This document shows, piece by piece, positions 1 through 33,799 of a DNA stretch of 33,799 nucleotides. Below the pieces are notes generated by a model, which had not been told where the DNA came from, did no database searches, and saw only the letters and a program-made list of their open reading frames with translations. The first letter of the stretch is position 1, and every line of letters begins with the position of its first letter. The position numbers and the translations under genes are program-made. Source of the stretch: a virus; IMG/VR virus record IMGVR_UViG_3300041997_000050, positions 1 to 33,799 of that record; one strand, given 5' to 3'.

Positions 1-657
1 GCCGTTGAGCACAATCTCCAGCTCCGGGAAATCCTTCTTCAGCTGTGCCGCCACGTCATACCGCAGCGGCGGGATCTCACGGTTCTCCTTGGGCGACAGC
101 CCCTCCAGAATCGCAATCCGCGCATGCACGGTAAAACTCGTACACCCGGCGTCACGCACCGTCCCGACGAACTCACACAACTGCTCGTAACTGTCCCGCC
201 CGTTGATCCCGATCCGATGCTTGACCGTCACCGGAATCGACACAGCATCACGCATCGCCTTCACACAATCGGCCACCAGCTCAGGATGCCCCATCAGGCA
301 TGCACCAATCATGTTGTTCTGCACGCGATCGCTCGGGCAGCCGACGTTGAGATTGACCTCATCATAGCCATGCTCCTGAGCCATCCGCGCGCACGCGGCC
401 AAGTCGGCCGGGACACTGCCGCCGAGCTGAAGCGCCAGGGGATGCTCGGCTTCGTGGTGGCGCAGGAAACGCTCGTGATCGCCGTTGAGCAACGCGCCCG
501 TGGTGACCATCTCGGTGTAGAGCAGGGCGTGTTTGGAGAGGATGCGTAGGAAGAACCTGCAGTGGGGGTCAGTCCAGTCCATCATGGGGGCCACGCTGAA
601 GCGGCGGGACAGCGTAGGCCTTGAGTTTATTGGGCTAAAGCTCTGTTTATCTAGCAT
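1..657 (-). CDS. dusA: tRNA-dihydrouridine(20/20a) synthase DusA, N-terminal part
   Basis: DusA is a flavoenzyme that reduces uridine to dihydrouridine in the tRNA D-loop. The reverse strand reads an open frame of 219 codons to the window edge. It begins [12 protein letters not shown] and then enters the DusA core: [13 protein letters not shown] (FMN-binding start of the TIM barrel), [19 protein letters not shown], the active-site stretch [11 protein letters not shown] containing the conserved catalytic Cys, and VKHRIGI. The C-terminal third lies outside the window. The start at 657 has a weak GAAGA ribosome site. This is the host gene used as integration site; dusA is a well-known target for prophages and islands. 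The residues before the SRRFSV core may be supplied by phage DNA, which would keep the gene intact in the lysogen. Identification is very secure; the exact start is less so. Confidence 0.96.
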
Positions 658-715
658 TTTCTTCAACGTGTTCTGGGCGTGATTTCGGGTGTTTTCAGGC
701 GTTTTTGAGAGCTCG

Positions 716-755
716 GTGGTACGATGTACCACTTCAAAACTGACGCGTACCACTT
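716..755. promoter_or_regulatory. GTACCAC repeats upstream of the integrase (possible arm-type or autoregulatory sites)
   Basis: GTGGTAC at 716-722 and GTACCAC at 726-732 form a perfect 7-bp inverted repeat around a GAT spacer. GTACCACTT at 726-734 recurs as GTACCACTT at 747-755, exactly 21 bp (two helical turns) later. The set lies between dusA and the integrase start. Such spacing fits cooperative binding of integrase or an excisionase/regulator. That role is inference; the repeats are directly visible. Confidence 0.55.
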
Positions 756-760
756 TTGAC

Positions 761-1912
761 ATGGCGACTATCAGGGCAAGAAAACTGGCGGATGGGTCTG
801 TTAGCTACACGGCTCAGATCCGCATCAAGCGCGACGGAGTGCAAGTCTATCAAGAGAGCCAGACCTTCGCCCGGAAACAGGCGGCGCAGGCCTGGGCGCG
901 CAAGCGTGAATCCGAGCTGGATGAACCTGGCGCGATTGAGCGGGCGAGCCGCAAAGGCGTCACGCTCAAAGACATGATCGATCAGTACCTGATCGAGGTT
1001 GAGAAAGCCCGGCCGCTGGGCAAGACAAAACGAGCAACCCTTACGGCCATCGGCCAAACGTACATGGGCAAGTTGGCAGACACCGATATCAACACCCAAT
1101 GCCTGGTCGATTACGCGCTGTGGCGGATGAGTTCCGAGGGGGGAGGCGTCCAGGCGCAGACCGCCGGCAACGACCTGGCGCACCTCGGCGCAGTGCTTTC
1201 CATCGGCAAAGACGCCTGGGGTTACCAGCTTGACCCTTTGGCGATGGGCGGCGCACGGCGTGTGCTGCGCAAGCTGGGCTACAACTTGAAAAGCCGCGAG
1301 CGTGACCGGCGCCCCACGCTGGATGAGCTGGGTAAGCTCATGCAGCACTACCAGGATATGCAGCTGCGCCGTCGAAGCATCATCAACATGATGAAAGTGG
1401 TGGGTTTCGCCCTGTTCTCGACGCGCCGTCTCGACGAAATCACCCGGATTCGCTGGGATGACCTCGACGAGCCCGGCCAGCGGGTGCTGGTGCGCGACAT
1501 GAAGAACCCAGGCCAGAAGATTGGCAACGACGTGTGGTGTTACCTGCCAGACGAGGCCTGGAAGATCCTCCAGACTATGCCCCGTGCCGGGGAAGATATT
1601 TTCCCTTACAGCCCTGAATCAATATCCACGTCCTGGGCGAAGGCCTGCAAGCTCTTGAATATCCAAGATCTGCACTTCCATGACCTCCGGCACGAAGGTG
1701 TAAGCCGTCTGTTCGAAATGGACTGGGATATCCCCCGGGTGGCGAGCGTTTCGGGGCACCGTGACTGGAATTCGCTGAGGCGATACACCCACCTACGTGG
1801 CAAGGGTGATCGCTATGTGAAGTGGGAGTGGTACGAAGAAATACTGAGGGCGCCCGTCCAACTGGGCGCCGCATCAATGAAGTGGCTCAAAAGGCGTGTT
1901 TTAACCCGTTGA
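761..1912 (+). CDS. int: Tyrosine-type site-specific integrase
   Basis: This protein of 383 residues catalyses phage integration and, with a partner, excision. The N-terminal 60 residues look like the arm-binding AP2-like domain of phage integrases ([12 protein letters not shown]...). The catalytic domain shows R223 in TRRLDE, H307-x-x-R310 in HFHDLRHE, H333 in SGHRDW and the nucleophile Y342 in RRYTHL. The full tyrosine-recombinase set is therefore present and the enzyme should be active. The frame is also open from an ATG at 689, but that extension covers the GTACCAC repeats and has no family look, so 761 is preferred although no good ribosome site precedes it. The gene is divergent from dusA. 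Its 3' end overlaps that of the PrtN-like gene by 26 bp, tail to tail. Confidence 0.95.
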
Positions 1913-2162
1913 GCTGGCTATTTTCTTTAACCGCGGCTGCCCGCTGGAGATCGAGATACGCGGCCAAGTCGGTGATATGGATCCCCTTGGCCGACTTTTG
2001 GCTACGTTCCAGGCGAGTGATCGGGATCTTGATCTGCCCACTCATCACCTTGCGTTGAAACATGTCAGGCGTCAGGTGCGTGAAGTAGTCCCGGCAAACC
2101 TGATCCAACGAGATAATCGCCTGGCCGTCGTACTGCGCCATCAGGATAAAGGCTGTGTTCAT
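1887..2162 (-). CDS. PrtN-like pyocin activator family protein
   Basis: The protein has 91 residues and starts MNTAFILMAQYDGQAIIS; the start at 2162 has a GAGGAA ribosome site. The pattern of tyrosine-rich N-terminus, DYFTHLTPDMFQRKV and RSQKSAKGIHITDLAAYLD matches the PyocinActivator (PrtN) family. In P. aeruginosa, PrtN switches on pyocin genes when PrtR is inactivated after DNA damage. In prophages such proteins sit beside the integrase, as here, and may act as excisionase-like or transcriptional regulators. The gene is the last of the leftward early operon and converges with int. Family membership is well supported; its exact target is unknown. Confidence 0.85.
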   Translation of the reverse strand: MNTAFILMAQYDGQAIISLDQVCRDYFTHLTPDMFQRKVMSGQIKIPITRLERSQKSAKGIHITDLAAYLDLQRAAAVKENSQLNGLKHAF

Positions 2163-2170
2163 GATGTTCC

Positions 2171-2422
2171 TCACATCCGAAACGATTGATGAATGAGCGT
2201 CGGCCGGGCGGTAATCCTTGCCGGCTGTGCGCTGTCGGTCTGGATCTCGCAAACAAACTGATGTCGCTCCCGGTTCGGTGCGCTCAATGCCTGAGTAAGC
2301 CCTGGCACTGCGCCGAGGCATTGCTCATAGGCGTCGGGCCCGTCCCAACGTTGAGCGGGTAACACCTGGCAATCCGTTCGTGTCGCGTCTGCACATAGGT
2401 AGAGCAGAAGGAAAACGCTCAT
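2171..2422 (-). CDS. Small hypothetical protein with hydrophobic N-terminus
   Basis: An 83-residue protein beginning MSVFLLLYLCADATRTD. A short hydrophobic stretch at residues 2-11 suggests a signal sequence or a peripheral membrane anchor, and three cysteines follow (around 18, 35 and 58). It begins inside the stop codon of a 25-codon ORF (ATGA overlap at 2419-2422), so it is probably translated by coupling. It ends 8 bp before the PrtN-like start. I do not recognise a family. It is likely a real gene of the left early operon, given coupling, spacing and the absence of a competing frame. Confidence 0.6.
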   Translation of the reverse strand: MSVFLLLYLCADATRTDCQVLPAQRWDGPDAYEQCLGAVPGLTQALSAPNRERHQFVCEIQTDSAQPARITARPTLIHQSFRM

Positions 2423-2496
2423 ACAGTGGCCTCGCCGACATCCATAGTGTTCGTGCTAGTCTTCGCGGCGCTGCTGCTTGGGTTCTGTGCTTGCAT
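2419..2496 (-). CDS. 25-residue small ORF with strong ribosome site
   Basis: The peptide is MQAQNPSSSAAKTSTNTMDV followed by GEATV. It has an AAGGAG ribosome site 8 bp before the ATG, and its TGA overlaps the ATG of the next gene. It may be a translated leader that couples downstream expression or a small phage protein. No family is recognised. Its leader resembles the one before the gene at 3097. Confidence 0.45.
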   Translation of the reverse strand: MQAQNPSSSAAKTSTNTMDVGEATV

Positions 2497-2519
2497 GGTG
2501 CTGCTCCTTGGTAGTGGTA

Positions 2520-2549
2520 GGTGTCGGGGAGTTGCCGCTCCTCGACACC
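2520..2549. repeat. Intercistronic hairpin with TTGCCG loop (copy A)
   Basis: GGTGTCGGGGAG (2520-2531) and CTCCTCGACACC (2538-2549) pair over 12 positions with one G-T, around the loop TTGCCG. In the leftward transcript it lies just upstream of the 25-codon ORF. No T-tract follows on that strand, so it is probably an RNA-processing or stability element rather than a terminator. On the plus strand a TCTTTT follows, but no plus-strand gene ends here. Confidence 0.55.
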
Positions 2550-2555
2550 GTCTTT

Positions 2556-2762
2556 TCAGGCCGTTCTGGCCTGGTCTTGCTTGATGATCGCTATGACTTC
2601 GTCCCGGTCCTTCGCATACGCGAAAGGCAGTTCGCCGCCTGGGCGAGTGATCGGGTACCGCGCTTCAGGCAACCGGCACTCGGCCACGATGTAGCCGCTA
2701 TCGGTAATCCAACAGTTCTGTTGCACTTGCCCGTCTCGGTTGCGTTTCGGTGCCCACTTCAT
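2556..2762 (-). CDS. Small hypothetical phage protein
   Basis: A 68-residue protein starting MKWAPKRNRDGQVQQNCWIT and ending in a helical, charged tail (KDRDEVIAIIKQDQARTA). Its start codon overlaps the stop of the upstream gene (ATGA at 2759-2762), so it is co-translated. The central part (SGYIVAECRLPEARYPITRP) looks like a small beta-rich domain. I do not recognise the family. It belongs to the leftward early operon between the primase/helicase and PrtN-like genes. Confidence 0.65.
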   Translation of the reverse strand: MKWAPKRNRDGQVQQNCWITDSGYIVAECRLPEARYPITRPGGELPFAYAKDRDEVIAIIKQDQARTA

Positions 2763-3097
2763 GCCCAGACCCTACGCAGGTCCTGCCAGATCTCATCGCC
2801 GCCGGGGAAATAGGTGTGAACCTCTTGCTCGGGGCTGTTATCCAGCCGCAGGACTGCAATGCAGTCGTCGAACAGGCCAGCGTCGAGACGGCGCAGCTCG
2901 GTCAGGTCAAACGGATGTGCCGGGCCGTTGTACAACCCGAGCAGAAAACGCCCGATTACCCCGCTTTGACCTGTGTCGCGCTGCGCGACCGGCAGCAAGC
3001 GAACCAGCGCCTCGACGCCGGCTTTGCGGATGGCCGGACGTTCGGCCTGGTACTGGAACAATTCGTCAAAGGCATCTTTGAGCGTTTCGTTGTGCAT
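2759..3097 (-). CDS. Hypothetical phage protein of the early operon
   Basis: A 112-residue, mostly helical acidic protein (MHNETLKDAFDELFQYQAER...) ending YFPGGDEIWQDLRRVWA. A strong AAGGAG ribosome site precedes the ATG at 3097, and a small hairpin lies just upstream. Proteins of this type occur in Pseudomonas prophages without an assigned role, and I cannot name a function. It is followed by a gene that overlaps it by 4 bp. Confidence 0.7.
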   Translation of the reverse strand: MHNETLKDAFDELFQYQAERPAIRKAGVEALVRLLPVAQRDTGQSGVIGRFLLGLYNGPAHPFDLTELRRLDAGLFDDCIAVLRLDNSPEQEVHTYFPGGDEIWQDLRRVWA

Positions 3098-3116
3098 GGT
3101 GCTTCTCCTTGAGTGG

Positions 3117-3134
3117 CAGGCGTTGCCGCGCCTG
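3117..3134. repeat. Intercistronic hairpin with TTGCCG loop (copy B)
   Basis: CAGGCG (3117-3122) and CGCCTG (3129-3134) form a perfect 6-bp stem around TTGCCG, the same loop as the hairpin at 2520-2549. In the leftward transcript it lies 20 bases before the ATG at 3097, in a leader (CAAGGAGAAGCACCATGC) nearly identical to the leader of the ORF at 2496. Confidence 0.55.
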
Positions 3135-3155
3135 GTGTCTGTTGCTGTCGATTGG

Positions 3156-6008
3156 TCAGGCCTGGAAGTGCCAGCACTTCACGATGGGCTGCTTGGTGAT
3201 GACCGCGTTGCTGTGCTTGGCCTGGTGAGCCCGCACCGCGCTATCCGTCGCCTTGTTGATGTCGATCAGCTTTCGAGAGCGGGAGTCCTTCAGCCGCTCG
3301 CGCAGCTCGCTGACATCGGCAATTTTCTGGCGATGCTCTGCGGCGCACTTCACGAAGTCGTTGAGGTTGATGGCGATGATGTTGTCTTTCTTGCTGTGGT
3401 TGACCACGGGCCCATCGGCGTCGAGGCCTTCCAGGTACTCGTACACCTCCCAAAATTCGGCCACGACCGGATGATCGGAACTGATGGAGGCCTGGCGCTC
3501 TATCGCCATGCGAATAATCTGGGTGCGGGTGTTGCTGATCTGCGCATCGGTGAGCGAAACCACCATCCGCAGGCAGTCGAGCAATGCGAGCAGTTGGGCG
3601 TGGTTCTTGTTGATCCGCTCGACACGGATGTAGCCGCGCAGCTTGTTGCCGCAATGTACGCAGTCGCTTTGCTCGTCTTTGAAAGGGGTGTCGCAAGCGA
3701 AGCAGTGCGAGTGCAGGCAGCGCAGTTTCGCTTCGTAGCCGGGCAGGCGCTGTGCAAACAGATCCATGACCTCGGCTTCTTTGCGCACGGCCTGCAACAC
3801 GAAGTTGCTCAGCGTCGCGCCTTCCAAGGCGTTGAGTAAGTCCGCAGCTGCGCGGCTCTCTGGGGTCACGTTCGGCCGCACGAAGTGCAGTTTGACGATG
3901 CGGGTCATGATCGCTTCAGAGGCCACCACCGGCGCGTTCTGGCTGATGGCAATGGTTCCCCGGAATGGCGGCTCATACGTTTCGTTGCCGGCGGTTTTAA
4001 CCCCTTTAGTCGCCAGCGTGCCGCCGCCGTAATAATCCTTCAGCTCATCCCATTCGAAGGTTTTGGCGTGTGCCTTGTCCTCACCACTACGGTCGGATTC
4101 CAGCAACACGATAGGCATGCCAGACACCTGGCCCATCAAGCGGCTGCGGCCGGCCTTGGTGGATTTGGACGGGTCGAAGCCCTCATACCCATCACGGCCG
4201 AGTAGCTTCCATAACAACGTCAGCAAGGTTGTCTTGCCGGCACCGGCTTCACCGGTGGCCTCAAGGAAGGGGAACGACTGGTAGCGATGACGAATTTGCT
4301 CGGCGAACAGCGAGCCGAACCAAAACGTCAGAGCGACGATGCCCTGGGTACCGAAGCATTGCCAGAGCAGATCCAGCCAGCGCGGGTCATAGTTCTTCGC
4401 GTCCTTGGTGAGTTGGATCTTGACTCCTTTCTGCAAGCTCTTGAGTTTCAGCTTGCCCATTTCGAAAAACTCTTCTTCGTTGATGGTGATCAGTTGCCCT
4501 TCGCGAACGGCCACGTCGTTGAATACATAGCACCCGTACTCCCGGCTGTAGCCGACGTAGTCGATGGTCTGGACGGTTTTAATGCCGAACAGTTGGTCTT
4601 TCATGATCTTGTCCAGCTGCTGTCCGCTGCCGGTGAACACCGCACCGGCGCCCATGCCGAGAAGTCGTTTCTTAAACTCGCTGGCAGCAGCGACCTGGCC
4701 GCCCGTGAAGGTGTTTTTCACAGAGCCACCGTCGTGCGGGAAATCGACGCGGAAGAAATACCAGGACTCGTCGGTTATCTCGTTGCGCTGGAAATACAGT
4801 GCCTTGGGGTAGCAATTCGCGATCTCGACCACGCAGCCAGACATGCGCAGTGCCTTTTCGCGAATGGCCTTTTCGTTGAGTAGTTGGTCTTCTTTTTTGT
4901 CGCTGTCATCGAGCGCCTGTTTGGCGCTGTTGAACTTGGAAATATCCAACTTCCACCAGTACAAGCGGGAGTCGAAACAGAAGTGAAACTCCTCCCGTTC
5001 CCGCCACTGATACATGAGCAATGCCTTATCGGTGGCACTCTCGGCGATCAGCAGCGCGCCCTGTTGCTTGGCTTCTTTGAGGTCTTTGTCGATCCGCTGG
5101 GCCCGTGCCTCGTCACCGTCCAGAAACGCCCAGCGTTGATGCAGATCGTTCCAATCGACCTTGCGAGCATCTGGTTGCGGGATCTGCGCGGCCTCGCAAA
5201 CGAAGCCCAGCTCGCGAGCCTGCCTGACCCACGATTTGGTGTACTTTTGCGCGCCAGGCTCGTTATCCAGGGCCCAGACCAACTTCGGCGGCTTCCCGCC
5301 ACGGTCCGCTATCAAGGCCTTTAACGATTCGTCGGGAAAGGCGTTGGAGGACAGCGCGGCGACTGCGGAAATACCGTTATGGATGAGCGCTATGGCGTCG
5401 AAAATGCCCTCGACAATCCACAGCTCATCAACCTGTAGAACATCGACACAAGGGGGGCACCACCAATAGCCCTTGTAGCTTTGCTTGGGTTGAAAGCGAG
5501 CCTTCTTCTTGCCGAAGCGTGAGGGCTGGTCGATCAAGCGCTCCCAATACCCGCCATGCTCCAGTGGGAATCGCACCGTGGCCGAGCCAATGTTTAGGTC
5601 GCGGTCAAAATAACTTTCCTGGGTGTACCAGCCCTCGATCAGCTCAAGCCGAAAGCCGCGAGCAAAGGTGAGGTACGCCTTAGCGGTAGCGGTTGGCTCA
5701 TCGTTGGTGGCTGGTGCTCGCTTGCTCCAGTCGTCAAACAGATCGGGGTAAAGTTCTTTGACTGGAGCCTGGTACCGACACTTTTCCTCGCGACCGCAGC
5801 GAATAAACCAGGGTTCATCATGGCGAGAAAACAAGCGTTTCTGGTTGCACTGAGGGCAGGTGCCCTTGCGCATGTAATGCGTGCCGGCCATATGTTGCAG
5901 ACCGTAATCGGACTCAAGGCGCTGAAGTACATCAGCGCGCAGCTTGTTTTCCATGGGCTTGCGTACAAAAGCCTTTGAGCCATGGGGGATGTCGAGTCGC
6001 TTATTCAT
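3156..6008 (-). CDS. Toprim-domain primase/helicase (phage replication protein)
   Basis: A 950-residue replication enzyme. An N-terminal zinc-binding site is formed by C51, C54, C71 and C77 (CPQC...CGREEKC). A Toprim-like domain follows, with E200 in LWIVEGIFDA and D248 in VWALDNEPG, as in DnaG-type primases. A helicase domain comes next, with Walker A GEAGAGKTT (about 586-594) and a Walker B-like strand PIVLLESD (about 632-639). A second cysteine/histidine cluster (CLHSHCFACD...CVHCG) lies near residues 768-793. It presumably primes and unwinds phage DNA, in the manner of the P4 alpha or T7 gp4 proteins. P2 itself uses a rolling-circle nuclease (gpA), which I do not see in the window, so replication appears non-P2-like. 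The gene follows a 77-residue gene by 6 bp in the leftward early operon. Confidence 0.88.
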   Translation of the reverse strand: MNKRLDIPHGSKAFVRKPMENKLRADVLQRLESDYGLQHMAGTHYMRKGTCPQCNQKRLFSRHDEPWFIRCGREEKCRYQAPVKELYPDLFDDWSKRAPATNDEPTATAKAYLTFARGFRLELIEGWYTQESYFDRDLNIGSATVRFPLEHGGYWERLIDQPSRFGKKKARFQPKQSYKGYWWCPPCVDVLQVDELWIVEGIFDAIALIHNGISAVAALSSNAFPDESLKALIADRGGKPPKLVWALDNEPGAQKYTKSWVRQARELGFVCEAAQIPQPDARKVDWNDLHQRWAFLDGDEARAQRIDKDLKEAKQQGALLIAESATDKALLMYQWREREEFHFCFDSRLYWWKLDISKFNSAKQALDDSDKKEDQLLNEKAIREKALRMSGCVVEIANCYPKALYFQRNEITDESWYFFRVDFPHDGGSVKNTFTGGQVAAASEFKKRLLGMGAGAVFTGSGQQLDKIMKDQLFGIKTVQTIDYVGYSREYGCYVFNDVAVREGQLITINEEEFFEMGKLKLKSLQKGVKIQLTKDAKNYDPRWLDLLWQCFGTQGIVALTFWFGSLFAEQIRHRYQSFPFLEATGEAGAGKTTLLTLLWKLLGRDGYEGFDPSKSTKAGRSRLMGQVSGMPIVLLESDRSGEDKAHAKTFEWDELKDYYGGGTLATKGVKTAGNETYEPPFRGTIAISQNAPVVASEAIMTRIVKLHFVRPNVTPESRAAADLLNALEGATLSNFVLQAVRKEAEVMDLFAQRLPGYEAKLRCLHSHCFACDTPFKDEQSDCVHCGNKLRGYIRVERINKNHAQLLALLDCLRMVVSLTDAQISNTRTQIIRMAIERQASISSDHPVVAEFWEVYEYLEGLDADGPVVNHSKKDNIIAINLNDFVKCAAEHRQKIADVSELRERLKDSRSRKLIDINKATDSAVRAHQAKHSNAVITKQPIVKCWHFQA

Positions 6009-6014
6009 CGGGGC

Positions 6015-6248
6015 TTACTTCACTTCGCCGAGACTGTGTTTAATGGCGCCAATCAGGCGTTTTTGCGCGGCCATCACCGGGAAGGCCGCGAGCAACGAGC
6101 CATGCCGCATCCCTTCGGGGATCATGCGAAAGCGGTCGTCGTACCAGTGCTCGTTGAACTGCTGGGCGTACTGGCTCCGTAGCGCTTGGAGCAGCGCTTC
6201 GGCCTCTTCGCGGGGCAGTTTTGCGGTGATGGCGACGTCGATTTGCAT
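6015..6248 (-). CDS. Hypothetical 77-residue phage protein
   Basis: The start at 6248 is chosen because GAGGTGG lies directly upstream; the frame is open ten codons further. The protein (MQIDVAITAKLPREEAEALL...) has an N-terminal beta strand, then long amphipathic helices, and ends AIKHSLGEVK. No family is recognised. Its position just before the primase/helicase suggests an accessory replication or regulatory role, by context only. Confidence 0.65.
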   Translation of the reverse strand: MQIDVAITAKLPREEAEALLQALRSQYAQQFNEHWYDDRFRMIPEGMRHGSLLAAFPVMAAQKRLIGAIKHSLGEVK

Positions 6249-6323
6249 GGTCCACCTCGGATTTCGGGCAAAGCTCACCCAAACCCACGGGAAGCGGGGC
6301 AGGGCGGGTTGTTTAAACGGGAG

Positions 6324-6695
6324 TTACTGAGGGTGTTGCTTCAGCGCGTCATCGCGCTGGGCGAGCAGGGTCTGCGGCAGCAGCCTTGCCGGAACCGGGT
6401 ACCGAAGGTCGGCCCGGGTATCGATCAGGTGGACGACAGTGCTGCCTGGGCTGTTGCCCCAGTCCACGCCGATCCACTTGCGCTGGTTGATGACCTGCAA
6501 TTCAGTCCAGGCGTTGTGCACCAGCTTTTGCGCCATGAAAACCGGCACTTCCAGCGCGGTGGTCATGTGCCGAACGCAATTTTCGTACAGCAGGTCTGAG
6601 TCCACCAGGTGCTGCGCTTCGTGCCGTTGCAGGTAGGCGAACGCCACCCGTTGCATGCTGCTGCGGTAATCGTGGTCAAGCTCTTCATGGTTCAT
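6324..6695 (-). CDS. Hypothetical 123-residue phage protein
   Basis: The start at 6695 overlaps the stop of the Ogr-like gene (ATGA) and has GGAG 8 bp upstream; a start three codons earlier is possible. The protein begins MNHEELDHDYRSSMQRVAFA and is mainly helical. It has a central WTELQVINQRKWIGVDWGNS stretch and a proline-rich tail. No function is recognised. Translation should be coupled to the Ogr-like activator. Confidence 0.7.
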   Translation of the reverse strand: MNHEELDHDYRSSMQRVAFAYLQRHEAQHLVDSDLLYENCVRHMTTALEVPVFMAQKLVHNAWTELQVINQRKWIGVDWGNSPGSTVVHLIDTRADLRYPVPARLLPQTLLAQRDDALKQHPQ

Positions 6696-6982
6696 TGCGC
6701 ACACTCCATTTCCATTTGGTCGAGCAGGTCGGGTTGATCGTTGGCGGATTTCATCGCGGCACGGCGCAGGGCAATGTCGGCGATGGGCAGCTTGACGGAG
6801 GGGTTAGCCATACCGCTGGGGCTCATTTCATGAGTCATTTCGAACTCAGCCCGCACCGACCAGCCACAGGCCTCGTTGGTGCATTGCAGGTAGGCCACCC
6901 GCAGGAAAATGTGTGTGCCTTCGCTGGTGCGGATACGCATGCGACCGAGGCAGTGAGGGCAGACCAGCTTGTAAGTGCTCAA
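6692..6982 (-). CDS. ogr: Ogr/Delta-family zinc-finger late-gene activator
   Basis: A 96-residue homologue of P2 Ogr and P4 Delta, which recruit RNA polymerase to late promoters. The signature is C8-x2-C11 (CPHC) and C34-x4-C39 (CTNEAC), followed by an aromatic strand (GWSVRAEFEMTHEMSPSG) as in Ogr. The start is a TTG at 6982, chosen because AAGGAG lies 8 bp upstream and the TTG overlaps the stop of the YmfL-like gene. It lies within the leftward early operon, whereas in P2 ogr is downstream of D. Its expected targets are the TGTA-N11-TACA dyads before the late operons at 17.6, 22.2 and 29.2 kb. Confidence 0.9.
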   Translation of the reverse strand: MSTYKLVCPHCLGRMRIRTSEGTHIFLRVAYLQCTNEACGWSVRAEFEMTHEMSPSGMANPSVKLPIADIALRRAAMKSANDQPDLLDQMEMECAQ

Positions 6983-7452
6983 TGTTTGCGCTCCTTGCTG
7001 TGCAACTGGATGGTGGCAAGCACTTCGGAGTGGCGCGCAGCCATGTAGCGGTTGTGAGCCCCCAGAATCGCCGCAGCCTCGCCAGGTTCAACTACGCCGT
7101 CTTCCAGCGCCTTCGCAATGATCTGATCGACATAGCCGCGCTTCGCAGCGGCGTGTACCGAGCGGCTGTACAGATCGATGTTGTCCAGCGTCTCGGGTTT
7201 AGCGAGCGGCACGAACATGCCGCCATACATGGCTGCGATGTATTCAGGCAGGTGGGTAGTACCGGCGTCCTGCTCAAGCAAATGTATTTGCTCATCGCTG
7301 AGAGGGCGGCTGCCTGCATTCTCGTAAATATGGTTGTCGAACTTCTTGAGTTCATAACCGAGCCGGGCGGCGGCACACTCGCGCCCGCCGGGGTAAGCGC
7401 AGATGACTGCGCTCATCACTTGGCGCTTGGTCGCTAGTAGTGGGCGTTTCAT
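6979..7452 (-). CDS. YmfL/CII-like phage regulatory protein
   Basis: A 157-residue DNA-binding regulator. The N-terminus (ATKRQVMSAVICAYPGGRECAA...) and the middle stretch YIAAMYGGMFVPL match the YmfL family of putative phage regulators, which resemble the CII proteins of P2/186-like phages. The start at 7452 is preferred because GGGAGA lies about 9 bp upstream and family members start MK(R/K)P. An in-frame ATG at 7491 directly follows the upstream stop but has no ribosome site. By position, directly after cro, it would influence the lysis/lysogeny decision. Family call good, role inferred. Confidence 0.8.
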   Translation of the reverse strand: MKRPLLATKRQVMSAVICAYPGGRECAAARLGYELKKFDNHIYENAGSRPLSDEQIHLLEQDAGTTHLPEYIAAMYGGMFVPLAKPETLDNIDLYSRSVHAAAKRGYVDQIIAKALEDGVVEPGEAAAILGAHNRYMAARHSEVLATIQLHSKERKH

Positions 7453-7492
7453 CTTCTTGTTTCTCCCTGGTGCCATCGGCCCTAGAGTCATT

Positions 7493-7753
7493 TCATACAG
7501 CCTTGCATTCTATTTGCTCGTTGGAGTCCGCCAGGATTCCAGGCAGTACTTCTTTGCCGATCACCTTGGAGAGGTCACGCAGAATGCGGAACGACAACCG
7601 CCCCCGAGGCAGCGTGTCGTGACCGGCCCAGCGCTGGACTACCTGAGTCACCGTGCGAGGCTCGTAGCCGTGACTGATCGCGAACTGGCGGAAATTACTG
7701 CCGTGCTCAATCAGTCGCGCCTGGATCTGGCGCTTTTCCATGGCTTGGCTCAT
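7493..7753 (-). CDS. Cro-like repressor
   Basis: An 86-residue helix-turn-helix protein (FRQFAISHGYEPRTVTQVVQ is the recognition region; ILRDLSKVIGKEVLPGIL the C-terminal part). It is first in the leftward early operon and divergent from the CI-like gene, the classical Cro position. The start at 7753 has AGGAA about 11 bp upstream; a second ATG four codons on (7741) is possible. It should bind the operators at 7781-7851 and oppose CI. Confidence 0.8.
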   Translation of the reverse strand: MSQAMEKRQIQARLIEHGSNFRQFAISHGYEPRTVTQVVQRWAGHDTLPRGRLSFRILRDLSKVIGKEVLPGILADSNEQIECKAV

Positions 7754-7780
7754 GGTTGATGTGTTCCTGTTTGGTTAAGA

Positions 7781-7851
7781 TGTACTCGTTACGCATAAGC
7801 CTATTTACTCTTTTTGAATAAATCAAGCGGTATTGACTCTAAATGAATAAA
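7781..7851. promoter_or_regulatory. Three-operator cro/cI control region with divergent promoters
   Basis: Three copies of a 19-bp imperfect palindrome, model TTTACTC-N5-GAATAAA, are visible. O1 (7781-7799) is TGTACTC-GTTAC-GCATAAG, O2 (7804-7822) is TTTACTC-TTTTT-GAATAAA, and O3 (7833-7851) is TTGACTC-TAAAT-GAATAAA. Centres are 23 and 29 bp apart. O2 exactly fills the 17-bp spacer of a leftward promoter (-35 TTGATT at 7826-7821, -10 TAGGCT at 7803-7798) that would drive cro. O3 covers the cI start codon. A rightward promoter TTGGTT (7771-7776)-N17-CATAAG (7794-7799) overlapping O1 would drive cI. Repeats are seen; promoter assignments are inference. Confidence 0.65.
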
Positions 7852-8259
7852 ACGTCGCTCGACGCCGTGCTTGATCGTTTGATGACGGTTTTTTCGGTTG
7901 ATAACGATAGCGAGCTGGCTAGAAAGCTCCATGTGAACCGCCAGACGCTTGGCAGCTGGCGAAGCCGTCAGTCAATTCCTTATGCATTATGCGTAAACGT
8001 GAGCGACACCGTAGGAATCTCACTCGATTGGCTCCTTGCGGGTGAAGGGCCGATGCTTCGCAATGCGCCTGAAACGAACCCCACACCAGCTCTGGTTGAT
8101 CCCCGGGAGGAGGCCATGCTTGAGCTGTTCCGGTCGTTGGGAGAGGCAGGTAAACGGGAGATACAAAGCGCTGCTGAGGAAAAGAAACGCTTAATGGACA
8201 TTGAGCAGCGCCTCAAGGATTTGACTGAAGCCCTTGCCGATACCAAACGGCCAGCATAA
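7843..8259 (+). CDS. CI-like phage repressor without peptidase domain
   Basis: A 138-residue lysogeny repressor. Residues about 5-72 form the phage CI helix-turn-helix domain (DNDSELARKLHVNRQTLGSW, then SIPYALC...GISLDWLLAGEGPML). The rest is a charged, helical, probably coiled-coil tail for oligomerisation (KREIQSAAEEKKRLMDIEQR). There is no S24/LexA-type cleavage domain, so it cannot be inactivated by RecA-stimulated self-cleavage like lambda CI. The ATG lies inside operator O3 and no ribosome site is visible, so translation may be leaderless or weak. The gene is divergent from cro. Confidence 0.85.
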   Translation: MNKTSLDAVLDRLMTVFSVDNDSELARKLHVNRQTLGSWRSRQSIPYALCVNVSDTVGISLDWLLAGEGPMLRNAPETNPTPALVDPREEAMLELFRSLGEAGKREIQSAAEEKKRLMDIEQRLKDLTEALADTKRPA

Positions 8260-8534
8260 TCTGTACCCATTAAGAACGGATCAGCCAGACAGGGACGCCG
8301 ATGATCCACCTCGCCCAGGCCCGGTTACAGGGGGGGCGAGCATGCCGACCGGCGCTACCTCGAAACCAGCATAAGGATGTGGTCCATGCCCGGATTTTCC
8401 AAGCAATCCTCAAATCGAATCTGCGCAGAACCCTACCTAAACAGGTCAGTGGCGGTGGCATATGGCTAAAAGAATCATATAAGAAATAACAATATTGAAC
8501 TTTTGAATTAATAATCGTTTTAGATGAGGGGATT
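8260..8534 (+). other. Gene-poor stretch between cI and the accessory operon
   Basis: The first ~190 bp are G+C-rich like the phage. The last ~70 bp (from about 8462) are AT-rich and lead into the three-gene operon. A 62-codon frame at 8301-8489 has neither ribosome site nor a family look and is not called. TATAAG (8478-8483) and TTGAAC (8495-8500) are possible promoter parts, but I cannot pair either with a convincing partner. A GAGGGG ribosome site ends the stretch, directly before the ATG at 8535. The composition switch marks a likely insertion boundary. Confidence 0.5.
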
Positions 8535-9608
8535 ATGCCAGCACTTGAAGAGTTTTTGGCTGGGCTGGAAGGGCGACTCAACATTCATACTGTGCAGCAG
8601 ATTTTACGAGTTAATAACTTGCTGTCCGCAAGGAGTTGGGCTGAGCTCCATATGATTATTAAAGGGGCGGTGGCAAAAAACCCTTTAATACTAGAAAAGC
8701 TTAACGAAGCTTTGCAAATGCAGCAAATTTGTGATTTAAAAGCTGTCTCATATTATGGCGTTGGTCCAGAGTACTCAAACGATATTTTTCAAAAAATGCT
8801 CGATTACAAGATACTGCCGAATCCCATGGGGACCGCTTTTCCGTTAGCTGCTGGGGAAGATGTACTTACTAAGGATGATGGTGAGCTGAAGGTAATTAAG
8901 AGTTTTAGTGATGACTCGGGCACGGGTTTGATTTTGTCTCGAAAGCGTCGTTTTACTTTGAGTAATGACATCCTACGCGATAATTTTTCCCAAGAAATGC
9001 GCGATCAGTTTCCGCAGGCTGAAAAGCTTATCGAAGTAAAGGCTTATGATAGGCAAACTTTTGATGTAATATATTTTAATCGTCAGCGTTCATATATAGA
9101 ACTGCGCGCCGATATGACACGCGACACTGGAATGCCACAAACATCAGGCCAGCTTAAGAAGTCCATTGATGACTTGAAATTTTTTTCAAGAAGACTTTTG
9201 GCTACATTTTCTAAAGATTTTGTTTTGGGTACGCCGTTTAATTTATTGCCGCTTGCGAAGGGCGTATATGCAGATATGTCGGGGGCTATCAAGCGCATTG
9301 GCTTTGCTACCGAGACTGAATCTGTAAAACGTGAGACAATGAAAGCCGGTGTAGACCTACGGAGCGAACTGTTCCACAAAACTGGTGCCAAAGCTATCGA
9401 TCATAAGATGTCAATTTTTGAGGTGGCAATGCAGTGGCATCGAATGGATATAGATAAAGTCGATAGCAAGCCGGAGCTGCATATTCCTGGAAGTTATAGA
9501 GACTACGTGCAGATTGGGGCTAGAACAGACTATGCTTTCGTCAAAGGTATGCGTACCTACGATGATTCTAACTTTGTCCTTAACAAGATAATTTCGTACA
9601 TACCATGA
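8535..9608 (+). CDS. Accessory operon protein 1, unknown (357 residues)
   Basis: I do not recognise this protein. It starts with a GAGGGG ribosome site. The N-terminal ~75 residues are helical (MPALEEFLAGLEGRLNIHTV...). The rest is mixed alpha/beta, with ELRADMTRDTGMP, a basic helical stretch (QLKKSIDDLKFFSRRLLATF) and FHKTGAKAIDHKMSIFEVAM near the C-terminus. No membrane segment, Walker motif or obvious catalytic motif is seen. It is AT-richer than the phage body, and its TGA overlaps the ATG of the next gene. Position between cI and the late block, co-orientation with cI and composition mark it as lysogenically expressed cargo. It could be the sensor or effector-holding subunit of a defence system; that is inference. 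Confidence 0.75.
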   Translation: MPALEEFLAGLEGRLNIHTVQQILRVNNLLSARSWAELHMIIKGAVAKNPLILEKLNEALQMQQICDLKAVSYYGVGPEYSNDIFQKMLDYKILPNPMGTAFPLAAGEDVLTKDDGELKVIKSFSDDSGTGLILSRKRRFTLSNDILRDNFSQEMRDQFPQAEKLIEVKAYDRQTFDVIYFNRQRSYIELRADMTRDTGMPQTSGQLKKSIDDLKFFSRRLLATFSKDFVLGTPFNLLPLAKGVYADMSGAIKRIGFATETESVKRETMKAGVDLRSELFHKTGAKAIDHKMSIFEVAMQWHRMDIDKVDSKPELHIPGSYRDYVQIGARTDYAFVKGMRTYDDSNFVLNKIISYIP

Positions 9609-10003
9609 TATCTAAAACTCTACTATTTCAAAAAATCGAGTCTGAGGTCGCACACCTCCGGATCGATTATTGCTGCAAGGAAATAGTGGAGTTTATTCTT
9701 TCCTCTCAGGAGAGGACGCCGGTATTTAGTTACTCCGATTTTATGGGTGTTGTAAAAAATGAGTGTTCAATCGAGCAGATTCAACTTTGTCTGAATTTCT
9801 TAAAGTCCACGCAGATAAAACTGTTGGAACAGCAATATCGGTATATAGATGATGATGTTGTATATAGCGTGACGTCGGAGGATCTGCAAGCTGCTTTTAT
9901 GAATGGGGCATTAAGTCTGGAGGATAGAGGATATCCTGATCGGGATTATCAGTCTAAGGTTTATGTTGTTTTTGTGGCAGATAAGGCGGTGATTGTAGAA
10001 TGA
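9605..10003 (+). CDS. Accessory operon protein 2, small middle component
   Basis: A 132-residue protein joined by ATGA overlaps to both neighbours (9605-9608 and 10000-10003). The sequence (helices CCKEIVEFILSSQ, FSYSDFMGVVKNE and SIEQIQLCLNFLKSTQI, then LEQQYRYIDDDVVYSVTSED) could form a winged helix, with the last part as wing strands. No named family is recognised. Small middle proteins with this type of fold occur in multi-component defence systems and often bridge the other two subunits, but nothing here proves that. Codon use is AT-rich like its neighbours. Confidence 0.72.
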   Translation: MISKTLLFQKIESEVAHLRIDYCCKEIVEFILSSQERTPVFSYSDFMGVVKNECSIEQIQLCLNFLKSTQIKLLEQQYRYIDDDVVYSVTSEDLQAAFMNGALSLEDRGYPDRDYQSKVYVVFVADKAVIVE

Positions 10004-10635
10004 ATCCGTCTATTGCTGATATCATGAATCTTTCGGACGATAATCCAGTAAAAGTTGCGTTGCTGAACGCTGGTATCGGTAGTGATTATGACGAATATTG
10101 CTCTCGAGTTGAATCCGCCATCTTGGAAGGGATATTTCATTTTGAAAACAATAAGCCACATTTCCAGAATTTCGGAGAAGATGCGTTAACCGTTGTGCTT
10201 GTATTTGGTTTGTCCATGAAGGGTTTCACTGCGGATCACGATAATTATAGAAATGGGCATTGTGATCTGGTGGTTAAGGAAGGTCTGTACGAGTGGCATG
10301 GGGAGGCTAAGCTCGATACAGGTCCCGGATATGTAATGGAAGGTTTTCGACAGTTGTGTGATCGATACTCTCCCGGAGGGCCAACGAGTAATCGGGGAGG
10401 GCTAATCATTTATACGAAGAAGCGCGACAAACTAAAAATTTTAAAGGTTTGGGCAGCGCGCATTGTAAAAGATTTTGAAGTTGCAGTTACTCTCTTGGAT
10501 CTTTGCAATAAGACATTAACTGCAAAAACGGTGCACAAACACGCGGCAAGTGGATTGGATTATAAGATTAGGCATCTTCCAATCAGTTTTTATTACAAGC
10601 CTACAGATAAGAGCGCCAAGAATAGGAAGACCTAA
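10000..10635 (+). CDS. Accessory operon protein 3, putative PD-(D/E)XK nuclease
   Basis: A 211-residue protein. D89 (GHCDLVVK) followed 13 residues later by E102-A103-K104 (WHGEAKLD) fits the D...(D/E)XK core of the restriction-endonuclease fold, lying on predicted adjacent strands. A helix with Q118 and Y123 (FRQLCDRYS) follows, and an upstream acidic helix (VESAILEGIFHFE) could provide the extra acidic residue. It probably cuts nucleic acid and would be the effector of the three-gene operon. The motif is short, so this is a structural inference, not a family match. It ends 17 bp before the converging D gene, with no clear terminator. Confidence 0.72.
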   Translation: MNPSIADIMNLSDDNPVKVALLNAGIGSDYDEYCSRVESAILEGIFHFENNKPHFQNFGEDALTVVLVFGLSMKGFTADHDNYRNGHCDLVVKEGLYEWHGEAKLDTGPGYVMEGFRQLCDRYSPGGPTSNRGGLIIYTKKRDKLKILKVWAARIVKDFEVAVTLLDLCNKTLTAKTVHKHAASGLDYKIRHLPISFYYKPTDKSAKNRKT

Positions 10636-10652
10636 CAGATATTTGCTTCAGT

Positions 10653-11921
10653 CTAACCGCCTTGTATTTGTAGTTCTCTCCATTCCCTGTCTACCGCCCG
10701 CTTCGCCGTCCGTTCTGTGGAATAGAGCCACCTTAGCCGCCTTGGATTGCTTTGATCCCCCGCGGTTACAGTCTTCTCCTTCCCCGTTTTCTTGTCGCGG
10801 TAGTACGCGATGATTCCGGTGTAATCCCCTTTGTTTTCCTCCGCCAGCCCCTCAACCGTGTCCTCGGGCAGCTTGCTCTCCAGCTCCAGGCTGACGGTGT
10901 ACCCATTGTCCGGGCTAAGGGTGTGCTGCACATTGCCGCCATACCAAATGATCTCGTCGATCTCCGGCTTAACGCCCTGGAGCGTGTAGGTCAGTTCAGG
11001 AATAAGGTCCGGCCGCCCCCGCGCCAGGGTATAGCTGAGCGTCGCGCTGCCACGTTGCAGGCGGTTAAATTCCGCCCGGGCAGCGCGCAGAGCGGACTGA
11101 CGGTCGCTGAAGGTGTGGCGCAGGTCTTTTAGGTTTTCACCACCACCGGCGATGGCCTCCTGTTTCTTCGCACTGTTCACATCGTAAAAATAGGCGCGCA
11201 CACCGTCGTAACTGTCGCGGTCAGCTTGCAGGTAGCGGTGCTGGTCGCCATCGGCGCGGGTGAGGGTGATATGCGGCAGCTCGGCGCCGGTGGCTGTCTT
11301 GCCGCCGCCCGCCGGCAGGCACAACAGGCAGCCGGCCTTAACGGTGACCACGGCGTCGAACTCTTCACCTACGCGGCTGATCAGGTTGGCGTCGGATTCG
11401 TTGGCCTGGTCCAGCTGAAGTATGGGCAGCCCGTCCAGAGCACCGGCAATGGTCGCGGTGAGGCCGTTGCCCAGGGCGATATCGCCCAGGACGTCGCCGA
11501 GGGTGGTGTTGCTCCAGCTGCGCTCGCGTTTAGTCTTCAGGCCTTTGCGAAGATCCGCCGAGCGGGCGCGGATACTCAGTACGTCCGGCGCACCGCTGTG
11601 TTCGGTTTCATCGACGGTGTAGGTGCCTTTGTCCACCAGGCCGGTGTCGCTCCAACCCAGCCACAGCCGGATGGTCGCGCCTTTGGGCGGGATCGCCAGC
11701 AGCCCATCGTGGTCGCTGAGAGTGATGCTGAGCTGGTCGGCCTCGATCCCGCGATTGTCGGTCAGCTCCAGGCTCATCAGCCGTGGGCTGACCAACTGGG
11801 CGATGTCATTGCCATCTACGGTGATACGAAACGCCGGCACCGGGTAGGCCGCATCGCGGCGGTAGCGTTCGACCAGGTCTTCGACGTAGCCGGTAACCTT
11901 GGACAGGGCAGCATCAATCAC
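10653..11921 (-). CDS. D: Late control/tail hub protein gpD
   Basis: A 422-residue homologue of P2 gpD, a baseplate hub protein. Features are an N-terminal beta-rich domain (PAFRITVDGNDIAQL, RLMSLELTDNRG, IRLWLGW), the middle module with NESDANLISRVGEEFD and the C-terminal part ending REWRELQIQGG. The start is a GTG overlapping the stop of U (GTGA at 11921-11918). It is the last gene of the FI-FII-E-T-U-D late unit and meets the accessory operon tail to tail. Confidence 0.92.
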   Translation of the reverse strand: MIDAALSKVTGYVEDLVERYRRDAAYPVPAFRITVDGNDIAQLVSPRLMSLELTDNRGIEADQLSITLSDHDGLLAIPPKGATIRLWLGWSDTGLVDKGTYTVDETEHSGAPDVLSIRARSADLRKGLKTKRERSWSNTTLGDVLGDIALGNGLTATIAGALDGLPILQLDQANESDANLISRVGEEFDAVVTVKAGCLLCLPAGGGKTATGAELPHITLTRADGDQHRYLQADRDSYDGVRAYFYDVNSAKKQEAIAGGGENLKDLRHTFSDRQSALRAARAEFNRLQRGSATLSYTLARGRPDLIPELTYTLQGVKPEIDEIIWYGGNVQHTLSPDNGYTVSLELESKLPEDTVEGLAEENKGDYTGIIAYYRDKKTGKEKTVTAGDQSNPRRLRWLYSTERTAKRAVDREWRELQIQGG

Positions 11922-12358
11922 AGCAGCGACCTCAAGATGTTGACGCCTGCGCTGGTACCGGCGCCGAGCAGATCGATCCGGTCGTCATCGATGCGCTTGA
12001 GGTTGATCGTGAATTCAATACGCCGAGGCGTGCCGTCTCGGAAAAACAGCGTCTTGGTTTCGCTCAGGCCTTCGATAATCCACAAGCCGTAGATCCGGCC
12101 ACTGCCTTCGACCATCGGCCAGGCCTTGCCGGTGTTCGCCATCAGGCGCAGGGCGTCGAGGCTAAGGGCGGTGCCGGCCAGCTCCGGCAGGATGACGCCG
12201 GGTAGGGTGATGGTGTCGTCGCCGCGCCCGACAAACTGTCGAGCCGGAGCGGCGCCGACGCGGCTGTTGCTCGCGTGGCGCCAATCCGTTTGACGTTGCA
12301 GCTCCTGGTAAGCGGCGGTGGACAGGCTAAACACGAACATGCCCAAGGCAAGCATCAT
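11918..12358 (-). CDS. U: Tail terminator-type protein gpU
   Basis: A 146-residue protein with the gpU pattern: MFVFSLSTAAYQELQR at the N-terminus, GGDD-type beta region (VGRGDDTITLPGVILPELAG), then WMVEGSGR-like and FFRDGTPRRIEFTINLKR. In P2, gpU caps the tail tube. Two adjacent ATG codons (12358 and 12355) are possible starts. It lies 7 bp after the tape measure gene and overlaps D by 4 bp. Confidence 0.92.
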   Translation of the reverse strand: MMLALGMFVFSLSTAAYQELQRQTDWRHASNSRVGAAPARQFVGRGDDTITLPGVILPELAGTALSLDALRLMANTGKAWPMVEGSGRIYGLWIIEGLSETKTLFFRDGTPRRIEFTINLKRIDDDRIDLLGAGTSAGVNILRSLL

Positions 12359-12364
12359 GGTGGG

Positions 12365-15310
12365 TTACTCCAGATCTGAAAGTTTGCTGCGCTGGCGGGC
12401 AGCCTTTTCACTGGCGATGCGCGCCAGCTCGGCCCGCACGGCGCGGCTGATCGCCTGGGCGTCCATGCCTGGCGTGGTGTGGATGTTGATTTCGTAGGTG
12501 TCGTGGCTGTCATGGACAGGTGCCGGGGCAGGGCTGATGGGCGCACGATCATCGATCGACAGCGAAGAGGCAGCGGCAGCCCCGGCCGGGAATTGCGGCA
12601 ACGGCATGGCCGCCAGAGGCATGGCGGTTGCACCGAGGGCCAGTGTGCCGGCTGCCGTGAGTTGTTTGCTCAGGCTTGTCATGGCGCCCAGCGGCCCGTC
12701 TTGACTGCCCTCAAGCCCCTGGGCCAGACCGGCCATGGTGAAGCCGCCCAGCTCCGCGAACACACGCGAGGGGCTGTGGATGTCGAGCTTTTCCTTGAAC
12801 CAGCCAATCACCGCATCGCCTGCCCCGGTAATGGCCTCCTTGGCTACGGTCAGGCTGTTGGTGATGCCATTTGCCAGGCCTTGAATCATCTGCGTACCCA
12901 GTTCAGCGAACTGTGCAGGCAGGCCTAACAAAAGGCTGAGCATATTGCCGATGACAGCGCCAAAACGTTCGCCCATTGACTGAGCGGCGCCACCGACATC
13001 TTCGACGGGCGCAAGTAGCTGGCCGAACCAGGTGATCAAACTGCTGACGCCATCTGATATCAGACTGAACAGCGGGCGTGCGATGTTGCCCAGAAGCTCC
13101 ATGGCCGCGCCGACACCTGGCAGCGTCATGACGGCCTGGCCCAGGTTCAGCAGCGATTGGCCGAGCCCGGCGAAACTATCGAGTACCGGTTGCAATGCCC
13201 CGACCAGGCCTTGCCAGAAACCGAGGAAGAAGCCCTTGATCGGGTTCCAATACTTGTAGACCAGCACACCAGCTGCAACCAGGGCCGCGATGGCCGCCAG
13301 CAGCCAGCCGATGGGCGTCGCCATGATGGCGGTACCGACGGCACTGATCGCGCCGCCGAGCATCGGCAGCACGCTGGCGGCAGCCAGGCGGGCGCTGCTG
13401 ACGAAAGCCGGTAACGCGCTGAGCAAGCCACCGGCCGAGCGAGTGGCTACCAGGGACCGCCAGACTTTCCCGAGCCTGCCAATATTGGCACCGGCGCCTG
13501 CTGCTGCGGTGTGCGTGCCGGTCAATTGGGCTTTAACAATGCCCAGGCGAATGCCAAACATGCCCATGCCGTATCGCACCATGGCGAAAGGGCCGAGTAG
13601 GCTCGCCATCGTCAATGCCAGGCCACCAAACACGAAGGCCAGACCGGCCACGGCCGCTACGACCTTGACCAGGCCGCCCGCGAGCTTGGGGTTCTCGCGA
13701 GCCCAGGCGCCGACGTTGTTGGCGACCTCTCCCAAAGTTTGGATCATCTCTTTCAGCTCAGGCGCCACGGCGGCGCCAAACTCGGCCATGGCATTGGTCC
13801 AACTGCCTTGAGCGGCCTCCATGACATTGGTGAGGGTACCGAGTTGTTCGTTGACGCGCTTGCGCAGGTCGGCCTGGTTTTGCAGCTTCTGCTGAATTTC
13901 CCGATAACCGTCGAGCCCCTTGCTCATCATGGTGTTCAAGGTGGTCATGGTTTCGGAGTCGTCGCCGAACAGATCCTTGATGGTGGCGGTGCGGTCTTCG
14001 TCGTTCAGGGTCTTGAGTTTTTCGACCTGAGCGAACAGATTTTCCAGGCCTGCGAAGTTGCCCTTGTCGTTGGTAAATTTGAAGCGGATGGGCTTGCCTT
14101 CCAGCTCCATGATCTTGTTGACGTCCTTGACCCCATCCTTGTCCAGGCCGGCCTGGAAGATCTTCCGAAAGGCGTTACCGGCCGCGCCGCCGTCCATACC
14201 GGCCTGGTCCATCATGATCAGCAGCGGTGCCAGCTCGGCAGCGGCGTCGATGCCCGATTTTTTGATGGTGTCCATGACCGGCGCGATCTTGCTGAAGCCC
14301 TGGAGCATGTTGGTGGGCTGTACACCTGAGTAGAACCCACGCTGGATGATGTCCATCAGCCCCATCATGTCCTTTTCGGATGTTCGGGTGGCGTCCTGCA
14401 TCTTCGCGGCAAATTCAGCCGCGGCGATTACGGGCATCTGCAACTGAACGCCCAAATACGCAGCCGCTTCGCCGGTTCCGCCGAGGATGCTCTTTGCACT
14501 GAGGCCTTGGCGCCTCAACATGGTCATCATTTCCTGGAAGTCGGCAGTGGTACCGGGCAGGCGGTCGCCCAACTTGGTAGCCAGGTCCGTGATCTTCTGG
14601 AAGTCTTCAGACACCTTGCCGGTGTCGTCCATCATCGAAACCTTGAGTTGCGTAGCCGAGTCTTCGTTCGGCGCAAAAGCACCGATGGCCTTAGCCACCG
14701 GCCGACTCGCGGCATACCCCACACCCAAGCCGGCGGCGCCGTTCATAGCCATGTTGCCGGCGAGGTTCTGGGTTTTCTCCAGCTTGGCGCGCTCAATGGC
14801 GAGGCGCTTTTGCTGAGCATTCAAGGCGACCAGGCGTTTGCCCTGTTCGCTGATGCTGGCGTTGGTGGCGCTGATTTGCTCTCGCAACTGGCGTTCGTGG
14901 CTGCTGAGGTTCTTGGTACTGATGCCAGCGCCTTGCAGTTTGCTGCGCAGGGCCTGGAGCTGTACGCCCTGTTGTTGATGTTGTTCCTTGAGCTTCTGCG
15001 CTTCGCGAACGGCTGCCCGAAAGTCCTTGGTCATCGCCTTGGTCGGCGCACCGGTGGCGGCGAACTGATGGGACAGCGCCCGTACTTTATCGCGGGCAGC
15101 GACGAGGGCTTGTTCGGTCTGCTCGGCGGCAGCGCGCTGGGTGCGCCAGGCGCTAACGTCTTTTTGTTGGGTGTTGAGTTCCTTGAGGCGGTCGCGGGCT
15201 TCCTTGAGGGCGCGGGCGGCACCGATGCTGCCGTTGTTGATGGCCTTCAGGGGGCCGCTCGCCTTGTCGATGGCGTTGAGCAACACCTGAAGTTTTAAGT
15301 CATTCGCCAT
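12365..15310 (-). CDS. T: Tail tape measure protein gpT
   Basis: A 981-residue protein that sets tail length and is ejected with the DNA. The N-terminal ~170 residues are coiled coil (LKEARDRLKELNTQQKD...). The TP901/P2-type tape measure core follows (ATKLGDRLPGTTADFQEMMT). Hydrophobic segments lie near 550-590 (LVKVVAAVAGLAFVFGGLAL...) and 680-710 (IMATPIGWLLAAIAALVAAG). A C-terminal helical tail is rich in basic and acidic residues. The ATG at 15310 is embedded in the end of the E' reading frame, as in P2, so its translation is coupled to E'. Confidence 0.95.
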   Translation of the reverse strand: MANDLKLQVLLNAIDKASGPLKAINNGSIGAARALKEARDRLKELNTQQKDVSAWRTQRAAAEQTEQALVAARDKVRALSHQFAATGAPTKAMTKDFRAAVREAQKLKEQHQQQGVQLQALRSKLQGAGISTKNLSSHERQLREQISATNASISEQGKRLVALNAQQKRLAIERAKLEKTQNLAGNMAMNGAAGLGVGYAASRPVAKAIGAFAPNEDSATQLKVSMMDDTGKVSEDFQKITDLATKLGDRLPGTTADFQEMMTMLRRQGLSAKSILGGTGEAAAYLGVQLQMPVIAAAEFAAKMQDATRTSEKDMMGLMDIIQRGFYSGVQPTNMLQGFSKIAPVMDTIKKSGIDAAAELAPLLIMMDQAGMDGGAAGNAFRKIFQAGLDKDGVKDVNKIMELEGKPIRFKFTNDKGNFAGLENLFAQVEKLKTLNDEDRTATIKDLFGDDSETMTTLNTMMSKGLDGYREIQQKLQNQADLRKRVNEQLGTLTNVMEAAQGSWTNAMAEFGAAVAPELKEMIQTLGEVANNVGAWARENPKLAGGLVKVVAAVAGLAFVFGGLALTMASLLGPFAMVRYGMGMFGIRLGIVKAQLTGTHTAAAGAGANIGRLGKVWRSLVATRSAGGLLSALPAFVSSARLAAASVLPMLGGAISAVGTAIMATPIGWLLAAIAALVAAGVLVYKYWNPIKGFFLGFWQGLVGALQPVLDSFAGLGQSLLNLGQAVMTLPGVGAAMELLGNIARPLFSLISDGVSSLITWFGQLLAPVEDVGGAAQSMGERFGAVIGNMLSLLLGLPAQFAELGTQMIQGLANGITNSLTVAKEAITGAGDAVIGWFKEKLDIHSPSRVFAELGGFTMAGLAQGLEGSQDGPLGAMTSLSKQLTAAGTLALGATAMPLAAMPLPQFPAGAAAASSLSIDDRAPISPAPAPVHDSHDTYEINIHTTPGMDAQAISRAVRAELARIASEKAARQRSKLSDLE

Positions 15311-15419
15311 CAGTGGAACTCCGCACTCGGGCGCGCTCGCGCCATTCCATCAGTTCTTGCAGGCCCAGCTGGTCCATGTCAGCCGGTGCCCAATGGAAAA
15401 CCACGGCCAGATCGGCCAT
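15300..15419 (-). CDS. E': Tail assembly frame E' (GpE family), 39 codons
   Basis: The frame from the ATG at 15419 reads MADLAVVFHWAPADMDQLGL and then QELMEWRERARVRSSTDGE, the characteristic short GpE family. In P2-like phages this frame is expressed as the C-terminal part of an E+E' fusion made by -1 frameshifting. The frame is open upstream back to the slippery site at 15476-15470, giving a 152-residue fusion. Its stop codon overlaps the T start. It may also be translated alone from its ATG. Confidence 0.88.
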   Translation of the reverse strand: MADLAVVFHWAPADMDQLGLQELMEWRERARVRSSTDGE

Positions 15420-15427
15420 GGCGTCTT

Positions 15428-15757
15428 CTACGCAACGAGGGACGCGTCCGTCTTCACCGACTTCTGCAACAAAAAACCGGAGATCTTGCTGCCACAGGCA
15501 AGCAGGTCGGCCGGGTCCATGCTGGCAACTTCCGGCGCGGTGATACCTGGTGCGCTGATGCGCGGCAGGATCTTGATGAGGGTGGCCACGTCCATATTCA
15601 GCAGGTCCACCAGTTGCACACCGCGCAGCTCGCCGGATTGCGGTTTGCGCAGGGTGATGCTGTCGATGACGGTTTTGCCACGGTTAATTGGCGTGTCCAG
15701 GGTGACGGTGTTGTCGTCAACGGGTGGCAGCGCTTCGAGGGTGTCTTCAGGTTTCAT
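15428..15757 (-). CDS. E: Tail assembly chaperone gpE
   Basis: A 109-residue protein (MKPEDTLEALPPVDDNTVTL...ITLRKPQSGELRGVQLVDLL) with the phage tail assembly chaperone pattern of P2 gpE. It starts with GGAGC upstream. Codons 94-96 are GGT TTT TTG, carrying the -1 slippery heptamer. About the last 13 codons are therefore specific to the short form. The E and E+E' forms are thought to assist assembly of tube around the tape measure. Confidence 0.92.
   Translation of the reverse strand: MKPEDTLEALPPVDDNTVTLDTPINRGKTVIDSITLRKPQSGELRGVQLVDLLNMDVATLIKILPRISAPGITAPEVASMDPADLLACGSKISGFLLQKSVKTDASLVA
15470..15476 (-). promoter_or_regulatory. Programmed -1 frameshift site T-TTT-TTG in E
   Basis: On the minus strand the bases TTTTTTG lie in the E frame as ggT TTT TTG. 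This is the X-XXY-YYZ type heptamer and the same one reported for P2 E/E'. After a -1 shift the frame reads VAEVGEDGRVPRC... without a stop into E'. The distance and frame fit exactly. No downstream pseudoknot was modelled. Confidence 0.88.
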
Positions 15758-15783
15758 ATGGGGCTCCAGATTGCAGGGTTAAC

Positions 15784-15800
15784 CGCCCTGAGTCAGGGCG
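15784..15800. repeat. Hairpin between FII and E
   Basis: CGCCCTG (15784-15790) and CAGGGCG (15794-15800) form a perfect 7-bp stem with an AGT loop, 8 bp after the FII stop. No T-tract follows in the direction of transcription. It may stabilise the FII message end or weaken read-through into E. Confidence 0.55.
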
Positions 15801-15807
15801 AGAAGGT

Positions 15808-16323
15808 TCAGATTCCGAGGGCTTGGCGCTGCTTTTCCAGCATGTCCACGCCGTTCACGTTCTCGATAAAGTTGAGCAAGTCGATCTCGATGATTTCCTC
15901 GTTATCGACGATCAATTTGTAATAGGTGCAGGTGGTGGTGATGCTGTGTTCGGTGTCTTCGCCCGGCTGCGCATCACCCATTTCGATGGTCTCGTGTCGG
16001 CCGCGCATGACGACCTCAACGGCACTGACTTCTTCGGTGTCGTCCTGCTGGAACGAACCCGTGAAACGTAAAGCGACGCTCGAGGCGTTGACGGCGCCGA
16101 ACTGTTTGAGGGCGATCAGATCCAGGCCGCCGGTCTTCCATTCGAACTGGATGCCGTCATCCGAGAAGCCGAGATCAGCCTTGACCGGGCCATTCATGCC
16201 ACCGCCGCGATAGGCTTCCATCTTGCGGCCGAGCGGGGGCAGGGTGACCGACTTGACCACACCGAGGTAGCTGTTGGCGTCGTTGAACAGGTTGAGGTTT
16301 TTGAGTTTGCGGGGCATGGCCAT
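15808..16323 (-). CDS. FII: Major tail tube protein gpFII
   Basis: A 171-residue protein with the FII signature: PRKLKNLNLFNDANSYLGVV at the start, LPPLGRKMEAYRGGGMNGPV, and ...EIDLLNFIENVNGVDMLEKQ near the end. It polymerises into the tail tube inside the sheath. The ATG at 16323 has GGAGAA 7 bp upstream; a second ATG at 16317 is possible. It lies between two hairpins and downstream of the sheath gene. Confidence 0.95.
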   Translation of the reverse strand: MAMPRKLKNLNLFNDANSYLGVVKSVTLPPLGRKMEAYRGGGMNGPVKADLGFSDDGIQFEWKTGGLDLIALKQFGAVNASSVALRFTGSFQQDDTEEVSAVEVVMRGRHETIEMGDAQPGEDTEHSITTTCTYYKLIVDNEEIIEIDLLNFIENVNGVDMLEKQRQALGI

Positions 16324-16357
16324 GGCGGGGTTCTCCGTTGCTCAGGCACAGGGTCAG

Positions 16358-16373
16358 CTCCCCTTGCGGGGAG
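16358..16373. repeat. Hairpin between FI and FII
   Basis: CTCCCC (16358-16363) and GGGGAG (16368-16373) pair perfectly around TTGC, between the sheath stop and the tube start. There is no T-tract. It is a likely processing or stability element that isolates the tube message. Confidence 0.5.
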
Positions 16374-16380
16374 GCCCGGT

Positions 16381-17550
16381 TTAGCTGTTGATCTTGCTGG
16401 CGAAGTCGATCAGGTAGCGGTCAGTGATGCGCTGCCGCAACGTGAGGTCTTCCAGCGGTGGAACCGGCGTGTAGTCGTAATCCAGGAACAGCTTGCCGGC
16501 CTTGAGCGTGTCCTTGTCGTTGGCGTCCTCCGGGTACCAGCACTGGCCGCCGATCAGGTAGCCCGCCGCGACCATCTCGCGGAACTTGGCATTGACCCCT
16601 TCGATGATGTCGCGCACCAGAGAGGCATGCATGGGCTTGTCCACTGCCCACATGTGCGCCTCGGCCATGGTGTCGGCAAGGATCTGCGCGGTGCGGGTGT
16701 AGTTCTCGAAGGCGAACAACGGGTCCTCGCTGGTGGTACGGCTACCCCAGAAGCGGAAGCCGCCCTCGTTGATGAGCGTGGTGACCTCGTTGCTGTTGAG
16801 GTAGTTGGCGTCCGTGGCCGGGTTTTGCAGATCCCAGAACACGTCGGCGCTGATGCCGGTGACACCGTTGACCGCGACGTTTGACAGCGTCTTGTGCCAG
16901 CCCACTTCCTGATCGATCTTGGCGCGTAAACCCAATGCCCGGGCCACGGCCGAAGCGGTGACGGTCGCGTTGGTGACGGTGCTCCAGTTCTGGAATTCCG
17001 GCCAGATGACCATGGCTTCGCGAGCGCCGAAGTTGTCACGGTAGGCGACCACCTCTTCCTTGGTTTTACAGCCCCAGGCGCTGACGTAAGCGAAGGCGCG
17101 CAGTTGCTGGGCGATGGTGACCAGGGCGGTGGCGACTGGCAGGCTGTCGAGGTCTGGCACACCGAGAATGCGCGGCACCATGCCGACGCGGGCCTTGGCG
17201 GCGAGCAGGGCTTTCATGCCGGTGTATTTGCCCTCGGCAGTGGTGGTGCCGATCAGGGCGCTGGTGGTTTCCGCCTCGGTCTCGCCTTCCTTCACCCGCA
17301 CGACGATGGTGTAGGGCTTGGTCTGGTCGGCGATGGCCTGGAGGCTCTTCGCCAGAGTGCCTGTGGTGCCGGCCTTGCCGATGGCGGTTTGGACGTTGGT
17401 CAGCAGTACCGGTGTGTCGAACGGGAAAGCGGTGGCATCAGCATCGTCGGCCGTGCAGACCATGCCGATAACAGCGGTGGGGATGGTGCGAATGGGGCGG
17501 GTGCCGTCGTTGAGTTCGATGACCCGCACGCCGTGGAGATAATCGGCCAT
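16381..17550 (-). CDS. FI: Contractile tail sheath protein gpFI
   Basis: A 389-residue protein that forms the contractile sheath. It starts MADYLHGVRVIELNDGTRPI, the usual P2 FI opening, so the start at 17550 is taken rather than an ATG 12 codons upstream. Conserved sheath stretches include VIGMVCTADDADA, GFRFWGSRTTSEDPLFAFEN and the C-terminal DLTLRQRITDRYLIDFA. First gene of the FI-D late unit; a putative activator dyad lies 77 bp upstream. Confidence 0.96.
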   Translation of the reverse strand: MADYLHGVRVIELNDGTRPIRTIPTAVIGMVCTADDADATAFPFDTPVLLTNVQTAIGKAGTTGTLAKSLQAIADQTKPYTIVVRVKEGETEAETTSALIGTTTAEGKYTGMKALLAAKARVGMVPRILGVPDLDSLPVATALVTIAQQLRAFAYVSAWGCKTKEEVVAYRDNFGAREAMVIWPEFQNWSTVTNATVTASAVARALGLRAKIDQEVGWHKTLSNVAVNGVTGISADVFWDLQNPATDANYLNSNEVTTLINEGGFRFWGSRTTSEDPLFAFENYTRTAQILADTMAEAHMWAVDKPMHASLVRDIIEGVNAKFREMVAAGYLIGGQCWYPEDANDKDTLKAGKLFLDYDYTPVPPLEDLTLRQRITDRYLIDFASKINS

Positions 17551-17626
17551 GGGTTTGCCTGCGCAGTGATTGGGATGACAGTGCACAGGCTGCCGCGCGC
17601 GCGCCGGTTGGGCGAGCGCGGGGGCT

Positions 17627-17645
17627 TGTAAGGGGGAGAGCTACA
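17627..17645. promoter_or_regulatory. Putative Ogr-type activator site upstream of FI
   Basis: TGTA (17627-17630), 11 bp, TACA (17642-17645). On the transcribed strand it reads TGTAGCTCTCCCCCTTACA. It closely resembles the O/P site at 29153-29171 (shared CTCTCCCC). P2 late promoters carry TGT-N12-ACA centred near -55; here the equivalent is TGT-N13-ACA. Position before FI fits; no convincing -10 could be assigned. Confidence 0.6.
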
Positions 17646-17665
17646 GGAAGAATGGGCGCGTGGGC

Positions 17666-18097
17666 CTATTGAATCTGCTCAGCAATCCAAGACGGTGCGA
17701 CAGGCCGGAATGCTACGTCAGGGAATCCCTCAGATTGAGGCCAGTCGCGCAAGCCCTGGACATAGTCCAGCAGCTCCCCGGACTGCGCCGCCGTGAGGGT
17801 AGTAGGTCGATCCGAGTCAACTTCGTCACGGTGACGCTCCCGCAGCCAACGAACGCTTTCGATTTCAGCATCTCTCCATCGGCGCTCAGCCGTCGCCAGC
17901 TCATTAGCCGTAGGAGGCGGAGGATCTATCAGAATCGGCAGGCCGTCGGCGTCATGGCTGCGGATCTTGTCGAGTGGCGCATTGGTGATAACAGCCTGAT
18001 AACGCTCATCGCTGATCGGAATCGCGTCTGCCGGAATGCTGTTATGGATTTCTTTGAAGTACGTAGTGCCAGTGGAGGGACTGTAGAGCCTTTTCAT
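17666..18097 (-). CDS. G: Tail fibre assembly protein gpG
   Basis: A 143-residue chaperone for the tail fibre. It shows the Caudovirales tail-fibre-assembly pattern: an N-terminal strand region (MKRLYSPSTGTTYFKEIHN), IPISDERYQAVI, a proline linker (DPPPPTANELATAERRWRD) and a C-terminal helical, tryptophan-containing tail (LRDWPQSEGFPDVAFRP). It follows H by 12 bp and closes the V-G late unit. Confidence 0.9.
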   Translation of the reverse strand: MKRLYSPSTGTTYFKEIHNSIPADAIPISDERYQAVITNAPLDKIRSHDADGLPILIDPPPPTANELATAERRWRDAEIESVRWLRERHRDEVDSDRPTTLTAAQSGELLDYVQGLRDWPQSEGFPDVAFRPVAPSWIAEQIQ

Positions 18098-18109
18098 TGA
18101 ATGATTTCC

Positions 18110-19687
18110 TCAACGGCCGATTGCAAAGATGGCGAATGTGCAAGTACCAGCACTGCATTTAGCCTTGAACTGGGCCGTGCTGATCGGCTCGACAGCCAAG
18201 CCCTCTATATTCAGGAGACCCTTGTCGGAACCGAGGATCTGGAATATTGCATTAGGAAATGCGACCGGGTAACTATGCGTTGTGCCTGTTGTATCGGTAG
18301 CAAAAGCTCCCCACTGGAAGCACAAACCTCCAAGCCAACTTGGGAAAATGACATATCCGTTCGAGCCAAGGCTTGCTGAGAACCCCCAGCGCATCGTCTT
18401 TGGCGTGATCATCATATTGTCGAGCGTCCCTGCATCTACCTGCGGCTGGGTTGCAATCTGATCGGAACTCAGTAGGCGCGACCAGTACATATTGCCGTCG
18501 GGCAACGTGTACTGACCGACCCAAAAACTACGATTGCTGCTTGATGTACCAGTTTCAAAAGCAAGGTAGTGCATGCAGTCAGGCCGTGGCGTGACAGCCA
18601 AAACGGCCAGTACCTTGTTGTTACTTTCGGGAGGCGCGTTAGGCGTTGCAAGGTTAGGGACAAGCGCACCGTAAGCCAGGTACAACCCACCAGGATTGAT
18701 TGCCTTGAAATCACCAAGAGGTGTTGCCGCAGTACTACCCAGACCAAAATGCGCCATGATGGCCCGCACCGCTGCTGAGGTCGCGAGTTTTGTACTGCTG
18801 TCTGTTCCTGCCACGGTCGGCGCCGTAGGCGTGCCAATCAGGGCAGGAGAATTGAGCGGCGCGAACCCTTGCGTCACGTTCTGAAATGTCAGCGCAGTGG
18901 TGCCCACGATGATCGAGCCGTCTGTGACCAGCTGCCAGCGGGTGTCGGCGAGTGTTGTTCCTTGTTCGACTGACAAAATCATTGCTGAAGTGACTTCGGC
19001 GTTACTGTCGGCATCCGGCGCCCTCTGCCAAGCCGAGCCGGCAGCGATATAGATACCGTTATCCTTGGCAGCCGCCTGGTTCTTCACCAACACCCGGTCG
19101 CCGGCAAGCAACGTCACGCCATCAACCACCTGCAATCCGGTGAGAGCGATGGTTCCCGTAGTGGCTACGCGCACCGACTGCTTGGTGTCGAGCTTGTATA
19201 GCTCCTCTCGAATTTTCGAATCCACATAGATGCGGGTTGCCAAGACTACGCTCGGGTCGATCTTCAGCTCGACGTTGGCGGTGCTGCTGACGACCAAGTT
19301 CATCCGCACCACCTGAGTACGACCCGAACCTTGAGTCAGCAGAGGCTTGAAGCTTGGCGCGCAGTTTGCCACGGCGACCAGGTCCCCATCGGCGTCATAC
19401 AGGCCGACCTCACGAATCCACCACCCTCCGACGTTTTCTGGAATGACTTGTTCGGCGACGACGATGTTGGGGTTGGCTGGGTCCACGCTGAGTTGGTTCA
19501 ACGGTGCGCGACGGCGCTCGTTGATCAGGTGCGTCTGCTGCTCGTTGGGGATCGGGTCGGTGTCGTTCGCATCGCCTACGCCCATTTGTGCGAATGTCCA
19601 GGAAACGCCCAAGGCATCCGCGTTGGCCTGCTTGGCTTTGCCGATGGCGGTGAGAATGGCGAAGAATTGGCTGTTTTGGTCTGTCAT
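18110..19687 (-). CDS. H: Tail fibre protein gpH
   Basis: A 525-residue receptor-binding fibre. The N-terminal ~160 residues form the conserved phage tail-fibre/baseplate attachment domain (FFAILTAIGKAKQANADALG, VGGWWIREVGLYDADGDLVA). A repeat-like beta region follows (RVATTGTIALTGLQVVDGVT). The C-terminus resembles the gp53-like fibre domain (GYVIFPSWLGGLCFQWGAFA). The start overlaps the stop of I (ATGA). The C-terminus is the part expected to set host range. Confidence 0.9.
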   Translation of the reverse strand: MTDQNSQFFAILTAIGKAKQANADALGVSWTFAQMGVGDANDTDPIPNEQQTHLINERRRAPLNQLSVDPANPNIVVAEQVIPENVGGWWIREVGLYDADGDLVAVANCAPSFKPLLTQGSGRTQVVRMNLVVSSTANVELKIDPSVVLATRIYVDSKIREELYKLDTKQSVRVATTGTIALTGLQVVDGVTLLAGDRVLVKNQAAAKDNGIYIAAGSAWQRAPDADSNAEVTSAMILSVEQGTTLADTRWQLVTDGSIIVGTTALTFQNVTQGFAPLNSPALIGTPTAPTVAGTDSSTKLATSAAVRAIMAHFGLGSTAATPLGDFKAINPGGLYLAYGALVPNLATPNAPPESNNKVLAVLAVTPRPDCMHYLAFETGTSSSNRSFWVGQYTLPDGNMYWSRLLSSDQIATQPQVDAGTLDNMMITPKTMRWGFSASLGSNGYVIFPSWLGGLCFQWGAFATDTTGTTHSYPVAFPNAIFQILGSDKGLLNIEGLAVEPISTAQFKAKCSAGTCTFAIFAIGR

Positions 19688-20304
19688 GGGTAGATGTCCA
19701 TGGTGTCGATCTGGTGTTCACGGCCGCCCTGATGGATGTAGCCCGTGACCTCGATGTCTCGCTGTGTAGGTGGGTAGATATCAATCTCGTCGCCATCGGT
19801 GATGCAGGCGCCGATATGAACTGAGCCGGTGGTTTCCAGGCTGATGGCGAGCCCGGTGAGATGGCGTGTCAGGGGTTTGGCATCGTCGATCAGCCAGGTC
19901 AGTTCCTGGTACATCTCCTCGGTGATACCGGTGTCGAGCACGCCGACCTTGAGCCTGAAGGTGGCGCGAGGGCCGACCGGAATGGTCTGCCACCATTCGA
20001 TGATTTCGATCAGGTAGCCGAGCGGTTCAACGACACGGCGCAGTGACCCGATAGTGCCCTTGCGCGAATGGATGTAGTACGCGCTGCGGATGGCGGCGCG
20101 CTTGGCCGCTTCGGTCCACTTGCTGTCCCAGCGGTCCACGGAGAAAGCCCAGGCCAGGTAGGGCAAAAGGGGCAGTGGGCAAAGGTCGGGGTTGTACAGC
20201 GTGCGCAATGGAATCGGCACACGCTGAATCTGGGCCAGCGCCTGCGCCGCTTGACGCTCCAACGGCGTCGAATTGCTTGGAAGAAGGGCCGCGTCTGCCA
20301 TCAT
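19684..20304 (-). CDS. I: Baseplate/tail protein gpI
   Basis: A 206-residue P2 gpI homologue. Signature stretches are SNSTPLERQAAQAL, CPLPLLPYLAWAFSVDRWDS and RAAIRSAYYIHSRKGTIGSL. The start is taken at 20304, where ATG overlaps the stop of J (ATGATG); 20301 is an alternative. Baseplate wedge role together with J and W. Confidence 0.92.
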   Translation of the reverse strand: MMADAALLPSNSTPLERQAAQALAQIQRVPIPLRTLYNPDLCPLPLLPYLAWAFSVDRWDSKWTEAAKRAAIRSAYYIHSRKGTIGSLRRVVEPLGYLIEIIEWWQTIPVGPRATFRLKVGVLDTGITEEMYQELTWLIDDAKPLTRHLTGLAISLETTGSVHIGACITDGDEIDIYPPTQRDIEVTGYIHQGGREHQIDTMDIYP

Positions 20305-21212
20305 TCGACCCCCAACGCCAAATCGACGGCCGTGCAATACGGGGCCTGGTACTTCGTGGCAACGATGTCTGCCCAGTTCTCCAGCACGACCTTGCGCACA
20401 CCCTCGACGTGCAGCGAGGCGTGGATAATGGATTCCGAAACCTCCAAGCCCAGGCGGCGCCGTTGGTGCACGAAAGCCAGCAACTGCGCATTGGCCGCCG
20501 CGAGAATCAACTCGCTCTCAGGGCCGGACGTCGAAAGAAACAGCTTGGCCTTGACCTGGTAGTTGATGACCTGGGCGCTTTGCACGGTGAGCCGATCCGC
20601 GACAGGGCGGCGGTCGTCGTCGCCGAGGTAGGCATTGACCTTTGCCAGCAGCGCGGGCGAGGCAGTGCCGTCACCCAGGATCGATTGCACCGTCACCATG
20701 GCCTCGGCCGGGGCGGGACTCTCGGCAGTGGCGTCGGCAACCTGGCCGTCAGCAGAGCGCGCATGAAAGATGTAGCTGTTACGCGGGCCGGCGGTGCTGA
20801 GGCCTTCCCATGCCATTTGAGCCCGCTCCCGCAGACTGTCGTCGCTTTCCATCAGCAACGGAACCGGCGGCACGGCCGAGGGCTTGGCGGCCTGGATGAC
20901 CAGGCGTTTGACGTTGAAGTTGCCGGCCAGGTTCTCCAGATCGCTGCCCTTTGCCAGGGCAAGCATGTTGGCGACGGACGCCTCATTGACGCGCTGGCGC
21001 CACACCGTTTCGCGGTAGGCGTTCTCCTGGAGCAGTTTGGTCAGGGGCTCAGATTCCAGCTCAAGCCGTGCAGCGATCTCGGCTTGTTCCTCGACCGGCC
21101 AGAGGCCGATGGCGTAGGCCTTGCGTTCGGCGAGGATCTGCTCGTAATCGACCTGTTCAACGACCTCGGGCGCGGGGAGCTGGCCCAGGTCAATCGCGAC
21201 GAATGAGTTCAT
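20301..21212 (-). CDS. J: Baseplate assembly protein gpJ
   Basis: A 303-residue Baseplate_J family wedge protein. It has the N-terminal FVAIDLGQLPAPEVVEQVDY, the middle GSDLENLAGNFNVKRLVI and DDSLRERAQMAWEGLSTAGP (typical of the J domain), and a C-terminal beta/alpha repeat (LGDDDRRPVADRLTVQSA). Start and stop overlap W and I by 4 bp each, as in P2. Confidence 0.95.
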   Translation of the reverse strand: MNSFVAIDLGQLPAPEVVEQVDYEQILAERKAYAIGLWPVEEQAEIAARLELESEPLTKLLQENAYRETVWRQRVNEASVANMLALAKGSDLENLAGNFNVKRLVIQAAKPSAVPPVPLLMESDDSLRERAQMAWEGLSTAGPRNSYIFHARSADGQVADATAESPAPAEAMVTVQSILGDGTASPALLAKVNAYLGDDDRRPVADRLTVQSAQVINYQVKAKLFLSTSGPESELILAAANAQLLAFVHQRRRLGLEVSESIIHASLHVEGVRKVVLENWADIVATKYQAPYCTAVDLALGVE

Positions 21213-21553
21213 GCGCTACCCCCCAAGTTCAGAGGCACGCTCAGGCTCAGCGGTTCGTTGCTATTGACAATGCTGCCCTCGATATCCAACGAGGATTGAC
21301 CTTGCAGCGTGGCGCCCTGGAACTGCACGCGGCTCAGGCTGATACGCGGCTCCCAGCGCATTAGCGCCATAACGGTGGCCGCGTACACCTGCAACCGGGT
21401 GACGTCGTTGAACGGGTGGTCCACCAGGTCGGGCAATAGGCTGCCGTATTCGCGCCGCATGACCCGAGTCCCAATGCGCGTGCTGAGGATGTCGCTCATG
21501 GATTGAGCGATGCTTTCCACGGTGCTGATAGCTGCGCCGGTGTGTCGGTTCAT
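21209..21553 (-). CDS. W: Baseplate wedge protein gpW (gp25-like)
   Basis: A 114-residue gp25/lysozyme-like baseplate protein. The pattern SIAQSMSDILSTRIGTRVMR, REYGSLLPDLVDHPFND, then YAATVMALMRWEPRI is diagnostic. It overlaps V and J by 4 bp. Confidence 0.95.
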   Translation of the reverse strand: MNRHTGAAISTVESIAQSMSDILSTRIGTRVMRREYGSLLPDLVDHPFNDVTRLQVYAATVMALMRWEPRISLSRVQFQGATLQGQSSLDIEGSIVNSNEPLSLSVPLNLGGSA

Positions 21554-22122
21554 TCCGGTTTCCCCGTCTTGCCGCTGCCAGGCATGACGCCGCCGTGCAG
21601 GTGTTTCACCAGGCTTATGCCGGCGGCCACCACGTCTACCGAGACGGTGACGGTACCGGTGACGTTCTGGTTGCCAGTCTGGGTGTAATCGCCCTGGTGC
21701 GTGATGTTGCCGACGATGTTGATACCGCCAGTGCTGACCAGGTTGGTGGTGCCGCCATCGTTGAGCGTGGCGTTGAGGTGGTGAGCGACGCTGTCGTACT
21801 CGATCACCGTGCCGTCGCGGTAGGTGACTCGGTGTAGGCCCTCGCGGTCGCCGTTGGCGGGGATCTGGTCGCTGAACAGGCCGGTAAGAGCGACGCCGTT
21901 GCCGAGTTGGCCCGAGGGGCTGAAGAGCAGAACCTGTTCATTGACGGTCGGTGGGTTCCACTCCCGGTCGGCACCGGCCCGTAGCGCGATCCACGGCAGC
22001 CAGGCAGTGGTCAGGGTTCCGGTTTTGACCTGCACACGCGGGGGCTGCATCTGGACGGCAGCGATGGTGCCGAAGCGGATGAGGTTTTCGATCAGGCGGG
22101 CGAGGGTGGCTAAGTCGTTCAT
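21550..22122 (-). CDS. V: Baseplate spike protein gpV
   Basis: A 190-residue central spike that punctures the outer membrane. An OB-like domain comes first (VQMQPPRVQVKTGTLTTAWL, WNPPTVNEQVLLFSPSGQLG), then a beta-helix repeat region (STGGINIVGNITHQGDYTQT). The C-terminal apex carries the iron-binding H174-L-H176 motif (KHLHGGVMPGSGKTG). It opens the V-G late unit; a dyad lies 48 bp upstream. There is no clear ribosome site, so the leader is either very short or lacks a conventional one. Confidence 0.94.
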   Translation of the reverse strand: MNDLATLARLIENLIRFGTIAAVQMQPPRVQVKTGTLTTAWLPWIALRAGADREWNPPTVNEQVLLFSPSGQLGNGVALTGLFSDQIPANGDREGLHRVTYRDGTVIEYDSVAHHLNATLNDGGTTNLVSTGGINIVGNITHQGDYTQTGNQNVTGTVTVSVDVVAAGISLVKHLHGGVMPGSGKTGKPE

Positions 22123-22169
22123 GGCGCCGATGATGGCGTCGTGCGCATGGGGGCGCAGCTCATTGAACT

Positions 22170-22188
22170 TGTATGTAGGTTTTTTACA
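22170..22188. promoter_or_regulatory. Putative Ogr-type activator site upstream of V
   Basis: TGTA (22170-22173), 11 bp, TACA (22185-22188). It has the same spacing as the sites before FI and O/P but an AT-rich core (transcribed strand TGTAAAAAACCTACATACA). It lies between V and the accessory gene at 22310. Confidence 0.55.
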
Positions 22189-22309
22189 TTGAGTGATTTA
22201 TTGTTCTGCCCGCACAAAACTCACCGGTGCGCGATGATTTTTTAATTCTATGGTGTCCTCTCGACCTACTGGACAGGACATGGATGAGTGATGATTGAAG
22301 GAAGTAGTG

Positions 22310-22795
22310 ATGGAATTTCAACAGGTTGTAGATTTTTGGGTCGAACATTGGGGGAAAATTTCGGCGGTGATCGCTGGGGTGGGTGCTGTGGCGGGAGCAG
22401 TAGCCAAAATTGTAAGCCTATACAAGGCGTTCAAGAGCCGTGTGAAGAAATACAGAGGCCCGTTAGATTCGAAGTTTTCTAATTTTCTGTTTGAAAATCG
22501 AAACTCTGTGCTGGATCTTGAACTTGTGCTTGATGAGGAGCAAAGCGGCCAGTTAGTAGATTGGCTGCTTGATGAAAACCCGGCAGCGATTACATTCTTT
22601 AGTATCGAGGCGGACGATGCAGGAACAGAGATTGGTTTCTTTCACAATGATCCAGAAATTCACTGGAACATGCGTTTTAGAAGTGATGTCCATACTGAGG
22701 GATTTTTCAAGGTTCATAGCATAGAAGGGCCTTGGCAAGGATGGATGGCGGTAACGCTGAAAGGGGTTGGGAAGGAGCATGTAAAAGACAAATGA
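22310..22795 (+). CDS. Accessory gene (moron): single-span membrane protein, unknown
   Basis: A 161-residue protein, opposite in direction to the surrounding late genes and inserted exactly between the S and V transcription units. The start at 22310 is chosen because GAAGGA lies 7 bp upstream. Residues about 17-34 are hydrophobic (ISAVIAGVGAVAGAVAKI), followed by a basic stretch (KAFKSRVKKYR) and an acidic soluble domain (LDLELVLDEEQSGQLVDWLL...). That arrangement predicts an N-terminal membrane anchor with a cytosolic domain. It is AT-richer than its neighbours. Likely expressed in the lysogen; superinfection exclusion is one possibility. Family not recognised. Confidence 0.72.
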   Translation: MEFQQVVDFWVEHWGKISAVIAGVGAVAGAVAKIVSLYKAFKSRVKKYRGPLDSKFSNFLFENRNSVLDLELVLDEEQSGQLVDWLLDENPAAITFFSIEADDAGTEIGFFHNDPEIHWNMRFRSDVHTEGFFKVHSIEGPWQGWMAVTLKGVGKEHVKDK

Positions 22796-22798
22796 AAC

Positions 22799-22814
22799 TT
22801 AGCCTCTAGGCTAA
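22799..22814. terminator. Bidirectional terminator-like hairpin between the accessory gene and S
   Basis: TTAGCC (22799-22804) and GGCTAA (22809-22814) pair perfectly around TCTA, overlapping the S stop codon. On the minus strand it is followed by a T-rich run (GTTTCATTTGTCTTTT), consistent with ending the O-S unit. On the plus strand it lies 3 bp after the accessory gene. Confidence 0.6.
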
Positions 22815-23261
22815 ATGGGATAGCAATTTTTCTCGAATGATGTCTATGTCCGATTCCGTAAAGCCTAGCAGCTCCCGGCGATCATAAGTTACATCTGGCG
22901 CACCCTGTTCCGCACGATCCTTTAGACCGAACTGATGCGTCCGGGCTATCCGGGCTATCCGCCCGGTGAAGCCAACACTGATGGCGTTTCCATCACCTTG
23001 CACTTTCAAAAAACTCGCTGTGCGCAGCTTCAAAAACATTTTCAATTTCCGTTTTACCCGGCCTTTTTTTCCCCGAAGGTTGCGCTGCTTTCGCGGCGCG
23101 TACTTGCTCCCGTCCGGGTTGCGCTGGACGATGATTCGCTGTTGCTGGCTGCGCCGCAGGGCCTGGCCGATGCTGCGGGCCAGTTTGTTGCGCGATGCGG
23201 GTTCCAATTGCCCCAGTAAGCCGGCCGCCCAATCCTCCAGCGTTTCCAATCGATTGGTCAT
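22806..23261 (-). CDS. S: Tail completion protein gpS
   Basis: A 151-residue P2 gpS homologue: N-terminal MTNRLETLEDWAAGLLGQL, basic centre (RRSQQQRIIVQRNPDGSKY, RGKKGRVKRKLKMFLKLRTA), then IARTHQFGLKDRAEQG. The start at 23261 overlaps the stop of R. It is the last gene of the O-S late unit; needed for head-tail joining. Confidence 0.93.
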   Translation of the reverse strand: MTNRLETLEDWAAGLLGQLEPASRNKLARSIGQALRRSQQQRIIVQRNPDGSKYAPRKQRNLRGKKGRVKRKLKMFLKLRTASFLKVQGDGNAISVGFTGRIARIARTHQFGLKDRAEQGAPDVTYDRRELLGFTESDIDIIREKLLSHLA

Positions 23262-23734
23262 TTCGGCACGACCCATTCACCGCCGGTGCCTTGAGCGCTA
23301 GGTATCCACGCCGGGTCGAGGAACGCGGCCACCTGTCGAGGTTCGCCAGGATGGTGGATGGTGGTATTGCCATCGGCGTCCTTCGCCACCACGACGCGCT
23401 CGGTCAGCGGCAATGTCAGGCTCATATCCACTTTGCTGTTGTCCAGGATGTCAGCCTCGAACTGGATGCCCTGGGCGGACTTGTTCAGGTTTTCCAGCAG
23501 CTCGGACTGGTTCACGCTCAGCCACCCCAGCAACGGCAACATGACGCTGTCGGGGTGACCAGCGTAATCGGTGAGGATGACCTGTAAATCAAAGCTGTAT
23601 TCGAACGACAACGAGGCAGCCGCGGTGCAGCGGATTTTGCCGTTGTCGATGAAGATCAACAGCCGGTCGGGGTTGTGCTTGAGTTCTGCCACGGTCGCCA
23701 GCAGGTGGGCGCGCAGGCTTTCGGGTTTGTTCAT
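23258..23734 (-). CDS. R: Tail completion protein gpR
   Basis: A 158-residue P2 gpR homologue (MNKPESLRAHLLATVAELKH; YSFDLQVILTDYAGHPDSVM; GWLSVNQSELLENLN). The start at 23734 overlaps the spanin LysC stop (ATGA). Acts with S in tail completion. Confidence 0.92.
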   Translation of the reverse strand: MNKPESLRAHLLATVAELKHNPDRLLIFIDNGKIRCTAAASLSFEYSFDLQVILTDYAGHPDSVMLPLLGWLSVNQSELLENLNKSAQGIQFEADILDNSKVDMSLTLPLTERVVVAKDADGNTTIHHPGEPRQVAAFLDPAWIPSAQGTGGEWVVPK

Positions 23735-23988
23735 GGGGCTGCCTGTTGATGGTTGAACACCATGTCTACCTGGCCGGCGCATTCAGCCCATGCGGCTTCG
23801 ACGCGGTCCTGGTCGGAGAGCTGATCGCCGTTATTGAGTGGCCTTGTCGCGGGCAGGGTGCAGGGCACCACGGCCGGACAACCACTGACGATAAGCGTCG
23901 GCGCCGGTGAGGGCGGGGCGCTCGCGCAGCCGGCGAGCAAGCTCAGGCAAAGGCTGGTCAGCCCAGTTGCGAAGGTCTTCGTTTTCAC
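23731..23988 (-). CDS. lysC: Outer-membrane spanin subunit (o-spanin, LysC/Rz1-like)
   Basis: An 85-residue lipoprotein starting with GTG. A signal peptide ends in the lipobox LLAGC with C21 as the lipidated residue, followed by a proline-rich stretch (ASAPPSPAPT) typical of Rz1 proteins. Its first 158 bases lie out of frame inside the i-spanin gene, the usual nested spanin layout. With the i-spanin it fuses inner and outer membranes at lysis. Confidence 0.88.
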   Translation of the reverse strand: MKTKTFATGLTSLCLSLLAGCASAPPSPAPTLIVSGCPAVVPCTLPATRPLNNGDQLSDQDRVEAAWAECAGQVDMVFNHQQAAP

Positions 23989-24274
23989 GTTTCAGCGCCT
24001 CTATGGTTTGCTCGCGCTTTGCCAGGCCCTGGCGCAGCTGGTCCTGCTGGGTTCGCAGGGCAGCCTGGGCGATGCGCTCGCCGTTCAGAGTGTTTTGCAG
24101 GGTGCTGAGATTGGCGCGTAGCCTGTCAGCTTCATCGCGGGCAATTTTGATGTCCTTCCCCGCCAGTTCGGTGTTCTTCTCGGCCACGGTGATGCGTTGT
24201 TCCTGGCCCCAGATGAGCAGTGCCAGGGCGCCCAGCAGGGCGATGCCGTACAGCGCCTGGCGCAGGGTACTCAT
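23831..24274 (-). CDS. lysB: Inner-membrane spanin subunit (i-spanin, LysB/Rz-like)
   Basis: A 147-residue protein with an N-terminal signal-anchor (MSTLRQALYGIALLGALALL) and a long coiled coil in the periplasm (about residues 30-105, ITVAEKNTELAGKDIKIARD...). The C-terminus contains RERPALTGADAYRQWLSGRG, as in LysB proteins. The start at 24274 overlaps the stop of the preceding small gene. Confidence 0.9.
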   Translation of the reverse strand: MSTLRQALYGIALLGALALLIWGQEQRITVAEKNTELAGKDIKIARDEADRLRANLSTLQNTLNGERIAQAALRTQQDQLRQGLAKREQTIEALKRENEDLRNWADQPLPELARRLRERPALTGADAYRQWLSGRGALHPARDKATQ

Positions 24275-24477
24275 GCGCGGTACCAGCCCAGTTTGTTCAT
24301 GTCGCCGACGTCCATCAGCTCCACCGGACCTCGCACGATGACTACCCGGCAACCAGGTGTCATGTAGGCCAGGGCTTCGCACAGCAGCTCCATATCGGCT
24401 TGCTCGGTATTTTCCGGCACCACCAACAGGTTGCCGTCTTGGACGTCCAGTTTGCGCACCGCCTCCAGATCGATCAT
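24271..24477 (-). CDS. Small conserved lysis-cassette protein, unknown
   Basis: A 68-residue protein (MIDLEAVRKLDVQDGNLLVV...MNKLGWYRA) stitched by 4-bp overlaps between the endolysin and the i-spanin. It is acidic with a beta-alpha-beta look (NLLVVPENTEQADMELLCEA, CRVVIVRG) and has no signal sequence. The stretch VVPENTEQ plus a C-terminal KLGWYR is repeatedly seen in Pseudomonas phage lysis cassettes, but I know no function. Confidence 0.7.
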   Translation of the reverse strand: MIDLEAVRKLDVQDGNLLVVPENTEQADMELLCEALAYMTPGCRVVIVRGPVELMDVGDMNKLGWYRA

Positions 24478-25316
24478 GCCGCCACCGCCTGGCCGCAGCC
24501 GCACTCAGCGTGCCGCTCATAGGCGCGCTGGAGCTTGATGTCGTACAGGTTCCGCTGGTAATCCGGGCCGTTGTAGAGCTTGGCGAATTCGGCCCATTTA
24601 CGGCCTTTCAAGGCCTTGTGCAGCACCGGGTCGGTCTGGATGAAACGCACGAAGGCGGCGAACTGTTGAGACTCGCCTGCACTCATGTCCTCGACCAGCG
24701 CCTGCACGCTGGCATAGCCCAGGCGGTGCCAGTGAAAGCCCATGATCTGGAACGCGCCCCAGGAAGCGGATTCCAGCGCGGCGGTGTCGTCGATCAGGCG
24801 CGCATGGCTCAGGCGCTGATGCTCAGCAGTGCCGCCGGCATAGCCGCCGGACTTCGGATTGACGATGGCCGGATTGGCGGCGGCCAGTTGGTCGGCGTGG
24901 CGCTTGAGTTCGTCGGGGTTGTCGCCTTCGTGGCGCGGCGTGGCGAGCTGGCGGAACATGATGTGCCGTTCGAACAGAATCACCGGCTTGCCGTTCGCCA
25001 AAAAGCCTTTGCCCTTCGATTCAACCTCGTTGACGGCATAGACGCTTGCCAGCGGTACGCCGAGGATCTGTGCGGCCTGTATCAGGTCTTCGTTTCTCAG
25101 CAGAAGCTGACAGTTACCGCCGGCCAGGCTGGCCTGGGTTTTTTCGCCGGCCACGCCATCGGCGACCAAGCCGACTTTCAGCTGATACGCCCGCACAGCG
25201 GTTTCCGTTGAATCGCCATAGTCGCCATCCACCGCCAACCCGGCACCGTGGTCGTTCAGGTTTTTTTGCAGTATGCGCACCGCTTGCGAGCGGTCGCCGT
25301 GGCGAAGCGTCGTCAT
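24474..25316 (-). CDS. Endolysin: peptidoglycan-binding N-acetylmuramidase
   Basis: A 280-residue lysin. Residues about 8-64 form a peptidoglycan-binding domain (SQAVRILQKNLNDHGAGLAV, DGVAGEKTQASL). The rest is the N-acetylmuramidase domain, with the catalytic region YAVNEVESKGKGFL (E97/E99) and VILFERHIMF. The start at 25316 overlaps the holin stop; the upstream in-frame extension has no family look. It replaces the gpK-type lysozyme of P2. No signal peptide is visible, so it needs the holin. Confidence 0.92.
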   Translation of the reverse strand: MTTLRHGDRSQAVRILQKNLNDHGAGLAVDGDYGDSTETAVRAYQLKVGLVADGVAGEKTQASLAGGNCQLLLRNEDLIQAAQILGVPLASVYAVNEVESKGKGFLANGKPVILFERHIMFRQLATPRHEGDNPDELKRHADQLAAANPAIVNPKSGGYAGGTAEHQRLSHARLIDDTAALESASWGAFQIMGFHWHRLGYASVQALVEDMSAGESQQFAAFVRFIQTDPVLHKALKGRKWAEFAKLYNGPDYQRNLYDIKLQRAYERHAECGCGQAVAA

Positions 25317-25636
25317 AGCTGTTCTACCTTGCGAGTGAAGAATTTCTTGGCAGCGGCGCGAGTCCCCTCGACCCCAAGCAAACCGATTACACCACCGAAG
25401 AACGGTGCAGTTGAGGCGGGGATACCGAGCAGCGCCAGGCCATGACTGGCGGCCAGTGCCAGGGCACCGCAAAGGGGGGCCTCGACTGCCATCCGCCGCA
25501 AGGTGCCGCCGCCATACATGATCCGTAGGGCGGCGATGGTCAGAGCCAGGATCCCCGCATAAAGGGCAGGCCAGTTTTGTTCGAGCCAGGCGGCGAGCCA
25601 AGCCCAGGTGTCGGGACGTTCAGGCATGCGCTTCAT
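25313..25636 (-). CDS. Holin, lambda-type, with possible dual start
   Basis: A 107-residue inner-membrane protein with hydrophobic segments at about 16-42 (WPALYAGILALTIAALRIMY) and 52-92 (APLCGALALAASHGLALLGI, GGVIGLLGVEG), ending in a basic tail (AAAKKFFTRKVEQL). It resembles the lambda-family phage holins. The N-terminus MKRMPERPDTW offers two starts (25636 and 25627) separated by K and R, reminiscent of the lambda S antiholin/holin pair. It is followed by the endolysin with a 4-bp overlap. Confidence 0.88.
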   Translation of the reverse strand: MKRMPERPDTWAWLAAWLEQNWPALYAGILALTIAALRIMYGGGTLRRMAVEAPLCGALALAASHGLALLGIPASTAPFFGGVIGLLGVEGTRAAAKKFFTRKVEQL

Positions 25637-25681
25637 TCCGTAATCCAGGGGTGGTGGGTTCGTGGGCTCGTTGCAGGTTGA

Positions 25682-25894
25682 TCAGTCCCATAGGTTCACC
25701 ATCTGCCGCTGTGGCGCGGCCGTCTGGGCTTCGGGCATTTGCACGGCTAGGCCTTGGGGCAGGATCGGCCCGTAGTCCGCCAGGCCGGGGTTGGCTTCGA
25801 GTACCGCTTCGGTCACGCCGGCGGTGCGGCCGTAGTGACGCCAGCACAGGGCGTCAACGGTGTCGTTTTGAAAGGCGCGGACGGTGACGGGCAT
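25682..25894 (-). CDS. X: Tail protein gpX (LysM-like)
   Basis: A 70-residue protein with the gpX pattern VRAFQNDTVDALCWRHYGRT, VLEANPGLADYGPILPQGLA. In P2 it is a small tail protein. Its ATG overlaps the stop of L by one base (TGATG). Confidence 0.93.
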   Translation of the reverse strand: MPVTVRAFQNDTVDALCWRHYGRTAGVTEAVLEANPGLADYGPILPQGLAVQMPEAQTAAPQRQMVNLWD

Positions 25895-26355
25895 CAGATC
25901 AGCTCCACGGTGGTGCGGTTGATGCCGAGGAAGTCACGTACAGCCCAGCGCAAGTCCCGGCGGTAGTCGTCAATGTTCGGCGTGAGATCTTCGGCGTTCT
26001 GGTTGCCGCTGTTGGTGCTGTCGTAGGAGCGGTAGCGCTCACACACTTCGGCGCCGGTTGCGGCTTCGATGGCGCGGCGGTAGAGGTGCACCAGGACAGA
26101 TACGTCGTTGATTTTTTCGCCGGGAACGTCTGCCAGTTCGGCATGGCCTGCGGCCTGCTGGATGGCGCGCCATCCGCTCAGCTCGCGGTTGACGCTGATG
26201 GCGGCGGCTACGGCGGCGGTTTCCAAACGTGGCGCGGTGACGCTGGCATCGATCCGCAGGGTGGCTCGCAGCTCGTCGAGATCAATCGAGGGCCAGAAGG
26301 CGTCGGTGTTGATATGGCCGCTGGCGACGGGGCCGCTGGCTACAAATCCGCTCAT
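25894..26355 (-). CDS. L: Head completion protein gpL
   Basis: A 153-residue head completion/stabilisation protein (WPSIDLDELRATLRIDASVT; HLYRRAIEAATGAEVCERYR; CERYRSYDSTNSGNQNAEDL). Strong gpL pattern. A 104-bp gap upstream separates it from M; the gap holds G+C-rich inverted repeats and an ATTTTT run but no gene. No good ribosome site is seen. Confidence 0.93.
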   Translation of the reverse strand: MSGFVASGPVASGHINTDAFWPSIDLDELRATLRIDASVTAPRLETAAVAAAISVNRELSGWRAIQQAAGHAELADVPGEKINDVSVLVHLYRRAIEAATGAEVCERYRSYDSTNSGNQNAEDLTPNIDDYRRDLRWAVRDFLGINRTTVELI

Positions 26356-26459
26356 GGAACAGCACTCAAAAATAAGTCGCCGGTGGTCGGGGCTTCACGT
26401 TCAGGAGGAGCGGCCTGGCCGATCCGCCCCGAGCCGGCGGGGTGCGTGGGGACGCTCGG

Positions 26460-27158
26460 TTAGCCGGCAGGGCCGGCAAGTTTGTTGAGCAGGCGTTCGG
26501 CCCGCTCCAGATCTTTCTTGCCACCGCAGGCGTCGTGCAGAGCGATGGCTTTTTTCAGCAGATCTACACCGGCCTGGAGCTGGCCGGGTTGGCCCGGGGT
26601 TTCTTCGGTGATGCCTTCCAGCGTGGCGCGGCCCATGGCGAGAAACAGCTTGGCGCGGGCCTGGTCGGGCATGTCTTCGGCGTCGGTGAGTTCGGCGGTG
26701 CGGTGCAGGATTGCCAGGTCGAACGGTTCGCCAACCTTCTGAGCCTTGAAGGCTGCCGTCGCGACTTCCTCGGCGACCAGGCAGCCCAAGGTGCGGGCGA
26801 AGCGGTCGGGCATGACCATCTTGTGTTCCAGCACGTAGGTCGCGATGTCGAGGCCACCGGTGAAGTCGCCGGCATCGAAGCGCCAGACCATGACGGTGGT
26901 CAGTACCTCGTCCTGCGCGCCCTGGCCGCCTTCCAGCACACCTTGCACATAGGATTCATAACTCGGCAGCAACTGGCGCTTGAGTTCGGCCTTGCCTTGG
27001 TTGGACTGGACCTGTTTCAGGCGCAGGCGGTCTTGCAGCAGTTGGTTGAGCTGGTGTTCGTAGGCTGTAGCGCCGGCCATGGTTTGGGTGGGTTCGGTCG
27101 CTGCCGCCTCAATGGCGGCAGTGACACGTTCAAAGTGGCGGCGGCAGGGGTTGGTCAT
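26460..27158 (-). CDS. M: Terminase small subunit (endonuclease) gpM
   Basis: A 232-residue P2 gpM homologue: N-terminal MTNPCRRHFERV, central VLTTVMVWRFDAGDFTGGLD and the helical C-terminal part (AKLFLAMGRATLEGITEETP). In P2, gpM makes the cos cut with gpP. GAGG precedes the ATG. Confidence 0.94.
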   Translation of the reverse strand: MTNPCRRHFERVTAAIEAAATEPTQTMAGATAYEHQLNQLLQDRLRLKQVQSNQGKAELKRQLLPSYESYVQGVLEGGQGAQDEVLTTVMVWRFDAGDFTGGLDIATYVLEHKMVMPDRFARTLGCLVAEEVATAAFKAQKVGEPFDLAILHRTAELTDAEDMPDQARAKLFLAMGRATLEGITEETPGQPGQLQAGVDLLKKAIALHDACGGKKDLERAERLLNKLAGPAG

Positions 27159-27168
27159 GATGGCCGCC

Positions 27169-28176
27169 TCAGTTCAGGGTGATGTTTTCGGCCATGGCCG
27201 CGCAGCCCAGGTCTTCGATGACGTAGCTTTCGTTCACCGATTCGTAGTTCTCGATGCGGTCGCGCTTGGCGTTGTCCACAACGGTGCGGCGGCGGGTACC
27301 TTCCTGCCAGTACAGCGACAGGTTATCCAGCCGGGTCACCAGCAGGCCGTTGGCCGGGAAGTGCGGCACGCGTACCGCTGGCAGGTTGCCGAGCCGTTTT
27401 TGACTGGTGACGATGTCGGCCGCCAGCATTTCGGTAGGCGCCTGGACCTTGTTGATGATCGGGAAGTACTTGTCGGCCAGCAGTTGGCGACCGCAGATGA
27501 CTACCAGTTCGGTGTCCTCCTGATACCAAGGCTCGATGAACTCGTTGACCATGCTGACGACCAGGGCGTCGATGTTTTCGAAATCCTTGCCGGCGCCGAT
27601 TTCGATTTTGCCGCTACCGTCCACCACCTCATCCAGAACCCGGGCAGGGTTCTCCAGGCGCATTTTCTGAAGCCAGCCGATGTTGACGTCCTGCAACAAC
27701 GGGTTGGTGACCGGGTTGGATGTCGCGGCACGGCTGATGCCGTTCCAGCCAATCATGATCCTGTTGAGGGCCTGGGCTTTGATGATGGCGTCGCGGATGC
27801 GTGCTTGGAAGTCCTTGAACTTGGCCCACTGGTCCAGCTTTTGATAGCGCAGGCCGGTGTCGAAGTTAGTTTGGGTGCAGGTGTACCCACGGTCGTCCAG
27901 GCCGCTCGGGTCACGGGGCTCGCGGTCTTTGACGGTGGTGTCGGGGGTGCTGGCAATGGTGCCGTCGATGCCGATGCCAATTTTTTCACCCGATTGTTCC
28001 TGTACGCCATAGACGTTGATGGCGCTGAGGAAGGTGCTGGATTCCTGAATACGGGTTTCCAAGGTCTGGGCGACACTTGGGTCGGCGGTGAATTTGGTGG
28101 TGACGTCAGTCACCCCATGCAATTGCGCCAGTTGTTGCAGGTAGGCGTTGAACAGTACTCGGGTGTCGTTACGCAT
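27169..28176 (-). CDS. N: Major capsid protein precursor gpN
   Basis: A 335-residue HK97-fold capsid protein of the P2 type (MRNDTRVLFNAYLQQLAQLH; VQEQSGEKIGIGIDGTIAST; MIGWNGISRAATSNPVTNPL; DNLSLYWQEGTRRRTVVDNA). AAGGA lies 8 bp before the ATG. In P2 the N-terminus is trimmed by the protease domain of gpO. Confidence 0.97.
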   Translation of the reverse strand: MRNDTRVLFNAYLQQLAQLHGVTDVTTKFTADPSVAQTLETRIQESSTFLSAINVYGVQEQSGEKIGIGIDGTIASTPDTTVKDREPRDPSGLDDRGYTCTQTNFDTGLRYQKLDQWAKFKDFQARIRDAIIKAQALNRIMIGWNGISRAATSNPVTNPLLQDVNIGWLQKMRLENPARVLDEVVDGSGKIEIGAGKDFENIDALVVSMVNEFIEPWYQEDTELVVICGRQLLADKYFPIINKVQAPTEMLAADIVTSQKRLGNLPAVRVPHFPANGLLVTRLDNLSLYWQEGTRRRTVVDNAKRDRIENYESVNESYVIEDLGCAAMAENITLN

Positions 28177-28220
28177 GTTGATCGTCCTTCATGATTCGGG
28201 GGCTGTGGTTGGGCTGACTG

Positions 28221-29051
28221 TCAGCAGTCGGTCACGACCAGGTCATTGCCGCCGGTTACAGGCGGACGTGGTTTCTGACTGTGGTCCTGGGTGGTGGAGA
28301 GCATGGTTTTCAGCTCTTTTAGTTCCGTGCTGACCTGGTCGAGCCGGGTTTTCAGCCCCGCCGAAAATTGCTTTTCAGCAGCCAGTTGGTCGGGCAGATC
28401 CTTAACGTGTTCGGCGATGGCTTCGACCGCTTCGCCAATCTGGGCAAACTCGGTGTCGTCCTTGGCCTGTTTGCCGGTCAGCAGCGCTTGCACCTTGCTG
28501 AACAGCTGGGCGCCGATGCTTGGCTTCTCTTCGATTTCCTCGAACTTCAACTCGGTTTCCAGCGCCTCGGTAAACATTGAGGTCGCCGAGTAGTGGCGGT
28601 CCTTGAACGGACTGGCGTCGGGTTTTTGGGCCGAGAACGCCAGGACGTCGGTGCCCAAGCTGGCAGGCGAGTCCGTCACGGCCAGGCCGACGATGTAGGC
28701 CTCGCCGGTATCGGCAAAGCTGTCGTCGATTTCGATGGAGGTGTAAATCTTCTGTTTCGCCTTGTTCATGGCGATCAGCTCGGGGGTGGGCTCAACCTGG
28801 GCGAACAGGGCCAGTTTTTTCTGGCCGTTGATGTCCACCTCTTCGGTTTTCACTGCCAGCACGTCGCCATAGGCCTTGAACGGGCTGTCGGGCAGCAGGC
28901 TGCGGAAATGTTCCAGCCAGATACGGGCGCCGTAGGTGGACGGGTTGAAGTTCTTGGCGGCCTGTTCCAGCCAGCTGCGTTTGATGGTGCGTTTGTCCGA
29001 AGTAGCGCCCTCGACGGCGACGCGGAACCAGTTGCTGCGAAACTTCTTCAT
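28221..29051 (-). CDS. O: Capsid scaffold and maturation protease gpO
   Basis: A 276-residue protein starting MKKFRSNWFRVAVEGATSDK. D19, H48 (WLEHFRS) and S105 (YTSIEID) occupy the places of the D19/H48/S107 serine-protease triad reported for P2 gpO. The C-terminal third is a coiled-coil scaffold (QFSAGLKTRLDQVSTELKEL). The start at 29051 has GAGGA upstream; a longer frame has no family look. First gene of the O-S unit. Confidence 0.95.
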   Translation of the reverse strand: MKKFRSNWFRVAVEGATSDKRTIKRSWLEQAAKNFNPSTYGARIWLEHFRSLLPDSPFKAYGDVLAVKTEEVDINGQKKLALFAQVEPTPELIAMNKAKQKIYTSIEIDDSFADTGEAYIVGLAVTDSPASLGTDVLAFSAQKPDASPFKDRHYSATSMFTEALETELKFEEIEEKPSIGAQLFSKVQALLTGKQAKDDTEFAQIGEAVEAIAEHVKDLPDQLAAEKQFSAGLKTRLDQVSTELKELKTMLSTTQDHSQKPRPPVTGGNDLVVTDC

Positions 29052-29152
29052 GCCGGGAATCCTCAGTGCGTGGGGCGCCTGCTGGGTTGAGCAGTGCGTT
29101 GCAATGAGGGGCATGGTCGTCACGGGCGCGAGCGGCGGCAACGAGACGGGAC

Positions 29153-29171
29153 TGTAGACGGGGAGAGTACA
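29153..29171. promoter_or_regulatory. Putative Ogr-type activator site between O and P
   Basis: TGTA (29153-29156), 11 bp, TACA (29168-29171). It lies in the intergenic region from which O-S and P-Q diverge. Transcribed strand for O: TGTACTCTCCCCGTCTACA. If centred at about -55 it would start O-unit transcripts near 29107. One site might serve both directions, or P-Q may use another promoter. Confidence 0.6.
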
Positions 29172-29218
29172 AGGGGCGGCGCTATTGAGTCGTCGCCATG
29201 GGCGGCAGCATCTCGGCC

Positions 29219-30979
29219 ATGACGACGACCACCCTGCTGCCTATCGATCCGCGACGCCAATCCAAGTTCCTGTATTGGATGGGTTGGCGCATCTGCGAGA
29301 TTGCCGAGGCTACGGGCGAAAAAGAAAAAACGCTACACAGCTGGAAGGCCCGCGACGAGTGGGACCGGGCCGACAACGTGGAGCGCATCGGCGGCGCCCT
29401 GGAAGCGCGTTTGGTGCAGTTGATCCTCAAGGACAACAAGACCGGCGGCGATTTCAAGGAGATCGATCTGCTGCATCGGCAGCTTGAGCGCCAGGCCCGC
29501 ATTCAGCGTTTCCAGGGCGGCGGCACCGAAACCGACCTCAACCCGAACCTCGCCAAGCGCAACGAGGGGCCGAAGAAAAAGACCCCGAAAAACGACATCA
29601 GCGAAGACCAGATCGAGCTGCTGCGCGAGGCGTTCATCGACGGCTGTTTCGACTACCAAAAAGACTGGTACCGAGCCGGCAACCAGCGCACCCGCGTCAT
29701 TCTCAAGAGTCGGCAGATCGGCGCCACGTACTATTTCGCCCGCGAGGCGTTTATCGACGCCCTGGACACCGGTCGCAACCAGATTTTCCTGTCGGCTTCG
29801 AAGAACCAGGCCTACCTGTTCCGTGGCTACATCCAGGCCTTCGCTCGGGAGGTGATCGGCGTTGAGTTGACCGGCGACCCGATTGTGATGCCCAACGGCG
29901 CCGAGCTGTTTTTCCTCGGGACCAACGCCCGCACCGCCCAGGGCTATCACGGCAATTTCTACTTCGACGAATTCTTCTGGACGTTCAAGTTCGAGGAGTT
30001 GAACAAGGTCGCCTCGGGCATGGCGATGCACAAGAAGTGGCGAAAAACCTATTTCTCCACGCCGTCGAGCATGGCTCACGAGGCGTACACCTTCTGGACG
30101 GGGGAGCGATTCAACAAGGGCAAGCCGGCCGCGCAGCACACCAAAGTGGACGTGTCCCACGGCGCGCTCCAGCAGGGCAGGTTCTGCGAGGATCGGCTAT
30201 GGCGCCAGATCGTCACGATCCTCGACGCCGAGCGGGGCGGGTGCGATCTGTTCGACATCGAAGAGCTGCGCCGTGAGTACAGCCCGGAGGCCTTCGCCAA
30301 CCTGCTCATGTGCGAATTCGTCGATGACGGCGCGAGCATCTTCCCGCTGTCGGTTTTGCAGCCTTGCATGGTCGATAGCTGGGTGGAGTGGGCCGAGGAC
30401 TACAAACCTTTCGCCATGCGCCCGTTCGGCGACCGCCAGGTATGGGTCGGCTATGACCCGGCCGAGACGGGCGATTGTTCCGGCCTGGTGGTGGTCGCGC
30501 CGCCCCTGGTGCCCGGCGGCAAGTTCCGCGTGCTAGAGCGCCATCAGTTTCGCGGCATGGACTTCGCCGCCCAGGCCGCCGCCATCAAGGGCGTGTGCGA
30601 CCGCTACTGGGTCACCTACATCGGTATCGATGTCACCGGCCTGGGCAGCGGCGTGGCCCAGCTGGTGCGCCAGTTCTTCCCGGCCGTGACCACCTTCAGC
30701 TACTCGCCCGAGGTGAAAACCCGCCTGGTGCTGAAGGCCTACGACGTGATCCACAAGGGCCGGCTGGAGTTCGACGCCGGCTGGACCGACATGGCCCAGT
30801 CGCTCATGGCGATTCGCAAAACCATCACCGCAGGCGGTCGCCAGTTCACCTACACCGCCGGCCGCAACGACAACACCGGCCATGCCGACCTGGCCTGGGC
30901 GCTCTTCCACGCATTGCAGAACGAACCGCTCGAAGGGCAGACCGCTGCCAATACCGGGCGAATGGAGATTTTCACATGA
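29219..30979 (+). CDS. P: Terminase large subunit (ATPase) gpP
   Basis: A 586-residue packaging motor. The N-terminal helix-turn-helix (KFLYWMGWRICEIAEATGEK) binds cos. Walker A is ILKSRQIGAT (about 161-170), Walker B FYFDEFF (about 247-253). The nuclease-like C-terminal domain begins at VWVGYDPAETGDCSG, with IGIDVTGLGSG and GHADLAWALFHAL. An in-frame ATG at 29198 would add 7 residues. Divergent from O; overlaps Q by 4 bp. Confidence 0.95.
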   Translation: MTTTTLLPIDPRRQSKFLYWMGWRICEIAEATGEKEKTLHSWKARDEWDRADNVERIGGALEARLVQLILKDNKTGGDFKEIDLLHRQLERQARIQRFQGGGTETDLNPNLAKRNEGPKKKTPKNDISEDQIELLREAFIDGCFDYQKDWYRAGNQRTRVILKSRQIGATYYFAREAFIDALDTGRNQIFLSASKNQAYLFRGYIQAFAREVIGVELTGDPIVMPNGAELFFLGTNARTAQGYHGNFYFDEFFWTFKFEELNKVASGMAMHKKWRKTYFSTPSSMAHEAYTFWTGERFNKGKPAAQHTKVDVSHGALQQGRFCEDRLWRQIVTILDAERGGCDLFDIEELRREYSPEAFANLLMCEFVDDGASIFPLSVLQPCMVDSWVEWAEDYKPFAMRPFGDRQVWVGYDPAETGDCSGLVVVAPPLVPGGKFRVLERHQFRGMDFAAQAAAIKGVCDRYWVTYIGIDVTGLGSGVAQLVRQFFPAVTTFSYSPEVKTRLVLKAYDVIHKGRLEFDAGWTDMAQSLMAIRKTITAGGRQFTYTAGRNDNTGHADLAWALFHALQNEPLEGQTAANTGRMEIFT

Positions 30980-32001
30980 CCGAACAACTTGCCAGCCAAG
31001 AGCTACTGCCGGCCACCCTCGACGCCGCCAGCGCGGGGACCCAGGTGTTCAGCTTCGGTGACCCGACGCCGGTGCTGGGTGGTCGGGAGGTGTTCGACTA
31101 CCTGGAGTGCTGGTTCAACGGGCGGTGGTATGAGCCGCCGTTGTCGCTTAACGGCCTGGCCCGGTCAGTGGGCGCGAGCGTGCATTTGCATTCAGGATTG
31201 ATGTTCAAGCGCAACCTGTTGAGCAAGACTTTTATCCCGCATCCGATGTTGTCCCGGGCGGCTTTTGAACAGTTCGCCCTGGATTTTCTGTGCCTGGGCA
31301 ATGGCTATCTGGAAAAGCGCCGTTCGGTGCTGGGCAACACCAGGCAACTGGTGCCGTCGTTGGCGAAGTACATGCGGGTTGGGCCGGAGGGGCAGTTCTA
31401 CCAGGTGCAGGGCTGGAAGAACGAGCACGCGTTTGAGCCGGGGAGCATTTTTCATCTGCGCGAAGCGGATTTGCACCAGGAGATTTATGGGCTACCGGAG
31501 TGGATCAGTGCGTTGCAATCGGCGTTATTGAATGAGTCGGCTACATTGTTCCGGCGCAAGTATTACGAGAACGGTAGTCATGCTGGTTTCATCCTGTACA
31601 TGACCGACGCGGCGCAGACTGAGGCGGATATCGACGATTTGCGTAAAGCGCTAAAGGAGTCGAAAGGTCCGGGGAATTTTCGGAATTTGTTTGTCTATTC
31701 TCCAAATGGCAAGAAGGACGGGATTCAGCTGATTCCCGTTAGCGAGGTGGCGGCGAAGGATGAATTCAATTCGATCAAGAATCAGACTCGTGATGACGTG
31801 CTGGCGAGCCTGCGCATTCCACCGCAGTTGATGGGCATTGTGCCGCAGAACGCGGGTGGGTTTGGGTCGATCAGGGAGGCGGCGCAGATCTACGCGGCCA
31901 ACGAGCTGGAGCCCATCCAGACGCGGATGACGCAACTGAATGAGTGGCTCGGGGAACAGGTGGTTCGTTTCGAACCCTACGATCTCGGAGCAGGCTTATA
32001 G
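30976..32001 (+). CDS. Q: Portal protein gpQ
   Basis: A 341-residue portal (vertex) protein of the P2 type: EVFDYLECWFNGRWYEPPLS, FALDFLCLGNGYLEKRRSVL, HLREADLHQEIYGLPEWISA, DVLASLRIPPQLMGIVPQNA. The start at 30976 overlaps the P stop (ATGA). It is the last phage-core gene before the accessory right end. Confidence 0.96.
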   Translation: MTEQLASQELLPATLDAASAGTQVFSFGDPTPVLGGREVFDYLECWFNGRWYEPPLSLNGLARSVGASVHLHSGLMFKRNLLSKTFIPHPMLSRAAFEQFALDFLCLGNGYLEKRRSVLGNTRQLVPSLAKYMRVGPEGQFYQVQGWKNEHAFEPGSIFHLREADLHQEIYGLPEWISALQSALLNESATLFRRKYYENGSHAGFILYMTDAAQTEADIDDLRKALKESKGPGNFRNLFVYSPNGKKDGIQLIPVSEVAAKDEFNSIKNQTRDDVLASLRIPPQLMGIVPQNAGGFGSIREAAQIYAANELEPIQTRMTQLNEWLGEQVVRFEPYDLGAGL

Positions 32002-32012
32002 TGCTACTCTCG

Positions 32013-32585
32013 TCATGCAAGTGAAAGAAATGAGTTATAGGCTGCTTTCATTCCCCAGATGAACATTCCATAGGACCCCAGTCCAACCAGAATTGCGGAT
32101 AGGTTAAGTATAAATCCGGCTAACTGCTTTCTTGGAGAGTCGTCCGCATAAAACCATTGACTGAGGTATGTTATTCCCGCTGTGACGCTAATTAAAAACA
32201 CACCTGTTACGAATAAGGTCAGCGTCTCCGCGAAGAGTGGAATACTTGGTTTGTTGGATTCAGTAAGCTTGCCAATAAAGGCTAATATTGCGACGGATGC
32301 GCCACCGTTCATAAGAAATGACGTCTTGACCGCGTTCTGCCCAGACTGTATGACAGATCTGAACATTTCGAGATCCGATGCATGGCTGCTCTTGTGCGCC
32401 TCCACTAATATTTGCAGTTGTGCTTTCAACCTTTCTAGGTGGTCGGGTGGTAGGTCCTGTGGTGGGTTTTCAGAGGCGTTCTGTAGATAATTGATGAGTT
32501 TTGAACATTCTATGTGAGTTTCACCATTCTTTTGTAGTTTCTCAATCACATCCTTAAGTTCTATTGCTAAGTCTACTTTGTTCAT
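32013..32585 (-). CDS. Accessory membrane protein with three predicted helices, unknown
   Basis: A 190-residue protein. Residues 1-85 are a soluble, helical, coiled-coil-like domain (LAIELKDVIEKLQKNGE, LERLKAQLQILVEAHKSSHA). Three hydrophobic segments follow at about 89-107, 118-142 and 155-178. It is AT-rich, converges with Q and has no obvious ribosome site. I do not recognise the family. The layout (cytosolic sensor plus small membrane domain) is common in phage exclusion and abortive-infection effectors, but that is inference. In P2, the adjacent locus holds the immunity genes tin and old. Confidence 0.7.
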   Translation of the reverse strand: MNKVDLAIELKDVIEKLQKNGETHIECSKLINYLQNASENPPQDLPPDHLERLKAQLQILVEAHKSSHASDLEMFRSVIQSGQNAVKTSFLMNGGASVAILAFIGKLTESNKPSIPLFAETLTLFVTGVFLISVTAGITYLSQWFYADDSPRKQLAGFILNLSAILVGLGSYGMFIWGMKAAYNSFLSLA

Positions 32586-32649
32586 GTGATGCCCGTTGTT
32601 TTGTTGTTGTATATCAAGATGTTGGCGTTTTATTTAGTTTGGCACGAGA

Positions 32650-33135
32650 CTATTCCCAGCTGGCTTCTCTTAAGTGGTTGAAGTTGATGACGTCAACGCA
32701 GTGCTGATTAGCGAAGCCAGCTACTCTCAAGTCGTCGGTGAGGACAAGATATTTGTTCTTCGCTGCTGCAATGATCCCTACATCAGTCAGCCCAAAAGGA
32801 GACAGCTCATAATCCTTGCATATTTCTAAAGCAGGGCAATGAACCTCGCAAATTATGGAAAGTGAATTTTTCAAAGTTGCGTAGAAGTCTTGAAGGTGTT
32901 TTCCGTATAAGCCGTTTGTGAGGTTGCTTAGCTCTGCAAGGATGTGGGGGGTCGCAACAAGTATTTCAAATTGATCAATGACATTAAGTAGAAGTAAATA
33001 GTCGTCGAGCGTATATCCTTTAGTTCGCTTGAAGTCCACAATGCTAGGTGTGCCTCCGGTGATTACTAGTAGTAATAAATTGGTATCGACTATGATTCCT
33101 TTTTTGCGGTATTGCTTTACGTAGGCGTCGATCAT
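32650..33135 (-). CDS. PIN-domain ribonuclease (putative toxin)
   Basis: A 161-residue protein with all four acidic positions of an active PIN nuclease: D17 in IIVDTNLLL, E68 in PHILAELSN, D118 in GLTDVGIIAA and D134 in VLTDDLRV. PIN proteins cut RNA with Mg2+ and are often toxins. The ATG overlaps the stop of the upstream 92-residue gene, so the two form an operon. It carries more residues between D17 and E68 than typical VapC toxins, and the partner is not a recognised VapB-type DNA binder. It may be a toxin-antitoxin or defence pair. Confidence 0.85.
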   Translation of the reverse strand: MIDAYVKQYRKKGIIVDTNLLLLVITGGTPSIVDFKRTKGYTLDDYLLLLNVIDQFEILVATPHILAELSNLTNGLYGKHLQDFYATLKNSLSIICEVHCPALEICKDYELSPFGLTDVGIIAAAKNKYLVLTDDLRVAGFANQHCVDVINFNHLREASWE

Positions 33136-33410
33136 ATATCGCGGATCTTCATGGAGCGGAACTCTCCAGTCTCCGCGTCGATTATAAATGTTTTATATTT
33201 TCGTGTGTACATTTGCCCAGCAAGTGCTGCCCCAATTCTTTCAAATTTATTGGCCACTGGGACATTGAATCCTAATGTAATCGCCCATGCTCTATTCGCC
33301 TTGTCCAGCTCGACTTCTTCAAGCAAGAGATCTTTGAGCGCTGTCTCAGACCCTAGGAAATCATTTGCTGCCGATTTGGCAACCTGAACCGCGTCTTTCA
33401 CTTCTATCAT
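33132..33410 (-). CDS. Partner of the PIN nuclease, unknown (92 residues)
   Basis: A small protein (MIEVKDAVQVAKSAANDFLG...YKTFIIDAETGEFRSMKIRD) with an N-terminal helix, a central acidic helix (LKDLLLEEVELD) and a C-terminal strand pair. The end (FIIDAETGEFRSM) loosely resembles PepSY-type small beta domains. AGGA lies 7 bp before the ATG. No ribbon-helix-helix, AbrB or Phd pattern is visible, so it is not a standard VapB antitoxin. The coupling to the PIN gene suggests immunity or regulation. Confidence 0.7.
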   Translation of the reverse strand: MIEVKDAVQVAKSAANDFLGSETALKDLLLEEVELDKANRAWAITLGFNVPVANKFERIGAALAGQMYTRKYKTFIIDAETGEFRSMKIRDI

Positions 33411-33628
33411 TTCAATTCCTATAGGTGCGAGGTACGTGTGAGCTCCTTAAAACTATAGCACCTCACCTTGTGGCAATTCTAACGCGCATCCGGCGCTCGA
33501 CTGGGGATGACGGTCGCTCTACGGCTCTTACCAGTGTGGAGCCCCCCACCGAGGCTGTAATTCCCGTGAAGGCTGCCAAGCGTTCCGCGCAACCAGCCGT
33601 CCCGCCTGTCAGATTTTTCCTATACAAA
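33411..33628 (+). other. Intergenic region before the umuD-like gene
   Basis: No gene is supported with confidence. A plus-strand frame ends at 33655 (..PPVRFFLYKLTGKIVQS) and could be the tail of a short or decayed gene, but it overlaps the umuD promoter and has no ribosome site. On the minus strand a TATAGT (33461-33456 region) may be part of the promoter for the PIN operon; its -35 is unclear. Composition switches here from AT-rich to G+C-rich. Confidence 0.4.
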
Positions 33629-33671
33629 TTGACCGGAAAAATTGTACAAAGTTAACTGTATGTTCGTACAG
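33629..33671 (+). promoter_or_regulatory. SOS promoter with LexA box upstream of the umuD-like gene
   Basis: The LexA box CTGTATGTTCGTACAG occupies 33656-33671 and matches CTG-N10-CAG with an almost palindromic core. A sigma-70 promoter TTGACC (33629-33634)-17 bp-TTAACT (33652-33657) overlaps it, so LexA would block the polymerase directly. The gene start follows 19 bp after the box. SOS control is therefore well supported. Confidence 0.85.
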
Positions 33672-33689
33672 TATTTTGGAACGTGCGTC

Positions 33690-33799
33690 ATGAGCTTTTC
33701 AATTCTAGGCCCTATTGCCGAGGGTGGCTTGAAGCTGCCCTTGTGTTCGTTTCGAGTGCCTGCCGGGTTCCCATCTCCGGCGGCGGACCACATCGAAGC
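33690..33799 (+). CDS. umuD: UmuD/RulA-like SOS mutagenesis protein, N-terminal part
   Basis: The first 36 codons read MSFSILGPIAEGGLKLPLCS and FRVPAGFPSPAADHIE, then run off the window. The stretch VPAGFPSPAADHIE is the self-cleavage region of UmuD-type S24 proteins, where the A26-G27 bond would be cut on RecA contact. UmuD' pairs with UmuC to form an error-prone polymerase; in Pseudomonas these are often called RulAB. A umuC-like gene is expected to follow. Whether it belongs to the prophage or to host DNA depends on where attR lies; the lack of a visible junction favours the prophage. Confidence 0.85.
   Translation, partial: MSFSILGPIAEGGLKLPLCSFRVPAGFPSPAADHIE

Follow-up and report, generated by a model that had tools for sequence, protein, structure and literature searches.

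The DNA analysed here, IMG/VR record IMGVR_UViG_3300041997_000050 (33,799 bases, hereafter the window), is a dusA-integrated, P2-like Pseudomonas prophage carrying a lysis-lysogeny switch. Comparison with relatives shows that the HTH-coding half of its cI gene and the operators travel together, as a cassette of about 250 bp between a conserved cro gene and a conserved CI C-terminus. The whole is probably best explained as a swappable immunity switch of the phage 186 CI kind, with a further operator (O4) inside cI, a repressor that does not cleave itself and an excisionase gene, rdfN, expressed after derepression. Set beside an ordinary phage switch, three things would be added: a likely operator inside cI, a swappable cassette that is complete in itself, and a Cro that does not change along with the operators. 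The sites, their classes and positions, their co-variation and the gene order were read directly from the DNA, and the features are as follows.

764-1912, plus strand: tyrosine integrase gene, adjoining the dusA-like gene start (start chosen by eye)
1887-2162, minus strand: rdfN-like gene, last of the leftward early array (PF11112; phrog_1300, excisionase; start chosen by eye)
6692-6982, minus strand: Ogr/Delta zinc-finger gene (Pfam/phrog match)
6979-7491, minus strand: gene for a CII-like transcriptional activator (phrog_101)
7493-7753, minus strand: cro-like gene for an 86-aa HTH protein (phrog_8503), opening the leftward early array
7781-7799: O1, the weakest operator, downstream of the cro -10 hexamer
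7783-8025, borders approximate: proposed exchangeable immunity cassette (operators and HTH-coding half of cI), delimited by the DNA mosaic against relatives
7798-7826, minus strand: predicted early (cro) promoter, TTGATT-N17-TAGGCT, assigned by comparison
7804-7822: O2, TTTACTCTTTTTGAATAAA, filling the spacer of the cro promoter
7833-7851: O3, TTGACTCTAAATGAATAAA, over the cI start codon
7843-8259, plus strand: cI, a 138-aa repressor with a PF07022 HTH in its N-terminal half, a helical C-terminal part and no S24 domain
7979-7997: O4, predicted intragenic operator, codons 46-52 of cI
8026-8256, plus strand: conserved C-terminal part of cI, from DWLL onwards, common to the HTH classes
33656-33671: LexA-type box, CTGTATGTTCGTACAG, a perfect CTGT-N8-ACAG
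33690-33799, plus strand: first part of a umuD-like gene that runs off the record end (homologues in records G018 and G025)

At the left end, positions 1-762 (minus strand) hold what we take, from the translation, to be the start of the dusA gene. The early genes run leftward in the order cro-like, CII-like, Ogr/Delta zinc finger, a large primase-like gene and then the PyocinActivator-domain gene (1887-2162), and cI reads rightward from 7843, so that cro and cI are divergent. Among named phages, similar DNA over 2000-9000 was found in Pseudomonas phage Dobby (70% over 46% of the query) and Pseudomonas phage UFJF_PfPro (66% over 36%). No repeat longer than 11 bp joining the two record ends was found; since the record also ends inside the umuD-like gene, the right attachment site probably lies outside it.

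The repressor matched PF07022 with an E value of 1.1e-13 (51.7 bits against a cut-off of 22) and gave no Pfam match to an S24 peptidase. This agrees with the original prediction of a 138-residue CI lacking a self-cleavage domain. Of 42 relative records, two contained S24, each time at the umuD-like place, and none had it in a repressor, which upholds the accompanying deduction that the lambda route of induction is closed. The coiled coil claimed for the end of the protein fared less well. A single-chain AlphaFold2 model (mean pLDDT 80.4, pTM 0.47; input of the window and 19 locus sequences) displayed the HTH region, a loose stretch at residues 77-82 and helices at 87-98 and 101-134; the C-terminus is thus helical in the model, and a coiled coil is plausible. 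The best PDB sequence match was 2fjr, the CI of phage 186 (E 0.0017, residues 9-79), which also ranked first in the fold search (E 7.1e-3, 73 columns), where nothing reached E 0.001 or better. The sequence match stops at residue 79, and no homology of the C-terminal part to that of 186 CI was found. The nearest CI relatives among named phages were those of OQ658368.1 (Pseudomonas phage sp., host P. aeruginosa PACL; 50.7% identity over residues 1-138, a hypothetical protein) and KM389401.1 (phage F_HA1961sp/Pa1641; 51.7% over residues 52-138, without annotation). The repressors of the Burkholderia phages KS14, FLC5 and FLC10 are 34-38% identical in the N-terminal part, the match ending at residue 69-82. 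One further locus (L070, 9001-9648) encodes a repressor that joins a related PF07022 HTH to a true S24 domain, so that self-cleaving and non-cleaving solutions both occur with related HTH domains.

Locus searches yielded at least 70 viral loci and 17 genome loci. Among the matches listed, 80 loci with readable Cro and CI, including the window, were assigned to HTH classes A (21), B (39), C (5), D (12), E (2) and F (1). L022 and L078 were left out of the Cro comparison (82 loci reduced to 80), and L083-L087 were unused.

Three 19-bp sites are indeed present between cro and cI. In a 21-nt comparison O2 and O3 agree at 81% of positions, and O1 is 67% identical to O2; with arms of 7, palindromy is 6/7 for O2, 5/7 for O3 and weak for O1. 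On the minus strand, a -35 hexamer TTGATT (7821-7826) and a -10 hexamer TAGGCT (7798-7803), 17 bp apart, flank O2, and the cI ATG (7843-7845) lies within O3. Both placements had been foreseen, that of O2 holding for a predicted promoter. The hexamers match 7 of 12 consensus bases. A generic promoter scan missed this promoter and found none in 1850-7860, so the assignment rests on comparison; the automatic choice of hexamers was shifted in many class-A loci, where TTGATT-N17-TAGGCT was read from the alignment. O1 taken alone is marginal, as 3.7% of 5000 first-order simulated 89-bp regions reach its score of 9.6, and it is retained in 20/20 class-A loci examined, in two versions (17 and 3 copies).

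In classes A, B, C and D2 the cro promoter has in its spacer a palindrome peculiar to the class; L025 and L047 are exceptions. The automatic choice of the best palindrome fell outside the spacer in L019, L021, L024, L025, L041, L047, L048, L050, L052, L053, L056 and L057, as well as in most D loci and partly in both E loci. Counterparts of O1 and O3 were not found in class B. In class C the operators co-vary: TACTC of O1 becomes TACCC, O2 becomes [AG]T[TA]ACCC-N5-GGGTAAG, and O3 is partially shifted, with GGGTAAT in L021 and L023. The class-C cI has TTG where class A has ATG (L016 8216, L018 3274, L021 6948, L023 7061).

A fourth site, absent from the original prediction, is likely to be an extra repressor-binding site inside cI. 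When the whole window was scanned with a matrix built from O2 and O3 of 20 class-A loci (L015 being outside the class-A tables), the best place after the training sites was 7979, with a score of 20.7, followed by O1 at 7781 (10.0) and a next value of 5.5; another background gave 20.1 and 9.6 for these two sites. None of 3000 first-order simulations of cI-like 407-bp sequences reached 20.1. On the other hand, the best score in simulated 33.8-kb genomes (first-order, n=60) was 22.6, above that of O4, and O4 scores poorly against a class-A matrix made from O2 only (median 7.0, minimum -1.2).

The strongest argument for O4 is its recurrence in five classes with different operator sequences. The best intragenic match fell at the fixed place in 21/21 loci of class A, in all 38 scored loci of class B (39 given), in 3/4 of class C (run without L025), in 5/5 of D2 and in 7/7 of D1, for which the matrix was derived from the cI-start site; class E gave 2/2 with a matrix of one site. 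The best intragenic match of L016 (class C) lies elsewhere, and L024, the single locus of class F, has no match at this place. In class C the site is partially shifted like the other operators, with CTTACTC or CTTACCC and with GTGT in L018 and L023. L002 and L017 were left out of the O4 sequence comparison across loci. The site lies 37.5 nt before DWLL in class A and 14-15 nt before the DWLL codons in classes B and D, over other amino acids. Its centre is 165-180 bp from the reference on the -35 side in six loci drawn from classes A to D, and in the window it is 175 bp from O2.

Synonymous recoding was used as a control for protein-level conservation. With phage codon usage, an equal score was reached in 0 of 2000 recodings for the window, L026, L027, L018 and L066, and per 2000 in 1 for L067, 2 for L016, 32 and 37 for the D1 loci and 89 for L001. 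With the codon usage of cI itself the window gave 13/2000, within a range of 0-27 across the window, L018, the class-B loci L026 and L027 and the D2 loci L066 and L067; the values were 75 for L016, 218 and 240 for the D1 loci and 870 for L001. Codons 46-51 (CCT TAT GCG TTA TGC GTA) have a synonymous entropy of 0.15, the lowest of 24 scorable six-codon windows, the mean being 0.83 over 94 codons (class A, 19 distinct sequences). Further on, in the C-terminal part, codons 106-111 are nearly as low (0.21), yet hold no class operator, and low entropy at O4 alone is therefore a weak argument. Around these codons (about 105-115, 8155-8187) synonymous sites are kept across the HTH classes (ATA in 60/64 distinct sequences, AGC in 62/64, GCT in 59 and 60 of 65), which suggests a constraint at the DNA or RNA level.

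The cassette emerges from comparison of the window with eight class-B relatives (L029, L032, L039, L040, L045, L051, L076 and L077). DNA identity is 92-95% in cro, falls to 57-59% over O1-O3 and 51-62% over the HTH, and rises again to 86-89% at the C-terminus. In these same loci Cro is 97-99% identical to that of the window, the CI HTH is 21-22% identical and the spacer operator is different. Among 2132 pairs of loci from different classes, Cro is at least 90% identical in 150, with a mean HTH identity of 21% and a maximum of 24%, and at least 95% identical in 46; conversely, 584 same-class pairs have Cro identity of 82% or less and a mean HTH identity of 79%. Loci within one class are related, and these counts are not independent events. 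By these comparisons the operators go with the CI HTH and not with Cro. Since O4 lies in the HTH-coding half, the known operators and the domain that would read them are held within about 250 bp, and a single exchange could change the immunity. The family would thus offer a natural experiment in immunity change, in which the HTH half and the operators differ sharply while Cro and the CI C-terminus stay, and a likely operator within the coding sequence would keep the parts of the cassette linked. Polylysogeny of heteroimmune siblings was considered and found no support: the CI C-terminus (E 1e-6 or better) occurred in 14 of 398 Pseudomonas genomes, in a single copy each, and the 12 genomes chosen for holding a locus, which had already supplied six of the 14, likewise have one copy each (12/12).

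The protein called Cro-like was so named from its place and its HTH; it matches phrog_8503 and, more weakly, phrog_925 and phrog_769. The lambda-like arrangement, with the same three operators contested by CI and Cro and with O4 arising only from amino-acid conservation, is quite improbable as an account of the locus. The divergence of cro and cI and the overlap of the operators with both starts are as it expects, and at O4 the protein is conserved as PY..C[VI] even in the distant L070 and L078; the recoding controls are also weak for L001 and D1. However, the residues at O4 are PYALCV in class A and THLGI or SQLGI in B and D, so that different amino acids in A/C and in B/D each accompany a match to the operator of their own class. 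The 46 different-class pairs that keep Cro despite changed operators also speak against shared operators, and a use of the same sites by CI and Cro is not supported by the eight class-B loci, as far as co-variation can tell. Cro might instead work on the leader at 7754-7782, a candidate Cro site that is also the 5' leader of the cro message; of the 21 loci listed, 20 share 83-93% identity with the window there, and L066 shares 62%.

A different role for Cro, as a MOR-like antirepressor acting through the conserved CI C-terminus or as part of a CI:Cro complex, is an unlikely but not negligible reading. Over 3160 locus pairs, Cro identity tracks that of the CI C-terminus (r 0.74) more closely than that of the HTH (r 0.36), and CI of TP901-1 is described as working together with MOR (PMC7250872). 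Yet shared ancestry outside the swapped cassette gives the same correlation, the conserved cro leader could be Cro's own DNA site, and in that report MOR of TP901-1 is modelled on the N-terminal domain of CI (PMC7250872). The TP901-1 switch resembles that of the window in its three CI operators, its divergent promoters and a small antagonist working with CI (PMC7250872), but the foldseek match to the TP901-1 N-terminal domain was weak.

Returning to the swappable switch of the 186 CI kind, we infer how binding, looping, autoregulation, read-through to rdfN and an inducer may be combined. The short repressor would bind O2 within the early promoter and silence the leftward array from cro, cII, ogr and the primase gene to rdfN, O1 and O3 would add cooperativity and autoregulation, and O4 would serve as a distal looping site or as a roadblock in cI. 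One exchange between the conserved cro and the conserved 3' half of cI would be enough to change the immunity, while Cro would have another site of action or would touch the CI C-terminus that the classes have in common. Induction would proceed without self-cleavage, as a separate protein or the loss of CI would relieve repression and allow expression of the excisionase gene rdfN.

The likeness to 186 lies in the PF07022 HTH, in the best sequence and fold match among PDB entries (2fjr) and in the presence of a CII-like gene. Phage 186 uses distal CI sites (FL; PMC8053113), and O4 may be their counterpart; the 186 antagonist Apl has its own sites (PMC7498355). The window differs in its shorter CI, whose C-terminal part has no sequence match, in its divergent cro and cI where 186 has facing promoters, in an excisionase that is a separate gene far from the switch, and in that no Tum was recognised in the window. 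The face-to-face promoters of the P2 type are likewise argued against by the divergence of cro and cI with the cro promoter between them; the cI promoter was not located.

In the original prediction a PrtN-like protein at the left end was a candidate link to DNA damage. That link had to be given up, as was a role as SOS sensor: the protein (1887-2162, beside the integrase) matches PF11112 with an E value of 6.1e-30 and phrog_1300, "excisionase". It is a PyocinActivator-domain protein in an element with an integrase at what we take to be a dusA site, the combination that characterises RdfN. RdfN, itself a PF11112 protein, was shown to act as recombination directionality factor for a dusA element: a Vibrio element no longer excised once rdfN was deleted, and Int and RdfN sufficed to excise a mini-element (PMC8409611). 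The dusA-specific elements and the window are alike in their PF11112 protein and dusA-site integrase (PMC8409611); unlike them, the window has the gene as the last of the leftward early array. The same paper poses the question of what drives rdfN in prophage-like dusA elements (PMC8409611), and the window suggests an answer, with rdfN closing an early array that starts at a CI-covered promoter. No CI operator near rdfN was found among the best matrix matches in the window. On the minus strand no T run comes after the 13-pair inverted repeat at 2520-2549, so that read-through from the cro promoter to rdfN may be possible.

The right end had been described as SOS-controlled and named as another candidate link to DNA damage. 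The perfect LexA-type box at 33656 is there, but a umuD-like gene and not an antirepressor follows it, and as an antirepressor promoter this box has no support in the window. The same order of box and umuD-like gene is found in two relatives (G018 and G025). S24 was found in the umuD-like homologues of both, and the 36 residues encoded in the window gave no Pfam match. In G025 a 425-aa umuC-like gene comes after the umuD-like gene. In the same record (L091, 4830-5223) an open frame resembles a fusion of integrase-region and umuC-like sequence, perhaps a remnant of an earlier insertion. Six cargo genes (8535-9608, 9605-10003, 10000-10635, 32013-32585, 32650-33135 and 33132-33410) were considered as antirepressors and set aside, with no supporting family match.

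In other relatives an antirepressor is still conceivable, as LexA-type boxes there precede small candidate genes. The LexA-type pattern was found in 18/43 records, and the pattern reversed in 2/43. Among 20 long-enough relatives, in which the portal shows 72% identity or more and no less than 3 kb lies beyond it, 11 have a box within 3 kb of the portal (poor in G032), mostly before small genes, and nine have no strict box within that distance, two of these having a one-mismatch box. Where the repressor is of class D, the box does not lie on the portal side. One family, phrog_19595 (long) or phrog_6137 (short), occurs in 11/43 records together with repressors of classes A, B and D; it lies directly behind the box in eight (L093, L098, L099, L100, L103, L104 and L105, with the frame cut in L094; record G004), and was weakly matched in a neighbouring frame in G016, G022 and G024. 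A second, coiled-coil-like family of 117-129 aa stands behind the box in G010, G016, G022 and G024 (4/43; L095, L096, L097 and L101). A search for function matched no known function to these LexA-linked proteins. The first family is the best candidate for a common antirepressor, and the LexA-linked genes of the right end give this group of Pseudomonas prophages specific candidates for an antirepressor. Near the box, a gene at L091 7986-8687 may encode an SRAP/HMCES-type protein, to judge from how its translation reads, and similar ones were noted in L099, L100 and L101.

With these data, SOS induction through a Tum-like antirepressor behind the right-end LexA box is conceivable for the window, though somewhat doubtful. 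The pattern counts, the position near the portal and the two families favour it, together with precedents in 186, N15 and Gifsy (PMC3121763); 186 is relieved by Tum, a LexA-controlled antirepressor (PMC3121763, PMC7250872). The Gifsy repressor is also short (136 aa) and without a cleavage motif, and repressors of heteroimmune Gifsy phages answer to the same LexA-controlled antirepressors (PMC3121763), while in the window no antirepressor was recognised and the gene behind the LexA box is umuD-like. Against a Tum-like protein stand the absence of both families from the window and the nine long-enough relatives without a strict box near the portal. A bolder extension, in which the cassette is swapped as a unit while the CI C-terminus is kept as the docking place of a common inducer, namely the LexA-controlled phrog_19595/phrog_6137 proteins, is improbable at present; if true, heteroimmune siblings in one cell would ignore each other's repressors and yet be induced together.

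It is also imaginable, if rather less than an even chance, that DNA damage does not induce the prophage at all and that it exits by rare spontaneous loss of CI. P2 is non-inducible in this way. The window has no S24 repressor and no recognised antirepressor, as such a prophage would, but the record is cut at its right end, where an antirepressor gene could lie. A literature search of partial coverage returned no induction data for this prophage type; nor did it list any paper devoted to the switch, to the operator inside cI or to the LexA-linked families. Prophage 03 of P. protegens Pf-5 (at dusA, called P2-like) shows excision detectable after mitomycin and estimated below 10^-7 (PMC4482086). 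It was dropped as induction evidence, being of a different type, since it carries a LexA-like repressor (PMC2647930).

Downstream of cI, a rightward cargo array of three genes (357, 132 and 211 aa) occupies 8535-10635. No Pfam family matched it, and the one PADLOC match was weak (Mem_03, E 0.0016); tblastn matched its first gene in 12 of the loci fetched.
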